Source: Burkholderiales bacterium
Lineage (GTDB): Bacteria > Pseudomonadota > Gammaproteobacteria > Burkholderiales > Burkholderiaceae_C
DNA: 64,000 bases
NCBI GenBank assembly: GCA_028868995.1
Contig: JAGWTH010000010.1
Span: 1-64,000, forward strand
Direction of reading: 5' to 3'
Shown here: one piece after another, positions 1 through 64,000 of the stretch
Numbering within the stretch: position 1 is the first letter of the stretch
Layout of the letters: the number at the start of each line of letters is the position of its first letter
The notes under the pieces: model-generated
Seen by the model: only the letters and a program-made list of their open reading frames with translations
Told to the model about the DNA's origin: nothing
Databases searched by the model: none
Translations under genes and position numbers: made by a program

Positions 1-142
1 TCGTGTACCTCGGCTCACGGTTTACGCTCCACGCTTCCTCCCCACGCTCGGTCGCCCTCGCGCAGTTGCGCTTCACTTGCCTCGCTGTGGCCAGCTCGGC
101 CGGGGACTTGCACCCCGAAGATCGCGCCCATGCTGGGCGCAC
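1..142 (-). mobile_element. Group II intron, 5' end (partial)
   Basis: Read on the minus strand from 142, the sequence begins GTGCGCCCAGCATGGGCGC and continues with GGGGTGCAAGTCCCC, GAGGCAAGTGAAGCGCAACTG and AACCGTGAGCCG. This order resembles the 5' end and domain I of bacterial group II introns, which start with GUGYG and fold an early GCGCCCA/TGGGCGC stem. The rest of the intron, including any reverse transcriptase/maturase gene, would lie left of the window. No protein is encoded in this part. The boundary lies 7 nt from the stem of a terminator hairpin, the kind of site used by class C introns. The identification rests on remembered consensus features, not a covariance search. Confidence 0.68.
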
Positions 143-148
143 AAGCGA

Positions 149-175
149 AGCGCCGCATCCGCGGCGCTTTTTTTT
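149..175 (+). terminator. Rho-independent terminator hairpin
   Basis: AGCGCCGC, a four-base loop, then GCGGCGCT running into T8 forms a strong terminator for plus-strand transcription. The gene it once served would lie left of the window, beyond the intron. It ends only 16 bases before the start codon of the response regulator. Confidence 0.85.
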
Positions 176-191
176 CGCCGAGAATCCTCCC

Positions 192-1241
192 ATGGCGAAC
201 GTGCTGCTGATCGAGGACGACGAGGCCCAGAGATTCGTGGCCCGTTTCGCATTGAAGAAGGCCGGCCACGAGGTCCGCGAGGCCGCCGACGGCCCGGCGG
301 GCCTGGACGCGGCGCGCCAGCAGCGCCCCGACGTCATTGTGTGCGACGTGATGATGCCCGGCATGACCGGCTACGACGTCCTCTCGCAGCTGCGTGCCGA
401 CCCGGGCCTGGCCACGGTGCCGGTCGTCCTGCTGACCGCCATGTCCGAGCGCCAGCACATGCGCCAGGGCATGACCGCCGGCGCCGACGACTACCTGACC
501 AAGCCCTACCGCCCCGACGAGCTGTGCGCCGCCGTCGACGCCGTGATGGCCCGCCGGCAGGTGCAGGAGGAGGCTTTCCGCAGCTCGGTGTCGGGGCTGG
601 TGGAAAGCGCGCTGGAGCGGCAGAAGGAAGTGCTGGGCCGCCAGTACGAGAACCAGCTGCAGCGCGAGATCAACAAGCGCTGGACCCAGGCCAACCGCGC
701 CACCGACCTGCACTATGCCCGTGCCTTCCTGCTGCTGGCCGACCTGATCGGGCCGCAGGCGGACGACGGTGAGGCGAACCTTGCCGAGCGCGTGAAGCAG
801 GCGCAGCAGGCGGCTCGCGACACCCTGTACCTGTTCGGCGCCACCCAGGTGCTGCCCTACGGGCCCGAGATCATGGCGGTGTTCGAGGCCGACCGCGACA
901 CCCTCACCACGCCGGCCGAGATCCGCGTGCTGCGCGCGGCCCTGGCCCTGGCCCGCGGCGTGCCGCGCGAACGGCCCGTCTCGGTGGCCCTGCATGCCGG
1001 CGCGGTGGCGCTGGTGGCGGTGACCGACGGCCTGCACGGCGACCAGGGCCACGCCCTGGTGCCCGGCGAAGCCGTCAACGCCGTGGCGGCGCTGGAAGAC
1101 GCCTCGGCGGAAAACGGCTGGCGCATCGCCGCCACCGCCGCCATGGCCCAGGCCCTGGACGGCCAGGTCCGGCTGGGACGCCAGGCGCGCACCCGGCGCG
1201 GTGACGACGCCTTCGAGGTGGTGGGCATCGCCGACGCCTGA
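192..1241 (+). CDS. Response regulator with C-terminal cyclase-like domain
   Basis: This 349-residue protein has an N-terminal receiver domain (about residues 3-120) with the acidic pair E8-D9-D10, phospho-acceptor D52 in VCDVMMPG, T82 and K104 in YLTKPY. A helical linker (about 125-185) follows. The C-terminal half resembles class III nucleotide cyclases (ALHAGAVALVAV, then GEAVNAVAALED), but I do not find the usual pair of metal-binding aspartates, so it is probably non-catalytic or regulatory. The start is the ATG followed by ANVLLIEDD; the ORF extends upstream through the intron and terminator, which cannot be coding. The neighbours downstream are convergent, so it is a lone unit. A related domain sits in the Ser/Thr kinase at the right edge of the window. 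Confidence 0.85.
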   Translation: MANVLLIEDDEAQRFVARFALKKAGHEVREAADGPAGLDAARQQRPDVIVCDVMMPGMTGYDVLSQLRADPGLATVPVVLLTAMSERQHMRQGMTAGADDYLTKPYRPDELCAAVDAVMARRQVQEEAFRSSVSGLVESALERQKEVLGRQYENQLQREINKRWTQANRATDLHYARAFLLLADLIGPQADDGEANLAERVKQAQQAARDTLYLFGATQVLPYGPEIMAVFEADRDTLTTPAEIRVLRAALALARGVPRERPVSVALHAGAVALVAVTDGLHGDQGHALVPGEAVNAVAALEDASAENGWRIAATAAMAQALDGQVRLGRQARTRRGDDAFEVVGIADA

Positions 1242-1256
1242 GGGCCGCCCCCCGCG

Positions 1257-1523
1257 TCAGTGGTTCAGGACGAACACCATCCCGAGGAAGCCGACCGACA
1301 GCGTGCGGTCGCCCGCGGTGGTGTAGGAAGCCACCCCCACCGAATGGTAGTTGGAGGCGAAGGCCGCCAGGGCCCCGAGGCCGAACACCTGGGCGACCTG
1401 GCTGCGTTCCCCGATCGCCTCGCGGATGCGCTGCCGATGCCGTTCGGGCGAGGGATTCAGGACCACCGCCAGCAGCAGCACGCCCGCCAGGACGGCGACG
1501 GTGGTCAGGAACTTCTTGCTCAT
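1257..1523 (-). CDS. Small membrane-anchored DUF4359-like protein
   Basis: This 88-residue protein has an N-terminal hydrophobic segment (about residues 5-22, TTVAVLAGVLLLAVVL) that is either an uncleaved signal anchor or a signal peptide. A polar helix follows, then a glycine-rich C-terminal part with a second hydrophobic stretch (LSVGFLGMVFVL). It resembles small DUF4359 proteins of unknown function. The ATG at 1523 was chosen because it starts directly before the hydrophobic segment and has a purine-rich GGAGATTCC upstream. It runs convergent to the response regulator, and the next gene upstream on the same strand ends 22 bp away. Confidence 0.6.
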   Translation of the reverse strand: MSKKFLTTVAVLAGVLLLAVVLNPSPERHRQRIREAIGERSQVAQVFGLGALAAFASNYHSVGVASYTTAGDRTLSVGFLGMVFVLNH

Positions 1524-1545
1524 GGAATCTCCGTGAATGGATGAA

Positions 1546-1992
1546 TCAGGCCGCGGCGCCGAAGGCGCCTCGATGGCGGGCGACATAGTCGGCCAGCCGG
1601 GTCCACACCGAGGCGTCGCCGCTGACCGCCGCGCTCAGCCGGGAGAACTCCCCTGCGGCGTCCTGCCGCAGCTTCTCCAGCCACAGCTGCCGCAGTTCCT
1701 CGAACAGGTGCGGCTCCTCGAAGGGGAACATCCGCGCGGTGGCCTCGATGCACGACGCCGCCGCGTCGGCGCCGATGCGCCGGTAGGCGTCCGCGAACCA
1801 GGCATACGGAGGGTTGTTCGGGAAGTCCGCCTCATAGAAGAACTCGAGGCCGCCGGTGTCGATGATGCCCTGGGCCGACTCGATCAGCAGCAGCGTCTGC
1901 AGCGGCACCGGCAGCGCCGCGACGTCGCCGCCGGCGGCCTGCAGGCACTCGATGGCGTAGTCGTAGGGCTGGCCGAGGGGGGAACTGGACAT
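1546..1992 (-). CDS. DMP19/DUF4375-like protein
   Basis: This 148-residue soluble, acidic protein has a helical core (TLLLIESAQGIIDTGGLEFFYEADFPNNPPYAWFADAYRRIGA) typical of DUF4375/DMP19-like proteins, a family often annotated as DNA-mimic or unknown. I see no catalytic motif. The start ATG at 1992 follows an in-frame ORF extension with shadow-like composition, which was discarded. It may be co-transcribed with the small membrane protein that follows. Confidence 0.55.
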   Translation of the reverse strand: MSSSPLGQPYDYAIECLQAAGGDVAALPVPLQTLLLIESAQGIIDTGGLEFFYEADFPNNPPYAWFADAYRRIGADAAASCIEATARMFPFEEPHLFEELRQLWLEKLRQDAAGEFSRLSAAVSGDASVWTRLADYVARHRGAFGAAA

Positions 1993-2053
1993 GGCGCGAG
2001 GTCTGCGGGTTCGCCCCGGCGCGAGGCACGGGGCACGAGTCGGCGTCGATGGC

Positions 2054-2362
2054 CTATTCGACCAGCTTTCCCAGCGCGTTGTCCACCACCAGCGGCGTTT
2101 CGAAGTAGCGGATGCGCGGCTCGCTGCCGTAGGCCGCACGGATGCGTTGCCGCCAGGCGTCGTCGTGCGCGGCCTCGGCGGACGCGCGGTCCAGCCACAG
2201 GTAGAAGGCGCCGGCCTGGCCGGCCTGCTCGTCGAATACGAAGGTCTTGCGCACCAGCCTCGGCTCGCGCTGCCAGCGCGGGGCCACTTCGTGCATGCCG
2301 GCGACGACTTCCTCCCGCGAAATGCCTTGCGGGAGGTCGAACAGGACGTACTCGGTGATCAT
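2054..2362 (-). CDS. YdhR/antibiotic-monooxygenase-fold protein
   Basis: This 102-residue protein begins MITEYVLFDLPQGISREEVVAGMHEVAP and has the size and pattern of a dimeric alpha+beta barrel of the ABM/YdhR superfamily (Y-rich first strand, R-P-R-L-V-R-K-T-F second strand, F-Y-L-W-L-D third). The members are diverse, and neither substrate nor cofactor can be inferred. The ATG at 2362 places the first strand at the N-terminus as expected. It lies 61 bp upstream of the DUF4375 gene on the same strand. Confidence 0.5.
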   Translation of the reverse strand: MITEYVLFDLPQGISREEVVAGMHEVAPRWQREPRLVRKTFVFDEQAGQAGAFYLWLDRASAEAAHDDAWRQRIRAAYGSEPRIRYFETPLVVDNALGKLVE

Positions 2363-2435
2363 GGGTGGATTATGGAGGCCGGACGGCACCGACCGGTCGC
2401 ACCGCGCGGGCCACGGCGGCGCCGGCCGGGCCGCA

Positions 2436-3338
2436 TCAGCGCTGCGCCCGGTCCTTGGCGTTCTGCGCCTCGATGCGCTCGCGGGCGGCCTGCCAGTCGG
2501 CTTCGCTCCAGTCGCGCAGCTCGTAGAAGTTGCCGCCGGTGGCCAGCGCGTTGCCGCCGTCCATCATGATGCTCTGGCCGGTGAGCCAGTCGCACTGCCC
2601 CGGCGCCATCAGGAACGCGGCCAGGTTCTGCAACTCGCCCATCTGCCCGGGACGGGCCATGGGGTTGCGCTCGCGGCTGCGCGCGCCCGGTTCCTCGCCG
2701 GGATTGAGGCGCTTGCTCATGCCCTCGGTGGGAATCTCGCCGGGGCCGACCGCGTTCAGGCGGATGCCGAAGCGCGCCCACTCCACCGCCAGCGACTTGG
2801 TCATCACGTCGATCCCCGCCTTGCTCATCGCCGACGGAACGACGTAGGGACTGCCGTTGTCGACCCAGGTGGTGATGATGCTCATCACGTTGCGGTACGG
2901 CCGCTGCGGCGTCCACCGGCCCGAACGCGCCTCGTCCACCCAGCGCTTGCCGACCGCCTGGGTCACGTAGAAGGTGCCGTGGAAGACGATGTTGGCGACG
3001 GCGTCGAAGCCGCGCGGCGACAGGCTCTCGGTGGGCGCGATGAAGTTGCCGGCGGCGTTGTTCACCAGGCCGGTGAGGCCGCCGCCGTCCCACAGCGCCT
3101 GCACCATCTCCTCCACCGCCTGCGCCACCCGGATGTCGACGCCGAAGGTGTCGATGCGCCGGCCGGGGAACTGCGCGCGCCAGGCCTCGGCGGTTTCGTC
3201 GCAGACCGCCTTGCGGCGGCCGCAGATCGCGACGTCGGCGCCCAGCGCCAGGAAGCGTTCGGCCATCGCGCGGCCCAGGCCGGTGCCGCCGCCGGTGACC
3301 AGGATGCGCTGGCCGGCGAACAGTTGCGGTGCGTACAT
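2436..3338 (-). CDS. SDR oxidoreductase, 2,4-dienoyl-CoA reductase-like
   Basis: This 300-residue short-chain dehydrogenase has the nucleotide motif TGGGTGLG near residue 20, NNAAGNF, and VVPSAMSKAG. These match the mitochondrial-type 2,4-dienoyl-CoA reductase branch (human DECR1: NNAAGNF, VVPSASAKAG), where the classical YxxxK is SxxxK and the catalytic Tyr sits about 15 residues before the Lys. Here that position is Trp (TTWVDNGSPYVVPS), so the active site is atypical; a Tyr lies 8 residues before the Lys. The likely role is reduction of an unsaturated acyl-CoA, but the exact reaction is uncertain. A strong GAGGAGA precedes the ATG. Confidence 0.75.
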   Translation of the reverse strand: MYAPQLFAGQRILVTGGGTGLGRAMAERFLALGADVAICGRRKAVCDETAEAWRAQFPGRRIDTFGVDIRVAQAVEEMVQALWDGGGLTGLVNNAAGNFIAPTESLSPRGFDAVANIVFHGTFYVTQAVGKRWVDEARSGRWTPQRPYRNVMSIITTWVDNGSPYVVPSAMSKAGIDVMTKSLAVEWARFGIRLNAVGPGEIPTEGMSKRLNPGEEPGARSRERNPMARPGQMGELQNLAAFLMAPGQCDWLTGQSIMMDGGNALATGGNFYELRDWSEADWQAARERIEAQNAKDRAQR

Positions 3339-3402
3339 GCGGTCTCCTCGCGGGCGACACCCGCTGCGCCGCACTGTAGCAGCCGGACCCGCCCCGACCC
3401 GG

Positions 3403-4587
3403 TCAGCCGCGGCCGATCAGGGCGGCGGCATGGCGCGCGATCATCCGCTCCTCGTCGGTCGGGATCACCCAGGCCGCCACGCGGCTGCCGGGGGTGCTGA
3501 TGCGGGGGCCGTTCCGGTCGTTGGCCTCGGGGTCGAGCGCCACGCCCAGCCAGGCGGCATCCTCGCACACGCGCCGGCGGATGGCCGCCGCGTGCTCGCC
3601 GATGCCGGCCGTGAAGACGATCGCGTCCAGCCCGCCCAGCGCCGCGGCGAGCGAGCCCAGTTCGCGCCCGATGCGGTAGACGAACAGGTCGATCGCGGTG
3701 CCCGCGCGCGGGTCGGCGCTGGCCTGCAGCGTCCGCATGTCGCTGGAGATGCCCGACACGCCCAGCAGGCCCGACTCGTTGTAGACCATGCTCTCGACGG
3801 CGCGCACGTCCATGCCGCGCTGGTCGATGAGATACAGCACCACGCCCGGGTCGAGCGCCCCGCAGCGGGTGCCCATGGGCAGGCCGTCGACGGCGGTGAA
3901 GCCCATGGTGGTGGCGACGCTGCGCCCGCCCCGCAGCGCGCACATGCTGGCGCCGTTGCCCAGGTGCATGACCACCGTGCGCCCGCCGGCGGCCCGCCCG
4001 TCGAAGCGCGGCAGCACCGACGCGATGTATTCGTAGGACAGGCCGTGGAAGCCATAGCGCCGCACCCCCTCGGCATGCAGCCGCGCCGGCAGCGCGAACC
4101 GCTGTGCCGCATCCGGGTTGCCGCGGTGGAAGGCCGTGTCGAAGCAGGCCACCTGGGGCAGCCCGGGCTGCCGCCGCAGCAGCAGCCGGATCGGCGCGAG
4201 GTTGTGCGGCTGGTGCAGCGGCGCCAGCGGCACGAGCTGCTCCAGCGACGCGAGGAGGTCCGCGGTCACCCGCACGGGCCGGGCGTGGTCCAGGCCGCCA
4301 TGCACCACGCGGTGCCCCATGGCGACCAGCCGGCCGCCGCCCAGGTGCTGCTGCGCATAGGGCAGGAGGTAGTCCAGGGCCGTCTCGTGGTCGAGATGCG
4401 CCCCCCCGTCCCAGGACTTCTCCTCCAGCACCCGACCGGCCGCGTCCTTCGCCACGAAGCGCGGGCTGGTGGTCAACCCCTCCACCACGCCATGCAGGGT
4501 CAGCTCCAGGCCTTCATCGCGCAGCAGGAACAGCGAGTACTTGATGCTGGAGGAGCCGGAATTGAGGACCGCGATCGCGTCGCTCAT
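3403..4587 (-). CDS. ackA: Acetate kinase
   Basis: The 394-residue length fits AckA. The N-terminal VLNSGSSSIKY is the ASKHA-family phosphate loop and adenosine signature, and GHRVVHGG, DTAFHRGNP, RRYGFHGLSYEYI and HLGNGASMCAL are the conserved acetate kinase blocks, with GIGEHAAAIRRR near the C-terminus. The enzyme interconverts acetate plus ATP and acetyl phosphate plus ADP in the cytoplasm. It lies 16 bp downstream of a phosphate acetyltransferase gene on the same strand, giving a Pta-AckA pair, probably one operon. The ATG at 4587 starts at the conserved N-terminus. Confidence 0.95.
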   Translation of the reverse strand: MSDAIAVLNSGSSSIKYSLFLLRDEGLELTLHGVVEGLTTSPRFVAKDAAGRVLEEKSWDGGAHLDHETALDYLLPYAQQHLGGGRLVAMGHRVVHGGLDHARPVRVTADLLASLEQLVPLAPLHQPHNLAPIRLLLRRQPGLPQVACFDTAFHRGNPDAAQRFALPARLHAEGVRRYGFHGLSYEYIASVLPRFDGRAAGGRTVVMHLGNGASMCALRGGRSVATTMGFTAVDGLPMGTRCGALDPGVVLYLIDQRGMDVRAVESMVYNESGLLGVSGISSDMRTLQASADPRAGTAIDLFVYRIGRELGSLAAALGGLDAIVFTAGIGEHAAAIRRRVCEDAAWLGVALDPEANDRNGPRISTPGSRVAAWVIPTDEERMIARHAAALIGRG

Positions 4588-4603
4588 GGCCTTCGCCCGC
4601 GCC

Positions 4604-5539
4604 TCACTGGACGGCCTTCGCGATCGTCTCCCGGCGCCCATGCGCCACCAGCACGGCGACCGCGCAGGAAGCGAGCCGCGCCGTCACGGAGTCGGCACGG
4701 CTGGTCAGGATGACGGGGACCTTGGCGCCCATGACGATGCCCGCCGCATCGGCGCCGGCCAGGAAGGTGAGGCTCTTGGCCAGCATGTTGCCCGCCTCCA
4801 GGTCCGGGACGATCAGCACGTTGGCGCGGCCCGCCACCGGCGAGGCGATCTTCTTGATCGCCGCGGCCTGCAGGTTGATGGCGTTGTCCAGCGCCAGCGG
4901 TCCGTCCAGGATGCCGCCCGTGATCTGGCCCCGGTCGGCCATCTTGCACAGCGCCGCCGCCTCGACGGTGGACGGCACCTTGGGATTGACGGTCTCCGTC
5001 GCCGACAGGATCGCCACGCGCACCTCGCCGAGCCCGAGCGCGTGGCCGAGGTCGATCGCGTTCTGCACGATGTCGACCTTCTCCTCCAGGGTGGGCGCGA
5101 TGTTCACGGCCGCGTCGGACACGATCAGGGGCATGTCGTAGGCCGGAACGTCCATCACGAAGCAGTGGCTGATGCGCCGGGCGGTGCGCAGGCCGTCCTC
5201 GTGGGCGACCACGGCCGCCATCAGTTCGTCGGTGTGCAGGCTGCCCTTCATCAGGCACTCGGCCCGGCCCTCGCGCACCAGGCGCACCGCCTCCGCCGCC
5301 GACGCATGGCTGTGGGGGGTGTCGACGATCTCGTACCTGGAGATGTCCAGTCCCGCCTGGGCGGCCACGCCGCGGATGCGCGCGACCGGCCCGACCAGGA
5401 TGGGGGCGATGAGGCCCATCTGCGCCGCATCGACCGCCCCGGTCAGGGACGACTCGTCGCACGGGTGGGCCACCGCCGTCGGGATGGCGGGGAGCGCCCT
5501 GGCGCGCGCCAGCAGGCGCTCGTAGTTCTCGTGGCTCAT
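4604..5539 (-). CDS. Phosphate acetyl/butyryltransferase family protein
   Basis: This 311-residue protein is a stand-alone PTA/PTB catalytic domain: ECLMKGSLHTDELMAAV, ISHCFVMD, DAAVNIAPTLEEKVDIVQNAI and LILTSRADS-like blocks are present. It is far shorter than the 700-residue Pta of enterics and lacks the DRTGG and AAA-like N-terminal part. It also lacks the MaoC hydratase domain found in the bifunctional Burkholderiales relatives. It would move an acyl group between CoA and phosphate, and together with the adjacent acetate kinase would convert acetyl-CoA to acetate with ATP gain or the reverse. Specificity for acetyl over butyryl is inferred from the ackA neighbour only. Confidence 0.88.
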   Translation of the reverse strand: MSHENYERLLARARALPAIPTAVAHPCDESSLTGAVDAAQMGLIAPILVGPVARIRGVAAQAGLDISRYEIVDTPHSHASAAEAVRLVREGRAECLMKGSLHTDELMAAVVAHEDGLRTARRISHCFVMDVPAYDMPLIVSDAAVNIAPTLEEKVDIVQNAIDLGHALGLGEVRVAILSATETVNPKVPSTVEAAALCKMADRGQITGGILDGPLALDNAINLQAAAIKKIASPVAGRANVLIVPDLEAGNMLAKSLTFLAGADAAGIVMGAKVPVILTSRADSVTARLASCAVAVLVAHGRRETIAKAVQ

Positions 5540-5561
5540 GGCCGCATTGTCGGCGACTGCT

Positions 5562-7100
5562 TCAGAGATGCGGCGGCGTGACCTCCCAGTGCTGCATCAC
5601 GCGGTCCTGCGCGTCCACGCTCTCCAGCCGCACCCGGAAACCCCACAGGCGGGCCACGTGCTTCACCACCTCCTCGGCGCCGTTGTCCAGCGGCCGGTCG
5701 TTGTGGCGGATGTGGCGCAGCGTCAGCGAGCGGTCGCCGCGGGCGTTGACGTTCCACACCTGGATGTTGGGCTCGCGCCAGCCCAGGTCGTGCTGGCGCG
5801 ACAGGACTTCGCGCAGGCGGCGGTAGCCCTGCTCGTCGTGGATGGCCGAGACCTCCAGCTCCGGCTGGGTCGCGTCGTCCAGGATGGCGAACAGGCGCAG
5901 GTCGCGCATCAGCTTGGGCGAGAGGTACTGGCCGATGAAGCTCTCGTCCTTGAAGTGGCGCATCGCGTAGTCGAGCGTCTTGATCCAGTCGCTGCCGGCG
6001 ATGTCGGGGAACCACTCGCGGTCCTCGTCAGTCGGGTTCTGGCAGATGCGCCGGATGTCCGAGAACATCGCGAAGCCGAGCGCGTAGGGATTGATGCCGC
6101 TGTAGGCCGGATGCGTGACCGGCGGCTGGAACACGACGTTGGTGTGCGAGGACAGGATCTCCATCATGTAGCCGTCCGAGAGCAGACCCTCGTCGTACAT
6201 GGTGTTGAGCAGCGTGTAGTGCCAGAAGGTGGCCCAGCCCTCGTTCATCACCTGGGTCTGGCGCTGCGGGTAGAAGTACTGGGCGATCTTGCGCACGATG
6301 CGCACGATCTCGCGCTGCCAGGGCTCCAGCAGGGGCGCGTTCTTCTCGATGAAGTACAGGATGTTCTCCTGCGGCTCCTCGGGGAAGCGCTTGGCCTCCT
6401 TCTTGGCCTGCTTGCCCGCCTTGGTCGGCAGGGTGCGCCACAGGTCGTTGACCTGCTGCTGCAGGTAGGCCTCGCGGTCCTTGCGGCGGTTCTCCTCCTC
6501 CACCATGGAGATCTTCTGCGGCCGGCGGTAGCGGTCCACGCCGTAGTTCATCAGCGCGTGGCAGGCGTCCAGGGTCTGCTCCACCGCCTCGAGGCCGTGG
6601 CGCTCCTCGCATTCGGCGACGTAGCTCTTGGCGTAGACCAGGTAGTCGATGATCGAGCTGGCGTCCGTCCACATGCGGAACAGGTAGTTGCCCTTGAAAA
6701 AGGAGTTGTGGCCGAAGCAGGCGTGCGCCATCACCAGCGCCTGCATGGGCATCGTGTTCTCCTCCATGAGGTAGGCGATGCAGGGATCGGAGTTGATCAC
6801 GATCTCGTAGGCCAGACCCATGTGGCCGCGGCGGTAGCTCTTCTCGCTGGCGATGAAGTGCTTGCCGAAGGACCAGTGGCGGTAGTTCACCGGCATGCCC
6901 ACCGAGGCGTAGGCATCCAGCATCTGTTCGGCCGTGATCACCTCCAGCTGCGTCGGGTAGGTGTCCAGCCCGAAGCGCTCGGCCGTGCGGCGGATCGCCT
7001 GGAAGTAGGTCTCGATCAGCTCGAAATTCCAGTCGGACGGGTCCGGCAGGCGCCGGTTCTCGTCCTTGCGGGCGTCGGAGGGGTGGATCAGCAGTTCCAT
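5562..7100 (-). CDS. SpoVR family protein (YcgB-like)
   Basis: This 512-residue protein has SpoVR family features: YPTQLEVITAEQMLDAYASVGMP near residue 60, the HWSFGKHF motif, ACFGHNSFFKGNYLF, and HEGWATFWHY-type WATFWHYTLLNTMYDEGL. The histidine and glutamate pattern suggests a metal-binding, possibly non-heme-iron-like fold, but no reaction is established. It is the last gene of a prkA-yeaH-ycgB type operon; its ATG overlaps the TGA of the DUF444 gene by one base (TGATG), indicating translational coupling. In enterics the operon is induced in starvation and stationary phase. Confidence 0.92.
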   Translation of the reverse strand: MELLIHPSDARKDENRRLPDPSDWNFELIETYFQAIRRTAERFGLDTYPTQLEVITAEQMLDAYASVGMPVNYRHWSFGKHFIASEKSYRRGHMGLAYEIVINSDPCIAYLMEENTMPMQALVMAHACFGHNSFFKGNYLFRMWTDASSIIDYLVYAKSYVAECEERHGLEAVEQTLDACHALMNYGVDRYRRPQKISMVEEENRRKDREAYLQQQVNDLWRTLPTKAGKQAKKEAKRFPEEPQENILYFIEKNAPLLEPWQREIVRIVRKIAQYFYPQRQTQVMNEGWATFWHYTLLNTMYDEGLLSDGYMMEILSSHTNVVFQPPVTHPAYSGINPYALGFAMFSDIRRICQNPTDEDREWFPDIAGSDWIKTLDYAMRHFKDESFIGQYLSPKLMRDLRLFAILDDATQPELEVSAIHDEQGYRRLREVLSRQHDLGWREPNIQVWNVNARGDRSLTLRHIRHNDRPLDNGAEEVVKHVARLWGFRVRLESVDAQDRVMQHWEVTPPHL

Positions 7101-8398
7101 CAGGCCGTCCCTGCGGGTTGCTTCCTGAACAGGTCCCGGAACACCGGGAAGATCTGCGCGGGGGTGCAGATCTTCTGCATCGCGAAGTGCGGGTTGGCGT
7201 CACGCACCCGCGTGTACTCCTCCCACAGGTTCTGGTCCTCGTCGGCGACCTGCACGTAGGCGTAGTAGCGCACCAGCGGCAGGATCTTGTCGTCCAGCAG
7301 CTCGCGGCACTTGGAGGAGTCCTGCTGCCAGTTGTCGCCGTCGGAGGCCTGGGCGCCGTAGATGTTCCACTCGCTGCCCATGTAGCGCGCGCGGATGATG
7401 TCGTTCATCAGCGTGAGCGCGCTCGACACCACCGTCCCGCCGCTTTCGGTGGCGTGGAAGAATTCGTCCTCCGTCACTTCCGCCGCCTGGGTGTGGTGGC
7501 GGATGAAGACCACCTCGGTCTTCTCGTAGTGGCGCGTGAGGAACAGGTAGAGCAGGATGAAGAAGCGCTTGGCGAGGTCCTTGCGCTGTTCGTCCATGGA
7601 GCCCGAGACGTCCATCAGGCAGAACATCACCGCCTTGCTGGTGGGCTTGGGTTCGCGCACGCGGTTGCGGTAGCGCAGGTCGAAGGGGTCCAGGAAGGGC
7701 ACGCGCTTGAGCCGCTCGCGCAGTTCCGCCACCCGCTTGCGCAGCACCTCGACCTCGGGCGGCGGGCCTTCCGGGCGGCTCTCCAGGTCCGCCAGCTGCC
7801 GTTCGGCCTGCTTGAGCTCGGCGCGGGCGTCGCCGCCCATGGCGATGCGCCGGGCCAGGCCCACGCGCATCGAGCGCACCACGTGCAGGCTGGTGGGGTT
7901 GCCTTCCGAGACGAAGCCGGCGCGGCGCAGCTTCCACTCCGGCACGTCGGCCAGCAGCTGCGTGCGGATCAGGCGCGGCAGGGCGAGGTCGTCGAAGAAG
8001 TAGTTCATGAACTCTTCGCGCGAGATGCGGAAGACGAAGTCGTCCTCGCCCTGCCCGTCCGGCGAGGCCCCGCTGCCGCCGGAGCCGCCGCCGCCGCCCT
8101 GCGGCCGCTCGATGCGGTCGCCGCGCACGTACTCCTGGTTGCCCGGATGCACCATCTCGCGGCTGCCGCCGGGCGCGTGGCCGAAGATGGGCTCCGAGAC
8201 ATCGCGCTTGGGCAGCGTGATGTCCGCACCCTCCTCGATGTCGCGGATGCTGCGGTCGCCGACCGCCTTGCGCACGGCCTCCTTGATCTGCTCGCGGTAG
8301 CGGCGCAGGAACCTCTCCCGGTTGCCGATGGACTTGTTCTTGCCCGAAAGGCGCCGGTCGATGACCTGGTGGAGTTGCGACCGCTCGGAACTGCTCAT
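7100..8398 (-). CDS. YeaH/YhbH family protein (DUF444, VWA-like)
   Basis: This 432-residue protein has the DUF444 layout. The N-terminal region contains RYREQIKEAVRKAV and a glycine-rich segment around residues 100-120. The C-terminal half is von Willebrand-A-like with a MIDAS-type DVSGSMDE motif (about residue 265) and ESGGTVVSSAL. These proteins pair with the PrkA kinase and SpoVR. The predicted role is a metal-dependent adaptor in the kinase pathway, inferred from constant gene linkage. It is coupled to the SpoVR gene downstream; prkA lies 64 bp upstream, separated by a hairpin repeat. Confidence 0.92.
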   Translation of the reverse strand: MSSSERSQLHQVIDRRLSGKNKSIGNRERFLRRYREQIKEAVRKAVGDRSIRDIEEGADITLPKRDVSEPIFGHAPGGSREMVHPGNQEYVRGDRIERPQGGGGGSGGSGASPDGQGEDDFVFRISREEFMNYFFDDLALPRLIRTQLLADVPEWKLRRAGFVSEGNPTSLHVVRSMRVGLARRIAMGGDARAELKQAERQLADLESRPEGPPPEVEVLRKRVAELRERLKRVPFLDPFDLRYRNRVREPKPTSKAVMFCLMDVSGSMDEQRKDLAKRFFILLYLFLTRHYEKTEVVFIRHHTQAAEVTEDEFFHATESGGTVVSSALTLMNDIIRARYMGSEWNIYGAQASDGDNWQQDSSKCRELLDDKILPLVRYYAYVQVADEDQNLWEEYTRVRDANPHFAMQKICTPAQIFPVFRDLFRKQPAGTA

Positions 8399-8415
8399 AC
8401 GTCCTATCTCTTGTG

Positions 8416-8436
8416 GCGTCCCCCCGAGGGGGACGC
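8416..8436. repeat. REP-like hairpin GCGTCCCCC/GGGGGACGC
   Basis: Perfect 9-bp arms with a CGA loop lie between the prkA stop and the DUF444 start. There is no T-run, so it is unlikely to terminate transcription. It could stabilise upstream mRNA and set differential expression within the operon. Confidence 0.6.
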
Positions 8437-8462
8437 ACGGCAGGCACTAAGGAAGGGAGCCA

Positions 8463-10385
8463 TCAGCTGCTTTTCCGGACACGGAGATACCACTCGCACA
8501 GCAGGCGCACCTGCCGCCGCGTGTAGCCCTTCTCGACCATGCGGTTGACGAAATCCTCGTGCTTCTTGGCCTCGTCGGCGCTCGCCTTGGCGTTGAAGCT
8601 GATCACCGGCAGCAGCTCCTCGGTGTTGGAGAACATCTTCTTCTCGATCACCGTGCGCAGCTTCTCGTAGCTGGTCCACACCGGGTTCTTGCCGGCGTTG
8701 TTGGCACGCGCGCGCAGCACGAAGTTGACGATCTCGTTGCGGAAGTCCTTGGGGTTGGACAGCCCCGCGGGCTTCTCGATCTTCTCGAGCTCCGCGTTCA
8801 GCGCGCCTCGGTCGAAGATCTCGCCGGTGTCCGTGTCGCGGTACTCCTGGTCCTGGATCCAGAAGTCGGCGTAGGTCACGTAGCGGTCGAAGATGTTCTG
8901 GCCGTACTCGGAGTAGGACTCGAGGTAGGCCGTCTGGATCTCCTTGCCGATGAACTCCGCGTAGCGGGCGGCCAGGTGCTCCTTGATGTAGGCCAGGTAC
9001 TTCTGCTCGGTCTCGGCCGGGAACTGCTCGCGCTCGATCTGCTGCTCGAGCACGTACATCAGGTGCACCGGGTTGGCGGCGACCTCGTTGCTGTCGAAGT
9101 TGAAGACCTTGGAGATGATCTTGAAGGCGAAACGGGTGGAGATGCCCGTCATGCCCTCGTCGACGCCGGCGTAGTCGCGGTACTCCTGGTAGCTCTTGGC
9201 CTTGGGGTCGGTGTCCTTGAGGTTCTCGCCGTCGTACACCAGCATCTTGGAGAACAGGCTGGAATTCTCCGGCTCCTTCAGGCGGGTGAGCACCGAGAAC
9301 TGCGCCATCATCTTCAGCGTGCCGGGCGCGCAGACGGCGTCCTTGAGCGAGGAGTTGGCGATCAGCTTCTCGTAGATCTTGACCTCCTCGGTCACGCGCA
9401 GGCAGTACGGCACCTTGACCACGTAGATGCGGTCCAGGAAAGCCTCGTTGTTCTTGTTGTTCTTGAAAGCCTTCCACTCGCTCTCGTTGGAGTGGGCCAT
9501 CACGATGCCGTCGAACGGGATCGCGCCGAAGCCCTCGGTCCCCTTGAAGTTGCCTTCCTGGGTGGCCGTCAGCAGCGGGTGCAGCACCTTGATCGGCGCC
9601 TTGAACATCTCGACGAACTCCAGCAGGCCCTGGTTGGCCAGGCACAGGCCGCCGGAATAGCTGTAGGCGTCCGGGTCGTCCTGCGCGAAGCTCTCCAGCT
9701 TGCGGATGTCGACCTTGCCCACCAGCGAGGAGATGTCCTGGTTGTTCTCGTCGCCCGGCTCGGTCTTGGCGATGCCGGTCTGTCGCAGGATCGAGGGGTA
9801 GCGCTTGACGACCCGGAACTTGCGGATGTCGCCGCCGAACTCCTCCAGGCGCTTGACCGCCCAGGGCGACATGATCTTCTGCGTGTAGCGCCGCGGGATG
9901 CCGAACTGCTGCTCCAGCAGCGGGCTGTCCTCCTCGTTGCTGAACAGGCCCAGAGGCGACTCGTTCACCGGCGAGCCCTTCAGCGCGTAGAAGGGGATGT
10001 GCTCCATCAGCTGCTTCAGGCGCTCGGCGATCGACGACTTGCCGCCGCCGACGGGGCCCAGCAGGTACAGGATCTGCTTCTTCTCCTCCAGGCCCTGCGC
10101 GGCGTGGCGGAAGTGCGAGACGACCTGCTCGATCGGCTCTTCCAGGCCGAAGAAGTCCTTGAAGGCGGGATAGACGCGGATGACCTTGTTGCCGAAGATG
10201 CGCGACAGCCGCGGGTCGTGCCGGGTGTCCACCATCTCGGGTTCGCCGATCGCGGCCAGCATGCGCTCGGAGGCGGTGGCGTAGGCCAGCGGCTCCTTCC
10301 TGCACAGCTCGAGGTATTCCTCGATCGACATCTCTTCCTCGCGCTTGTGCTCGTAGCGCGCGAGGAAATTGCGGACGACGTCCAT
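8463..10385 (-). CDS. prkA: PrkA-type serine protein kinase (YeaG-like)
   Basis: The 640 residues fit PrkA. An N-terminal AAA-like domain carries the Walker A motif GPVGGGKSSIAERLK (about residue 105) and further AAA blocks (DRIYVVKVPYCLRVTEE). The C-terminal PrkA kinase-like domain follows (RNEIVNFVLRARANNAGKNPVWTSYEKLR). The family phosphorylates serine or threonine in stress and stationary phase; substrates here are unknown. The ATG at 10385 was chosen over an upstream in-frame ATG at 10406 because AGGAGG lies just before it. It is the first gene of the operon with DUF444 and SpoVR. Confidence 0.95.
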   Translation of the reverse strand: MDVVRNFLARYEHKREEEMSIEEYLELCRKEPLAYATASERMLAAIGEPEMVDTRHDPRLSRIFGNKVIRVYPAFKDFFGLEEPIEQVVSHFRHAAQGLEEKKQILYLLGPVGGGKSSIAERLKQLMEHIPFYALKGSPVNESPLGLFSNEEDSPLLEQQFGIPRRYTQKIMSPWAVKRLEEFGGDIRKFRVVKRYPSILRQTGIAKTEPGDENNQDISSLVGKVDIRKLESFAQDDPDAYSYSGGLCLANQGLLEFVEMFKAPIKVLHPLLTATQEGNFKGTEGFGAIPFDGIVMAHSNESEWKAFKNNKNNEAFLDRIYVVKVPYCLRVTEEVKIYEKLIANSSLKDAVCAPGTLKMMAQFSVLTRLKEPENSSLFSKMLVYDGENLKDTDPKAKSYQEYRDYAGVDEGMTGISTRFAFKIISKVFNFDSNEVAANPVHLMYVLEQQIEREQFPAETEQKYLAYIKEHLAARYAEFIGKEIQTAYLESYSEYGQNIFDRYVTYADFWIQDQEYRDTDTGEIFDRGALNAELEKIEKPAGLSNPKDFRNEIVNFVLRARANNAGKNPVWTSYEKLRTVIEKKMFSNTEELLPVISFNAKASADEAKKHEDFVNRMVEKGYTRRQVRLLCEWYLRVRKSS

Positions 10386-10493
10386 GAAGCCTCCTTCGAT
10401 TCGCACCGCGGCCGAAGCCGCACGGTGCCTCTGCCACCGTACTCCGGCGCCGGCTGCTCACTCAACGCGCCACGCAGTCCGAGCGCCGACTTC

Positions 10494-10521
10494 ACTGTAG
10501 GTGAACGGTAGATAAAAACAA
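10494..10521 (-). promoter_or_regulatory. Possible sigma70/sigmaS promoter for prkA
   Basis: On the minus strand, TTGTTT, a 16-bp spacer and TACAGT (within CCTACAGT, close to a sigmaS-type CTACACT) could start a transcript about 100 nt upstream of the prkA ATG. The match is moderate. Confidence 0.35.
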
Positions 10522-10676
10522 GAGGACGGAGTTGCATCGATCACGCAATCGCCATGTAAACGACAGTCCCCGTTCCACCGTTCGCCGCGAGCGTGATCTT
10601 CTCCAGGCCGCGCCCGCTTCGGGATCGCCGCCGCACTCGTCATCGCGGACGCGCGGCGCGCTCGCGGCAAGGCTGA

Positions 10677-10692
10677 GGCATGACGCGTGCCA
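10677..10692 (-). promoter_or_regulatory. Sigma54 promoter upstream of prkA
   Basis: On the minus strand the sequence is TGGCACGCGTCATGCC. It matches the sigma54 consensus TGGCACG-N4-TTGCW in all seven -24 bases and in three of four TTGC bases, with the exact GG-N10-GC spacing. Transcription would begin about 280 bp before the prkA start. The enteric homologue yeaG is known to be driven by sigma54 with NtrC. Confidence 0.65.
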
Positions 10693-11209
10693 GAGGGGAC
10701 CTTGCGCACCGCATCACGAGGGCGCGCGCGCGGCGTCGACGGCGGGCCGTGCGCCGAGGGACTTCCCGCGCGGCCGCGAGTGCGGCATCATGCAGGCAGG
10801 GCGCCGTTCGCGGCGTCCCGGTGCCTCGCGGCGCGATGGAACGCGCGGCGAGGGCGAGACTCCGCCCCTGCAGAGGCGCGCGCGGCGCCCGGCGTTGTCG
10901 TGTGCGATCGGTGCAAGCCGCTTCGGTGACGGCCTGTTGCACCTGCGGTTCCGGGTGCGCGACGCCCCGGGGCGCCTGCCGCTTCATCAGCTCGACTGTG
11001 GCCACGCGCCGGAAACATGCGAATCGCGCGTCTGGCCGCGCTCGCGCAGCGCGCAGCGCGCACCGCACTGATATGAGGCCCTCCGTTGCATGCAAGGCAC
11101 CCTCGCGGCGTCGGGACGCACCGCATCGGGTCACGGCGGGCGCGCGGCCGCCGCGCGGGGCGGCGGTGAGCGCCGAAGTCCAGCGCCGACCGACCCCGGC
11201 GCCCCGACC

Positions 11210-12085
11210 TCAGGCCTTCGCCCGGTCCAGCCCCAGCAGCCGCACCGCGTTGCCCTTGAGGATGCCGGGCATCACCTCGGGCTTGAAGCCGGCCTCCTCG
11301 AAGTCCTTCATCCAGCGGTCCGGCGTGATCAGCGGGTAGTCGCTGCCGAACAGGATGCGGTCCTTCAGCAGCGTGTTGGCGTACTGCACCAGCTGCTTGG
11401 GGAAGTACTTCGGGCTCCAGCCGGAGAGGTCGATCCAGACGTTGGGCTTGTGCGTGGCCACCGACAACGCCTCGTCCTGCCAGGGGAAGCTGGGGTGCGC
11501 CATCACGATCTGCATGTCGGGGAAGTCGATCGCCACGTCGTCCAGGTGCATCGGGTTGCTGTACTCCAGGCGCAGGCCGCCGCCGCAGCGCATGCCCGAG
11601 CCGATGCCGCTGTGGCCGGTGTGGAAGATCGCCGGCATCTTGTGCGCGTTGATCACCTCGTAGATCGGCCAGGCCATCCTGTCGTACGGGTGGTACCCCT
11701 GCACCGTCGGGTGGAACTTGAAGCCCTTGATGCCCTCTTCCTTGATCAGACGCTCGGCCTCGCGCGCGCCCATCTTCCCCTTGTGCGGGTCGATGCTGGC
11801 GAAGGCGATCATCATGTCGGCGTTGTCGCGCGCGGCCTGCGCGATCTCCTCGTTGGGGATGCGGCGGCGGCCGAGCTTGGACTCGCTGTCCACGGTGAAC
11901 ATCACCAGCCCGATCTTGCGCTCCCGGTAGTAGGCGATGGTCTCCGCGATGGTCGGGCGGCGGTCGGAGCGGAAGTACTTGTCGGCCGCGCGGTCGTACT
12001 CCTCGCCGTAGTTGTCGAAGGGGTTCCAGCAGCTGACTTCCGCGTGCGTGTGCACGTCGATGGCGATGAGGTTGGCGTGGTCCAT
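11210..12085 (-). CDS. Amidohydrolase family protein (ACMSD-like), candidate beta-keto-CoA hydrolase
   Basis: This 291-residue amidohydrolase-2 protein has IDVHTHAE (metal HxH) near residue 10, GFKFHPTVQGYHP (about 140), AIFHTGHSG (about 165), VMAHPSFPWQ and the catalytic-aspartate block ILFGSDYP (about 250). Relatives include ACMSD-type decarboxylases and hydrolases. It is divergent from a hydratase/feruloyl-CoA-synthase/dehydrogenase operon that lacks a thiolase. In the Corynebacterium phd and Rhodococcus cou phenylpropanoid clusters, an amidohydrolase-family protein is thought to cleave the 3-oxo-phenylpropanoyl-CoA hydrolytically. That role is my inference here. The ATG at 12085 was chosen over far-upstream starts because of its GGAGAC site and N-terminal homology. 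Confidence 0.8.
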   Translation of the reverse strand: MDHANLIAIDVHTHAEVSCWNPFDNYGEEYDRAADKYFRSDRRPTIAETIAYYRERKIGLVMFTVDSESKLGRRRIPNEEIAQAARDNADMMIAFASIDPHKGKMGAREAERLIKEEGIKGFKFHPTVQGYHPYDRMAWPIYEVINAHKMPAIFHTGHSGIGSGMRCGGGLRLEYSNPMHLDDVAIDFPDMQIVMAHPSFPWQDEALSVATHKPNVWIDLSGWSPKYFPKQLVQYANTLLKDRILFGSDYPLITPDRWMKDFEEAGFKPEVMPGILKGNAVRLLGLDRAKA

Positions 12086-12105
12086 GGTGTCTCCGTGGGA
12101 GCCAA

Positions 12106-12121
12106 CTAGGGTAAGCCCTAG
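12106..12121. promoter_or_regulatory. Palindrome CTAGGG-TAAG-CCCTAG
   Basis: A perfect 6-bp-arm inverted repeat in the divergent intergenic region, 21 bp upstream of the amidohydrolase start. It may be a second operator or part of the leader; the binding protein is unknown. Confidence 0.5.
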
Positions 12122-12131
12122 GTGGCGGGGA

Positions 12132-12160
12132 TTGAATTCGTTATTGTTTATAACAATAAT
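12132..12160 (+). promoter_or_regulatory. Promoter of the hydratase/feruloyl-CoA synthase operon
   Basis: TTGAAT, a 17-bp spacer and AATAAT (five of six to TATAAT) lie 22 bp before the hydratase ATG, giving a leader of only about 16 nt. The -10 and spacer lie inside the TTATTGTT palindrome. On the minus strand TTGCGG-N17-TATAAA over the same palindrome could drive the amidohydrolase gene. Confidence 0.55.
12141..12159. promoter_or_regulatory. Operator-like palindrome TTATTGTT-TAT-AACAATAA
   Basis: A perfect 8-bp-arm palindrome of AT-rich sequence in a GC-rich region, with the size and symmetry of a MarR-family operator. It overlaps both divergent promoters. The MarR gene at the end of the operon (22211-22693) is the obvious candidate repressor, probably released by an aromatic acyl-CoA as described for CouR. 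Confidence 0.7.
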
Positions 12161-12182
12161 CCGCCCACTCCGCAAACATCCC

Positions 12183-12959
12183 ATGAGCTCCAACCAAGAC
12201 ATCCAGCTCGAAGTCGACGGCGACGTCGCCATCGTGCGCCTGAACCGCCCGGGCAAGCGCAACGCCCTGTCCGACGGCCTGATCCTGGCCGTGCGCCACG
12301 CCTTCGAGAACCTGCCCTCCACCGTGCGCGCCGCCGTGCTCGACGGCGCGGGCGAACACTTCTGCGCCGGCCTCGACCTGTCCGAACTGAAGGAACGCGA
12401 CGCCGGCGCCGGCCTGCACCATTCCCGCATGTGGCACGCCGCGCTGGAGGAAGTCCAGTACGGCCCGGTGCCCGTGATCGCCGCGCTGCACGGCGCTGTG
12501 GTCGGCGGCGGCCTGGAGCTCGCCTCCGCCTGCCACATCCGCGTCGCGGACAGCACCACCTTCTACGCGCTGCCCGAGGGCGCGCGGGGCATCTTCGTGG
12601 GCGGCGGCGGCGCCGTGCGCATCCCCCGCCTGATCGGCGCGGCGCGCATGGCCGACATGATGCTCACGGGCCGCGTCTACCAGGCCGAGGAAGGCGAGCG
12701 CGCCGGCTTCGCCCAGTACCTGGTGCCCGAAGGCCAGGCCTTCGCCAAGGCACTGGAGCTCGCGAAGCGCGTGGCGCAGAACGCTCCGCTGACCAACTAC
12801 GCGCTGATGCACGCGCTGCCGCGCATCGCCGAACAGCCGGCCGACCAGGGCTTCCTGACCGAGGCGCTGATGGCCGCTATCGCGCAGAGCGCGCCGGAGG
12901 CCAAGCAGCGCGTGCGCGACTTCCTGGAAGGCCGCGCCGCCAAGGTCGGCAAGGGCTGA
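12183..12959 (+). CDS. Enoyl-CoA hydratase (crotonase family)
   Basis: This 258-residue crotonase has the oxyanion-hole segments GEHFCAGLDLSEL and ALHGAVVGGGLELASACH, with both catalytic glutamates in place (GGGLEL and the LPEGARG block). That fits hydration of a trans-2,3-unsaturated acyl-CoA, here presumably a hydroxycinnamoyl-CoA. It is not obviously a hydroxycinnamoyl-CoA hydratase-lyase, and the dehydrogenase in the operon argues for a beta-oxidative route. The first gene of the catabolic operon, it has a short leader and no clear Shine-Dalgarno site before its ATG. Feruloyl-CoA synthase follows 29 bp downstream. Confidence 0.88.
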   Translation: MSSNQDIQLEVDGDVAIVRLNRPGKRNALSDGLILAVRHAFENLPSTVRAAVLDGAGEHFCAGLDLSELKERDAGAGLHHSRMWHAALEEVQYGPVPVIAALHGAVVGGGLELASACHIRVADSTTFYALPEGARGIFVGGGGAVRIPRLIGAARMADMMLTGRVYQAEEGERAGFAQYLVPEGQAFAKALELAKRVAQNAPLTNYALMHALPRIAEQPADQGFLTEALMAAIAQSAPEAKQRVRDFLEGRAAKVGKG

Positions 12960-12988
12960 AGGCACGGGGACCGAGGAGACCAGAGCGA

Positions 12989-14872
12989 ATGAGCACCCCC
13001 ACGAGTGCCGACGTCCGTTACCGGCCCATGCGCTTCGGCGTCACGCGTGGCGTGCTGCGCGAGGGCGAGGCCGGCGTGCGCTACCTGCGTGCCGAGCAGC
13101 CGCTGGAGGTCCATGCCGAGCGCATGACCGACCGCCTGCTGCACTGGGCACGGACCGCGCCCGACCGCGTCTTCATGGCGCGCCGCGTGCGCAACGCCGA
13201 CGGCAGCCGCGGCGACTGGCAGGCCATCACCTACGGCCAGGCGCTGCAGTCCGCGCGCAGCATCGGCCAGGCCCTGCTGGACCGCGGCCTGGGCGTCGAC
13301 CGCCCGGTCGCCATCCTGTGCGAGAACAGCCTGGAGCATGCGCTGATGGCGCTGGGCTGCCTCTATGCCGGCATCCCCTATTCGCCGGTGTCCTCGGCCT
13401 ATTCCACCGTCAGCCAGGACTACGACAAGCTGCGCCACGTGCTGCAGACGCTGACGCCGGGCCTGGTCTTCACCACCGACGCGCGCACCTATGGCCGCGC
13501 GATCCGGGCGGCCGTGCCCCCCGACGTGGAAGTGGTGCTGGCCGAGGGCGAGATCGAGGGCCGCGCCACCACGCCCTGGCAGGCACTGCTGGACACCGAG
13601 CCCACGCCCGCGGTGGACGACGCCATGGCCGCCACGCACCCGGGGACGATCACCAAGTTCCTGTTCACCTCCGGCTCCACCAAGCTGCCCAAGGCGGTGA
13701 TCAACACCCACCGCATGTGGTGCGCCAACCAGCAGCAGATGCGCCAGTCGATGCCGGTGCTGGCCGAGGAGCCGCCGGTGCTGGTGGACTGGCTGCCCTG
13801 GAACCACACCTTCGGCGGCAACCACAACGTCGGCCTGACCCTCTACAACGGCGGCACCTACTACATCGACGACGGCAAGCCGACCCCGGCGCTGATCGGC
13901 GAGACCCTGCGCAACCTGCGCGAGATCGCCCCCACCGTCTACTTCAACGTGCCCACCGGCTTCGAGATGGTGGCCCACGCGATGAAGGCCGACACCCAGC
14001 TGCGCCGCAACCTGCTGTCGCGGGTGCGCATGTTCTTCTACGCCGGCGCCGCCCTGGCCCAGCCGGTGTGGGACCTGCTGCACGAGGTGCAGGAGCAGGA
14101 GATCGGCGAACGCATCGTGATGGGCACGGGCCTGGGCATGACCGAGTCCTCGCCCTTCGCCGTGTTCATCACCAGCCCCGAGGTGAAGTCCGGCTACCTG
14201 GGCCTGCCCACGCCGGGCATGGAGCTCAAGCTGGTGCCCATCGAGGGCAAGACCGAGATCCGCTACAAGGGCCCCAACGTCACGCCGGGCTACTGGCGCA
14301 ACCCGGAGGCCAGCCAGGACGCGTTCGACGAGGAAGGCTACTTCTGCACCGGCGACGCCGTGCTGTGGATCGACGAGCAGGACTTCCACAAGGGCCTCAA
14401 GTTCGACGGCCGCATCGCCGAGGACTTCAAGCTCGCCACCGGCACCTTCGTCAGCGTCGGCCCGCTGCGCGCGAAGATCATCGCCGCGGGCGCGCCCTAC
14501 GTGTGGGACGCCGTGATCACCGGCCTGAACCGCAACGAGGTGGGCGCGCTGATCTTCCCGACGCCGAAGATCCGCCAGCTGGCGCCCGGACTGCCCGCCG
14601 ACGCGCCCCTGAAGGAGGTGCTGGAAAGCCCCGCGGTCCAGGCGCACTTCCAGGACGTGGTGGACAGGCTGGCGCGCGAGGCCACCGGCAGCGCCAACCG
14701 CGTCGCGCGGCTGCACCTGCTGGAGGTGCCGCCTTCCATCGACAAGGGCGAGGTCACCGACAAGGGCTCGATCAACCAGCGTGCCGTGCTGAAGCACCGC
14801 GACGACCTGGTGCAGGCCTTCCACGAGGACCGCCAGCCCTTCACCCTGAAACCCCACAAGGACAAAGCATGA
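12989..14872 (+). CDS. fcs: Feruloyl-CoA synthase
   Basis: This 627-residue AMP-forming ligase has the adenylate motif FTSGSTKLPKAVINTHRM, which is characteristic of the feruloyl-CoA synthase branch, plus MGTGLGMTESSPFAV, TGDAVLWIDEQDF and KFDGRIAEDFKLATGTFV. It activates ferulate or related hydroxycinnamates with ATP and CoA in the cytoplasm. Exact acid preference cannot be read from sequence. The ATG at 12989 has GAGGAGA upstream; the longer ORF start is in a shadow frame of the hydratase. Its stop overlaps the next ATG by four bases (ATGA). Confidence 0.9.
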   Translation: MSTPTSADVRYRPMRFGVTRGVLREGEAGVRYLRAEQPLEVHAERMTDRLLHWARTAPDRVFMARRVRNADGSRGDWQAITYGQALQSARSIGQALLDRGLGVDRPVAILCENSLEHALMALGCLYAGIPYSPVSSAYSTVSQDYDKLRHVLQTLTPGLVFTTDARTYGRAIRAAVPPDVEVVLAEGEIEGRATTPWQALLDTEPTPAVDDAMAATHPGTITKFLFTSGSTKLPKAVINTHRMWCANQQQMRQSMPVLAEEPPVLVDWLPWNHTFGGNHNVGLTLYNGGTYYIDDGKPTPALIGETLRNLREIAPTVYFNVPTGFEMVAHAMKADTQLRRNLLSRVRMFFYAGAALAQPVWDLLHEVQEQEIGERIVMGTGLGMTESSPFAVFITSPEVKSGYLGLPTPGMELKLVPIEGKTEIRYKGPNVTPGYWRNPEASQDAFDEEGYFCTGDAVLWIDEQDFHKGLKFDGRIAEDFKLATGTFVSVGPLRAKIIAAGAPYVWDAVITGLNRNEVGALIFPTPKIRQLAPGLPADAPLKEVLESPAVQAHFQDVVDRLAREATGSANRVARLHLLEVPPSIDKGEVTDKGSINQRAVLKHRDDLVQAFHEDRQPFTLKPHKDKA

Positions 14873-15633
14873 AGATCCAGGGACAGGCCGCGCTCGTGAC
14901 GGGCGGCGCCTCGGGCCTCGGCGAAGCCACCGCGCGCGAGCTGGCGCGCCTGGGCGCCAAGGTCGCCGTGCTGGACGTCAACCTGGCGCAGGCCGAGAAG
15001 GTCGCGGCCGATATCGGGGGCGTGGCCTGCCAGTGCGACATCACCAGCGCCGACAGCATGGCCGCCGCCATCGCCAGGGCGGCCGAAAAGCACGGCCCCG
15101 CGCGGATCCTGATGAACATCGCCGGCATCGGCACCGCCAAGCGCGTGGTGCAGAAGGACGGCAGCCCCGCGCCGCTGGAGGACTTCGCGCGCGTGGTGAA
15201 CATCAACCTGGTCGGCACCTACAACGCCAGCCGCCTGTTCGCCGCCGAATGCGCGAAGCTGCCGCCCCTGGAGGACAACGAGCGCGGCGTCATGCTGTTC
15301 ACCGCCTCGGTCGCCGCCTTCGACGGCCAGGTGGGCCAGCATGCCTACAGCGCCTCCAAGGGCGGCCTGGTGGGCATGACCCTGCCGATGGCGCGCGACC
15401 TGGCGCAGCACGGCATCCGCGTGTGCACCATCGCCCCCGGCCTGTTCGCCACGCCGCTCATGAAGCAGCTGCCGGAGCAGGTGCAGGCCTCGCTCGCGGC
15501 CTCCATCCCCTTCCCGCCACGCCTGGGCAAACCCGAAGAGTTCGCCGAGCTCGCCTGCCATATCGTCACGAACACCCACCTCAACGGCGAGGTGATCCGC
15601 CTCGACGGCGCCCTGCGCATGGCGCCGCGCTGA
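14869..15633 (+). CDS. SDR family 3-hydroxyacyl-CoA dehydrogenase (HSD17B10-like)
   Basis: This 254-residue classical SDR has VTGGASGLGEATA (residues 10-22), the NAD-type acidic residue in AVLDVN, NIAGIG, FTASVAAFDGQVGQHAYSASKGG with catalytic S, Y and K, and APGLFATPLM. The pattern closely follows type II 3-hydroxyacyl-CoA dehydrogenase. In this operon it would oxidise the 3-hydroxy-3-arylpropanoyl-CoA made by the hydratase to the 3-oxo form. It is translationally coupled to fcs by ATGA. Confidence 0.88.
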   Translation: MKIQGQAALVTGGASGLGEATARELARLGAKVAVLDVNLAQAEKVAADIGGVACQCDITSADSMAAAIARAAEKHGPARILMNIAGIGTAKRVVQKDGSPAPLEDFARVVNINLVGTYNASRLFAAECAKLPPLEDNERGVMLFTASVAAFDGQVGQHAYSASKGGLVGMTLPMARDLAQHGIRVCTIAPGLFATPLMKQLPEQVQASLAASIPFPPRLGKPEEFAELACHIVTNTHLNGEVIRLDGALRMAPR

Positions 15634-15665
15634 CCCCTCAACCCAACGCAAGGAGACAAGAAGCC

Positions 15666-16802
15666 ATGAAATTCGTCCGCACCCTGATCGCCGCCGCGGT
15701 GGCGCTCACCGCCGCCAGCGCGGCGCTGGCCGACATCAACGTCGGCGTGTCGCTGTCGCTCACCGGCCCCGGTTCCGGCCTGGGCATCCCCATGCAGAAG
15801 CAGCTGGCGCTGTTCCCCAAGGAGATCGCCGGCGAGAAGGTCAATCTGATCATCCTCGACGACGCCACCGACCCGGGCAAGGGCGTGAGCAACGCGCGCC
15901 GCTTCATCACCGAGGACCACGTTGACCTGATCTTCGGCGGCTGCATCACCCCCGTGTCCGCGGCCATCGCGCCGGTCGCCGCCGAGAACAAGACCCTGCA
16001 GATCTCCGGCGCCCCGGTCGGCGTGCCCCCGGGCCAGGACCACTGGCTGTTCCGCCTGCCGCAGGGCAACGACGTGATGGCGCACGCCGTCGTCGGCGAG
16101 ATGAAGAAGCTGGGCGTCAAGACCATCGGCTTCCTGGGCTACACCGACGCCTACGGCGAGCTGTGGCTCAAGGCCATGCAGCCGGAGGCCGAGAAGAACG
16201 GCATGAAGATCGTCGCCGTCGAGCGCTTCGCCCGCACCGACACCAGCGTCACGCCCCAGGCCCTGAAGCTGGTTTCCGCCAACCCCGACGCGATCCTGGT
16301 CGTCGCCTCCGGCTCCGGCGCCGCGATGCCGGAGATGGGCATCGTCGAGCGCGGCTACAAGGGCAAGATCTTCCAGACCCACGCCGCGGCCACGCCCGAC
16401 CTGATGCGCATCGGCGGCAAGGAGGTCGAGGGCACCTACGTGGTCTCCGGCCCGGCCGTCGTCGCCGAGCAGCTGCCCGACAGCCACCCGTCCAAGAAGG
16501 TCGCCATCGACTTCGTCACCAAGTTCGAGAAGGCCTACGGCCCGGGTTCGCGCAACCAGTTCGCCGGGCACTCCTACGACTTCGGCATCGTGATGGAGAA
16601 GATCGTCCCGATGGCGCTGAAGAAGGGCAAGCCCGGCACGCCCGAGTTCCGCGCGGCGCTGCGCGACTCGATGGAGACCATGGGCCGCACCATCCTGGCC
16701 CACGGCGTGATGAACTGGACGCCCACCGACCACTGGGGCTACACGAACGAGACGGGCGTGATGCTGCAGGTCAAGGACGGCAAGTTCGTCGTGGTCAAGT
16801 AA
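15666..16802 (+). CDS. ABC transporter substrate-binding protein (LivK/CouP type)
   Basis: This 378-residue periplasmic binding protein has a signal peptide ([22 protein letters not shown], cleavage near residue 22) and a type I fold of the branched-chain amino acid/aromatic acid family ([45 protein letters not shown]). AAGGAGACAAG precedes the ATG. Operon context, with CoA ligase and beta-oxidation genes, suggests the ligand is an aromatic acid such as ferulate or coumarate, as for CouP of Rhodopseudomonas, rather than an amino acid. Downstream are the two permeases and ATPases. Confidence 0.9.
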
Positions 16803-16817
16803 GCGCCTTGCCCTTTC

Positions 16818-16842
16818 GCCTTCCCCCTGCGGGGGAAGGCGG
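16818..16842. repeat. Hairpin CGCCTTCCCCC-TGC-GGGGGAAGGCG
   Basis: Perfect 11-bp arms between the binding-protein and permease genes. There is no T-run; such a hairpin often protects an abundant binding-protein transcript. Together with the next hairpin it forms an imperfect larger inverted unit. Confidence 0.65.
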
Positions 16843-16890
16843 GGATGGGGGCGCACGGCGCGCATCCGAGTCCGTACGCCGCCACCCCGA

Positions 16891-16911
16891 CCCTCCCCCG
16901 GTGGGGGAGGG
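16891..16911. repeat. Hairpin CCCTCCCCC-GGT-GGGGGAGGG
   Basis: Perfect 9-bp arms, 25 bp before the permease ATG. The same CCCTCCCC/GGGGAGGG core occurs at 34478-34500, so this is probably a dispersed REP-like element. Confidence 0.65.
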
Positions 16912-16935
16912 AGCCAGCAGAACCAAGTCACCTCC

Positions 16936-17973
16936 ATGGATTTCTCCATCGCCGGCATCCTCGCGCTGGACGGCCTCACCAACGGCGCCGTCTACGCGCT
17001 GCTCGCACTGGCCACGGTGCTGGTGTTCGCCGTCACCCGCGTCATCTTCATCCCGCAAGGCGAGTTCGTCGCCTTCGGCGCGCTCACCCTCGCCCTGTTC
17101 CAGGCCGGCAAGGTGCCCGGCACCGTGTGGTTCCTGCTCGCGCTGGCCGTGCTGGCCGCGCTGTCGGACCTCGTCCACGGCTGGCGCCACCATGTCCCCG
17201 CGAAGCGCCTGGCCCGCCGGGTCCTGCGCACGCTCGCCTGGCCCGTCGTCGCCTCCGCCGTGGCCGTCTGGGCCGCGCCCCGGGGCTTCCCGCTGCCGGT
17301 TCAGGCCCTGCTCACGCTGGCGCTGGTCACGCCCTTCGGCAGCCTGATCTACCGGCTCGCCTACGAATCGCTGGCCGACGCCTCGGTGCTCGTGCTGCTG
17401 ATCGTCTCGGTGGGCGTGCATTTCGCCCTGGTGGGCCTGGGCCTCGTGTTCTTCGGCGCCGAGGGCTTCCGCAACCCGAGCTTCTGGGACGAGCGCTTCT
17501 CCGCCGGCCCGCTCACCCTCACCGGCCAGGCCGTGATCATCTTCCTCGCCTCGATCGCGCTGATCGTGCTGCTTTACCTCTTCTTCGAACGCACCCTCAC
17601 CGGCAAGGCGCTGCGCGCCACGGCGGTGAACCGCGCCGGCGCCCGCCTCATGGGCATCTCCTCCGCCGGCGCCGGGCGCCTCGCCTTCCTGATGGCGGCG
17701 CTGATCGGCGCCCTGTCCGGCCTGCTGATCGGCCCGACCACGACCATCTTCTACGACAGCGGCTTCCTGATCGGCCTCAAGGGCTTCGTCGCCGCGGTGT
17801 TCGCGGGGCTCTCCAGCTATCCGCTGGCGCTGGTCGGCGCGCTGGGCGTCGGCCTGCTGGAAAGCTTCGGCTCCTTCTGGGCCAGCTCCTTCAAGGAGGT
17901 CATCGTCTTCAGCGCCATCCTGCCAGTGCTGCTGTGGCGCTCGCTGTCCGACCCGCACGGCGAGGAGCATTGA
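16936..17973 (+). CDS. Branched-chain-type ABC transporter permease (LivH-like)
   Basis: This 345-residue inner-membrane protein begins with [21 protein letters not shown] and [14 protein letters not shown], a LivH signature, and ends with [32 protein letters not shown]. It is about 40-50 residues longer than usual LivH; the extra sequence lies around residues 70-120 ([18 protein letters not shown] and a further hydrophobic stretch). It forms the translocation pore with the following permease-ATPase fusion. TGA and ATG of the next gene overlap (TGATG). Confidence 0.9.
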
Positions 17974-19742
17974 TGGCCGCCGCCCGCCGTTTCGCCTTCC
18001 CCCTGTTCGCGCTCGCGGCGCTGGGCCTGGCGGCCCTGCCCGTGCCGGACTTCTGGATCACCCAGGGCATCTACATCGGCCTGTACGCGCTGGTCGCCCT
18101 GGGCCTGGTGCTGCTCACCGGCGTGGCCGGCCTGACCTCTTTCGGCCAGGCCGCCTTCGTCGGTGTCGGCGCCTACACCGCGGCCGCCCTGGTCGTGAAG
18201 CTTTCCCTCTCGCCCTGGCTCGCCCTGCTGGTGGGCATCGCGCTCGCGGTGGCGGCCGCCCTGGTGCTGGGCGCCATCACGCTGCGCATGTCGGGCCACT
18301 ACCTGCCGCTGGCCACCATCGCCTGGGGCCTGGCGCTGAACTACACCATGGCCAACATGGACTGGCTGGGCAAGTACGACGGCATCCTGGGCGTGCCCGA
18401 GCTGCGCCTGTTCGGCCGGGACCTCGGCACCGGCCGCGGCCTGTACGCCCTGGTGTGGGTGATCGCGCTCGCGGCCGCCTGGGGCTGCGCCAACCTGCTG
18501 GACTCGCGCCCCGGCCGCGCCATCCGCGCGGTGAAGGACGGCTCCACCATGGCCGAGGCCATGGGCGTCTCGACCTTCCGCTACAAGCTGGTGGTGTTCG
18601 TGCTGGCCGCGGTGCTGGCCGCCGTCTCCGGCTGGCTGTTCGCCTTCTTCCAGCGCACGGTCAACCCCTCGCCCTTCTCCATCGCCAAGGGCATCGAGTA
18701 CCTGTTCGTCGCGGTGCTGGGCGGCGTCTCGCACGTGTGGGGCGCCTTCCTGGGCGCCGGCGTGGTGCGCATCGTCGAGGACCAGCTGCAGGTGCTGCTG
18801 CCGCGCCTGTTCGGCGCCAGCGGCAACTACGAGACCATCGTGTTCGGCATCGTGCTGGTGATCGTGCTGAAGTACGCGCCCGATGGCCTGTGGAGCTTCG
18901 CGGGACGCCTGCTGCCGCGCGCGGACCGCAAGCGCGACTGGGAAGGCGCGCCCGCCCTGCCGGCGCGCGACAAGCCCGCGCGCGGCGAGCCGCTGCTGCA
19001 GGTGGAGGCGGTGCGCAAGCAGTTCGGCGGCCTGACGGCGGTCAACGACGTGAGCTTCGACATCCGCGCCGGCGACATCGTCGGCCTGATCGGCCCCAAC
19101 GGCGCCGGCAAGTCCACCACCTTCAACCTGATCACCGGCGTGCTGTCGCTGTCCGCCGGCCAGGTGCGCTGGCGCGGCGAGGCCATCGGCGGCCTGCCCT
19201 CGCGCGAGATCGCGCGCCGCGGCATCTCGCGCACCTTCCAGCACGTGAAGATGATCCCCGAGATGACCGTGCTGGAGAACGTGGCGCTGGGCGGCTACCT
19301 GCGCAGCTCCAGCGGCACGCTGCGCGCCATGCTCCGCCTGGACCGCGAGGAGGAGCGGCGCCTGTTCGCCGAGGCCGAGCGCCAGCTCGCGCGCATCGGC
19401 ATGGCCGACCGCATGAACGAGCTCGCCGGCAACCTGGCCCTGGGCCCGCAGCGGCTGATGGAGATCGCCCGCGCGCTGTGCACCGACCCGGCGCTACTGC
19501 TGCTCGATGAGCCGGCGGCCGGCCTGCGCCACAAGGAGAAGCAGGCCCTGGCCGACGTGCTGCGCCAGCTCAAGGCGGAAGGCATGAGCCTGCTGCTGGT
19601 GGAGCACGACATGGAGTTCGTCATGGGCCTCACCGACCGCATCGTGGTGATGGAATTCGGCACCAGGCTGATGGAAGGCACGCCGGCCGAGGTGCAGGCC
19701 AGCCCCGAAGTCCGCGCGGCCTACCTCGGAACGGAACATTGA
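17973..19742 (+). CDS. ABC permease-ATPase fusion (LivM-LivG type)
   Basis: This 589-residue protein fuses a LivM-like permease (about residues 1-320, many membrane helices, GLTSFGQAAFVGVGAYTAA) to a LivG-like ATPase (about 340-589). The ATPase has Walker A GPNGAGKST, Q-loop FQHVKM, signature-like LALGPQRLMEIARAL and Walker B LLLLDEPAAGL. The signature reads LALGPQ rather than LSGGQ-like LSYG, as is common in LivG. The fusion is a known architecture in Betaproteobacteria. It works with the LivH-like permease and the LivF-like ATPase on either side. Confidence 0.92.
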   Translation: MAAARRFAFPLFALAALGLAALPVPDFWITQGIYIGLYALVALGLVLLTGVAGLTSFGQAAFVGVGAYTAAALVVKLSLSPWLALLVGIALAVAAALVLGAITLRMSGHYLPLATIAWGLALNYTMANMDWLGKYDGILGVPELRLFGRDLGTGRGLYALVWVIALAAAWGCANLLDSRPGRAIRAVKDGSTMAEAMGVSTFRYKLVVFVLAAVLAAVSGWLFAFFQRTVNPSPFSIAKGIEYLFVAVLGGVSHVWGAFLGAGVVRIVEDQLQVLLPRLFGASGNYETIVFGIVLVIVLKYAPDGLWSFAGRLLPRADRKRDWEGAPALPARDKPARGEPLLQVEAVRKQFGGLTAVNDVSFDIRAGDIVGLIGPNGAGKSTTFNLITGVLSLSAGQVRWRGEAIGGLPSREIARRGISRTFQHVKMIPEMTVLENVALGGYLRSSSGTLRAMLRLDREEERRLFAEAERQLARIGMADRMNELAGNLALGPQRLMEIARALCTDPALLLLDEPAAGLRHKEKQALADVLRQLKAEGMSLLLVEHDMEFVMGLTDRIVVMEFGTRLMEGTPAEVQASPEVRAAYLGTEH

Positions 19743-19744
19743 CC

Positions 19745-20482
19745 ATGGCCACCACGCCCCTGCTCCAGGTCAGCGACCTGCACGCCGGCTACGGCCGCGC
19801 CGAGGTCCTGAGCGGCCTGAACTTCGAGCTGGCCCGCGGCCAGGTCGTCACCGTGATCGGCCCCAACGGCGCCGGCAAGTCCACCACGCTGAACGCCCTG
19901 GTGGGCCTGCTGCCGGCGCGCGGGCGCATCGTCTTCGATGGCCAGGATCTGGCCGACACCACGCTGGAAGAGCGCGTGATGCTGGGGCTGGCCCTGGTGC
20001 CCGAGAAGCGCGAGCTGTTCGGCACCATGCCGGTGGAGGACAACCTGGTCCTGGGCGGCTTCCGGCCGATGAAGCTGGGCGTGCGGGACTGGAAGTCCGG
20101 CCTCGAACGCGTCTACGAGCTGTTCCCGCGGCTGAAGGAAAGACGCGCGCAGCTGGCCGGCACGCTGTCCGGCGGCGAGCGCCAGATGCTCGCCGTAGGC
20201 CGCGCGCTGATGGCGCAGCCCAAGCTGCTGATGCTCGACGAACCCAGCCTGGGCCTGGCGCCGCTGGTGGTGCGCGAGATCTTCGCCATCATCGAGCGGC
20301 TGCGCGAACAGGGCGTGTCCATCCTGCTGGTGGAGCAGAACGCGCGCGCCGCGCTGCAGGTGGCCGATTACGGCTACGTGCTGGAGACCGGCGAGATCAG
20401 CATGCAGGGCCCGGCGCGCCAGCTGGCCGAGGACCCGCGCGTCATCGAGACCTACCTCGGCGCCGGGAGGAAGTCCGCGTGA
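19745..20482 (+). CDS. ABC transporter ATP-binding protein (LivF-like)
   Basis: This 245-residue ATPase has GPNGAGKSTTLNALVG, the LivF-like LVPEKRELFGTMPVEDNLVLG, signature LSGGERQMLAVGRALM, and LLMLDEPSLGLAPLVV. It is the second nucleotide-binding subunit of the importer. The ATG at 19745 is preferred over an in-frame TTG six bases upstream. Its stop overlaps the next start by four bases (GTGA), tying uptake to the dehydrogenase gene. Confidence 0.92.
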   Translation: MATTPLLQVSDLHAGYGRAEVLSGLNFELARGQVVTVIGPNGAGKSTTLNALVGLLPARGRIVFDGQDLADTTLEERVMLGLALVPEKRELFGTMPVEDNLVLGGFRPMKLGVRDWKSGLERVYELFPRLKERRAQLAGTLSGGERQMLAVGRALMAQPKLLMLDEPSLGLAPLVVREIFAIIERLREQGVSILLVEQNARAALQVADYGYVLETGEISMQGPARQLAEDPRVIETYLGAGRKSA

Positions 20483-22203
20483 ACGACTACCGCCCCCCGG
20501 TGGACGACCACCGCTTCCTGCTGCTGGAGGTGCTGCGCGCCGGCGAGGCGCTGCCTGCCCTGCCCGCCTTCGCCGAGGCCGACGCCGGCCTGCTGGCGCA
20601 GGTGATGGAGGAGGCGGGAAAGTTCGTGGGCGAGGTCGTCGCGCCGCTGCAGGCCGCGGGCGACCATCCCGGCTGCCGCTTCGAGGCCGGCCGCGTGACC
20701 ACGCCGCCCGGCTTCGCCGATGCCTACCGCGCCTTCTGGCAGGCCGGCTGGCCCTCGCTCGCCTGCGCGCCCGAGGACGGCGGCCAGGGCCTGCCCTGGG
20801 TGCTGGAAGGCGTGCTGTACGAGATGCTCAGCGCCGCCAACCACGGCTGGACCATGGCGCCCGGGCTGCTGCACGGCGCCTACGAGTGCCTGCGGCACCA
20901 CGGCAGCGAGGAACTGAAGGCGCGCTACCTCGGCAGGATCGCCAGCGGCGAGTGGCTCGCGACCATGTGCCTCACCGAGCCGCACGCGGGCAGCGACCTG
21001 GGCCTGGCGCGCACGCAGGCCCTGCCCCAGGCCGACGGCAGCCACCGCCTGCGCGGCACCAAGATCTTCATCTCCGGCGGCGAGCACGACCTGACCGACA
21101 ACATCGTGCACCTGGTGCTGGCGCGCGAGCCCGGCGCGCCGGCCGGCCCGAAGGGACTGTCGCTGTTCCTGGCCCCGAAAGTCCTGCCGGACGGGCAGCG
21201 CAACGGCGTCGTGTGCGAGCGCATCGAGGAGAAGATGGGCCTGCACGGCAGCCCCACCTGCGTGCTGCGCTTCGACGAGGCCACGGGCTGGCGCGTGGGC
21301 GAGCCGGGCCGCGGCCTCAACGCCATGTTCGTGATGATGAACGCGGCCCGCCTGCACGTGGCGCTGCAGGGCATCGGCCTGCTCGACGCGGCCTGGCAGA
21401 AGGCGCAGGCCTACGCGCAGGAACGCACCCAGATGCGCGCGCCCGGCGCCCTGCGCGGCGAAGGCGCGGCCGACCCCATCGGCCGCCACCCGGCGGTGCG
21501 GCGCATCCTCGACACCGAGCGCGCCTGGGTCGACGGCCTGCGCGTGCTGGCCTACCGCACCGGCATCGAGCTGGACCTGGCGCGCCACCACCCGGAGGCG
21601 GCCCGCCGCGCCGCGGCGCAGCAGTGGTGCAGCCTGGTCACGCCGGTGCTCAAGGCGATGTGCACCGAGCAGGGCTTCGGCGGCGCGAGCCGCTGCCTGC
21701 AGGTGTTCGGCGGCCACGGCTACGTGAAGGAATGGGGCATCGAGCAGATCGTGCGCGACTCGCGCGTGACCATGATCTACGAGGGCACCAACGAGATCCA
21801 GGCGATCGACCTGCTGGCGCGCAAGGTCCTGCCCGACGGCGGCGAGGCCCTCTTCGCGCAGCTGGACGCCCTGGCCGCGCAGCTCGACGCGCGCGACGAC
21901 GCCGCGCTGCTGGCGCGCTTCGCGGCGCTGCGCGCGCTGACGCAGGAGCTGGCGCAGGCCGCGACGCATTCGGACACCCTCGCGTACGAGGCCGCCGACG
22001 ACTACCTGCGCGCCGTCGGCCTGGTCCTGTTCGCCTGGGCCTGGCGCGAGATCGCCCGCACGCCCGGCGCCGAGGCCCCGCGCTGGGCCGTCCCGCACGC
22101 CGCGGCCGCGCTGCGCATCCTGCCCGAATTCGAGCTGCGCCTGCAGGTCCTGCGCACGCAGTGCGCCCAGGCGCTGGCCGCGCGCCGTCCTGCCGCCGCC
22201 TGA
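20479..22203 (+). CDS. Acyl-CoA dehydrogenase with extended C-terminal domain
   Basis: This 574-residue flavoprotein of the long acyl-CoA dehydrogenase/DmdC-like type has TMCLTEPHAGSDLG, TKIFISGGEHDL, a catalytic glutamate in MIYEGTNEIQ, and an additional C-terminal helical domain (about 450-574). It starts with GTG overlapping the livF stop. In this operon it probably desaturates aryl-propanoyl-CoA (for example dihydroferuloyl-CoA) so that saturated side chains can enter the same path; electrons would pass to ETF. Substrate assignment is inference. Confidence 0.85.
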   Translation: MNDYRPPVDDHRFLLLEVLRAGEALPALPAFAEADAGLLAQVMEEAGKFVGEVVAPLQAAGDHPGCRFEAGRVTTPPGFADAYRAFWQAGWPSLACAPEDGGQGLPWVLEGVLYEMLSAANHGWTMAPGLLHGAYECLRHHGSEELKARYLGRIASGEWLATMCLTEPHAGSDLGLARTQALPQADGSHRLRGTKIFISGGEHDLTDNIVHLVLAREPGAPAGPKGLSLFLAPKVLPDGQRNGVVCERIEEKMGLHGSPTCVLRFDEATGWRVGEPGRGLNAMFVMMNAARLHVALQGIGLLDAAWQKAQAYAQERTQMRAPGALRGEGAADPIGRHPAVRRILDTERAWVDGLRVLAYRTGIELDLARHHPEAARRAAAQQWCSLVTPVLKAMCTEQGFGGASRCLQVFGGHGYVKEWGIEQIVRDSRVTMIYEGTNEIQAIDLLARKVLPDGGEALFAQLDALAAQLDARDDAALLARFAALRALTQELAQAATHSDTLAYEAADDYLRAVGLVLFAWAWREIARTPGAEAPRWAVPHAAAALRILPEFELRLQVLRTQCAQALAARRPAAA

Positions 22204-22210
22204 GCCCGCC

Positions 22211-22693
22211 ATGCCCCGGCCCGCCGCCCCCTCCCGCCCCGCCCCGGTCGCCGCCGCCGTCGAGGAAGTCGACACCAGCTTCCTCGAGACGCTCCTGGGC
22301 TACAACGCGCGCCGCGCCGGACTCGCCGTGATCGACGTGTTCGTGCAGCGCATGGCGCCCTTCCAGCTCAAGCCGGTGGACTTCTCCGTGCTGTCCCTGG
22401 TGCGGCACAACCCGGGCATCACCTCGCGCCAGCTGTGCACCGCCCTGGGCATCCTGCCGCCCAACCTGGTGGGGATGATCAACGCCCTGGAAAAGCGCGA
22501 GCTGGTAGAGCGGCGCCCGCATCCGCGCGACGGCCGGGCCATGGGCCTGCACCTCACCGTCCCGGGCGAAAAGCTGATGCGCGACGCCGAGCGCACGGCC
22601 GCCGAGCTCGAGGCGGCCTTCGCCTCCCGCCTCACCGCGACGGAGCTGCGCACGCTGATCGGCCTGCTCAAGAAGGTCTACCGGCCCGGGTGA
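22211..22693 (+). CDS. MarR family transcriptional regulator
   Basis: This 160-residue winged-helix protein has FSVLSLVRHNPGITSRQLCTALGILPPNLVGMINALEKRELVERRPHPRDGRAMGLHLT, the MarR recognition helix and wing. It follows the acyl-CoA dehydrogenase by 7 bp and closes the aromatic catabolic operon. Like CouR/FerR-type repressors it probably binds the palindrome at 12141-12159 and is released by a CoA-thioester intermediate, which is inferred from context. Confidence 0.88.
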   Translation: MPRPAAPSRPAPVAAAVEEVDTSFLETLLGYNARRAGLAVIDVFVQRMAPFQLKPVDFSVLSLVRHNPGITSRQLCTALGILPPNLVGMINALEKRELVERRPHPRDGRAMGLHLTVPGEKLMRDAERTAAELEAAFASRLTATELRTLIGLLKKVYRPG

Positions 22694-22760
22694 CGCGCCC
22701 CCCGGGGGCCGCCACCCCGCGGGCACCCCGCGGGCCTCCCGCGTTGCGCCATTGTCACGG

Positions 22761-22794
22761 CGCTATTGTTTGTGTAGCGTCGGCTGCGTACACT
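22761..22794 (+). promoter_or_regulatory. Promoter with palindrome before hxlR-type gene
   Basis: TTGTTT (22766), a 17-bp spacer and TACACT (22789) form a plausible promoter. An inverted repeat CGCTA-N9-TAGCG (22761-22779) overlaps the -35 and could be the site of autoregulation by the HxlR protein. Confidence 0.42.
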
Positions 22795-22842
22795 GCCTTC
22801 CCCGCCGGGTTCCCGCCCGGCGGCCAGGAAAGCCGACCCCGC

Positions 22843-23169
22843 ATGAGCCCCAAGGACAACGCCGCCATCTTCCAGCTGCTCGCGCTGCTGGAAGCGCGCT
22901 ACGCCATGCGGGTGCTCTGGGCCCTGCGCGACGGCCATCCCCAGACCTTCCGCCTGCTGCAGGACAGCGTGGGCGGGATCACCCCCAACACCCTCAACAC
23001 CCGGATCAAGGAGCTGCGCGAGGCCGGCCTGATGCAGCATACCGGGGAGGGCTACAGTGTCACCGCGAGCGGCACCGACCTCCTCAAGCGCCTGGCCGAC
23101 CTGCAGCCCTTCGCCGCCCGCTGGGTGGCTGCCCAGGCGAAGAAGAAGCAACAGCAGGGACCCCATTGA
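22843..23169 (+). CDS. HxlR family transcriptional regulator
   Basis: This 108-residue winged-helix protein has YAMRVLWALRDGHPQTFRLLQDSVGGITPNTLNTRIKELREAGLM, the HxlR layout, with TASGTDLLKRLADLQPFAARW at the end. There is no sensor domain and no cysteine in the helix region. Its TGA overlaps the ATG of the following hydrolase gene, so the two are coupled, and the regulator probably controls that gene. The effector is unknown. Confidence 0.8.
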   Translation: MSPKDNAAIFQLLALLEARYAMRVLWALRDGHPQTFRLLQDSVGGITPNTLNTRIKELREAGLMQHTGEGYSVTASGTDLLKRLADLQPFAARWVAAQAKKKQQQGPH

Positions 23170-24335
23170 TGCAGGAATTCCTCCAGGTGACGCTGCCCGC
23201 CGACGCGCAGCAGGCCACGCTGGTCGGCCGGGCCTGGATCGAGGGCCAGGGCCCGCTGCCGGTCAAGCTCGAAGGCGGGCAGCTCGTCGACCTGTCCGCG
23301 CTGGCGCCGACCTGCAGCGCGCTGCTGGAGCTGCCCGATGCGGCGGCGGCCGTGCGGGCGCACCGCGGCCCGGTCGTCGGCGACGCCGCCGCCATCATCG
23401 CCAACAGCAGCGCCGACCGGCGCCTGGACGAGACGCCCTGGCTGCTCGCGCCTTGCGACCTGCAGGCCATCAAGGCCTCGGGCGTGACCTTCGTCGCCTC
23501 GATGCTGGAGCGCGTGATCGAGGAACAGGCGCGCGGCGATCCCGCCCTGGCCGAGTCCGTGCGCAAGGAGGTGGTCGCGGTGATCGGCGACGACCTGTCG
23601 AAGGTGCGCCCCGGCTCGCCCGAGGCGGCGCGGCTCAAGCAGGTGCTGCTGGCCAAGAACCTGTGGTCGCAGTACCTGGAAGTGGGCATCGGGCCCGACG
23701 CCGAGATCTTCACCAAGTCGCAGCCCATGAGCGCCGTGGGCACGGGCGGCGAGGTCGGCATCCACCCGAAGAGCGAGTGGAACAACCCGGAGCCGGAGAT
23801 CGTGCTGGCGGTCAACAGCCGCGGCGAGACCGTGGGCGCCACGCTGGGCAACGACGTCAACCTCCGCGACTTCGAGGGCCGCAGCGCCCTGCTGCTGGGC
23901 AAGGCCAAGGACAACAACGCCAGCTGCGCCATCGGCCCCTTCATCCGCCTGTTCGACGGGCACTTCGGCATCGCCGACGTCCGCCAGGCCGACCTGTCCA
24001 TGCTGGTGCTGGGCCCCGAGGGCTTCCGCATGGAGGGCGCCAGCAGCCTGAAGATGATCAGCCGCGACCCGCTGGATCTGGTCGGGCACGCCATCGGGCC
24101 CCACCACCAGTATCCCGACGGCCTGGTGCTGTTCCTGGGCACCATGTTCGCGCCGACGCAGGACCGCTTCGGTCCCGGACAGGGTTTCACCCACGCGGTG
24201 GGCGATCTGGTCGCCATCTCCACGCCGCGCCTGGGTACACTCGTCAACCGCGTCAACACCTCCGACCGCATCGAACCCTGGCGCTACGGCGTGTCCGCGC
24301 TGCTGCGCGACCTGGCCCGCCGCCGCCTGCCCTGA
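23169..24335 (+). CDS. Fumarylacetoacetate hydrolase family protein
   Basis: This 388-residue protein has a C-terminal FAH fold with metal ligands in NNPEPEIVLAV (ExE) and GNDVNLRDFEGRS (D). The family covers hydrolases, decarboxylases and sugar-acid dehydratases. The long form with an N-terminal extension resembles 2-keto-3-deoxy-sugar acid dehydratase-like members, but the substrate is not decidable. It is cotranscribed with an HxlR regulator and sits next to an aromatic degradation island, though direct participation is unproven. Confidence 0.8.
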   Translation: MQEFLQVTLPADAQQATLVGRAWIEGQGPLPVKLEGGQLVDLSALAPTCSALLELPDAAAAVRAHRGPVVGDAAAIIANSSADRRLDETPWLLAPCDLQAIKASGVTFVASMLERVIEEQARGDPALAESVRKEVVAVIGDDLSKVRPGSPEAARLKQVLLAKNLWSQYLEVGIGPDAEIFTKSQPMSAVGTGGEVGIHPKSEWNNPEPEIVLAVNSRGETVGATLGNDVNLRDFEGRSALLLGKAKDNNASCAIGPFIRLFDGHFGIADVRQADLSMLVLGPEGFRMEGASSLKMISRDPLDLVGHAIGPHHQYPDGLVLFLGTMFAPTQDRFGPGQGFTHAVGDLVAISTPRLGTLVNRVNTSDRIEPWRYGVSALLRDLARRRLP

Positions 24336-24362
24336 CCGAACCCCTCACCGGAGAACAACAAC

Positions 24363-24713
24363 ATGATCACCACCCCCAGCGGCCTGCAGTACGAGGACGA
24401 GCTCGTGGGCAGCGGCCCGGAAGCCCGGGCCGGCCAGGACGTGCGCGTGCACTACACGGGCTGGCTCTACACCAATGGCGTGCAGGGGGCGAAGTTCGAC
24501 TCCAGCCGCGACCGCAACGACCCCTTCGAGTTCTCGCTCGGCGCCGGCATGGTGATCCGCGGCTGGGACGAAGGCGTGGCCGGCATGAAGGTGGGCGGCA
24601 AGCGCACCCTGGTCATCCCCCCGCAGCTGGGCTACGGCGCGCGCGGCGCGGGCGGGGTGATCCCGCCGAACGCCACCCTGAAATTCGACGTCGAGCTGCT
24701 GGAAACGCGCTAG
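24363..24713 (+). CDS. FKBP-type peptidyl-prolyl cis-trans isomerase
   Basis: This 116-residue single-domain FKBP has [52 protein letters not shown] and [23 protein letters not shown], all active-site blocks intact. There is no signal peptide, so it is cytoplasmic and assists proline isomerisation in folding. It lies upstream of the grpE-dnaK-dnaJ genes but is separated from grpE by a heat-shock promoter. Confidence 0.93.
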
Positions 24714-24784
24714 GAGAGCCCCTCCGGCCCGGGGTCCGGCGCCGCGCGCACGCCGGAAACCCCGCACTTTTCCCATTCCCCCGC

Positions 24785-24809
24785 CTTGAAAAGGGCTTCC
24801 CCGCCCCAA
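24785..24809 (+). promoter_or_regulatory. Sigma32 heat-shock promoter of grpE
   Basis: CTTGAAA, 12 bases, then CCCCAA matches the sigma32 consensus CTTGAAA-N11-16-CCCCAT. It ends about 40 bp before the grpE ATG. No CIRCE element is visible, so sigma32 control is the supported mode. Confidence 0.75.
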
Positions 24810-24848
24810 GCTGCTGTCGCGTCCGCAAGAACACCAAGCGTTTTCCCC

Positions 24849-25400
24849 ATGTCCCAAGAAGCCCAGAATCCCAGCGACCTGCCCGAGGGCGCGGCGCCGG
24901 CCCCCGACGCGGCCGCCAACGACGGCGCCCAGCCGTCCGGGGCCGACTGGCAGGCCCAGGTGGCCGCCCTCAGCGCCCGCAACGCCGAACTGTCCGACCA
25001 GTTCCTGCGCGCCCAGGCCGAGATGCAGAACGTGCGCCGCCGCTCCGAGGAGGAAGTCGCCAAGGCCCGCAAGTTCGCCGTCGAGGGGCTTGCCGAGAGC
25101 CTGCTGCCCGTCTGCGACAGCCTGGAAGCCGGCCTGCAGCACCCCGACCAGACCCCCGAGCAGATCCGCGCCGGCGCCGAAGCCACCCTGCGCCAGCTGA
25201 AGTCGGCGCTGGAGCGCAACAAGGTCCTCGAGATCAACCCGGCGGCCGGCACGAAATTCGACCCCCACCAGCACCAGGCGATCTCCATGGTGCCCGCCGA
25301 CCAGGAGGCCAACACCGTGGTCTCGGTCCTGCAGAAGGGGTACCTGATCTCCGACCGGGTGCTGCGCCCCGCCCTGGTCACCGTCGCGGCGCCGAAATGA
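24849..25400 (+). CDS. grpE: Nucleotide exchange factor GrpE
   Basis: This 183-residue protein has a disordered acidic, proline-rich N-terminus (about 1-40), a coiled-coil region ([34 protein letters not shown]) and the C-terminal beta domain ending [51 protein letters not shown]. It releases ADP from DnaK and acts as a heat sensor. The start at ATG 24849 follows the sigma32 promoter. dnaK follows after a 91-bp gap. Confidence 0.96.
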
Positions 25401-25425
25401 GCGCGGCGGCTTGAATCCCTGACAC

Positions 25426-25434
25426 TTATCCACA
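25426..25434. promoter_or_regulatory. Perfect DnaA box TTATCCACA
   Basis: The exact 9-mer TTATCCACA, the high-affinity DnaA-box consensus, lies in the grpE-dnaK gap. It is a single copy, with no dnaA or origin genes nearby, so it may be a DnaA-modulated site or chance. Confidence 0.4.
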
Positions 25435-25491
25435 ACTAGCCAACAGACTGATTCACACCCCGCGCGGGCGTCCAGATACAGGAGAGAAGAA

Positions 25492-27432
<1,941 letters not shown>

Positions 27433-27449
27433 CGCCGGTTCCCACGGAT

Positions 27450-27486
27450 CGCCGCGTTCGACGGATTCCCGTCAACGCGGCGTTTT
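27450..27486 (+). terminator. Strong hairpin with T4 between dnaK and dnaJ
   Basis: Two stacked stems, CGCCGCGTT/AACGCGGCG enclosing GACGG/CCGTC, are followed by TTTT. It is likely a partial terminator or attenuator that lowers dnaJ relative to dnaK. Confidence 0.7.
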
Positions 27487-27507
27487 CGCTGTAGCACCTA
27501 GAGAACG

Positions 27508-28650
27508 ATGGCCACGAAACGCGATTACTACGAAGTCCTGGGCGTCCCCAAGAACGCGTCCGAGGACGAGATCAAGAAGGCTTATCGCAAGCTGGCGATG
27601 AAGTACCACCCTGACCGCAACCAGGGGGAAGGCGCCAAGGATGCCGAGGCCCGGTTCAAGGAGGCGAAGGAAGCGTACGAGATGCTCTCGGACGCGGAGA
27701 AGCGCTCCGCCTACGACCAGTTCGGCCACGCCGGCGTGGACCCGAACATGCGCGGCGGCCCGGGCGCGGAAGGCTTCGGCGGCTTCGCCGAGGCCTTCGG
27801 CGACATCTTCGGCGACATCTTCGGCCAGGCCCGGGGCGGCGGCGGCCGCGGCGGGCGCCAGGTCTACCGGGGCAGCGACCTGTCGTACGCGATGGAGATC
27901 TCCCTGGAAGAGGCGGCGAAGGGCAAGGACGCCCAGATCCGCATCCCTTCCTGGGACGAATGCGAGACCTGCCACGGTACCGGCGCCAAGCCGGGCACCC
28001 AGGCGAAGACCTGCACCACCTGCCACGGCCAGGGCGTGGTGCAGATGCGCCAGGGCTTCTTCAGCGTGCAGCAGACCTGCCCGCACTGCCGCGGCACCGG
28101 CAAGATCATCCCCGAGCCCTGCCAGACCTGCCACGGCCAGGGCAAGGTCAAGCGCCAGAAGACGCTGGAGGTGAAGATCCCGGCCGGCATCGACGACGGC
28201 ATGCGCATCCGCAGCGCCGGCAACGGCGAACCGGGCACCAACGGCGGCCCGCCGGGCGACCTGTTCATCGAGATCCGGCTGAAGAAGCACGCGATCTTCG
28301 AGCGCGACGGCGACGACCTGCACTGCGTGGTGCCCGTGAGCATCGCGCGCGCGGCGCTGGGCGGCGAGATCGAGGTGCCCACGCTGGACGGCAAGGCGGC
28401 GATCGACATCCCCGAGGGCACCCAGGCCGGCAAGCAGTTCCGCCTGCGCGGCAAGGGCATCAAGGGGGTGCGTTCCAGCTATGCGGGCGACCTGTACTGC
28501 CACATCGCCGTGGAGACGCCGGTGAAGCTCACCGAGCACCAGCGCAAGCTGCTGCGCGAACTCGACGAGTCCCTGAAGAAGGGCGGCGCCAAGCACTCGC
28601 CGAGCGAGGAGTCCTGGACGGACAAGCTGAAGGGCTTTTTCAGCGCCTAG
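27508..28650 (+). CDS. dnaJ: Molecular chaperone DnaJ (Hsp40)
   Basis: This 380-residue class A J-protein has a J domain with YHPDRN (HPD), a Gly/Phe-rich segment ([15 protein letters not shown]), and four zinc-binding repeats [32 protein letters not shown]. The C-terminal substrate-binding part includes [21 protein letters not shown]. It stimulates DnaK ATP hydrolysis. The ATG at 27508 has a weak purine-rich GAGAA site; expression depends on read-through of the preceding hairpin. Confidence 0.97.
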
Positions 28651-28672
28651 CGGGTAAAAGCCGAAGCTTGTG

Positions 28673-28700
28673 AAAAAGGCGGCCGGCAGGCCGCTTTTTT
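28673..28700 (+). terminator. Rho-independent terminator after dnaJ
   Basis: AAAAAG then GCGGCC-GGCA-GGCCGC followed by T6, 23 bp after the dnaJ stop. The flanking A- and T-runs make it potentially bidirectional. Confidence 0.85.
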
Positions 28701-28798
28701 CGTCCGCGCGGCAGACTGTGTGGTGGCCGCAGGACACCCGCCCTGCGGCGACGCTTCTGCAAGGTGCCAAGCGCCGGGCTGCGGGCCACAATCCCTCC

Positions 28799-29344
28799 AT
28801 GGCCCTCAAGCTGTTCCGCACGACCGGCTATTCGACCCTGCTGATGCCGGGCGAGACCCGGGTCGCGCCGCATCCGGCGCGGCTGGTGCTGCGCGGCAGC
28901 CTGTGGCTGGCGATCGCCTGCAACGTGGGCGTGTGGCGCCTGCTGGCGCATGGCGGGGACTGGCGCGAGGCGATCGCCTCGGTGCTCCTCATCGGCGGCG
29001 CCAGCGGTGTCGTGCTGAGCCTGTTCGGCTGGCGGCGCACCCTCAAGCCGGCGCTCACGCTCGCCTTCCTCGCGGGTGCGGTGCTGGCCACCGGGCTGTG
29101 GAGCCAGCAGTTGCCGATCGCATCGGCCTGGCAGGGCCCGCCTTCCACCTGGCTGCCGGGCTGGACCAGCTTCATGCGCTGGCAGGCCCTGGCACTGCTG
29201 TTCCTGCTGGCGGTGGTGCCGATCGTCTCGGCCTGGAACGCCCAGGCGCGTCGCCTGTCCGGTCCGGCGCAGTTGAAATCCAACCTGCTGGGCGCCGGCC
29301 TCGCGGCAGCCGTCCTGGCGATCGGCGTGCTGCTGGCTCACTGA
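28799..29344 (+). CDS. Orphan N-terminal membrane domain of EptA-type phosphoethanolamine transferase
   Basis: This 181-residue membrane protein begins LFRTTGYSTLLMPGETRVAPHPARLVLRGSLWLAIACNVGVWRLL and continues with FGWRRTLKPALTLAFLAGAVLATGLW. It resembles the N-terminal transmembrane region of EptA-type phosphoethanolamine transferases (about five helices). The sulfatase-like catalytic domain is absent: the ORF stops at 29344 and the downstream DNA does not encode it. It may be a degenerate relative, or a stand-alone membrane partner. Its ATG follows the dnaJ terminator by about 100 bp. Confidence 0.6.
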   Translation: MALKLFRTTGYSTLLMPGETRVAPHPARLVLRGSLWLAIACNVGVWRLLAHGGDWREAIASVLLIGGASGVVLSLFGWRRTLKPALTLAFLAGAVLATGLWSQQLPIASAWQGPPSTWLPGWTSFMRWQALALLFLLAVVPIVSAWNAQARRLSGPAQLKSNLLGAGLAAAVLAIGVLLAH

Positions 29345-29389
29345 GGCCTTCCGTATTCATCGGTCGCCGTGACCGTGCCCGCCCCTACG

Positions 29390-29507
29390 TAGAATCCCCC
29401 GGTCACGCATTTGTGCCAATGGATAGACTGGGCTCGTGATGCACTGCATCGCACGTGAGAGCCATTTCAGGATTCCACTCGCCTCCGCTCGCGGAGGCAT
29501 TTTTTTT
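29390..29507 (+). ncRNA. Candidate small RNA
   Basis: In the 248-bp gap after the membrane gene, a TAGAAT -10-like hexamer (29390-29395, with GTGACC 15 bp upstream) precedes about 105 nt containing a hairpin around GATGC-ACT-GCATC within CTCGT...ACGTGAG. It ends in a terminator with T8. No ORF fits. It could alternatively be the 3' UTR of the membrane gene or a leader of the next gene. Confidence 0.32.
29481..29507 (+). terminator. Rho-independent terminator GCCTCCG-CTCG-CGGAGGC-A-T8
   Basis: Seven-bp GC-rich arms followed by T8, in the gap between the EptA-like domain gene and the DUF3014 gene. Confidence 0.85.
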
Positions 29508-29529
29508 GCCCGGGCCGCGCGTGTATAGT
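29507..29529 (+). promoter_or_regulatory. Promoter of DUF3014 gene
   Basis: TATAGT at 29524-29529 is a good -10. No clear -35 is seen at the expected spacing, where sequence runs through the T-run and GCCC. It lies about 64 bp before the ATG at 29593. Confidence 0.4.
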
Positions 29530-29592
29530 GGGGTTGCATTGGTACCCATGCGATGGGCGCCACGGCGCGCGGCGACCGCGCGAGGAGACCCC

Positions 29593-30498
29593 ATGGCAAG
29601 CGCGACGCATCGCCCCCCGCTCGAACGCAACCCTTCGCTGCGCGCCGACCCCGGCGACCGGCCCGACCTGCGCCGCGGCTCGCGCGCCGGGCGCTACGCC
29701 CTGCTCCTGCTCGCGCTGCTGGCCGGCGCGGCGGCGGCCTGGTACTGGTGGCAGCACCAGGCCGCCGAGCCGCCCCCGCCGGCTGCCCCGGTGACGGTGC
29801 GGGAGCCCGCGGCCCCTGCCCCGGCTGCGCCGACGCCCCCGGCCGCGGCCGTCGAGCACTACCCCCCGCCGCCGCCCGAGCCTTCGCCCATCCGGACCGG
29901 GCCGGATGTACTCGCGGCGCTGCAGCAACTGCTGGGCCCGGCCAGGGTCGCCGCGTTCCTGCAGACCGACGACTTCGTGCGGCGCGCCGTGGCGACGCTG
30001 GACAACCTGGGCCGCGACCATGCACCGCCGGCGGCCTGGCCCTTCAAGCCCACGCCCGGCCAGTTCCAGGTCGATGCACCGAGCGGCGACCAGGCGAGCG
30101 CCTCGGCGGCCAATGCGAAGCGCTACGACGCCTGGGTGACGATGGCCGAATCCGTGAACCCGGCCGCCGCGGCCGCCGTGTACCGCCGCATGTATCCGCT
30201 GCTGCAGCAAACCTACCGCGACCTGGGCTTCGGGGACCGCTCCTTCCACGAACGCGTCATCCAGGTGATCGACCTGCTGCTGGCCTCGCCCGAGCCGGCC
30301 CGGCCCCCGATGCTGCAGCTGCCGCAGGTGAAGGGCCCCTACCCGCTCGAGCGGCCCTGGGAGCACTACGAGTTTGCGGACCCGCAGCTGCAGTCGCTGG
30401 CCTCCGGCCAGAAGATCCTGGTGCGCATGGGCCTGGCGAACGAGCGCCGGGTCAAGGCGGTGCTGCGCAAGTTCCGCACGGAGCTGGCGACGAAATAG
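29593..30498 (+). CDS. DUF3014 domain protein, membrane-anchored
   Basis: This 301-residue protein has a short cytoplasmic N-terminus, one membrane helix (about residues 36-54, YALLLLALLAGAAAAWYWW), a proline/alanine-rich spacer (about 60-105) and a C-terminal DUF3014 region (LGPARVAAFLQTDDFVRRAVATLDNL; VNPAAAAAVYRRMYPLLQQTYRDLGF; ILVRMGLANERRVKAVLRKFR). The C-terminal domain would face the periplasm. Function is unknown. GAGGAGA precedes the chosen ATG; the ORF-track start upstream lies in the promoter. Confidence 0.75.
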   Translation: MASATHRPPLERNPSLRADPGDRPDLRRGSRAGRYALLLLALLAGAAAAWYWWQHQAAEPPPPAAPVTVREPAAPAPAAPTPPAAAVEHYPPPPPEPSPIRTGPDVLAALQQLLGPARVAAFLQTDDFVRRAVATLDNLGRDHAPPAAWPFKPTPGQFQVDAPSGDQASASAANAKRYDAWVTMAESVNPAAAAAVYRRMYPLLQQTYRDLGFGDRSFHERVIQVIDLLLASPEPARPPMLQLPQVKGPYPLERPWEHYEFADPQLQSLASGQKILVRMGLANERRVKAVLRKFRTELATK

Positions 30499-30518
30499 GC
30501 GCGCGCGGCGCGCCGGCC

Positions 30519-31631
30519 TCAGAACAGCGAGCCCTGCCCCGGCGGCGCCGGCGGCCGGAACAGGTCGGTGCGCAAGTCCTGCCGCCTGGCGTTGAAGCCC
30601 AGGCGCTTCGCGGCGCGCCCGAAGCGCTGGCGCAGCAGCTGCGCCCAGGTCCCCGCGCCCTTCATGCGGGTGGCGAAATCGCTGTCGTAATCCTTGCCGC
30701 CGCGCATGTCCTGGATGCGGTGCATCACACGTTCGGCGCGCTGCGGGAAGTGCATTGCCAGCCACTGCCGGAACAGCGGCGCCACCTCCCAGGGCAGCCG
30801 CAGCACCTGGTAGAAGGCCTCGCGCGCCCCCGCGTCCCAGGCGGCTTCCAGCACCTGCTCCAGGTCGTCGTTGAGGAAGGGGATCTGCGGCGCCAGGCTC
30901 ACGCCGCAGGGCACGCCGTGCTCCGCCAGGGTGCGCAGCAGGCGCAGCCGCCGGTGCGGCGCAGCGGCGCGCGGCTCCAGCTTGCGGGCCAGGTCGGCGT
31001 CGAGCGTCGTGATCGTCACGAACACCGTCACGAGCCCCTGCCGCGCCATCGGTGCGATCAGGTCGAGGTCACGCTCCACCCCGGCGGACTTGGTGACCAG
31101 GCCGAAGGGATGGTTCGTCCCATGCAGCACCTCGATCAGGCCGCGCGTCAGGCGCAGCTCGCGCTCGACGGGCTGGTAGCAGTCGGTGGCGCTGCCCAGG
31201 GCGATCAGTTCCGGCCGGTAGGACCGGCGCCCGAGCTCCGCGCGCAGCAGGTCGGCCGCGTTGCGCTTGGCGATGATCTTCGTCTCGAAATCCAGCCCCG
31301 GCGAGAGGTTCAGGTAGCCGTGCGTGGGCCGGGCGTAGCAGTAGATGCAGCCGTGCTCGCAGCCGCGGTACGGGTTCACGGACTGGCCGAAGTAGATGTC
31401 CGGCGAGTCGTTGGTCGTGATGATGCTGCGCGCCGTCTCCCAGATCACTTCGGTGCGCGGGGCCGGGGCGGCGTCCTCTTCAGCCGCCGGCCAGCCGTCG
31501 TCGAAGGCCTCGCGGGCAGCGCGCTCGAACCGGTGCGGGAAGGCGTTCGCGGTGCCGCGGCCCTTGAGCGCCGCCAGCGGCACACGCACCTCGTCCACGC
31601 GCGAGTCGGTGCTCCGGTCGATACTGTCCAT
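30519..31631 (-). CDS. PA0069 family radical SAM protein (SplB-like)
   Basis: This 370-residue protein has the cluster-binding motif CEHGCIYC in NPYRGCEHGCIYCYARPTHGYL and an SplB-like radical SAM body (LALGSATDCYQPVERELRLTRGLIEVL; LITKSAGVERDLDLI-type block). It belongs to the PA0069 family; the Pseudomonas gene is part of the LexA regulon. A LexA box overlaps the annotated start, so the true start may be a GTG about 11-16 codons downstream (V12, V15 or V17), still before the conserved LKGRGTANAFPHRF. A DNA-repair-related role is inferred from SOS control and similarity to spore photoproduct lyase. Confidence 0.85.
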   Translation of the reverse strand: MDSIDRSTDSRVDEVRVPLAALKGRGTANAFPHRFERAAREAFDDGWPAAEEDAAPAPRTEVIWETARSIITTNDSPDIYFGQSVNPYRGCEHGCIYCYARPTHGYLNLSPGLDFETKIIAKRNAADLLRAELGRRSYRPELIALGSATDCYQPVERELRLTRGLIEVLHGTNHPFGLVTKSAGVERDLDLIAPMARQGLVTVFVTITTLDADLARKLEPRAAAPHRRLRLLRTLAEHGVPCGVSLAPQIPFLNDDLEQVLEAAWDAGAREAFYQVLRLPWEVAPLFRQWLAMHFPQRAERVMHRIQDMRGGKDYDSDFATRMKGAGTWAQLLRQRFGRAAKRLGFNARRQDLRTDLFRPPAPPGQGSLF

Positions 31632-31641
31632 TCGTACAGTA
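31622..31641. promoter_or_regulatory. LexA (SOS) box TACTGT-N8-ACAGTA
   Basis: TACTGTCCATTCGTACAGTA matches all conserved positions of the LexA consensus TACTGT(AT)4ACAGTA. It overlaps the ATG of the radical SAM gene and lies in the 40-bp gap after the nitronate monooxygenase gene. Confidence 0.85.
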
Positions 31642-31671
31642 TGCCACCGGAAGCGGCGCGGCGGGGGGACT

Positions 31672-32649
31672 TCAGGCCGGTGTCGGCACCGGCAGGGACA
31701 GGCGCGACCGCGCTTCCGCGTACTCGCGCTTCAGGCGCGTGACCAGTTCGGCGACGTGCACCACTTCCTTCACCGCGCCGATGCCCTGGCCGGAGCCCCA
31801 GATGTCCTTCCAGGCCTTCTTGCTGCCCTCACCGCCGCCGAAGCTCATCTTGCTCGGGTCGCTCTCGGGCAGGTGGTCCGGGTCGAGGCCGGAGGCGCGG
31901 ATGCTGGACTTCAGGTAGTTGCCGTGCACGCCGGTGAACAGGCTCGAATACACGATGTCGTCCGAGGTGCCTTCGACGATCGCCTGCTTGTAGGCGTCGC
32001 TGGCGCGCGCCTCGACGGTGGCGATGAAGGCCGAGCCGATGTAGGCGAAATCCGCGCCCATCGCCTGCGCCGCGAGGATGGCGCCCCCGTTGGCGATGGC
32101 GCCCGACAGCGCGATCGGGCCGTCGAACCACTCGCGGATCTCCTGCACCAGCGCGAACGGGCTCTTGACGCCCGCATGGCCGCCGGCGCCGGCCGCCACC
32201 GCGATGAGGCCGTCGGCGCCCTTCTCGACCGCCTTGTGGGCGAAGCTGTTGTTGATCACGTCGTGCAGCACCACGCCGCCGTAGGAGTGGATCGCGTCGT
32301 TGACGTCGGGACGCGCGCCGAGCGAGGTGATGATGATCGGCACCTTGCGCCGGACCACCGCTTCCATGTCGTGCTCGAGGCGGTCGTTGCTCTTGTGCAC
32401 GATCTGGTTGATCGCATAGGGCGCCGCCGGCCGGTCGGGATGGGCGCGATTGTGCGCCGCCAGCCCCTCCTCGATCTCGTGCAGCCACTCGTCCAGCTGC
32501 GAGGCCGGGCGCGCGTTGAGCGCCGGCATCGAGCCGACGATGCCGGCCTTGCACTGCTCGATCACCAGCTTCGGGGTGCTGATGATGAACATCGGCGAGG
32601 CGATCACCGGCAGGGGGAGGTTGCGCAGGACGGGCGGCAGCTTCGACAT
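31672..32649 (-). CDS. Nitronate monooxygenase
   Basis: This 325-residue FMN-dependent TIM-barrel protein of the NMO/2-nitropropane dioxygenase family has PVIASPMFIIS, IVGSMPALNARP, VAAGAGGHAG and the flavin phosphate segment IALSGAIANGGAILAAQAMGADFAYIGSAFIAT. It would oxidise alkyl nitronates with O2. It lies 13 bp downstream of an acyl-CoA dehydrogenase gene on the same strand and is probably cotranscribed with it. The ATG at 32649 has an AGGAGTCCC site. Confidence 0.9.
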   Translation of the reverse strand: MSKLPPVLRNLPLPVIASPMFIISTPKLVIEQCKAGIVGSMPALNARPASQLDEWLHEIEEGLAAHNRAHPDRPAAPYAINQIVHKSNDRLEHDMEAVVRRKVPIIITSLGARPDVNDAIHSYGGVVLHDVINNSFAHKAVEKGADGLIAVAAGAGGHAGVKSPFALVQEIREWFDGPIALSGAIANGGAILAAQAMGADFAYIGSAFIATVEARASDAYKQAIVEGTSDDIVYSSLFTGVHGNYLKSSIRASGLDPDHLPESDPSKMSFGGGEGSKKAWKDIWGSGQGIGAVKEVVHVAELVTRLKREYAEARSRLSLPVPTPA

Positions 32650-32662
32650 CGGGACTCCTGGT

Positions 32663-34453
32663 TCAGAACGCTTCCAGCGGCAGCGCCATGACGCTCTCGC
32701 CGCCTTCGACGATGGCGTCGCGCATGCCCGGCGCCCTGGCCAGGATGTGCTCCGCGTAGAAGCGCGCGGTCTCGATCTTCGCGCGCATGAACTCCGGATC
32801 CTGTCCCTTTTGCAACAGGTCCTCGGCCACCAGCAGCGAGCGCGCCAGCTGCCAGCCCGCGACCAGGTTGCCGGCCAGCAGGAGGTAGGGCACGGAGCCG
32901 GCGAACGCCGCATTGGGCGAGGCCTTGCCCTGCTGCACGATGAAGCCGACGACGTCCTGGAAGGCCTTGCGGGCCGCGCCCAGGCGACGGGCCATCGCCC
33001 GGGCGGCGGCGCTGTCGCGCGCGGCCAGCTCCCGCTCGGTGTGCTCGATGCGCGCGGCGACCAGCTGCGCGGTGCGCCCGCCGTCGCGGGCGGTCTTGCG
33101 GCCCACCAGGTCGTTGGCCTGGATCGCCGTGGTGCCCTCGTAGATGGTCAGGATCCGGGCGTCGCGGTAGTACTGGGCGGCGCCGGTCTCCTCGATGAAG
33201 CCCATGCCGCCGTGCACCTGCACGCCCAGCGAGGTGACCTCCAGGCTCATCTCGGTGCTGTAGCCCTTGACCAGCGGCACCAGGAATTCGTAGACGGCCT
33301 GGTTCTCCTTGCGCACGGCCTCGTCGTAATGATGGTGCGCGGCGTCGTAGGCCGCCGCGGCCACGCTGGCCATCGCGCGGCAGCCCTCGGTCTGGGCGCG
33401 CATGGTCATGAGCATGCGGCGCACGTCCGGATGGTGGATGATGGTCGCCGGGCCGTTGACCGAGCCGTCCACCGGGCGCGACTGCACGCGGTCGCGCGCG
33501 TAGTCCACGGCCTTCTGGTAGGCCCGCTCGGCCACCGCGATGCCCTGCACGCCCACGGCGTAGCGGGCGGCGTTCATCATGATGAACATGTACTCCAGGC
33601 CGCGGTTCTCCTCGCCCACGAGGAAACCGGTCGCCCCCCCATGGTCGCCGAACTGCAGCACGGCGGTCGGCGAGGCCTTGATGCCCAGCTTGTGCTCGAT
33701 GCTCACGCAGTGCACGTCGTTGCGCGCGCCCGGCGTGCCGTCCGCGTTGACCAGGAACTTGGGCACGACGAACAGGCTGATGCCCTTCACGCCCTCGGGC
33801 GCGCCGGGCACGCGGGCCAGCACCAGGTGGACGATGTTGTCCGCCATGTCGTGCTCGCCGTAGGTGATGAAGATCTTGGTGCCGAAGACCTTGTAGCTGC
33901 CGTCGCCTTGCGGCTCGGCCCGGGTGCGCACCAGGGAGAGGTCGCTGCCGGCCTGCGGCTCGGTCAGGTTCATGGTGCCGGTCCACTCGCCGCTCACCAG
34001 CTTGTCGAGGTAGACGGACTTCAGGTCGTCCGAGCCCGCGGTCAGCAGCGCCTCGATCGCGCCGTCGGTCAGCAGCGGGCACAGCGCGAAGCTGAGGTTG
34101 GCGGAGTTCAGCATCTCGACGCAGGCCGCGCCGATGGTCTTGGGCAGGCCCTGGCCGCCGAAGTCGCCGGGGTGCTGCAGGCCCTGCCAGCCGCCCTCGG
34201 CGAACTGCTTGTAGGCCGCCACGAAGCCCGGGGTCGTCGTGACCTGACCGTCCTTCCAGCTGGAAGGATTGCGGTCGCCGTCGACGTTCAGCGGCGCGAC
34301 CACGCCCTCGTTGAACCGGGCGCACTCCTCCAGCACGGCCTGCGCCGTCTCGAGGCCGGCCTCCTCGAAGCCGGGCAACTTGGCGATCTGCTCGATGACG
34401 GCCAGGTGTTCGATGTCGAACAGCATGTCCTTGAGGGGGGCGCGGTAGCTCAT
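32663..34453 (-). CDS. Acyl-CoA dehydrogenase, DmdC-like with C-terminal domain
   Basis: This 596-residue flavoprotein starts YRAPLKDMLFDIEHLAVIEQIAKLPGF, the N-terminal extension of the DmdC-like branch. Core motifs are MNLTEPQAGSDLSLVRT, GTKIFITYGEHDMADNIVHLVLAR and catalytic ILTIYEGTTAIQANDLVGRK, followed by the extra C-terminal helical domain. The native substrate is unknown. It is a paralogue of the enzyme at 20479. It follows etfBA on the same strand, so it shares an operon with its likely electron acceptor. Confidence 0.9.
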   Translation of the reverse strand: MSYRAPLKDMLFDIEHLAVIEQIAKLPGFEEAGLETAQAVLEECARFNEGVVAPLNVDGDRNPSSWKDGQVTTTPGFVAAYKQFAEGGWQGLQHPGDFGGQGLPKTIGAACVEMLNSANLSFALCPLLTDGAIEALLTAGSDDLKSVYLDKLVSGEWTGTMNLTEPQAGSDLSLVRTRAEPQGDGSYKVFGTKIFITYGEHDMADNIVHLVLARVPGAPEGVKGISLFVVPKFLVNADGTPGARNDVHCVSIEHKLGIKASPTAVLQFGDHGGATGFLVGEENRGLEYMFIMMNAARYAVGVQGIAVAERAYQKAVDYARDRVQSRPVDGSVNGPATIIHHPDVRRMLMTMRAQTEGCRAMASVAAAAYDAAHHHYDEAVRKENQAVYEFLVPLVKGYSTEMSLEVTSLGVQVHGGMGFIEETGAAQYYRDARILTIYEGTTAIQANDLVGRKTARDGGRTAQLVAARIEHTERELAARDSAAARAMARRLGAARKAFQDVVGFIVQQGKASPNAAFAGSVPYLLLAGNLVAGWQLARSLLVAEDLLQKGQDPEFMRAKIETARFYAEHILARAPGMRDAIVEGGESVMALPLEAF

Positions 34454-34477
34454 GGTTCTCTCCGGGAATGTCATGGC

Positions 34478-34500
34478 TCCCTCCCCGTCCGGGGGAGGGA
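34478..34500. repeat. REP-like hairpin TCCCTCCCC-GTCCG-GGGGAGGGA
   Basis: Perfect 9-bp arms between etfA and the acyl-CoA dehydrogenase gene, with the same core as the repeat at 16891-16911. There is no T-run. Confidence 0.65.
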
Positions 34501-34510
34501 GGTCCTGGCC

Positions 34511-35443
34511 TTACAGCGCCTTGACCAGCTCCGGCACGGCCTGGAACAGGTCGGCCTCGAGGCCATAGTCGGCCACGCTGAAGATCGGCGCTTCCGGGTC
34601 CTTGTTGATCGCCACGATCACCTTGGAGTCCTTCATGCCCGCCAGGTGCTGGATCGCGCCGCTGATGCCCAGCGCCACGTACAGCTGCGGCGCCACGATC
34701 TTGCCGGTCTGGCCGACCTGCAGGTCGTTGGGCGCGTAGCCGGCATCCACCGCGGCGCGGCTCGCACCGATCGCTGCGCCCAGCTTGTCCGCCAAAGGCG
34801 TCAGCACTTCCTGGAACTTCTCCGAGGAGCCCAGCGCGCGGCCGCCGGAGACGATGATCTTGGCGGCGGTGAGCTCGGGCCGGTCGCTCTTGGCGATCTC
34901 CTGGCCGAGGAAGGCGCTCTTGCCGCTGTCGGCCACCGCAGCCGCGGATTCCACCGCGGCGCTGCCGCCGGTGGCCGCGGCCGCGTCGAAGCCGGTCGTG
35001 CGCACCGTGATCACCTTCACCGGGTCGGCGCTCTGCACCGTGGCGATGGCGTTGCCGGCGTAGATCGGGCGCTCGAAGGTGTCGGGGCTGTCGACCTTGG
35101 TGATGTCGGAGATCTGCGCCACGTCCAGCCTGGCGGCGACGCGCGGGGCGACGTTCTTGCCGCCGGCGGTGGCCGGGAACAGGATGTGGCTGTAGCTGCC
35201 GGCGATCGCCAGCACCTGCGCGGCCACGTTCTCGGCCAGGCCGTGCTCGAACTGCGCGCCGTCGGCGTGGATCACCTTGGCCACGCCGGCGATCTGCGCG
35301 GCAGCCTTGGCGGCCTCGCCGGCGTTCGCGCCGGCGACCAGCACGTGCACGTCGCCGCCGCAGGCGGCCGCGGCCGTCACGGTGTTCAGCGTCGCGGCCT
35401 TGATGGATTGGTTGTCGTGTTCGGCAATGACGAGGGAGGCCAT
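34511..35443 (-). CDS. etfA: Electron transfer flavoprotein alpha subunit
   Basis: This 310-residue protein begins [25 protein letters not shown] and has the C-terminal FAD domain signature [70 protein letters not shown]. It forms a heterodimer with EtfB and passes electrons from acyl-CoA dehydrogenases to ETF:quinone oxidoreductase. It begins 2 bp after the etfB stop. Confidence 0.97.
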
Positions 35444-35445
35444 GT

Positions 35446-36195
35446 TCAGATCACTTTCGCTTCGGTCTTGAGCTTCTGCACCAGGGTCGCCACGTCGGGC
35501 ACCTTCACGCCGGCGCCTCGCTTGGGCGGCTCGGCGACCTTCAGCGTCTTCAGCCGCGGGGCCACGTCCACGCCCAGGTCGGCGGGCGTCACCGTGTCCA
35601 GCGGCTTCTTCTTGGCCTTCATGATGTTGGGCAGCGTCACGTAGCGCGGCTCGTTCAGGCGCAGGTCGGTGGTCACCACCGCGGGCAGGGACACGGAGAG
35701 CGTCTCCAGGCCGCCGTCCACTTCGCGCGTGACCTTCGCCTTCCCGTCGGCCACTTCCACCTTGCTCGCGAAGGTGGCCTGCGGCAGGTCGGCCAGCGCC
35801 GCCAGCATCTGGCCGGTCTGGTTGCAGTCGTCGTCGATCGCCTGCTTGCCCAGGATCACCAGGCCCGGCTGCTCCTTGTCCACCAGCGCCTTGAGCAGCT
35901 TGGCCACCGCCAGCGGCTGCAGCTCCTCGTCGGTCTGCACCAGGATCGCGCGGTCCGCGCCGATGGCCATGGCCGTGCGCAGGGTCTCCTGGCACTGCTG
36001 CACGCCGCAGGAGACGGCGATCACCTCGGTGACCACGCCCTTCTCCTTCAGGCGCACCGCCTCTTCCACCGCGATCTCGTCGAACGGGTTCATGCTCATC
36101 TTGACGTTCGCGATGTCCACACCCGTGTTGTCCGACTTGACGCGGACCTTCACGTTGTAGTCCACCACCCGCTTGACGGGGACCAGGACCTTCAT
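35446..36195 (-). CDS. etfB: Electron transfer flavoprotein beta subunit
   Basis: This 249-residue protein begins [20 protein letters not shown] and has the AMP-binding/recognition-loop signature [22 protein letters not shown] and [12 protein letters not shown]. It is the first gene of etfBA-ACAD-NMO. Its upstream region holds a TATAAT promoter and two palindromic sites. Confidence 0.97.
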
Positions 36196-36223
36196 GGGGG
36201 CACTCTCCTAGAGTTGGGGGGAA

Positions 36224-36239
36224 TTGACGTGTACGTAAA
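36224..36239. promoter_or_regulatory. LiuR-like operator TTGACGTGTACGTAAA
   Basis: An inverted repeat TTGACGT-GT-ACGTAAA with one mismatch, 29 bp before the etfB start codon. It resembles motifs described for LiuR (MerR) in branched-chain amino acid degradation of Beta- and Gammaproteobacteria. The assignment is from memory of the consensus. Confidence 0.5.
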
Positions 36240-36300
36240 CTCGAAATTCTATGTGGGACCGGGGTCCCGCCCTCCGCGCGTCGGGGGGCGACAGAAAAAA

Positions 36301-36312
36301 GAACGGTCGTTC
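36301..36312. promoter_or_regulatory. TetR-type operator GAACG-GT-CGTTC
   Basis: A perfect palindrome GAACGGTCGTTC flanked by A6 and T5. It sits just downstream of the TATAAT hexamer, where a repressor would block transcription. It resembles sites of FadP/LiuQ-type TetR regulators of fatty-acid or leucine catabolism. Confidence 0.55.
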
Positions 36313-36322
36313 GTTTTTCGTG

Positions 36323-36328
36323 ATTATA
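36323..36328 (-). promoter_or_regulatory. -10 element TATAAT of etfBA promoter
   Basis: A perfect -10 hexamer on the minus strand; the -35 is weak (TTGCCG with a 19-bp spacer at 36348-36353). Start of transcription would be near 36316, within the palindrome region, about 120 bp before etfB. Confidence 0.55.
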
Positions 36329-36368
36329 GGCGCCCGGCCGGGATGGCCGGCAAGGGCGCCCCGAGCGC

Positions 36369-37652
36369 TCATGGACGGCCGACCAGCGTCTCGTCGGACG
36401 AACGGGCCGCCGCGCCCTGCTGCCGGATGTGCAGCACCCGCTGCGGATAGGGGATGTCGATGCCCGCCTCGCGCAGCGCCCGCAGGACCTTCAGGTTCAC
36501 GTCCGAGCGCACGTTGGCCTGGCCGTTCTGCGGGTCGTCGATCCAGAAGAACAGGCGGAACTCCAGCCCGTCGGCGCCGAAGCTCATGAGCCGCGCCGCC
36601 GGCGGAGGGTCGGCCAGCACCCGCTGGGTGCGCATGGCGGCATCGGCCAGCAGCGCCAGCACCTGGTCCGGGTCGCTGTCGTAGCCCACGGCCACGTCGG
36701 TGGCCAGCAGCACGCGCGGGTCGGCGATCGACAGGCTCTCCACCCGCTCGGAGATGAGCTTCTCGTTGGGCACCACCGAGGCGCGGCCGTCGGCGGCGCG
36801 GATCAGCGTGTAGCGGGTCTTGATGTCGGCGACCACGCCCTCGAAGCCGTCCACCTTGACCACGTCGCCGATGCGCAGGCTGCGCTCGGCCAGGATCACG
36901 AAGCCGCTCACGTAGTTGGCGGCCAGCTTCTGCAGGCCGAAACCCAGGCCCACGCCGACGGCGCCGCCCAGCACCGACAGCGCCGTGAGGTCGACCCCGG
37001 CCAGCGACAGGGCGAACAGGAAGCCGACGGTCAGCAGCGCGGCCCGCACCGCATTGACCGCCACCTTGCGCAGCGACAGGTCGGCGACCGTCTCGCGCAG
37101 CACCTTGCGCTCCAGCACGGCGGAAAACCACAGCGTCAGCACCAGCACCAGGCCGGAACCGAGCGCGCCCTGCACGACGCCCAGCAGGCTGACCTCGGTC
37201 CTGCCGAAGCTGAAGCGCAGCTTCTCCATCTCCGCCATCACCGCCGGCAGCAGCCCCAGGATCCACAGCACCGCCGCGATCCAGGCGAGCCAGGAGAACA
37301 GGCGCTCCACCCGGCGCGCGATGGTCCAGTGCGGGAACACCAGTGGGAACACTCGCGCCAGCAGCCGGATGCCCGCCAGCGAGATCAGCACCGGCAGCGC
37401 CAGCCGCAGCAGCGGCACGGGCTGCAGCCCGCCCAGCACCTTGCGGGCGAGGTAGGTGAGGCCCAGCGCCAGCAGCGGGAACAGCACGCCGTCGACCAGG
37501 TGGCGTCCGAACAGGACCGACTCCGGCGGCTCGCGCCGGCCGGTGAGCCAGCAGATGCCCCAGGCGGCCGCCAGGCAGGCCAGGAGGGTGAGGGCCTCCC
37601 AGCCTATGCCCCTGTGGGCCAGGGAGTCCAGCAGCTCGTCGAACGGGATCAT
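36369..37652 (-). CDS. MscS family mechanosensitive ion channel
   Basis: This 427-residue membrane protein has about five N-terminal hydrophobic helices (residues 15-200) and the MscS pore helix and beta domain: VDLTALSVLGGAVGVGLGFGLQKLAANYVSGFVILAERSLRIGDVVKVDGFEGVVADIKTRYTLIR, then VVPNEKLISERVESLS. It opens under membrane tension to release solutes, or modulates turgor. The ATG overlaps the stop of the upstream crotonase gene (ATGA). The ORF-track start far upstream is a shadow of that gene. Confidence 0.9.
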   Translation of the reverse strand: MIPFDELLDSLAHRGIGWEALTLLACLAAAWGICWLTGRREPPESVLFGRHLVDGVLFPLLALGLTYLARKVLGGLQPVPLLRLALPVLISLAGIRLLARVFPLVFPHWTIARRVERLFSWLAWIAAVLWILGLLPAVMAEMEKLRFSFGRTEVSLLGVVQGALGSGLVLVLTLWFSAVLERKVLRETVADLSLRKVAVNAVRAALLTVGFLFALSLAGVDLTALSVLGGAVGVGLGFGLQKLAANYVSGFVILAERSLRIGDVVKVDGFEGVVADIKTRYTLIRAADGRASVVPNEKLISERVESLSIADPRVLLATDVAVGYDSDPDQVLALLADAAMRTQRVLADPPPAARLMSFGADGLEFRLFFWIDDPQNGQANVRSDVNLKVLRALREAGIDIPYPQRVLHIRQQGAAARSSDETLVGRP

Positions 37653-38440
37653 GCGCCGCCGCCGGGCGCCGCCCAGGCCGGCTTGCGCTTCTCGGTGAAG
37701 GCGGTGACGCCTTCCTGGGCGCAGGGGGCCATCATGTTGCCGGCCATGGTCTGCGCGGCCAGCTGGTAGGCCGCCGCGATGCCCATCTCGCGCTGGCGGT
37801 AGAACAGTTCCTTGCCCATCGCCAGCGCCTCGCGCGGCTTGGCCAGGATGCTCGCCACCAGCCGTTCCACCGCCGCATCGAGCTCCTCCGGCGCCACGGC
37901 GTGGTTCACCAGCGCGCGCGCCTGCGCCTCCTGCGCCGAGATGAACTCGCCGGTCACCAGCATCTCCATGGCCTGCTTGGGCGCCATGTTGCGCAGCAGG
38001 GGCACGCTGGGCGTGGCGCAGAACAGGCCGTAGTTGACGCCGCTGACCGCGAAGCGCGCCTCGGTGGAGGCGATCGCCAGGTCGCATTGGGCCACCAGCT
38101 GGCAGCCGGCCGCCGTGGCGATGCCCTGCACCCGCGCGATCACCGGCACCGGCAGCTGCTGCAGCGCCAGCATCACCCGGCTGCAGTGGGCGAACAGCTG
38201 CTGGTAATAGGCGAGTTCCGGCCGGGCGATCATCTGCTTGAGGTGGTGGCCGGCGCAGAAGGCCTTGCCGGCCGCCGCAAGCACCAGCACGCGCGCGGAC
38301 TCGTCGCCGGCCAGCCGGTCCAGCGCCGCCTGCAGCGCGGCGAGCATCTCCTCGCTCAGGGCGTTGAAACTGGCGGGACGGTTCAGCGTCAGCGTCACCA
38401 CGCCGCGCGCATCCCGCGCCTCGATCAGCGGCTGCTCCAT
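37649..38440 (-). CDS. Enoyl-CoA hydratase-like protein (ECHDC3 type)
   Basis: This 263-residue crotonase-fold protein has GKAFCAGHHLKQM and IATAAGCQLVAQCDLAIASTEARFAVSGVNYGLFCATPSVPLLRNM. This follows the ECHDC3 pattern, in which the first catalytic Glu is Gln (AAGCQL) and the second position is not Glu. Canonical hydratase activity is therefore doubtful, although CoA binding is likely intact. It is translationally coupled to the mechanosensitive channel gene downstream. Confidence 0.8.
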   Translation of the reverse strand: MEQPLIEARDARGVVTLTLNRPASFNALSEEMLAALQAALDRLAGDESARVLVLAAAGKAFCAGHHLKQMIARPELAYYQQLFAHCSRVMLALQQLPVPVIARVQGIATAAGCQLVAQCDLAIASTEARFAVSGVNYGLFCATPSVPLLRNMAPKQAMEMLVTGEFISAQEAQARALVNHAVAPEELDAAVERLVASILAKPREALAMGKELFYRQREMGIAAAYQLAAQTMAGNMMAPCAQEGVTAFTEKRKPAWAAPGGGA

Positions 38441-38462
38441 GGCGGCCCCTCCTTCCTTGCTG

Positions 38463-39416
38463 TCAGACCCCGGCGAGGGCCCGCACGTGCGCCTCGACGC
38501 TGCGGCCCAGGGCGTCCAGGTTGTAGCCGCCCTCCAGGGACGAAACGATGCGCCCCCGGGCATGGCGCCGCGCCACGTCCATGAGCTGCCGCGTGATCCA
38601 GGCGTAGTCCGCCTCCACCAGGCCCAGCTGGCCCAGGTCGTCCTCGCGGTGGGCGTCGAAGCCGGCGCTGACGAAGATCATCTCCGGGCGGAACTCCTCC
38701 AGCCGCGGCAGCCAGTGCTTCTCGATCAGCTCGCGGATCGCCGGCCCCTTGGTGTAGGCCGGCACGGGCAGGTTCATCATGTTGGCCGCGTGGTCCCCGA
38801 AGCCGCTGTAGGGGTAGAAGGGATGCTGGAAGATCCCCACCATCAGCACGCGCTCGTCGCCCGCGAGGATGTCCTCTGTGCCGTTGCCGTGGTGCACGTC
38901 GAAGTCCACCACCGCCACGCGCTTCAGGCCGTGGCGCTCCAGCGCGTAGCGCGCCGCGACCGCCACGTTGTTGAAGATGCAGAAGCCCATGGCCCGGTGC
39001 CGGGTGGCATGGTGGCCGGGCGGGCGCACCGCGCAGAAGGCGTTCTCCAGCTCGCCGGCGATCACCGCGTCGGTCGCGGCGATCGCCGCGCCGGCCGCGC
39101 GCAGCACGGCGTTCCAGGTGTGGCGGTTCATCGCCGTGTCGGGATCGATGTGCATGTGGTCCGTGCCACCCGCGTCCTCCTGCTGGCGCAGCTCCTCGGC
39201 CAGGCCCAGGATGGAGGCGACGTGCATGCGGTCGTGGGCCAGCTCCAGCAGGTCGGTGCTCGCCAGCGGGGCCTCCCGCCGGTCCACCGCGTCCAGCAGG
39301 CCGGAGGCCAGCATGCGGTCCTCGATCGCGTCCAGCCGCTGCGGGCATTCCGGGTGCCCGCGGCCCATGTCGTGCCTGCGGCAATCCGGGTGCGTGAAAT
39401 AGCCGGTCTTCAGCAT
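38463..39416 (-). CDS. Histone deacetylase family protein (AcuC/acetylpolyamine amidohydrolase-like)
   Basis: This 317-residue protein has the complete zinc-deacetylase site: RPPGHHATRHRAMGFCIFNNVAVAARYA, DFDVHHGNGTEDI and SAGFDAHREDDLG. It should remove acetyl or acyl groups from lysines or polyamines; the substrate is unknown. It is divergent from the moxR gene with a 44-bp gap, and it precedes the crotonase and MscS genes on the same strand (22 bp). Confidence 0.88.
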   Translation of the reverse strand: MLKTGYFTHPDCRRHDMGRGHPECPQRLDAIEDRMLASGLLDAVDRREAPLASTDLLELAHDRMHVASILGLAEELRQQEDAGGTDHMHIDPDTAMNRHTWNAVLRAAGAAIAATDAVIAGELENAFCAVRPPGHHATRHRAMGFCIFNNVAVAARYALERHGLKRVAVVDFDVHHGNGTEDILAGDERVLMVGIFQHPFYPYSGFGDHAANMMNLPVPAYTKGPAIRELIEKHWLPRLEEFRPEMIFVSAGFDAHREDDLGQLGLVEADYAWITRQLMDVARRHARGRIVSSLEGGYNLDALGRSVEAHVRALAGV

Positions 39417-39460
39417 CGCTCGCCTCGGCTTCGTCCAAATATCGGATAAGGTCGTGCCCC

Positions 39461-40381
<921 letters not shown>

Positions 40382-40388
40382 CCCGCGC

Positions 40389-41366
40389 GTGAACACCGCC
40401 GCCTTGCATCCCGTGGCCTTCGCCCGCCGCCGCTTTCGCGCCTGGTGGCAGGCGCGGCTGCCGCTCACCGACACGATGACGCTGACCCAGCGCAACGTGT
40501 ACATCCTGCCGACGCGCCCCGGCTTCATGCTGGCGCTGACGATCCTGGTGCTGCTGGTCGGGTCGATCAACTACCAGCTGAACCTGGGCTACCTGCTGAC
40601 CTTCCTGCTGGCCGGCTGCGCGGTGGTGGGCATGCACGTATGCCACGCCACGCTGCGCGGCCTGAGGCTGGCGCTGCTGCCGCCGGCGCCGCAGTTCGCC
40701 GGCGCCAGCGCGCCGCTGACCGTGGTGCTGGGCAACGAGCGCGCCGGCGCCCGCCACGGCATCGGGCTGGCGGTGCTCGACGCCACGCACGAGGACCACT
40801 GGACCTGGACCGACGTGCCGGCGCAAGGCAGCGTCACCGTGCAAGTGGCCTTCCGGCCCGAACGGCGCGGCCTGCACCGCGTGCCGCCGCTCACCGCCGA
40901 GACCCGCTTTCCGCTGGGCACCTTCCGGGTCTGGACCGTGTGGCGGCCGGCCGCGCAGGTGCTGGTCTATCCGGCGCCGGAGGCCCATCCGCCGCCGCTG
41001 CCGCCGGGCGAACCGCGCTCGGGCGGGGCGGCGCAGCTGCGCGCGCACAGCAGCGGCGAATTCGAGGGCGTGCGCGCCTACCGTCGCGGCGACCCGATGA
41101 AGCTCGTGGTGTGGAAGAAGGCCGCGAGAAGCGACGAGCTGGTGAGCCGCGACACCCTGCAGGCGCAGCGCATGGAGCTCTGGCTGGACTTCCGCCGGTG
41201 CGGCCTGGCCGACCCCGAGGGCCGGCTCGCGCGCCTGGCCGCCTGGGTGCTGCAGGCCGACCGCCTGGGGCAGGACTACGGGCTGCGCCTGCCCGGCCAG
41301 GAGATCCGCCCGGCCCACGGCGAGGCGCACAAGCGCCGTTGCCTGGAGGCGCTGGCCCTGTGTTGA
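40389..41366 (+). CDS. DUF58 domain protein
   Basis: This 325-residue protein starts with GTG; there is no strong Shine-Dalgarno site. It has two membrane helices (about residues 45-80, MLALTILVLLVGSINYQLNLGYLLTFLLAGCAVVGM) and a soluble DUF58 region with GEFEGVRAYRRGDPMKLVVWKKAARSDELVSRD, the family signature. It is usually paired with MoxR ATPases and transglutaminase-like membrane proteins, as here. Its stop overlaps the next gene. Confidence 0.88.
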   Translation: MNTAALHPVAFARRRFRAWWQARLPLTDTMTLTQRNVYILPTRPGFMLALTILVLLVGSINYQLNLGYLLTFLLAGCAVVGMHVCHATLRGLRLALLPPAPQFAGASAPLTVVLGNERAGARHGIGLAVLDATHEDHWTWTDVPAQGSVTVQVAFRPERRGLHRVPPLTAETRFPLGTFRVWTVWRPAAQVLVYPAPEAHPPPLPPGEPRSGGAAQLRAHSSGEFEGVRAYRRGDPMKLVVWKKAARSDELVSRDTLQAQRMELWLDFRRCGLADPEGRLARLAAWVLQADRLGQDYGLRLPGQEIRPAHGEAHKRRCLEALALC

Positions 41367-43372
41367 AGCTGCGCGAACGCCTCGGCGCCCTGCCGCGCGA
41401 AGCGCGCGACACCCTGTTCCTGCTCGCGGTGATCGCGTGGGTGATCCTGCCGCACGTGCAGCACCTGCCCTGGTGGTGCTCGCTGCTGGTGGCGGGCGTG
41501 CTCGCCTGGCGCGGCCTCCTCGCCGTGCGGGGGCGGCCGCTGCCGGGGCGCGCCTGGCTGGTGCTGCTGCTCCTGGGCACGCTCGCGGGTACCTGGGCCA
41601 GCCACCGCACGCTGGTCGGGCGCGACGCCGGCGTGACGCTCATCGTGTCGCTGCTGGCGCTGAAGACCCTGGAACTGCGGGCGAAGCGCGACGCCTTCGT
41701 CGTGTTCTTCCTGGGCTTCTTCACGATGCTCACGAACTTCTTCTTCTCGCAGTCGCTCCCGGTGGCCGCGGCCATGCTGCTGGGCCTGCTGGGCCTGCTG
41801 ACCGCCCTGGTCAACGCCCACCTGCCGGTGGGCCGGCCGCCGCTGGCGCAGGCGGCGCGCACCGCCGGCTGGATGACGCTGCTGGGCGCGCCGATCATGG
41901 CGGTGCTGTTCGTGCTGTTCCCGCGCTTCGCGCCCCTGTGGGGCATCCCCGCCGACGCGATGAGCGGGCGCAGCGGCCTGTCCGCGCAGATGCAGGTGGG
42001 CAACGTGGCCGACCTGGCGCTGGACGACAGCATCGCCTTTCGCGTGCGCTTCCAGGGTCCGCCGCCGCCACAGAGCGACCTCTATTTCCGCGGGCCGGTG
42101 CTCGGCGACTTCGACGGGCGCGAATGGCGGCCGCTGCTGGCGCGGCTGGCCCTGCGCTTCCCGCCGCCGCGCTTCGTCGACCCGCAACTGGCGGTGCTGG
42201 GCGCGCCGGTGAACTACGAGGTCACCCTGGAGCCGAGCAACCGGCCCTGGCTGCTGACCCTGGACGCCACCGCGTCCGCGCCGCAGCTGCCCGGGATGGC
42301 GGTGGCCATGACGAGCGACCTGCAGTGGGTGGCCTCCGGCCCCATCGTGGACCGGGTGCGCTACCGCGCCAGCAGCCACGTGGCGTTCCGCTCGGGGCCG
42401 CTGCGGCGCGCGCAGGTGCTGCCCGAATACACCCAGCTGCCGCCGGGCTACAACCCGCGAACCATCGCGCTGGCCGCCCGGCTGCAGCGCGAACATCCCG
42501 GCGCCGGCCCCGCCGATCTCGTGCAGGCGGCCCTGCAGCTGCTGCGCACCGGCGGCTACAGCTACACGCTGTCGCCCGGCGTCTACGGCGCGAACACGGC
42601 CGACGAATTCTGGTTCGACCGCAAGGAGGGCTTCTGCGAGCACATCGCCTCGGCCTTCGCGGTGCTGATGCGCGCGCTGGACATCCCGGCGCGCGTCGTC
42701 ACCGGCTACCAGGGCGGCCAGCCGAACTCGGTGGACGGCTACTGGGTCGTGCGCCAGAGCGATGCCCACGCCTGGACCGAGGTCTGGCTCGAGGGCCGTG
42801 GCTGGGTGCGCGTGGACCCCACGGCGGCCGTCGCCCCCGGCCGCACCGGCAGCTTCCAGCGCCTGGTCGCGCCGCAAGGCGTGCTCGGCACCGCCATGCA
42901 GAACGTGAGCCCGGGCCTGTGGGTGGCGCTGCGCTCCGGCTGGGAAGCCATGAACAACGGCTGGAACCAGTGGGTGCTGAACTACACCCAGAGCCGCCAG
43001 CTCGACATGCTGCGCAACCTGGGCTTCCAGTCGCCGGACTGGGAAGACCTGGCCCACGTGCTGCTGGCCGTGGTGGTGCTCGTCTCGCTCGCCGGGGCCC
43101 TGTGGACCTGGTGGGACCGGCGCCAGCACGATCCCTGGCTGCGGCTGCTCGCGCGGGCGCGCCGGCGCCTGCGGGAAGCGGGCCTGGACGTCGGCCGAAC
43201 GGCGCCCCCGCGCGCGATCGCGGACCGGGTGCGGGGCCGCTTCGGCGGCGACGGCCATGCCGCCGCCCATTGGCTGCTGAAGCTGGAGGCGCAGCGCTAT
43301 GCCCGCGCGCCGGCCACCACGCTGGCCGCATTGCGGCGAGAATTCCACCAGATCGCCTGGCCCCGCCGATGA
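41360..43372 (+). CDS. TgpA-like membrane transglutaminase (DUF3488)
   Basis: This 670-residue protein has several N-terminal membrane helices (about residues 15-180), DUF3488, and a periplasmic transglutaminase-like domain with catalytic motifs: FDRKEGFCEHIASAFAVLMRALDIPARVVTGYQGG (Cys), YWVVRQSDAHAWTEVWLEGRGWVRVDPTAAVAP (His, Asp). A last membrane helix and a C-terminal DUF4129-like tail follow. The GTG at 41360 is preferred because GGAGG lies 10 nt upstream; TTG at 41363 is the alternative. Relatives such as TgpA of Pseudomonas aeruginosa are essential envelope enzymes. Confidence 0.87.
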   Translation: MLKLRERLGALPREARDTLFLLAVIAWVILPHVQHLPWWCSLLVAGVLAWRGLLAVRGRPLPGRAWLVLLLLGTLAGTWASHRTLVGRDAGVTLIVSLLALKTLELRAKRDAFVVFFLGFFTMLTNFFFSQSLPVAAAMLLGLLGLLTALVNAHLPVGRPPLAQAARTAGWMTLLGAPIMAVLFVLFPRFAPLWGIPADAMSGRSGLSAQMQVGNVADLALDDSIAFRVRFQGPPPPQSDLYFRGPVLGDFDGREWRPLLARLALRFPPPRFVDPQLAVLGAPVNYEVTLEPSNRPWLLTLDATASAPQLPGMAVAMTSDLQWVASGPIVDRVRYRASSHVAFRSGPLRRAQVLPEYTQLPPGYNPRTIALAARLQREHPGAGPADLVQAALQLLRTGGYSYTLSPGVYGANTADEFWFDRKEGFCEHIASAFAVLMRALDIPARVVTGYQGGQPNSVDGYWVVRQSDAHAWTEVWLEGRGWVRVDPTAAVAPGRTGSFQRLVAPQGVLGTAMQNVSPGLWVALRSGWEAMNNGWNQWVLNYTQSRQLDMLRNLGFQSPDWEDLAHVLLAVVVLVSLAGALWTWWDRRQHDPWLRLLARARRRLREAGLDVGRTAPPRAIADRVRGRFGGDGHAAAHWLLKLEAQRYARAPATTLAALRREFHQIAWPRR

Positions 43373-44472
43373 TGCGCCTCCTGCTGCTTGCCTCCGCCCT
43401 GCTCCTCGCCCTGGCCCCGCCCGCCGGGGCGCAGCCCCCTGCCGGCAAGAAGAAGGTCGCGACGGCGCACGCCCGGGCGCAGGCCGCCCGGCATGGCCCG
43501 ACCTACGCCGGCCGCCAGGACGCAATGGCCTTCGCCGACGAGGTCGCCGCGCGCCGCGGCATCGATCCCCGCTGGGTGCGCCGCATGGTCGGCCAGGCGC
43601 AGGACCTGGCCCTGGTGCGCAAGCTCATGCAGCCGCCGCCGGTGACCCAGCCCAAGAACTGGAACGCCTACCGCAGCCGCTTCATCGAGCCCCGGCGCAT
43701 CGCCGCCGGCGTGGAATTCTGGCAGGACCACCGCGCCACGCTGGAGCGGGCGCAGCGGGAGTTCGGCGTGCCGGCCGAGATCATCGTGGGCATCCTCGGC
43801 GTCGAGACGATCTACGGGCAGCAAATGGGCGACTTCCGCATCATCGACGCCCTCGCCACGCTCGCCTTCGACTTCCCCGCCGACCACCCCCGCGCGGCCG
43901 AGCGCAGCCGCTACTTCCGCGGCGAGCTGGAGCAGTTCCTCGCCTTCCACCACGACGAGCACACCAGCCCGCTCACCCCCAAGGGCAGCTATGCCGGCGC
44001 CTGGGGCATGCCGCAGTTCATGCCCGGCAGCCTGGCGCGCTGGGGCGTGGACTACGACGGCGACGGCAAGGTCGACCTCGCGGGCAGCGCCGACGACGTG
44101 ATCGGCTCGGTCGCGAACTACTTCAAGGGCTACGGCTGGAACCCCGGCATGCCGGTGTCCTACCCCGTGCGCTTCGACCCCGCGAAGCTGGACCTCGACG
44201 CCCTGCTCGCTCCCGACATCCTGCCCACCTTCAGCGCTCAGCGCATGCAGGAGATGGGCGTGATCCTCGATGCGCCGGCGCAGGAGCCCACCGGCCCGCT
44301 GGCGCTGGTCGAATTGCAGAACGGCGGCGAGGCGCCCACCTACGTCGCCGGCACGGAGAACTTCTACGTCATCACCCGCTACAACTGGTCCAGCTACTAC
44401 GCCATGGCGGTGGTGGAACTGGGCCGCGAGGTGAAGGAGGCGCTGGGCAGCCTGTCCGCGCGCAACCCATGA
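43369..44472 (+). CDS. mltB: Lytic murein transglycosylase B
   Basis: This 367-residue protein has an N-terminal signal sequence (MMRLLLLASALLLALAPPAGA), without an obvious lipobox. The MltB domain has catalytic Glu in VGILGVETIYGQQMGDFRIIDALATLAFDFP and SYAGAWGMPQFMPGSLARWGVDYDGDGKVDL. It cleaves peptidoglycan glycan strands in the periplasm. The start overlaps the preceding stop (ATGA), so it is coupled to the transglutaminase gene. Confidence 0.92.
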   Translation: MMRLLLLASALLLALAPPAGAQPPAGKKKVATAHARAQAARHGPTYAGRQDAMAFADEVAARRGIDPRWVRRMVGQAQDLALVRKLMQPPPVTQPKNWNAYRSRFIEPRRIAAGVEFWQDHRATLERAQREFGVPAEIIVGILGVETIYGQQMGDFRIIDALATLAFDFPADHPRAAERSRYFRGELEQFLAFHHDEHTSPLTPKGSYAGAWGMPQFMPGSLARWGVDYDGDGKVDLAGSADDVIGSVANYFKGYGWNPGMPVSYPVRFDPAKLDLDALLAPDILPTFSAQRMQEMGVILDAPAQEPTGPLALVELQNGGEAPTYVAGTENFYVITRYNWSSYYAMAVVELGREVKEALGSLSARNP

Positions 44473-45095
44473 GCATCGACGGCGAGGAATGGCACCGCAT
44501 GTGGGCCGCTCTGGGTGCGCAGAGCATCCACGGCGGCCTGTTCAACCAGCTGGTGCGCGCCTGGGGCGAGCCGCAGCGGCACTACCACACGCTGCAGCAC
44601 CTGCGCGAATGCCTGGCCCACCTGGAAGCGGCGTCCTCGCTGGCGCGGCATCCGACCGAGGTGGAGCTGGCGCTGTGGTTCCACGACGCGGTGTACGACC
44701 CGAAGCGGCAGGACAACGAGCAGCGCAGCGCCGACTGGGCGCGCGAGAGCGTGCGCGCCGCGGGATGCAGCAGCGCGGTGGGCGAGCGCGTGGCGGCGCT
44801 CGTGCTGGCCACGGCCGCGCACGAAGCCCCGGCCGACGACCCGGACACGCAGCTGCTGCTGGACATCGACCTGGCCATCCTCGGAGCCGGCCCCGCGCGC
44901 TTCGCGGAATACGAACGGCAGGTCCGCGCGGAATACGCCCACGTTCCGGAGGCCGACTGGCGCAGGCGGCGCGCCGGCCTGCTCGCGGGCTTTCTCGCGC
45001 GGCCGCGCATCTACACGACCGCGCCTTTCCACGACGCGCTGGAAGGGCGCGCCCGCGCCAACCTGGCGCAGTCGATCGCGTCCCTGCAAGGCTGA
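44469..45095 (+). CDS. HD-domain predicted metal-dependent hydrolase
   Basis: This 208-residue protein has RHYHTLQHLRECL (H...H), ELALWFHDAVYD (HD) and LLDIDLAILGAG (D), the pattern of the COG4339-type HD phosphohydrolases of unknown substrate. The ATG overlaps the mltB stop. It ends 12 bp from the convergent alpha-E gene. Confidence 0.82.
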   Translation: MSIDGEEWHRMWAALGAQSIHGGLFNQLVRAWGEPQRHYHTLQHLRECLAHLEAASSLARHPTEVELALWFHDAVYDPKRQDNEQRSADWARESVRAAGCSSAVGERVAALVLATAAHEAPADDPDTQLLLDIDLAILGAGPARFAEYERQVRAEYAHVPEADWRRRRAGLLAGFLARPRIYTTAPFHDALEGRARANLAQSIASLQG

Positions 45096-45107
45096 ACCCC
45101 GGCGGCC

Positions 45108-46061
45108 TCAGGTCGGGATGAGGAAGTCGCGGCTGATGCGCACGCCGAGGTCGTTCACGCGGTCGAGGAACTGCGTGAGGTAGGCGTGCAGCCCGTTGGC
45201 GAGGATCTCCTCGATCGCGCCGTACTGCAGCTCGGCGCGCAGGCGCCCGGCGCGGCGCTGGGTCTCGGCCGACTGTTCGTTGGCCACCATCGCCAGGTTG
45301 GCGACGACCTCGTTCATGCTCGCGTGCAGCGAGCGCGGCATGTCGGGCCGCAGGATCAGCAGGTCCGCCACGCGCTCGGGCTTGATCACGTCGCGGTAGA
45401 CCTTGCGGTAGATCTCGAAGCCGGAGACGCTGCGCAGGATCGCGCTCCAGTGGTAGAAGTCGTACTCCTGGTCCTTTTCGCTGGCGGCGCCGAAGAAGTC
45501 GCTCTGCACCGCATGGAACTTCACGTCCACCAGCCGGGCGGTGTTGTCCGCCCGCTCCAGGAAGGTGCCCAGGCGCATGAAATGCAGCGCCTCGTCCATC
45601 AGCATCGTGCCCACGGTCACGCCGCGCGACAGGTGCGAGCGGAACTTCACCCATTCGAAGAACGCGCCCGGGTCGCGATGGAATTCGCCCGCGCGCAGCA
45701 TGCGGTTGACCTCCAGCCAGGTCTGGTTCTGGGTCTCCCACACTTCGGTGGTGAGCGAGCCGCGCACGGCACGCGCGTTCTCGCGGGCCGCGCGCAGGCA
45801 GGACAGGATGGACGAGGGGTTGGTGTCGTCGCACACCATGAACTCCATCACCTGCTGCGGCTCGATCTCGCCGTGGCCGGCCTGGTACGCGGGCATCAGT
45901 TCGCTGATCGACAGCATGCCCTGCCAGCCGACCTTGGACACCGCGGCCGACTGCGGCAGCAGGGAGGTCTGGTAGTTGACGTCCAGCATGCGCGCGGTGT
46001 TCTCGGCGCGCTCCGTGTACCTGGACATCCAGAAGAGGTGGTCGGCGGTGCGGGAAAGCAT
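45108..46061 (-). CDS. Alpha-E domain protein (DUF403)
   Basis: This 317-residue all-helical protein begins MLSRTADHLFWMSRYTERAENTARMLDVNYQTSL and repeats the LxR(A/T)xNTARLxDVxF pattern near residue 180 (FLERADNTARLVDVKFHAV), the typical two-fold alpha-E motif. It is always linked to a circularly permuted ATP-grasp protein, here upstream by 177 bp. A role in an amide-bond-forming (peptide-like) pathway has been proposed for the family from linkage only. Confidence 0.9.
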   Translation of the reverse strand: MLSRTADHLFWMSRYTERAENTARMLDVNYQTSLLPQSAAVSKVGWQGMLSISELMPAYQAGHGEIEPQQVMEFMVCDDTNPSSILSCLRAARENARAVRGSLTTEVWETQNQTWLEVNRMLRAGEFHRDPGAFFEWVKFRSHLSRGVTVGTMLMDEALHFMRLGTFLERADNTARLVDVKFHAVQSDFFGAASEKDQEYDFYHWSAILRSVSGFEIYRKVYRDVIKPERVADLLILRPDMPRSLHASMNEVVANLAMVANEQSAETQRRAGRLRAELQYGAIEEILANGLHAYLTQFLDRVNDLGVRISRDFLIPT

Positions 46062-46166
46062 CTCAATGTCCAGTGATGGACTGCCGCGGGCGCGACGGGC
46101 CATTCAGTTCGGGGGCCACCGCGGAACCGGCTTTGCCGGGCCGCTGGTGGCGCCCCCTGCCGGGGC

Positions 46167-46197
46167 CCCCGGGAAATCGCGAGGCGATTTCCCGGGG
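46167..46197. repeat. Long hairpin CCCCGGGAAATCGC-GAG-GCGATTTCCCGGGG
   Basis: Perfect 14-bp arms between the ATP-grasp and alpha-E genes, within a 177-bp spacer made almost entirely of palindromes (also CCGGC-TTT-GCCGG). This is a REP-like mosaic. Confidence 0.7.
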
Positions 46198-46238
46198 TGG
46201 CTGTGAGGGGGAGGCGCCGCAGGCGCTTCGGGGGTGGG

Positions 46239-47723
46239 TCATATCTCCAGGATCCAGGTGTCCTTGGTGCCGCCGCCCTGGGAGGAATTGACCACCAGCG
46301 ATCCCTCCTTCAGCGCGACCCGCGTCAGGCCGCCCGGCACCATCTGCACCTCCTTGCCCGACAGCACGAAGGGCCTGAGGTCGATGTGGCGCGGCGCGAT
46401 GCCCTGTTCGACGAAGGTGGGGCAGCTGGAGAGCGACAGCGTGGGCTGCGCGATGTAGCCGTCCGGCCTGGCCTGCAGCGCCTGGCGGAACTGCTCGATC
46501 TCGGCCTGCGTCGCGGCGGGACCGACCAGCATGCCGTAGCCGCCGGCGCCATGGACCTCCTTGACCACCAGGTCCTTCAGGTTCGCCAGGACGTACTTCA
46601 GGTCCTCCGGCTTGCGGCACAGGTAGGTCGGCACGTTCGACAGGATCGGCTTCTCGCCCAGGTAGAACTCGATCATCCCCGGCACGTAGGGGTAGATCGA
46701 CTTGTCGTCGGCCACCCCGGTGCCGATGGCGTTGCACAGCGTGACGTTGCCCGCGCGGTAGGCGCCCAGCAGGCCGGCGCAGCCGAGCGTGGACTGTGGC
46801 CGGAAGGCCAGCGGGTCGAGGAAGTCGTCGTCGACGCGCCGGTAGATCACGTCGACCCGGCGCGGGCCACGGGTGGTGCGCATGTAGACGAAGCCGTCGC
46901 GCACGAACAGGTCCTGGCCCTCGACCAGTTCCACGCCCATCTGCTGCGCCAGGAAGGCGTGCTCGAAGTAGGCGCTGTTGTACATGCCGGGCGTGAGCAC
47001 CACCACCGTCGGGTCGTCGGTGGTGGACGGCGCCGAGGCCCGCAGCGTCTCCAGCAGCAGGTCGGGGTAGTGCATCACCGGTGCTACCTGGTAGGCGCTA
47101 AACAGGTCCGGGAAGAGCCGCATCATCATCTTGCGGTCCTCCAGCATGTAGCTCACGCCGCTGGGCACCCGCAGGTTGTCCTCCAGCACGTAGTACTCGC
47201 CCTCGCCCTGCGCGTTGGGCGCGCGCACGATGTCGATGCCGGCGATGTGCGAGTAGATCGCGTTGGGCACGTCCACGCCGACCATCTCCGGGCGGAACTG
47301 CGCGTTGCCGGTGACCTGCTCCAGCGGCACCAGGCCGGCCTTCACGATCTCCTGGTCGTGGTAGACATCGTGGATGAAGCGGTTGAGGGCCGTCACGCGC
47401 TGCACCAGGCCCTTTTCCATGCGCCGCCATTCCGCCGCCGGGATGATGCGGGGGATCAGGTCGAAGGGGATCAGCCGCTCGGTGCCGTCGCCATCCTCGT
47501 CCTTGTCGCCGTAGACCGCGAAGGTGATGCCCACCTTGCGGAAGATCATCTCCGCCTCCTCCCGGCGCGAACGCATGATCTCCTGCGGCTGCCGCGCCAG
47601 CCAGTCGGCATAGGTGCGATAGTGGTCGCGCACGCCCGGCGTCTGCGCCTGCCGCAGGTGCTGCTGCAACTGCGCCGCCCCGTCGGCAGGCAGCTGGGCG
47701 TACATCTCGTCGAATTTCTGCAT
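46239..47723 (-). CDS. Circularly permuted ATP-grasp protein (DUF404/407)
   Basis: This 494-residue protein begins MQKFDEMYAQLPADGAAQLQQHLRQ and has the type 2 circularly permuted ATP-grasp signature: PFDLIPRIIPAAEWRRMEKGLVQRV, YVLEDNLRVPSGVSYMLEDR, VNAIGTGVADDKSIYPYVPGMI, DLVVKEVHGAGGYGML and SSQGGGTKDTWIL at the C-terminus. It is predicted to ligate a carboxylate and an amine using ATP. It works with the alpha-E protein. The transglutaminase-N and Anbu protease partners that often complete this set are not adjacent. Confidence 0.92.
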   Translation of the reverse strand: MQKFDEMYAQLPADGAAQLQQHLRQAQTPGVRDHYRTYADWLARQPQEIMRSRREEAEMIFRKVGITFAVYGDKDEDGDGTERLIPFDLIPRIIPAAEWRRMEKGLVQRVTALNRFIHDVYHDQEIVKAGLVPLEQVTGNAQFRPEMVGVDVPNAIYSHIAGIDIVRAPNAQGEGEYYVLEDNLRVPSGVSYMLEDRKMMMRLFPDLFSAYQVAPVMHYPDLLLETLRASAPSTTDDPTVVVLTPGMYNSAYFEHAFLAQQMGVELVEGQDLFVRDGFVYMRTTRGPRRVDVIYRRVDDDFLDPLAFRPQSTLGCAGLLGAYRAGNVTLCNAIGTGVADDKSIYPYVPGMIEFYLGEKPILSNVPTYLCRKPEDLKYVLANLKDLVVKEVHGAGGYGMLVGPAATQAEIEQFRQALQARPDGYIAQPTLSLSSCPTFVEQGIAPRHIDLRPFVLSGKEVQMVPGGLTRVALKEGSLVVNSSQGGGTKDTWILEI

Positions 47724-47749
47724 GGTGCTGCGCTCTTTCGAAGCAGATT

Positions 47750-47765
47750 AGCAAGTTCCCGGCCA
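47750..47765 (-). promoter_or_regulatory. Sigma54-type promoter of ATP-grasp/alpha-E operon
   Basis: On the minus strand TGGCCGGGAACTTGCT has TGGC and TTGCT with exact GG-N10-GC spacing. Initiation near 47740 leaves about 17 nt to the ATG. Confidence 0.6.
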
Positions 47766-47789
47766 TCCCTCCTGACCCCGGTCGGGGCG

Positions 47790-50243
47790 TTACGCACCAT
47801 CCTGGGCAGCGTCCGCCACACGATGGTGCCAGTATCGGGGCACGGCCGCCCGTTCGCAACGCACCTCGCCCGGCACCCGCGAGCGCCAGGTCAGCGCCCC
47901 GCAGGCCGGCGTGAGCCACAGGGGGATGCCGCGCGCCGCGTAGCGCGCCACCACCGGCGCGGCCGGATGGCCGAAGCGGTTGCGGTAGCCGGCCTGCACC
48001 ACCCCCAGCGCCGGCCGCACGGCATCCAGGAAGGCGTCGCTGGAGGAGGTCCGGCTGCCGTGATGCGGCACCAGCAGCCAGTCGGCACGGACGCCCCCGG
48101 GCCGCAGCGCCAGCAGCGCCTCCTGCGGACCCTCGATGTCGCCGGCCAGCAGCGCCCGCACCCGGGCGTTGCCCACCCGCAGCACGCAGCTCATGGCATT
48201 GGGCCGCGCCGGCGCGTCGTAGTCGGCCGCGGCCGGGTGCAGCACCTCGAAATCCACGCCGTCCCATTGCCAGCGCTGGCCGGCGCTGCAGCGCCGGATC
48301 GGGCGCAGGGCCTGCAGCGGATGGCCCGCCTCCAGCGAACCCAGGACCTGCGCCTGCGGCTGCATCCGCAGCACCGCGCCGGCGCCGCCCGTGTGGTCGC
48401 TGTCGCGGTGGCTCAGGACGACCAGGTCGACCCGCTCGCCCAGGGCCCGCAGCAGGGGCACCAGCACCCGCTGGCCCGCGTCCGACTCGCTGCCCAGGGC
48501 GGGACCCGCGTCGTAGACCAGCGCGTGGGTGGCGGTGCGCACCAGCACTGCGTTGCCCTGGCCCACGTCGGCGGCGAGCAGCTCGAACTCGCCCGGCGGC
48601 GGCCGCGGCGCCTGCCACAGCAGCACCGGCAGCAGCAGCGGCACTCCGGCCACGCGCAGGCTCCACGGCAGCCGCGTGGCCAGCAGGACGCCGCCCACGA
48701 GCCCGGCGGCCGCGGCCCAAGCAGGAGGCGCCGGCGCCGACCAGGTGGCCAGGGGCAGCGCGGCGAAGGCGCGCAGCACCGTCGCGAGCAGGTCGACGGC
48801 GCCCGCCGCCCCGGTCCAGGCCCAGGGCAGCAGCACGCCGGCCAGGCCGAGCGGCGTCACCACCAGCGTGACCCAGGGGATGGCCAGCAGGTTGGCCAGC
48901 AGGCCCACCAGCGAGACCTGGTGGAACAGCAGCAGCGTCAGCGGCGTGAGGGCCACCGTGACCACGGCCTGCTCGCGCGCCATCGCGACCCCCGCCGCAA
49001 GCGCGCGGCGAGCCAGACCGCGCGGGTGCTCGCGCTCCGCCGCGTGCGCAGGTCCGCTCGCGAACAGCACGCCCACGGCGACGAAGCTGAGCCAGAAGCC
49101 GGCCTGCGTCAGCGCCCAGGGATCCGCCGCGACCACCACCGCGCAGGCGAGCAGCCAGACCCAGGGCCAGGGCCAGCTGCGCGCGCCCAGGCGCAACGCC
49201 GCCACGGTCGCCAGCATCAGCACGGTGCGCTGCGCCGGCACGCCCCAGCCGCTGAACAAGGCATAGGCCGCCGCCAGCAGCACCCCGCCCGCCAGCCCCG
49301 CATGCTGCGCCGGCCAGGCCAGGCACAGGCGCGGGCTGCGCCGCCAGGCCCGGCCGACCAGCGCCGAGGCCACCCAGGCGAACATGGTGATGTGCAGCCC
49401 GGAGATGCTCATGAGGTGGGCGACCCCGGTGGCGCGGAACACGTCCCAGTCGGCGCGCTCGATCGCGCCCTGGTCGCCCGCCACCAGCGCGGCCAGGATG
49501 CCGGCCGTCGCGGGATCGGGCACCTGGCGCTCGATCGCTTCGCGCACGGCCTGGCGCGCCCGTTCCACCGGATGCCGCCAGGTCTGGGCGAGCCGCCGCG
49601 GCGGCGGGTCGCGGGCACCGGCGCGCACCGTGCCGGTGGCCTGCACGCCCTGTTCCCACAGCCACAGCTCGTAGTCGAAGCCATATGGGTTGACCGTGCC
49701 GTGCGGGGCACGCACGCGCACAGCGAAGCGCCAGCGCTCGCCGGCATGCAGCTCGGGCGGCCCGCGCTGCGGGTCGGGCAAGGCTTCGCCGTGGGCATCC
49801 GAGCCACCGTACCAACCGAGCATGAGCTGCGGCGGCAGTCGGACCGCGTGGCCATCGCGCAGCGCCGACTCGACCTCGAAGCGGAAACGCAGGCCCAGCT
49901 CGCCGCGGTGCGGCAGCGCCGCGACGACGCCGGTCACGACCAGGTCCTCGCCTTCGAGGGCCGGGTCCAGCCCCTCGGCGAGATAGGCGCAGGCGCGCCA
50001 GCCGGTGCCGGCGAAGCACAGGACGCCGGCCGCGGCCAGCAGGGTGAGGGCCCTCGCCTGCGAAGTTGCCTTCAGGCGCAGGCCGAATACGAGCCCCAGG
50101 ACGCCCGCGAACCCCAGGCCGGCATAGGTCGCCAGGGACCCCAGCGCCGGCTGCTGCAGCTGCAGGGCCGCGCCCAGCAGCACCCCCGACAGGCAGGGCC
50201 CGATGGCATGGGCACGGCGAGCGGCGGCGGCGGACGAGCCCAT
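47790..50243 (-). CDS. comEC: DNA internalization competence protein ComEC/Rec2
   Basis: This 817-residue polytopic protein has an N-terminal DUF4131-like part, the competence domain with VFRATGVAHLMSISGLHITMFAW, many helices, and a C-terminal metallo-beta-lactamase-like domain: DVGQGNAVLVRTATHALVYDAG, LSHRDSDHTGG, LLAGDIEGPQEALL, LVPHHGSRTSSSDAFL. The metal-binding HxDxDH site (HRDSDH) is intact. It forms the inner-membrane channel for transforming DNA. No other competence genes are adjacent. Confidence 0.93.
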   Translation of the reverse strand: MGSSAAAARRAHAIGPCLSGVLLGAALQLQQPALGSLATYAGLGFAGVLGLVFGLRLKATSQARALTLLAAAGVLCFAGTGWRACAYLAEGLDPALEGEDLVVTGVVAALPHRGELGLRFRFEVESALRDGHAVRLPPQLMLGWYGGSDAHGEALPDPQRGPPELHAGERWRFAVRVRAPHGTVNPYGFDYELWLWEQGVQATGTVRAGARDPPPRRLAQTWRHPVERARQAVREAIERQVPDPATAGILAALVAGDQGAIERADWDVFRATGVAHLMSISGLHITMFAWVASALVGRAWRRSPRLCLAWPAQHAGLAGGVLLAAAYALFSGWGVPAQRTVLMLATVAALRLGARSWPWPWVWLLACAVVVAADPWALTQAGFWLSFVAVGVLFASGPAHAAEREHPRGLARRALAAGVAMAREQAVVTVALTPLTLLLFHQVSLVGLLANLLAIPWVTLVVTPLGLAGVLLPWAWTGAAGAVDLLATVLRAFAALPLATWSAPAPPAWAAAAGLVGGVLLATRLPWSLRVAGVPLLLPVLLWQAPRPPPGEFELLAADVGQGNAVLVRTATHALVYDAGPALGSESDAGQRVLVPLLRALGERVDLVVLSHRDSDHTGGAGAVLRMQPQAQVLGSLEAGHPLQALRPIRRCSAGQRWQWDGVDFEVLHPAAADYDAPARPNAMSCVLRVGNARVRALLAGDIEGPQEALLALRPGGVRADWLLVPHHGSRTSSSDAFLDAVRPALGVVQAGYRNRFGHPAAPVVARYAARGIPLWLTPACGALTWRSRVPGEVRCERAAVPRYWHHRVADAAQDGA

Positions 50244-50298
50244 GCGCCATCAACGCACGGGGCGCGCCGGGCGTCCTCCTGCGATCGGTGGAGAACCT

Positions 50299-51354
50299 TC
50301 AGGCGGGGGGCAGCGCGAGCGCCTCGAGCCGCCCCGCGATGTCCTGCAGCGGCAGCACCTCGCGCACGCCGCCCGCGGCGATCGCCTGGCGCGGCATGCC
50401 GAAGACCACGCAGCTCGCCTCGTCCTGCGCGATGGTGTGGGCGCCGGCCCGGCACATCTCCAGCATCGCCTCGGCCCCGTCGCCGCCCATGCCGGTGAGC
50501 ATGACGCCCAGCGCCTGGCTGCCGGCGGCGCGGGCGATCGAGCGCAGCAGCGTGTCCACCGAGGGCCGGTGACGGTTCACCGGCGGGTCGTCGGTGACGC
50601 GCAGGCTGTAGCCGGTGCCGCGGCGCGCCAGCACCAGGTGGCGGCCGCCCGGGGCGATGTAGGCCACGCCGGTGCGCACCGGCTCGTTGTCCTCGGCCTG
50701 CTTGACGTGCAGCCGGCACAGGGTGTCGAGCCGGCGCGCGAAGGTCTCGGTGAAGCCCGGCGGCATGTGCTGGGCGATCAGGATCGGCGGCATGTGCGGC
50801 GGCAGCGCCGTCAGCAGCTCGCGCAGCGCCTCGACGCCGCCGGTGGAGGCGCCGATGCCGATCACCCGCTGGCCGCCGGCCGGAACGAGCGGATGCGCCA
50901 GCGGCGGCAGCGCGGGCTTGGCCGGCGCCGGCGCGCTCGGGGCCACCGGGCGGCGGCGCATGATGCGCGCGCCGGCGGCGGCCCGGATCTTCTCCGCGAT
51001 CTCCTGCGCCGTCGCCTCCAGGCCCTCGACGCTGGCGGGCTTGGGGAAGAAGTCCACCGCCCCCAGCTCCAGCGCCCGCATCGTGGTCTCGGCACCCTCG
51101 CGGGTGAGCGAGGAAATCATGATCACCGGCAGCGGCCGGACGGCCATCAGGCTGCGCAGGAAGTCGAGCCCGTTCATGCGCGGCATCTCGACGTCCAGCG
51201 TGATGACATCGGGCGGGTTGCGGCGGATGCGGTCGCTCGCCAGCAGCGGGTCGGGCGAGGCGCCCAGCAGCTCCATGTCCGGCTGCGCGCCGATCACCCG
51301 CGACAGGAAGGCGCGCATGACGGCCGAATCGTCGATCACCAGGACGCGGATCAT
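50299..51354 (-). CDS. cheB: Chemotaxis methylesterase/deamidase CheB
   Basis: This 351-residue protein has an N-terminal receiver (phospho-acceptor D in TLDVEMPRMNG) and a C-terminal methylesterase with the triad S (GIGASTGGVEAL), H (AQHMPPGFT) and D (LTGMGGDGAEAM). It removes methyl groups from chemoreceptors. It is the last gene of the chemosensory operon, with an ATGA overlap with cheD. Confidence 0.96.
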   Translation of the reverse strand: MIRVLVIDDSAVMRAFLSRVIGAQPDMELLGASPDPLLASDRIRRNPPDVITLDVEMPRMNGLDFLRSLMAVRPLPVIMISSLTREGAETTMRALELGAVDFFPKPASVEGLEATAQEIAEKIRAAAGARIMRRRPVAPSAPAPAKPALPPLAHPLVPAGGQRVIGIGASTGGVEALRELLTALPPHMPPILIAQHMPPGFTETFARRLDTLCRLHVKQAEDNEPVRTGVAYIAPGGRHLVLARRGTGYSLRVTDDPPVNRHRPSVDTLLRSIARAAGSQALGVMLTGMGGDGAEAMLEMCRAGAHTIAQDEASCVVFGMPRQAIAAGGVREVLPLQDIAGRLEALALPPA

Positions 51355-51953
51355 GGGCGCGGGGTGAAGATCTCGATGTCACCGGACCGCCCGCCGTCCA
51401 GCCGCTTGAGGTATTCGCGCTCGCGGCGCTCCACCGGCTCGCTGGGTGTCATCGCCAGGCGCTTGACCTGCACCACCCCGGTGGCGACGAAGAAGTGCAC
51501 CTTGCGCGGGGTCACGTCGAGCAGGTCCTGCGCCAGCACGCGGATGCCCTCGACGCGCAGGAACTCCAGCACGAACTCGCTGTTCTTGGCGCCCACGTCG
51601 AGCCGGTCGAAGCCGGCCAGCAGGCGGGCGCCGCCGAACACCTTGGCCACCAGCCGGCGCCGGTCGGCCCCCAGGCGGAGCATCTCGTTGATCACCACTT
51701 CCATCGCGTAGACGCCCAGGCGGGCCGAGGCCGCCCAGGGCGAGCCGGGGCTGGCGGTGTCGCCCGGCAGCATGAAATGGTTCATGCCGCCGATGCGCTC
51801 CACCGGGTCCCACAGGCAGGTGGACACGCAGGAGCCCAGCACCGTGGTGATCATGCCCCCGCGCGCGGCGTGGTACTGGCCGGGGAGGATCTTGACCGCG
51901 TCGACGCGGAATTCCCGGTCGAAGTACTGCAGGGGCGCCGGGGATTCGGCCAA
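51351..51953 (-). CDS. cheD: Chemoreceptor glutamine deamidase CheD
   Basis: This 200-residue protein has the catalytic Cys in TTVLGSCVSTCLWDP and His in GGMNHFMLPG, plus FGGARLL. It deamidates receptor glutamines and may interact with CheC-like phosphatases, none of which is seen here. The start is TTG at 51953 with AGGGAG upstream; no ATG lies before the conserved region. Confidence 0.93.
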   Translation of the reverse strand: MAESPAPLQYFDREFRVDAVKILPGQYHAARGGMITTVLGSCVSTCLWDPVERIGGMNHFMLPGDTASPGSPWAASARLGVYAMEVVINEMLRLGADRRRLVAKVFGGARLLAGFDRLDVGAKNSEFVLEFLRVEGIRVLAQDLLDVTPRKVHFFVATGVVQVKRLAMTPSEPVERREREYLKRLDGGRSGDIEIFTPRP

Positions 51954-51963
51954 GGACGGCTCC

Positions 51964-52800
51964 CTATCCCCCCACGCGCTCGTAGGCCGTGCGACCGCAG
52001 GAGCGGAAGCCCGGGTGGGCGGCGGGGAAGCTCTCGGAATGGCCGACCATCAGCAGGCCGCCCGGCACCAGCAGGTCGGCCAGGCGGGCGAGCAGGCGCT
52101 TCTGGAATTCTCGGTCGAAATAGATCACCACGTTGCGGCAGAAGATGACGTCGCAGGGTTCCAGCGCCGGCCACGCCGGCGCCTGCAGGTTCAACTGGGC
52201 GAAGCGCACCATGGACCGCAGCTCCGGGCGCACGCTCACCAGGCCCTCGTTGCTGCCGGTGCCGCGCAGGAAGTGCCGGCGCAGCCGCTCGGGCGGCAGT
52301 CCGGCCGTGCGTTCCATGCGGTAGACGCCGGCCTGGGCGGTCTGCAGCACGTCGGTGTCGATGTCGGTGGCCAGCACCTCGCCCGGGCACTCCGCCTCGC
52401 GCAGCACCATGGCGATGGACCAGGCCTCCTCGCCCGTGCTGCAGGCGTTGCTCCAGCAGCGCAGGGGCTTGCCGCCGCGAGCGCGGGCCCGCGCGTGTTC
52501 GGCAAGCAGCTCGAAGTGGTGCGGCTCGCGGAAGAAGGCCGTCAGGTTGGTGGTGAGCGCGTTGACGAAGGCCTCGCGCTCGTCCGAGCCCTCACGCTGC
52601 ACCAGCTGCAGGTAGTCACCGAAGCTGGACAGGCCGCGCGCGCGCAGGCGCCGCAGCAGCCGGTTGTAGACCATGTTGCGCTTCTGCGGGCTCAGCTTGA
52701 TCCCGGCATGGGCGGCAATCAGCTCGCGCACGGTGGCGAACTCGCGGTCGCTCAGCATCGCGGCCGCGTGGTCGAAGGTGAACTCGGGCAGCGCGCTCAT
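51964..52800 (-). CDS. cheR: Chemotaxis methyltransferase CheR
   Basis: This 278-residue protein has the N-terminal helical domain (LIAAHAGIKLSPQKRNMVYNRLLRRLRARGL), the SAM-binding WSNACSTGEEAWSIAMVLRE, and CDVIFCRNVVIYFDREFQKRLLARLADLLVPGGLLMVGHSES. It methylates receptor glutamates. All three receptors of the operon end in a W-x-x-F pentapeptide that could tether it. Confidence 0.96.
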   Translation of the reverse strand: MSALPEFTFDHAAAMLSDREFATVRELIAAHAGIKLSPQKRNMVYNRLLRRLRARGLSSFGDYLQLVQREGSDEREAFVNALTTNLTAFFREPHHFELLAEHARARARGGKPLRCWSNACSTGEEAWSIAMVLREAECPGEVLATDIDTDVLQTAQAGVYRMERTAGLPPERLRRHFLRGTGSNEGLVSVRPELRSMVRFAQLNLQAPAWPALEPCDVIFCRNVVIYFDREFQKRLLARLADLLVPGGLLMVGHSESFPAAHPGFRSCGRTAYERVGG

Positions 52801-52820
52801 GCCACCACCGGACCGGTCGC

Positions 52821-54509
52821 TCAGAATGCCTTCCACTCCCCGTTGCCGGCCGGCACCGGCGACGGTGCCCCCAGGGCCTCCTTCGCCAGCGGCGACAGCT
52901 GGGGCGCCGGCTGCATGGCGATGGGCTGCGCCGCCGGCTCCTGCGGCGCAGTCGGCGCGGAGGCCCGCCGGGCGTCGCCGAGGTTGAAGCGCGCCACCGT
53001 GCGCAGCAGCGCCGCCGCCTGCGCGTTCATGGATTCGGTCGCGGCCGAGGCTTCCTCCACCAGCGAGGCGTTCTGCTGCACCACCCGGTCCATCTGGCTC
53101 ACCGCGGTGTTCACCTGCTGGATGCCGCCGTCCTGTTCCTCGCTGGCCGCCGCGATCTCCGCGATCAGGTCGCTGACCTTCTTCACCGACGCCACGATGT
53201 CCTGCATGGTGGCGCCGGCCGCGTCCACCAGTTTCGTCCCCGCATCCACCTTGTCCACCGACTCCCCGATCAGGCCCTTGATTTCCCTGGCCGCCGACGC
53301 GCTGCGCTGGGCCAGGTTGCGCACCTCCGCGGCCACCACCGCGAAGCCGCGGCCCTGCTCGCCCGCGCGCGCCGCCTCCACCGCGGCATTCAACGCCAGG
53401 ATGTTCGTCTGGAACGCGATGCCGTCGATCACCCCGATGATGTCGCCGATCTTACGCGAGGACTCCGAGATGCCGGCCATGGTGCTGACCACCTGGCCCA
53501 CCACCTGCCCCCCCTTGCGCGCGACGTCGGAGGCGTCCGTGGCGAGCTGGCTCGCCTGGCGCGCGTTCTGGGCGTTGAGCGACACGGTGGAGGTCAGCTG
53601 CTCCATGGAGCCGGCGGTCTCCTCCAGGGTGCTGGCCTGCTCCTCGGTGCGCTGCGACAGGTCCTGGTTGCCCTGCGCGATCTGCGCGCTGGTGTCGGCC
53701 ACCACGTTCGCGCCGGAAGCGACCTCGCCCACCAGCTGGCGCAGGTTGCGGGTCATCTCGCCGAGCGCGCGCAGCAGGTCGGCCGTCTCGTCGGTGCCTC
53801 GCACCTTGAAATCCCGGGACAGGTCGCCGCCCGCGATCCGCTGGGCCGTGCGGATGGCCACGTTCAGCGGCCGCACGATGGCCCGGTTCATCAGCAGGGA
53901 GGCCACCAGGGAGGCGGCCGCCGCCACCGCCAGGATGGTCATCAGCAGCACCAGCGAGGAGCCCGAGGAACTCACGGCGGCCGCGCGGTCCTCCGCGGCC
54001 AGCTTCTTCTGCAGTCCCACCAGGTCCTCCAGGGCTTGCGCCACCTGCCGGTAGTGCTTGTCGGCGGTCTCCATCAGCATGGCTCCGGTGGGCACGTCGG
54101 TCTTGCTGACTTCGATCGCGTCGTTCGTCGCCTTCCGGTACCCGGCGATCGCCGCCTGGGCCTCGTCGAGCGCCTTGCGCTCGCCGGCGGTCCGGTAGGC
54201 CTGGGCACGCAGCTTCCCGAGCGCCTGCGTGACGTCGGCCAGCCGCGCATTGTGCTGGGTGACCGCGGCCTGGATCTTGTCGAGGCTGGTGTTGGAGATC
54301 CACGTGAACAGCCGGTAGACGTTGGCGTGGATCTCGGCCATGTGGTTCTCGGCGTCCAGGGCCGCGGTGACCCCTTCGAGCCGCTGGCCGGCCAGGTTCT
54401 CCAGCGCCTGGTTCTGCTGCGTGACGACCCCGTACGAAATCATCCCGAAGCCGAGCAGGAACACGATGGCCAGCAGGGGGGCGATCAGGATCTTGTGCCA
54501 GATTCTCAT
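52821..54509 (-). CDS. Methyl-accepting chemotaxis protein (4HB type)
   Basis: This 562-residue receptor begins [27 protein letters not shown] (TM1), has a periplasmic helical ligand domain (about 30-185) with four-helix-bundle character, TM2 ([21 protein letters not shown]), HAMP, and a signalling domain with the hairpin tip [47 protein letters not shown]. The C-terminus GEWKAF carries a CheR/CheB-type pentapeptide EWKAF. It is closely related to the receptor at 56758. Confidence 0.95.
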
Positions 54510-54660
54510 GATGCTGCGGTCGGGTCGGTGGAACCCGGGATGTTTCAAGAAGTGTCCGAAACGCCCCGGACCGGGACAACACCGCCGGCACGCCGGGAAC
54601 GTCCGTCCGTCCGGGGTGGCCCGGCCGCCGGGAAAATGGCGCGGCCTGCGGCAGGAGGTG

Positions 54661-56013
54661 CTAGAACGCGGTCCACTCGCCCTGGCTCGCCGCCTGCGGG
54701 CTCGCCGCCGCGGGCGGAAGGCTGGGCGCGCGCTGGTACCGGATGGGCGCGGACGCGCTGCGCGGGTCGGGCGATGCCGGCTCGGCGGGCGGCTGCGCCG
54801 GCCGTGCGTCCGCATCGACGCGGAAGCGCCTGGTCATGTCCAGCAAGGCCTGCGCCTGGGCGCTCATGGCCTCGGTGGCCCGGGTGGCCTCGTCCACGAG
54901 GGCGGCGTTGCGTTCGACGACGCGCTCCATCTGCGCGACCGCGGTGTTCACCTGGCCGATGCCCGCGCTCTGTTCCTGGCTGGCCGCCGCGATCTCGGCG
55001 ATCAGCGCGCTGACCTTCTCCACCGACAGCACCACGTCCACCATCGTGTGGCCGGCCGTGTCGACCAGCGAGCCGCCGGCGCGGACCTTCTCCGCCGAGG
55101 CGCCGATCAGCCCCTTGATCTCCCGGGCCGCCGCCGCGCTGCGCTGCGCCAGGCTGCGCACCTCCGCGGCCACCACCGCGAAGCCGCGGCCCTGCTCGCC
55201 CGCCCGCGCCGCTTCGACGGCGGCATTCAGCGCGAGGATGTTGGTCTGGAATGCGATGCCGTCGATCACGCCGATGATCTCGGTGATCCTGCGCGAGGCG
55301 TCGGAGATCTCGTCCATGACGTTCACGACCTGGTCGACGGCCTCGCCGCCGCGCCGCGCGACCGCCGTGGCCTGCGCCGCCAGCTGGCTGGCCTCGCGCG
55401 CATGGTCGGCGTTCTGCGCCACCGTGCTGGTGAGCTGCTCCATCGAGCTGGCAGTCTCCTCCAGCGTGGTGGCCTGCTCCTCGGTGCGCAGGGACAGGTC
55501 CTGGTTGCCGGCGACCATGCGCGCGCTGGTGCCGGCGACGGCCTCGGCCCCCTGCACCACCTGGCCCAGCACGCCGCGCAGGTTCGTGGTCATGTCGGCC
55601 AGCGCCCGCATCAGCTGCGCGGCCTCGTCGCTGCCGCCGGTGCGCACGCGCAGCGTCAGGTCGCCGGCCGCCAGCCGGGTCGCGACGCGCGCGGCGACGC
55701 GGATCGGCTTGACGATGCCCACCACCAGCGGGTAGCACAGCACGAAGCACAGGATGAACAGCACCGCGGCCAGCCCCAGCATGACGACCTGGCCGTCGCG
55801 CGTGGCGGCGGCCAGGGCCTGCGCCGAAGGCTGCCGCGCAGCCAGGTCGGACAGCCGCTGCAGTTGCCAGGCGCCGACGGCACCCAGCAGCACGATCACG
55901 CCGGCGAGCGACAGGAAGGCGGTCGCCAGCCGCACGCGGATGGTGGAACGGCGGAACAAGCCCAGGGCCGCGCGATCGACCTCGTGCGCGGGGCCGGTGG
56001 CCGGAGTCTTCAT
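54661..56013 (-). CDS. Methyl-accepting chemotaxis protein, small periplasmic loop
   Basis: This 450-residue receptor has two membrane helices (about 25-48 and 76-99) separated by only about 25-30 periplasmic residues ([25 protein letters not shown]). A HAMP and signalling domain with the same conserved tip follow, and the tail ends GEWTAF. With almost no ligand domain it may sense via membrane or cytoplasmic cues, or assist other receptors. A 151-bp spacer separates it from the next receptor. Confidence 0.93.
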
Positions 56014-56029
56014 GCGGGCCGCCGCGCGC

Positions 56030-56548
56030 TCAGTGGACGGCGCCGTCCACCAGCGCCATGTCGGCGCCCGTCATGAGCTTCTCGATGTCCAGCAGGATGA
56101 TCATCTGCTCTTCCACCGTGCCCAGCCCGGTGATGTACTTCGTGTCGAAGGTCGCCGAGGCGAACTCGGGCGTCGGCCGGATGGCCTCGGCCGGCAGCGT
56201 CAGCACGTCCGACACCGAGTCGACCACCACGCCGACCACGCGGCCGGCGATGTTCAGGATGATGACGACCGTGAACTCGTCGTAGCGGGCCTCGCCCAGC
56301 CGGAACTTGATGCGCAGGTCCAGGATGGGAACGATCACGCCGCGCAGGTTGATCACGCCCTTGATGAAGTCGGGCGCGTTGGCGATCGCCGTGGGCGTCT
56401 CGTACCCGCGGATCTCCTGCACCTTCAGGATCTCGATGCCGTAGCTCTCCGCGCCCAGCCGGAACGTCAGGAACTCGCTGGCCGGGCCGTCGCCGGCCGC
56501 CTTGGCCTTGCCGGCCTCGCGGGGCGCGGACAGGGTGGTGGATAGCAT
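56030..56548 (-). CDS. cheW: Chemotaxis coupling protein CheW
   Basis: This 172-residue CheW has [57 protein letters not shown] and [15 protein letters not shown]. It links receptors to CheA. A 209-bp gap upstream (56549-56757) contains no gene and is the best place in this operon for an internal promoter; GGAGAAGAAATC precedes the ATG. Confidence 0.96.
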
Positions 56549-56757
56549 GATTTCTTCTCCTTGGATGGCCGGGCGGAATCGGTACCGAGGATGCCATCGC
56601 ACCCGGCCTGTTGCAATCGATAAACCTGGTTACATCGGCGGCGACTGTGCACTATTGCGGCCCGCGCGCCGCTCGCGTGCGCATCGCCCGCCGTCCATGC
56701 GCCCGCAGCCCGCCCGCGGCGCGCTGCCTTTTTGCCTTTTTCCCCACAGCCGCCGCC
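56549..56757. other. Gene-free gap upstream of cheW
   Basis: Gap of 209 bp. The right part is GC-rich with pyrimidine tracts. The left part has GTTTATCGATTGCAAC on the minus strand, which could hold a promoter, but no confident -35/-10 pair is seen. Confidence 0.4.
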
Positions 56758-58446
56758 TCAGAAAGTCCGCCACTGCCCGTCGCCCTCGGCCGGCGCCGCC
56801 GCCAGCGCGGGCCGCGCACGCAGCTCCAGGGGCTGCGTGCGGATCGGCTCGATCGGCGCCTGCGGTGCGGCCGGCTCGCGCGGCTGCAGGCGCTGCACGG
56901 CCTCCCGCGCGGCGCCCACCTGGAAGTGCGACACCACCTGCAGCAGCGCCGCTGCCTGTGCCTTCATCGACTCCGTCGCGGCCGAGGCCTCCTCCACCAG
57001 CGCCGCGTTCTGCTGCACCACCTGTTCCATCTGCGTGACGGCCGTGTTCACCTGCGAGATGCCCGAACTCTGCTCGTGGCTGGCCGCCGCGATCTCCGCG
57101 ATCAGGTCGCTGACCTTCTTCACCGACGCCACGATCTCCTGCATCGTGCTGCCCGCCGCGTCCACCAGCTTCGTGCCCGCGTCCACCTTGTCCACCGACT
57201 CCCCGATCAGGCCCTTGATCTCCTTGGCCGCCGCCGCGCTGCGCTGCGCCAGGTTGCGCACCTCCGCGGCCACCACCGCGAAGCCGCGGCCCTGCTCGCC
57301 CGCGCGCGCCGCCTCCACCGCGGCATTCAACGCCAGGATGTTGGTCTGGAACGCGATGCCGTCGATCACCCCGATGATGTCGCCGATCCGGCGCGAGGAC
57401 TCCGAGATCCCGGTCATGGTGCTGACCACCTGGCCCACCACCTGACCGCCCCGGCGCGCCACCTCCGAGGCGTCCACCGCCAGCTGGCTGGCCACCCGCG
57501 CGTTCTCCGCGTTCTGCTGCACCGTGGAGGTCAGCTCCTCCATCGAGCTGGCCGTCTCCTCCAGCGTGCTCGCCTGCATCTCCGTGCGCTGCGCCAGCTC
57601 CTGGTTGCCCTGCGCGATCTGCGCGCTGGTGTCGGAGACCGAGCGGGCCCCGGACACCACCCGGGCGGCGACCTGCCGGAGGTCCTGCTGCATGCGCGCC
57701 TGGGCCGCGAGCAGCCCCGCCGTCTCGTCCTTGCCGCGCACCGCGATCGCGGTCGTGAGGTCGCCGCGGGCGATGGCGGCGGCCGCGGAGGCCGCCGCGT
57801 TCAGCGGCCGCACGATGGCCCGGCCCATCGCCAGCGCGATCGCCAGGGCGGCGGCCACGGCCAGCAGCACGCAGCCGATGAACAGCGTCACGGTGGTCTT
57901 GAAGTCGTCCGCGCCCTGCTGGGCGCTGTGCGCCGCCATCTGGCGTTCGACGTCCAGCAGTGCGTTGAGCGTGGCGGTCGTCTTCTGGAAGCCCGCATCG
58001 GCCGCCTCCATCCGGGCCCGGGCCGCCGCCGGGTCCATCAGGGCGGCCTGCAGGGCCGCCTCCACGTCCTTGCGGTAGGCGGCCAGCAGGGGCGGGACCG
58101 CGTCCAGCTCCCGCCGCTCCTGCGCCGTGAGCTGCGGGCGCGCGCCGAACTCCTTCACCCGCGCCGCCACCTTGTCGATACGGGCCAGGGCCTCGGCGGT
58201 CGCCGCCTTCGCCTTCTCGGGCGCGATCTCGCCGGCCACGACCAGCGAGCGGTAGGCGCCGGAATGCACCAGGCTGATCTCCTGCGAGGCGCCCAGCGCG
58301 AGTTCCAGCGCGCCGCCGCGGTCCTTGATCAGCTCGCTCACGGCGAGGCCCTGGCGGGCCAGCATCGCGACGGACAGGACGCCGAGCGCGAGGAGGAAGA
58401 CGATGGCCACGACGGGAGTCACCAGGATCTTGTGCCAGACTTTCAT
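56758..58446 (-). CDS. Methyl-accepting chemotaxis protein (4HB type)
   Basis: This 562-residue receptor starts MKVWHKILVTPVVAIVFLLALGVLS, almost the same as the receptor at 52821. It has a helical periplasmic domain (about 30-190), TM2 (TLFIGCVLLAVAAALAIALAMG), HAMP, and a signalling domain nearly identical at DNA and protein level to that paralogue. The C-terminus GQWRTF is again an xWxxF pentapeptide. Confidence 0.95.
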   Translation of the reverse strand: MKVWHKILVTPVVAIVFLLALGVLSVAMLARQGLAVSELIKDRGGALELALGASQEISLVHSGAYRSLVVAGEIAPEKAKAATAEALARIDKVAARVKEFGARPQLTAQERRELDAVPPLLAAYRKDVEAALQAALMDPAAARARMEAADAGFQKTTATLNALLDVERQMAAHSAQQGADDFKTTVTLFIGCVLLAVAAALAIALAMGRAIVRPLNAAASAAAAIARGDLTTAIAVRGKDETAGLLAAQARMQQDLRQVAARVVSGARSVSDTSAQIAQGNQELAQRTEMQASTLEETASSMEELTSTVQQNAENARVASQLAVDASEVARRGGQVVGQVVSTMTGISESSRRIGDIIGVIDGIAFQTNILALNAAVEAARAGEQGRGFAVVAAEVRNLAQRSAAAAKEIKGLIGESVDKVDAGTKLVDAAGSTMQEIVASVKKVSDLIAEIAAASHEQSSGISQVNTAVTQMEQVVQQNAALVEEASAATESMKAQAAALLQVVSHFQVGAAREAVQRLQPREPAAPQAPIEPIRTQPLELRARPALAAAPAEGDGQWRTF

Positions 58447-58513
58447 GGGCGGGAGGATGCGGGGAGGAAAGGGGACGGGCCGGACGGGGGCCGGCCCGGG
58501 GGGAAACGGCGGG

Positions 58514-60700
58514 TCAGAACAGCATGGCTCCTTCGCGCCCGGACAGGCGCACCAGGTGCGCGACGTCCAGGATCAGCGCCACCGAGCCGTCGCCCATCAC
58601 CGTGGCGCCGGACAGGCCCGGCACCTTGCGGAAGTTGGTCTCGAGGCTCTTGACCACCACCTGCTGCTGGCCCACCAGTTCGTCCACCAGCAGGGCCGCC
58701 TTGGAGCCGTCGGTCTCGACGATGACGGCGATCCCGGAGGCCTGCTCGCGGGGCTTGCGCGGCGGGAACAGCTTCGCCAGGTGCAGCACGGGGAGGTACT
58801 CCTCGCGCACGCGCAGGGTGTCGCCGTGGCCGGGCAGCGTGTGCAGTTCGTCGGCGGCCACGGAGAGCGACTCCACCACGCTCGCCAGCGGCAGCACGTA
58901 GGTCTCGCCGCCGATGGCGATGGTCATGGCCTCCATGATCGCCAGGGTGAGCGGCACGCTCACCGTCACGCGCGTGCCCTGCCCGGCCACCGAGGACAGG
59001 TCCACGGTGCCGCTGAGGGACTGGATGTTGCGCTTGACCACGTCCATGCCGACACCGCGGCCGGACACGTCGGTCACCTTCTCCGCGGTGGAGAAGCCCG
59101 CCTCGAAGATCAGCGCGAACACCTCGGCGTCGGGCGCGTCCGGCGCGATGGCGATGCCGCGCTCGGCCGCGCGCCTGAGGATGCGCTCGCGGTCCAGGCC
59201 GCGGCCGTCGTCGCTCACCTCGATCACGATGTTGCCGCCGCGCTGGTGCGCGCGCAGCGTCACCGTGCCCACCGGCGACTTGCCGGCGGCCACCCGCACG
59301 TCCGGCGGTTCCAGCCCATGGTCGATGGCATTGCGCACCAGGTGGGTGAGCGGGTCGGAGATCTTCTCGATCAGGCCGCGGTCCAGCTCGGTCGTCTCGC
59401 CGGACATCTTCAGGTCGACCTTCTTGCCCAGGCGCGCCGCGAGTTCGTGCACCACGCGCGGGAAGCGCTGGAACACGTTGGAAATCGGCAGCATGCGGAT
59501 GGCGAGCACCGCCTCCTGCAGGTTGCGGGTGTGGCGCGACAGGTCGGCCAGCCCGTTGTGGCCGCCGTGGCGGCCGTCGCCCGCCGAATCGGCCAGCGCG
59601 CCGCTGCGCGCGAGCATGGCCTCGGTGATCACCAGCTCGCCCACCAGGTTGACCAGCAGGTCGATCTTCTCGGTGGACACGCGGATGAAGGTGGCGTCGT
59701 GCGCCTGCGGCAGCAGCGGGTCATGCAGGTCGCCGGCCGCGGCGCCCGGCGCGACGGCCGGCGCGGCGGCGGGCGCCGCCGGCTTGCGCGCCTGCTTGAA
59801 TTGCTCCGGCGTCACGAACAGGTCGACGCCGACGGCGGCACGGTCCGCGGCGGGCCCGGCCGGCTGGGGCTGCACCGCGCGGACGCGGTTCTTCCGGAAC
59901 TCCGCCGGGTCGACGAAGAACTCGTCCAGGCCGTTGTTGGCCGCGGGCGCGGCCGGCGCGACGGCCTGCAGCTGCGGGGCGGGTTGCACGGACGAAGGCT
60001 GAGGCTGCGCCTCGACCCGCACCACGCCGAGCGTCTCGATGCGGATCTGCTCCGGAGCGACCACCAGCGCCAGCACGCTCTCCAGGTCGGCCGCGGCCCC
60101 CTGCAGCGCCACGTCGAAGCGCACGCCGCCGCCGGCGGTGTTGTCCACCTCGGCATGGCTGACGGTGCCCATGTCCGCCAGGCCGGTGAGCATCATTTCC
60201 AGGTCCAGTTCGTCGATCGGCTGCTCCAGCGGGCCGAGCTGCACGCGGAAGCTGCGCGTCACCGGCCCGCTGTGGCCGGCGCCCGCATCGGCCGCGGGCT
60301 GGGCCACGCGCTCGCGCAGCAGCGCCTCGACGCCGGAGGCGTCGGGCGAATCGGGCACGCTGCCGCGCCGGTGCAGCACCTGCAGGCGCAGCACGTCGCC
60401 GGCCTTCAGCATCGCGTCCACGTCGGCCGCCGCGATCGGCCGCTCGTCCTTGCGCAGCAGGTCCAGCAGGTTCTCCTGCAGGTGGGTGAGCGCCGCGATC
60501 TCGGCGCAGCCCAGCATGGCGGCGCTGCCCTTGATGGAGTGCACCGCGCGGAAGATCGCGTTCAGGTCGTCCGGGTGCGGCGCGTCCATGTCCATGCGCA
60601 GCAGGATGGACTCGACGTTCGCCAGGTGCTCCTGCGCCTCCTCGAAGAAGATGGTGCGGAAGGCGACCGGGTCGCCGAAGGTGTTGGATGGCTGGAACAT
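58514..60700 (-). CDS. cheA: Chemotaxis histidine kinase CheA
   Basis: This 728-residue kinase has an Hpt domain with phospho-site H54 (AVHSIKGSAAML), a following alpha/beta domain (about 145-230, VTRSFRVQLGPLEQPIDELDLEMMLTGLADMGTV), a Pro/Ala-rich linker (about 230-330) carrying two copies of a (D)xFVxPxxF motif, the dimerisation domain and the ATPase with LTHLVRNAIDHGLE and VSDDGRGLDRERI. The CheW-like domain with VLPLASVVESLSV closes it. It phosphorylates the receiver proteins encoded just upstream. Confidence 0.96.
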   Translation of the reverse strand: MFQPSNTFGDPVAFRTIFFEEAQEHLANVESILLRMDMDAPHPDDLNAIFRAVHSIKGSAAMLGCAEIAALTHLQENLLDLLRKDERPIAAADVDAMLKAGDVLRLQVLHRRGSVPDSPDASGVEALLRERVAQPAADAGAGHSGPVTRSFRVQLGPLEQPIDELDLEMMLTGLADMGTVSHAEVDNTAGGGVRFDVALQGAAADLESVLALVVAPEQIRIETLGVVRVEAQPQPSSVQPAPQLQAVAPAAPAANNGLDEFFVDPAEFRKNRVRAVQPQPAGPAADRAAVGVDLFVTPEQFKQARKPAAPAAAPAVAPGAAAGDLHDPLLPQAHDATFIRVSTEKIDLLVNLVGELVITEAMLARSGALADSAGDGRHGGHNGLADLSRHTRNLQEAVLAIRMLPISNVFQRFPRVVHELAARLGKKVDLKMSGETTELDRGLIEKISDPLTHLVRNAIDHGLEPPDVRVAAGKSPVGTVTLRAHQRGGNIVIEVSDDGRGLDRERILRRAAERGIAIAPDAPDAEVFALIFEAGFSTAEKVTDVSGRGVGMDVVKRNIQSLSGTVDLSSVAGQGTRVTVSVPLTLAIMEAMTIAIGGETYVLPLASVVESLSVAADELHTLPGHGDTLRVREEYLPVLHLAKLFPPRKPREQASGIAVIVETDGSKAALLVDELVGQQQVVVKSLETNFRKVPGLSGATVMGDGSVALILDVAHLVRLSGREGAMLF

Positions 60701-60713
60701 GGGCGCCCCCGCT

Positions 60714-61076
60714 TCAGATGAACTGGCCCACGATGTCCAGCATGCGCTGGGGATCGAAGGGCTTGGACATCCAGCCGGTCGCGCCGGCCTCGCGGCCCTT
60801 CTGCTTCAGCTCGGGGCTGGCCTCGGTCGACAGCACGATCAGCGCCACCGGGTCGTAGTGGGGCAGCGCGCGCAGCTCTCGCACCAGGGTGACGCCGTCC
60901 ATGCGCGGCATGTTGTGGTCGGTCACCACCAGGTCGAACACGCGCGCGCGCGCCAGCTCCAGGGCTTCCACGCCGTCGCCCGCCTCCGCCACCTCGTAGC
61001 CGGCGCCCTGCAGCACCGCCGCCACCATGGCGCGCATGGAGCGGGTGTCGTCCACCACCAGAATCGACTTGCTCAT
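60714..61076 (-). CDS. CheY-like response regulator
   Basis: This 120-residue single receiver has acidic D9-D10, D53 in VVTDHNMPRMDG, and K105 in WMSKPF. It is the probable output phospho-protein of the CheA in this operon, or a phosphate sink. Its ATG overlaps the stop of the preceding receiver gene (ATGA), and cheA follows after 13 bp. Confidence 0.93.
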   Translation of the reverse strand: MSKSILVVDDTRSMRAMVAAVLQGAGYEVAEAGDGVEALELARARVFDLVVTDHNMPRMDGVTLVRELRALPHYDPVALIVLSTEASPELKQKGREAGATGWMSKPFDPQRMLDIVGQFI

Positions 61077-61960
61077 TGTTGTTTGCTCCCGGACTTGTCG
61101 CGCTTCTTGCGGCTGGAAGGAAGGAACTGGGCGATGACCTCGAGGAGGCGGTCCTCGTCGAGGGGCTTGGTGAGGTACTCGTCGCAGCCGGCGAGCGAGC
61201 CGCGCAGCTTGTCGAAGGGCGAGCTGCGGCTGGTGAGCATCACCACCGCGGTCTTCTTCATGGCCTGCTTGTTGGCCTTGATCATCTTGCAGACCTGGTA
61301 GCCGTCGATGCCGGGCAGCACCACGTCCAGGAACACGCAGGTGTATTCGCGCGATCCGGTCAGGCCCACGGCCTCCTCGCCGGTCTCGGCGAAGTCGACC
61401 TCGAAATTGAAGGGCGCGAGCTTGGCCTTCATGAACATGCGCACCGAGGCGTTGTCGTCCACCACGAGCACGGTGTCGCCGAGCGCGCGTTTCTTCGCCG
61501 CGGCATCGTCCAGCGGCGGCAGGTGGGCGCCGCCCGGGTACGAGCGGCCGGCGGCGCTGACCGACAGCGGGCGGGTGTTGCCCAGCGGCAGCGTGCCTTC
61601 GTCGTCGCGCTTGCCGCCCTTGGCGCCGGTCGCGGCGACGGTGTCCTCCAGCGCCTGCAGCAGGCGCGCCCACTGCAGCGGCCGCGGCAGGATGGGAAAC
61701 CCCGCGCCGTCGCCCGCGCCGCCCACCATCACCGCCGGCAGGTTGGAGCGCTTGGACAGCATGCGGAACTCGTTCATCGCCTCGGGGCTGTCGGCATCCA
61801 CGAGGTAGATGTCGGCGGCGCCGCCGGCGGTGGTGGCAGGGTCGTACTGCACGAATGCGGGATCACGCCGGGCGGCCAGCGCGAAGATGCTGGCCAGCAT
61901 CGAGCGCTCCACCGGGTTGAAGCCGATCACGTCGACCAGGTACTGTTCATTCAGGGTCAC
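61073..61960 (-). CDS. Double-receiver protein (degenerate plus active receiver)
   Basis: This 295-residue protein starts with GTG overlapping the upstream kinase stop (GTGA). Residues about 1-110 form a degenerate receiver: the strand IYLVDADSPEAM keeps D55, but the usual Lys is replaced by Arg (LPRPLQWARLL). Residues about 162-285 are a complete receiver: DTVLVVDDN, D212 in FLDVVLPGIDG, K265 in YLTKPLDED. The tail is basic (SSRKKRDKSGSKQQ). It is probably a phosphorylation partner of CheA or of the linked Ser/Thr kinases. Confidence 0.85.
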   Translation of the reverse strand: MTLNEQYLVDVIGFNPVERSMLASIFALAARRDPAFVQYDPATTAGGAADIYLVDADSPEAMNEFRMLSKRSNLPAVMVGGAGDGAGFPILPRPLQWARLLQALEDTVAATGAKGGKRDDEGTLPLGNTRPLSVSAAGRSYPGGAHLPPLDDAAAKKRALGDTVLVVDDNASVRMFMKAKLAPFNFEVDFAETGEEAVGLTGSREYTCVFLDVVLPGIDGYQVCKMIKANKQAMKKTAVVMLTSRSSPFDKLRGSLAGCDEYLTKPLDEDRLLEVIAQFLPSSRKKRDKSGSKQQ

Positions 61961-62814
61961 TTCCAACACCTCTGGCCCATGAGGCCGAGTACGGCATCCG
62001 CATCCGGAAGCCGGCCTTGCGGGTCCTTGCATAGCATGCGGTCCGCGAGCAGCTGCAGGTCCGAGAGCTCCTCGGGCAGGCGCGCGGGTTCGGCGAGCAG
62101 GTGCTGGGCCAGCACCTCCATCAGGGTCTCGCCGGGAAACGGGGGGCGGCCGCAGAGCATCTCGTGCAGCAGCACGCCCAGGCTGTAGACGTCGGCCGCG
62201 GGCGTCGCGCGCGCGCCCTCCAGCTGTTCGGGGGCGACGTAGCGCGGCGTCCCCGCGAGGGCGCCCTGCGCGAGTTCGGTGCCGGCCTCGCCGCACTCGG
62301 CGGCCAGGCCGAAGTCCGCCAGCACCAGCTCGCCGGACGCGCGCAGCAGGAAATTGGCCGGCTTGACGTCGCGGTGCACCAGCCCGATGCGGTGCAGGCC
62401 GGCCAGCGCCTCGGCCGCCTGGGCGAGCAGCGCCAGCGCCTGGGCGCGCGCGAGCGGCGCGCCCAGGCGCTGCGCCAGGTCCCCCCCGGGCAGGTGTTCC
62501 AGCACCAGCCAGGTCCAGTGCGCGTCTCGGCCCTGGCCCAGCACGCGCACCAGCCGCGGGCCGCGCGCTCGCGCCGCGGCGGCGGCTTCGCGCTGCAACG
62601 CCGCGCCGGGGGCGGCTTCGAGCTTGAGCACCACGTCGGTGCGGCGCGCCGCGTCCCAGGCCAGCCAGGCCTGGGTGCGCCGTCCGCGGCCGACCGGCCG
62701 CAGCAGGCGGTAGCCGGGCACGTGCGGCGGCGCCTCGAAGCCGCCGGCGTCGTGCCCCGCGGCGCGCGGGGCGCGCCAGGCGAGCGGGGAGGAGAGAACG
62801 GCGGTGCCGGCCAT
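61957..62814 (-). CDS. Serine/threonine protein kinase
   Basis: This 285-residue Hanks-type kinase has an atypical P-loop (GRGRRTQAW), VVLKLE (Lys), HRDVKPANFLL, ADFGLAAE and VAPEQLEG, with GRPPFPGETLMEVLAQHL. The catalytic residues are present, so it should be active. There is no membrane or sensor domain. The ATG at 62814 overlaps the TGA of the preceding kinase; a GTG one codon earlier (62817) is an alternative start. Confidence 0.88.
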   Translation of the reverse strand: MAGTAVLSSPLAWRAPRAAGHDAGGFEAPPHVPGYRLLRPVGRGRRTQAWLAWDAARRTDVVLKLEAAPGAALQREAAAAARARGPRLVRVLGQGRDAHWTWLVLEHLPGGDLAQRLGAPLARAQALALLAQAAEALAGLHRIGLVHRDVKPANFLLRASGELVLADFGLAAECGEAGTELAQGALAGTPRYVAPEQLEGARATPAADVYSLGVLLHEMLCGRPPFPGETLMEVLAQHLLAEPARLPEELSDLQLLADRMLCKDPQGRLPDADAVLGLMGQRCWK

Positions 62815-64000
62815 CACAGCCCCATCCGCGCCAGGTCGTCGAGCATCGTCCGCGCCGACGGATAGCGCTGCTCCCGGTCCTTGGCCATCAGGCTTTCCAT
62901 CACCGCCTGCAGCTGCGCGTGCTCTGGCGGCAGCAGCGGCACCGGTTCGTGCACGTGCATGCGCAGCAGCTCCTGCGCGGAGCTCGCGTGGTACGGCTTG
63001 CGCCCGGTGAGCAGCTCGTAGGCCAGCACGCCCAGGCTGTAGATGTCGCAGCGCGCGTCCACCGGCTGGCCGAGCGCCTGCTCGGGGCTCAGGTAGTAGG
63101 GCGTGCCGACGATGTCGCCGTCCCCGGTGTCGGTGATCTTCATGGCCGTCTGCTTGGCCACGCCGAAGTCGGCCAGCGCCAGGCTGCCGTCCTGGCGCAG
63201 CATCAGGTTGTCCGGCTTCAGGTCCCGGTGGACGATCCCCACCTCGTGGATCGCCTGCAGGCCGGCGGCGGCCTGCTTCAGGTAGGAGATCGCGGTCGCG
63301 GGATCCAGCGGCCCGGCCGCCATGCGCGCGCGCAGGTCGCCCTGGGGAAAGTATTCCATCGCGATGTAGGCGTGGGCGACGGAGAAGTCCTGGCGGAAGA
63401 TGCGCGCCACGTTGGGGTGCTCGATCTGCGCCAGCAGCGCGTACTCCTGGATGAACCGCTGCAGGCCGTCGGCCTCGACGGCCTTGCCCAGCTGCATGAC
63501 CTTCAGCACCTGCGGCGCCCCGCCCTCGGCGGCCTGGGCGAGGAAGATCGAGGCCATGCCGCCCTCGCCGATCTTGCGCAGGATGCGGTAGCCCTCGACC
63601 AGGAACTGCGCCCCCGCCGGCGACGCGGGATTGAGCGCCGGCGCGGCGGCCGCCCGCTTGCGGGACTGCACGTTGGCGAGCAGCGACTCGCGCAGCATGT
63701 CGAACACGCGCGCCGGCGTCTTGGAGCCCTTGCGCGGCACCAGGCCGGTCACCTCCACGATGTCGATGAAGCTGTTGTCGGGCAGGCCCACCGAACCGAT
63801 GCGGCCTCCCTCGGCGCGCCCGAACGAAGCCAGCCGGGTGCCGGCCGAGGTGGCGACGCTCCAGTTCAGGTCCATGGCCGTCACCTCGAGCAGGCGGGCC
63901 ACCTCCACGGCGTCGCCCACGGCGTGCACCTTGCCATTGCCCCCGTTGCCGTTGCGCCGGATCAGCTCGGCCTGGCCGAGGTGGACGCCGACGGCCAGCG
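62814..64000 (-). CDS. Cyclase-domain/serine-threonine kinase fusion (5' partial)
   Basis: In-frame coding continues to the window edge, so the N-terminus is missing; about 394 residues are visible. The first about 100 resemble the C-terminal part of a class III cyclase-like domain (LAVGVHLGQAELI, GDAVEVARLLE, then a short basic linker VPRKGSKTPARVFDML). The kinase follows with GEGGMASIFLAQ, VLKVMQ, HRDLKPDNLML, ADFGVAK and LSPEQALG, all consistent with activity. The ATG at 63867 or GTG at 63929 would be internal starts, not the real one. Confidence 0.88.
   Translation of the reverse strand, partial: LAVGVHLGQAELIRRNGNGGNGKVHAVGDAVEVARLLEVTAMDLNWSVATSAGTRLASFGRAEGGRIGSVGLPDNSFIDIVEVTGLVPRKGSKTPARVFDMLRESLLANVQSRKRAAAAPALNPASPAGAQFLVEGYRILRKIGEGGMASIFLAQAAEGGAPQVLKVMQLGKAVEADGLQRFIQEYALLAQIEHPNVARIFRQDFSVAHAYIAMEYFPQGDLRARMAAGPLDPATAISYLKQAAAGLQAIHEVGIVHRDLKPDNLMLRQDGSLALADFGVAKQTAMKITDTGDGDIVGTPYYLSPEQALGQPVDARCDIYSLGVLAYELLTGRKPYHASSAQELLRMHVHEPVPLLPPEHAQLQAVMESLMAKDREQRYPSARTMLDDLARMGL

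Follow-up and report, generated by a model that had tools for sequence, protein, structure and literature searches.

Previous work has established that class C group II introns rely on EBS1 and EBS3 alone and choose insertion sites behind terminators (PMC3522654, PMC4424553, PMC8919778). A second set of described elements, the IIC-attC introns, recognises a hairpin together with a short IBS1 and is inserted opposite to local transcription (PMC7923331). Here we analyzed a 64,000-nt stretch of bacterial DNA (the window) whose first 142 positions, read on the minus strand, almost certainly form the 5' end of a retrotransposing group IIC intron that has about 14 copies in the genome. This intron is an ordinary new copy of an already known kind of element, and our results on it overturn no known biology. 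It appears to resemble the group IIC introns B.h.I1 and the GsI-IIC RT family in its small size, its IEP with reverse transcriptase (RT) and maturase but without En, its use of EBS1 and EBS3 only, and its insertion at terminator hairpins (PMC4424553, PMC8919778, PMC3522654). Nothing fundamental separates it from them; what differs here is that two EBS1 subtypes occur in one genome and that one copy seems to have entered a hairpin from the antisense face. The likeness to IIC-attC introns lies in hairpin recognition, the short IBS1 and insertion against local transcription (PMC7923331), but the targets here are terminators and the IBS1 is TTTCAT or TTGCTT, not the TTGT consensus. The flanks of the 14 sites are terminators after ordinary genes, and inspection of these sites by eye recognised no integron cassettes or attC. 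The coordinates of all features are collected in Table 1.

Table 1. Coordinates of the window features, of the full-length intron copies and of the tRNA-splitting intron in the same genome.
Feature	Position	Strand	Remarks
Group IIC intron 5' end, 142 nt, start of domain I	window 1..142	-	identical or nearly identical to the 5' end of 13 other copies, including C70 and C13
Candidate IBS1, 5' exon TCGCTT before intron	window 143..148	-	5/6 positions pair with EBS1 AAGCAA (C13 subtype)
Hairpin AAGCGCCGC-ATCC-GCGGCGCTT, probable insertion target	window 148..169	.	uninterrupted and conserved in congeners (L045, L047)
T8 tract of terminator	window 168..175	+	terminator called on + only
Response-regulator gene, Response_reg, 349 aa	window 192..1241	+	flank outside intron; orthologues in congeners with same neighbouring terminator
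C70 complete intron, 1834 nt	L016:1449-3282	-	
C70 IEP (RT/maturase) ORF, 508 aa	L016:1534-3060	-	
C13 intron, 1837 nt	L015:1560-3396	-	contig ends 2 nt past intron 5' end
Split tRNA-Gly(CCC) exons	L029 (G000:C65:24500-30500): 1241-1279, 4006-4040		
tRNA-splitting intron	L029: 1280-4005		
Intact tRNA-Gly(CCC) within that intron	L029: 2130-2203		
IEP of that intron	L029: 2221-3849		

The draft genome comprises 81 contigs and 3.76 Mb, and the window is positions 1-64000 of its contig C19, which is 85,289 bases long. Position 1 is both the window edge and the contig edge, where the intron fragment is truncated. On the minus strand, from about 175 towards 1, the DNA reads ...AAAAAAAAGCGCCGCGGATGCGGCGCTTCGCTT up to the 143/142 boundary and GTGCGCCCAGCATGGGCGCGATCTTCGGGGTGCAAGTCCCC... 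beyond it. A search of the draft with the first 300 bases found 14 intron 5' ends; when the 3' terminus of a complete copy served as query, 13 intron 3' ends were found. At the 5' junctions unrelated flanks all switch to GTGCGCCCAGCATGGGCGCG at one base; 12 readable junctions besides that of the window, all with different flanks, place the intron start exactly at 142. The 3' junctions read CCTATCCCGAT (CCCAAT in one) and then continue into unrelated sequence, the first base of which is T in 11 of 13. The original prediction had placed a group II intron start at 142 and quoted three strings on the minus strand from there; all three are present as stated, and the boundary is borne out both by the shared junctions and by the full copies. 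Its proposed covariance-model check succeeded in part: D1D4 models match the full copies, and the 142-nt fragment by itself, truncated at its 3' end, scored a sub-threshold 26 bits with Rfam D1D4-3 (cut-off 32). Since that match is weak and no Rfam family exceeded its cut-off anywhere in the window, the identification rests on the full-length copies elsewhere in the genome.

Two such copies, complete or nearly so, are present (C70 and C13). Their ends, GTGCG...CCCGAT, correspond to the group II pattern GUGYG...AY (GUGCG...AU), and both copies contain matches to D1D4-3 (89-101 bits) and D1D4-1 (49 bits). Domain V/VI of both folds stably, with a UA bulge and a bulged A 8 nt from the 3' end; the domain V model Intron_gpII scored 37 bits on C70, just under its gathering score of 40. 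A maturase ORF and domain V/VI, for which a search had been advised, are thus found in full copies of the same genome, domain V/VI lying about 1.8 kb downstream of the intron start. The C70 IEP, encoded in domain IV, matches TIGR04416 at 416 bits and comprises RVT_1 and GIIM domains; a domain search found no HNH (En endonuclease) domain in it. Its best PDB match is the GsI-IIC RT (E 1.5e-132), and relatives with 59-83% identity are frequent in Betaproteobacteria as well as outside that group. The absence of En and this best match point to a placement in class C, and judged by its ends, DV/DVI, IEP and target, the C70 intron can be classed as a group II intron of class C on sequence grounds.

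Hairpin targeting is seen throughout the genome. A perfect hairpin of 7-12 bp lies 3-8 nt before the intron at 13/13 readable 5' junctions, with a stem of at least 7 bp at all 13 and at least 8 bp at 11, which agrees with the class C habit of targeting terminator hairpins that had been suggested for this locus. By comparison, 0.36% of window positions have a perfect stem of 8 bp or more within 9 nt, and 0.01% have one when a T-rich tail is required as well. The minimum free energy of the flanks was also tried as a test; it gave no discrimination in this GC-rich genome, and the perfect-stem test with its background rate was used instead. In the window itself 7 nt separate the GC stem GCGCCGC/GCGGCGC from the boundary, as had been claimed, and the distance is 5 nt once two A-T pairs are added to the stem. 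At most other sites the upstream gene, as assessed from ORF and GC3, runs in the same direction as the intron and stops 50-76 nt short of the junction, and this together with a T-rich tail fits the usual orientation. Furthermore, 29 loci in other species, for example Azotobacter vinelandii and Thauera, share the intron 5' end, nearly all of them behind a terminator-like hairpin. At three of these loci (L127, L128 and L138) a IIC intron begins directly behind what looks like the domain VI terminus of a second IIC intron, as though the DVI hairpin had been the site of insertion. We found no empty site for the C70 copy, the two flanks of which lie apart in congeners, and GC skew gave too weak a signal to reveal a replication-strand bias.

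The window copy is mildly unusual in lying on the strand opposite to the targeted terminator. In one congener (G011, L045) the same hairpin and T tract stand uninterrupted after a metE-like gene, and in another (G014, L047) after gdhA, both names being read from translated ORFs; in each case the gene preceding the terminator shares its strand (plus). This refines the original prediction: the hairpin beside the intron is a terminator on the plus strand only, and the intron lies on its antisense face and not past it in the direction of transcription. A terminator in the intron's own transcriptional sense, which is usual and not strictly defining, is lacking at the window copy only. Could the hairpin instead be a bidirectional terminator, with the intron behind it in ordinary sense orientation? 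The stem is palindromic and the tail on the intron side, TTCGCTT, is moderately T-rich, but that tail contains no T run, its first two T lie inside the stem, and no terminator was called on the minus strand. Moreover, the sole gene on the 5' side of the intron, the response-regulator gene, is on the plus strand and reads away from the terminator, and the congener hairpin with its T tract comes after a plus-strand gene. We consider this reading unlikely. The T8 tract and terminator call on the plus strand only, the plus-strand gene and the congener terminators together argue that the intron inserted into the opposite face of the hairpin and lies antisense. We found no report of antisense insertion at ordinary terminators in the open-access literature, in a search that fell short of Robart et al. 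2007; insertion opposite to transcription at hairpins is known for IIC-attC introns, so this type of behaviour has a precedent. The antisense copy serves as a natural experiment, on a small scale, on whether the target is defined by hairpin DNA or by transcription termination.

A mechanism for such an insertion can be proposed. Spliced intron RNA with its bound IEP would recognise a hairpin in DNA together with a short match to IBS1/IBS3, the RNA would reverse-splice into the recognised strand, and DNA synthesis on the inserted intron would need no endonuclease, its primer presumably coming from the replication fork. At the window site the intron, which we take to have been active, would have used the minus-strand face of a plus-strand terminator between the upstream gene and the response-regulator gene; the copy would lie antisense to local transcription and the upstream gene would be parted from its terminator. 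Its transcript would now cross the intron antisense before reaching that terminator. On balance we favour an account in which the RNP reads the bare hairpin and 4-5 nt of IBS1 on the exposed strand, and not the transcribed terminator, with the window copy landing antisense, the upstream gene uncoupled and its transcript running antisense through the intron, and with the two subtypes having diverged in EBS1 and in preferred sites.

The two subtypes are distinguished by EBS1, which forms the loop of a 4-bp hairpin at intron positions 169-200 and reads AAGCAA in C13 and ATGAGA in C70 and C77. AAGCAA pairs at 6/6 positions with TTGCTT, the IBS1 at most subtype-1 sites, and ATGAGA pairs at 6/6 with TTTCAT, the IBS1 at most subtype-2 sites; the association of subtype with IBS1 class was significant (Fisher P = 0.007-0.010; 12-13 sites). 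A segment near intron position 65-80 had been considered as EBS1 and was dropped, as the loop of the 169-200 hairpin fits both IBS1 classes. In the window, the intron-face tail TTCGCTT would pair with AAGCAA at 5/6 positions; the copy's own EBS1 lies past the contig end, and this pairing is predicted from its subtype. The match of EBS to IBS is imperfect, as seen at C45 (G000:C45:1-142), where a subtype-1 5' end stands beside the subtype-2 IBS1 TTTCAT. C77 has a hybrid 5' end with a subtype-2 EBS1, and it is possible that C45 and C77 are mosaic copies or assembly chimeras. The 13 readable sites, with their EBS1/IBS1 co-variation, offer a clean set of natural insertions for a betaproteobacterial IIC lineage that is widespread.

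The early end of the window copy fits the way in which the draft was assembled. Most copies seen at 5' junctions break 107-142 nt into the intron, and since they end little over 100 nt in, assembly breaks at the repeat; contig C19 has intron sequence at both of its ends, and was broken inside the intron repeat by short-read assembly. Copies of one repeat account for both ends of the window's contig. It is improbable that the window holds a dead, truncated 5' remnant only: just 142 nt precede the contig end, but a break at that distance is expected of an assembler stopping at a repeat, and 13 3' junctions stand against 14 5' junctions. A full-length body is thus the preferred reading, and the copy could be truncated with its body being unassembled. 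The contig carrying its 3' junction was not identified, as synteny linking failed. Congeners have either a metE-like gene or gdhA before the response regulator, none of the genome's 3'-junction flanks matches either neighbour, and the genome's metE-like homologue is not adjacent to any intron junction. That there is no intron here at all, the 142 nt being a conserved structured RNA or the leader of the response-regulator gene, is refuted by the full intron copies: the sRNA models that match in the first 400 nt score sub-threshold and far under their gathering scores; the 142 nt are repeated at 13 other, unrelated places, from two of which the sequence runs on into an IEP-bearing intron; and the orthologous congener loci lack them, their alignment stopping at the hairpin.

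By following the other reverse transcriptases of the genome, we found on contig C65 an HNH-bearing group II intron (L029) inserted into a tRNA-Gly(CCC) gene, which it interrupts within the 3' strand of the anticodon stem. Inside this intron, 17 nt ahead of the IEP ORF, is an intact tRNA-Gly(CCC). When the exons are joined, the split tRNA is identical at 74/74 positions to the intact tRNA in more than 30 congeners; no other intact close match was found in the same genome, the best other hit being 84%. The cargo tRNA differs from the split one (82% identity) and is identical to tRNA-Gly(CCC) in two genomes of other families. In a sample of 369 genomes of the class, two further genomes were positive: in G384 one intron (L187) and in G458 another (L188) split and carry tRNA-Gly(CCC), and a second intron in G384 (L192) splits and carries tRNA-Gly(TCC). 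The isoacceptor carried thus equals the isoacceptor targeted in 4/4 introns, and a reasonable reading is that this type of intron supplies a spare of the tRNA that it interrupts. Introns of more distant relatives of the L029 IEP carry no tRNA, and the strict junction pattern was found in the source genome only among 399 genomes of the phylum. Searches of the open-access literature found no description of tRNA-Gly-splitting, tRNA-carrying introns, and one may exist nonetheless. This family is much more interesting than the IIC copy and deserves its own study. Another group II intron in the genome (L030, G000:C75:3500-8500), in which no internal tRNA was found, matches D1D4-7 and domain V, and its open RT frame of 416 aa is shorter than those of its relatives and shares 43% identity with the L029 IEP.

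Follow-up and report, generated by a model that had tools for sequence, protein, structure and literature searches.

How is a gene expressed when its start codon lies inside the operator of a repressor? The question arises in the 64,000-nucleotide stretch of DNA analysed here (the window), where a reading made from the sequence alone had placed a LexA box across the start of a PA0069-type radical SAM gene. Is the box genuine, and is the ATG within it the real start of the protein? Where would the mRNA begin? What chemistry might the enzyme perform?

The gene and its neighbours

The coding features from which the analysis starts are:

30519..31631, minus strand: gene for a PA0069-family radical SAM protein of 370 aa (NF033668, 467.7 bits with a cut-off of 360; PF04055, 48.2 bits)
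31338..31361, minus strand: [4Fe-4S] motif C91-x3-C95-x2-C98, invariant in 168 of 168 sequences
31672..32649, minus strand: upstream neighbour, nitronate monooxygenase-like (PF03060), 40 bp from the radical SAM gene

The match to NF033668 is full-length and lies above the curated cut-off, which bears out the family assignment made from the sequence alone. Named relatives with 73-77% identity are Ramlibacter MAGs, so the genus is probably Ramlibacter; farther relatives come from Polaromonas, Variovorax and other Comamonadaceae. Clustering of the neighbourhoods of about 170 loci revealed no conserved operon partner, and groups with an upstream DnaB-like helicase or acyl-CoA dehydrogenase comprise only about 20 loci each. 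The convergent neighbour at 29455-30498 (plus strand) encodes a DUF3014 protein (PF11219).

A perfect LexA box

The element at the head of the gene is:

31622..31641, no strand (palindromic): LexA operator (SOS box) TACTGT-N8-ACAGTA, recognised by its sequence, its rarity and its conservation in relatives

The box is real. It reads TACTGTCCATTCGTACAGTA in the window and TACTGTACGAATGGACAGTA on the minus (gene) strand, and all 12 of the 12 specified positions match, so that the earlier description of it as near-perfect was an understatement. It is the sole site of the window with two mismatches or fewer to TACTGTN8ACAGTA, for which shuffled sequences predict 0.07 sites. From base composition, an i.i.d. 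model expects 0.0002 perfect sites per 64 kb and 0.012 per 3.76 Mb; the 3.76-Mb genome to which the window belongs has three. The core CTGTN8ACAG occurs 17 times genome-wide, versus 0 for a reversed control pattern. The genome also encodes a canonical LexA (TIGR00498, 220.7 bits; cut-off 110.95) whose gene has LexA-like boxes upstream, and imuA has a box as well. Could the palindrome still be a chance match? Weak CTGT-like sites do occur in the window, and nothing else speaks for this reading; the genome-wide rarity of the box and its conservation across Pseudomonadota contradict it, and we regard its probability as negligible, conservation having refuted it.

Several other boxes of this genome deserve mention in their own right. 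The second perfect one, TACTGTTTTTATTAACAGTA (locus L001, 1501-1520; own genome C15:216304), lies 64 bp upstream of a DUF4007 gene (L001, 1585-2508) that matches SspB defence models (PADLOC, E 1.7e-116), an arrangement that suggests SOS control of an Ssp-type anti-phage system. The third (L003, 1501-1520; own genome C65:44219) holds the ATG of an ORF, MKLQYTALLHTFEARLNPDPEMC..., in the same in-box layout as the radical SAM gene; this ORF resembles a broken transposon-type gene and has no match in Pfam or NCBIfam. Four apparent insertion-sequence copies (L004-L007; own genome C3:425, C33:54474, C43:31 and C63:11705) open with TACTGTATGCGTGTCCAGTA, which is one mismatch from the LexA box and contains the ATG of a TnpB-like ORF. 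In the imuA box, TACTGTATAAATCAACAGGT (L010, 1501-1536; own genome C65:19242), an in-frame GTG occupies box position 19, 15 nt before the ATG, and because of this imuA may also start on its own operator.

Conservation of SOS control

How widely is the box kept? The radical SAM gene scores above the family cut-off in 106 of the 151 genomes of its own GTDB family, and 104 upstream regions were scanned for a box within 400 bp upstream, with mismatches counted to TACTGTN8ACAGTA. Of the 104 regions, 39 have a perfect box as their best site and 68 one with at most one mismatch, where arithmetic with equal base use predicts about 0.1 genes; at most three mismatches are found in 97, a level that is weak alone because a 460-bp scan yields such a site by chance in about one-fifth of cases. 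The box also precedes the gene in named Burkholderia, Cupriavidus, Massilia, Herbaspirillum and Pusillimonas; among the named relatives examined, it is absent from those of Dyella, Rhodanobacter and Frateuria. In family f11, nine of nine genes have a CTGT-type box with two mismatches or fewer. The alpha LexA motif, GTTC-N7-GTTC, stands in perfect form before 27 of the 30 best-scoring genes taken from the phylum's other classes, whose genomes are presumably alphaproteobacterial. The presence of two different LexA motifs before the same gene argues for selected SOS control. The LexA operator is thus very consistent at this gene across Pseudomonadota, and these upstream patterns strongly support the LexA regulation that the initial reading had proposed.

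SOS control of PA0069/splB-type genes is already known and is not new here. Regulation of splB was predicted in alpha- and beta-Proteobacteria in 2012 by Sanchez-Alberola et al. (PMC3323433), and COG1533 SplB is listed as SOS-regulated in several species in a Bacteroidetes study (PMC8565304). A radical SAM gene of Streptomyces venezuelae, vnz_31145, possibly a member of the related Rv2578c family, stands in a LexA regulon table (PMC9380542). A literature search on Rv2578c returned no report of a damage response. A search on PA0069 and LexA found no paper stating membership of the P. aeruginosa regulon. We nevertheless take PA0069 to be a member, as the sequence-only reading did.

Where does translation start?

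The start region comprises:

31629..31631, minus strand: ATG start codon, box positions 11-13, conserved in 24 genus members and followed by an N-terminus under coding constraint
31620..31631, minus strand: codons 1-4, Met-Asp-Ser-Ile, with MNSI/MDSI conserved in the genus

The annotated ATG (31631-31629) does fall inside the box, as had been noted, and two explanations had been left side by side: either the protein starts further downstream or the mRNA is nearly leaderless. What decides between them? In 24 genus members an in-frame ATG stands at box position 11, and the peptide M(N/D)S(I/V)DRS(T/S) is common to 18 of these genes. The 3' half-site ACAGTA is read within Asp-Ser-Ile (codons 2-4), so operator and coding sequence overlap. 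Beyond the box, codons 5-8 still encode D-R-S-(T/S) with varying codons; Ser-7, for instance, is written AGC, AGT, TCC or TCG. Pairwise differences in the genus amount to 0.25, 0.33 and 0.48 at the three codon positions, versus 0.71 per site upstream of the box. Two members (L122 and L132) have a TGA immediately before the ATG, and two others (L229 and L133) offer no alternative start ahead of the conserved KGRG. The N-terminal peptide is thus kept while its codons change synonymously, and certain members lack any alternative start; on this comparative evidence, the in-box ATG is the true start.

A different arrangement would leave the operator in an ordinary 5' leader, with translation from GTG-12 or GTG-15. 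The N-terminus that GTG-12 would give, MDEVRVPLAALKGRG, does match the probable N-terminus in other lineages, such as MDEVRVPLEALKGRG in L139, and in other lineages the ATG lies downstream of the box. However, only 8 of 18 genus members have GTG-12, while the codons upstream of it (5-8) keep their amino acids; it has no good Shine-Dalgarno (SD) sequence at a suitable spacing, and L229 has no alternative start at all before KGRG. We consider a downstream start unlikely. Of the two explanations, then, the one with the in-box start is kept, and the mRNA is better read as leaderless.

Does the promoter move with the start codon?

If the ATG sits inside the operator, where would transcription begin? 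The candidate promoter element of the window copy is:

31638..31643, minus strand: putative -10 CATACT, extended (TGG-CATACT, with the TG at 31646-31645), assigned by reference to in-box relatives

To place it, 142 genes with a box of three mismatches or fewer were sorted by layout. The ATG is fused to the box at position 20 in 38 of them, lies at position 11 in 27 (in-box) and further downstream in 64; an ATG at position 7 (7 genes) was not counted as a start class because it is part of the common box interior. The letters ATG occur at position 20 in 39 genes, 38 of which have them in frame with the protein. The -35 core TTG separates the two classes. In fused genes it occurs at -15±1 in 15 of 38 (background 1.4 per three-position window) and at -24±1 in one; in-box genes have it at -24±1 in 8 of 27 (background 0.95) and at -15±1 in none. 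The displacement is significant (Fisher p = 1.2e-5; 3e-5 after similar sequences were removed), although TTG at the expected place characterises a minority of genes in each class, and in-box members are not independent since most belong to one genus. The -35 moves by 9 nt, which is exactly the displacement of the ATG. If the spacer is 17 nt long, the -10 would be at box positions 8-13 in the fused class (TATATT type) and at -1 to 4 in the in-box class (CATACT), and +1 would fall on the A of the ATG in both. Because the -35 moves with the ATG, transcription probably starts at that A, giving a leaderless mRNA; this applies at the level of the classes, and the 64 of 142 genes with an ATG further downstream are not leaderless by the same argument. 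SD pairing of -4.5 kcal/mol or stronger is found in 0 of 38 fused and 3 of 27 in-box genes, versus 25% of random positions, and no SD is visible before 31631 in the window copy.

The fused layout can also be looked for directly. Across the 151 genomes, 23 of the 31 distinct counted sites that match TACTGTN8ACAGTATG lie at the radical SAM gene, and the reversed pattern is not found. At 21 of these 23 the ATG points in the direction of the gene; in the other two, from the own genome and G098, it is on the opposite strand. The eight perfect ATG-fused boxes away from the gene, all in other genomes of the family, are at G091:C322:19574, G103:C202:3822, G112:C15:3454, G025:C18:26244, G076:C2:5872, G004:C1:1362305, G108:C107:143 and G098:C4:137271.

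For the window copy itself, the putative -10 overlaps the 5' half of the box and puts the predicted +1 on the first base of the ATG (31631). No -35 can be recognised there (31661-31666 reads CCCCGC), a generic promoter and terminator scan of this copy found nothing, and in most of the MNSIDRST clade the -35 is weak at best. Lacking a -35, the gene would have to be served by the extended -10 or by read-through from the gene 40 bp upstream. Is it expressed mainly by such read-through, with LexA acting as a roadblock or as the repressor of a minor promoter? The two genes share a strand and lie close together, and the missing -35 fits. Yet the nitronate monooxygenase-like gene adjoins the radical SAM gene in only 8 of 30 genus loci (own genome included), the box and its in-box ATG are kept where this neighbour is missing, and the operator overlaps an extended -10 that is correctly spaced from the ATG. 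Read-through as the main source of expression therefore has a small but appreciable probability. The reading we prefer, argued from the behaviour of the classes, is that the mRNA of the radical SAM gene is probably leaderless, with +1 at the A of the ATG.

A predicted photoproduct lyase-like fold without the catalytic cysteine

The sequence-only reading had called the family SplB-like and taken the box to support a role in DNA damage. Is the enzyme a spore photoproduct lyase (SPL)? The likeness holds at the level of the fold. The AlphaFold model (mean pLDDT 77.9; poor at the N-terminus and at residues ~102-115) contains the partial TIM-barrel fold of SPL. Its top Foldseek hit is the SPL structure 4fhg (E 2.6e-7, TM ~0.5, 16% identity), and SPL chains make up the top six hits, at 15-16% identity. 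The comparison was extended with the SPL Pfam family PF20903 and three bona fide SPL homologues (L297-L299, the first confirmed against PDB 4fhc). PF20903 has no match in the own genome at E ≤ 10, and in a profile comparison with the three homologues the alignment extends over no more than about 100 columns, in the C-terminal half (E 3.8e-6).

In SPL the H-donor is a fourth conserved cysteine (C140 Gt / C141 Bs) that is essential in vivo (PMC3742179). Across the 168 sequences there is no conserved cysteine beyond C91, C95 and C98, and thus no counterpart of the H-donor. In a motif alignment made by eye, the GxxTD segment that faces CTSD of SPL has Thr, Ser or Val in place of the Cys. At the place of the relay tyrosine, Y98(Gt), the window copy has Tyr; across the 168 sequences, 76 have Tyr and 92 Phe.

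The view that the enzyme is a true SPL or photoreactivation enzyme goes back to 2012, and the SOS literature calls COG1533 SplB (PMC3323433, PMC8565304 and PMC3765255); the Foldseek ranking agrees with it. Against this, the profile match is confined to part of the C-terminal half, the SPL Pfam finds nothing, the H-donor cysteine is missing and the relay tyrosine is not conserved; on these grounds the identification as an SPL was rejected, and we rate it as very improbable. The earlier term SplB-like accordingly survives for the fold and fails for the SPL Pfam and the H-donor cysteine. Because the likeness to SPL holds at fold level only, the box supports a DNA-damage role and does not support photoproduct-lyase chemistry, the H-donor cysteine being absent family-wide. 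The usual photolyase label fails on the catalytic residues and should be dropped pending biochemistry. Judged from the predicted model and the regulation, an SOS-controlled enzyme with an SPL-like fold that performs chemistry on nucleic-acid lesions is probable; that its substrate is a damage product is our guess from fold and regulation.

A proposed mechanism

Repression by LexA and its RecA-stimulated cleavage are established SOS biology. How might they work on a gene built in this way? In undamaged cells a LexA dimer would block transcription by lying across the -10 region, +1 and the start codon together. DNA damage would lead to RecA-stimulated self-cleavage of LexA and free the promoter, and RNA polymerase would then begin on the A of the ATG or no more than 1-2 nt away. 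The resulting mRNA would have no leader and no SD; its translation would follow the leaderless route, with codons 2-4 formed by the operator's 3' half. The product would be a 4Fe-4S radical SAM enzyme of SPL-type fold that probably acts on damaged nucleic acid, with a radical chemistry unlike that of SPL.

Taken as a whole, we consider this explanation (a LexA operator built into promoter and start codon, a leaderless SOS mRNA and an SPL-fold radical SAM enzyme) to be quite likely. Its extension to the entire family is more tentative: that a single 20-bp element would serve as LexA operator, -10, transcription start, start codon and first codons, with a leaderless SOS mRNA and a radical SAM enzyme for the repair or editing of damaged nucleic acid that lacks the SPL cysteine, is a possibility to which we lean slightly less than to its opposite.

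What would be new in this? A start inside an SOS operator, combined with a predicted leader-free mRNA, looks like a conserved and unreported design. The fusion of operator and start with a shifting promoter is a conserved variant of which no description was found in the literature consulted, and it offers a simple natural test case, as two groups of genes differ by a 9-nt shift that promoter and start codon share. Should the mRNA be leaderless, the SOS response would translate it independently of SD pairing, and the start annotation of many orthologues would need checking.

Comparison with known systems

The closest precedent for the regulation is the SOS-regulated splB/COG1533 (PMC3323433, PMC8565304), which shares with the present gene the broad gene type and a LexA box upstream in beta- and alpha-Proteobacteria. 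The first of these surveys includes Variovorax, and its splB is assumed here to correspond to NF033668. In its excerpts the position of the operator relative to the start codon is not discussed and the enzyme is read as a photolyase, whereas the PA0069 family is devoid of the SPL catalytic cysteine. SPL itself (SplB; PDB 4FHC-4FHG and 4K9R) is the nearest solved fold. Both have the radical SAM CX3CX2C motif, and Y96(Gt) is kept; they differ in the low identity, the lack of an SPL Pfam match, the absent H-donor cysteine and the relay tyrosine.

Within the PA0069 family (NF033668; prototype P. aeruginosa PA0069), to which the whole protein belongs by its score, the N-terminus is set by the operator in the genus described here (M-N/D-S-I), while the f11 relatives have an ATG downstream of the box. 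Published work documents leaderless mRNAs in beta-Proteobacteria (PMC4603805, PMC7563307). In the transcription start maps of B. cenocepacia and C. metallidurans, as in the arrangement proposed here, the promoter is directly upstream of the start codon and there is no SD. The 5' ends of those mRNAs were mapped, whereas the present one is predicted from sequence and has, in addition, the operator of a repressor covering its start codon.
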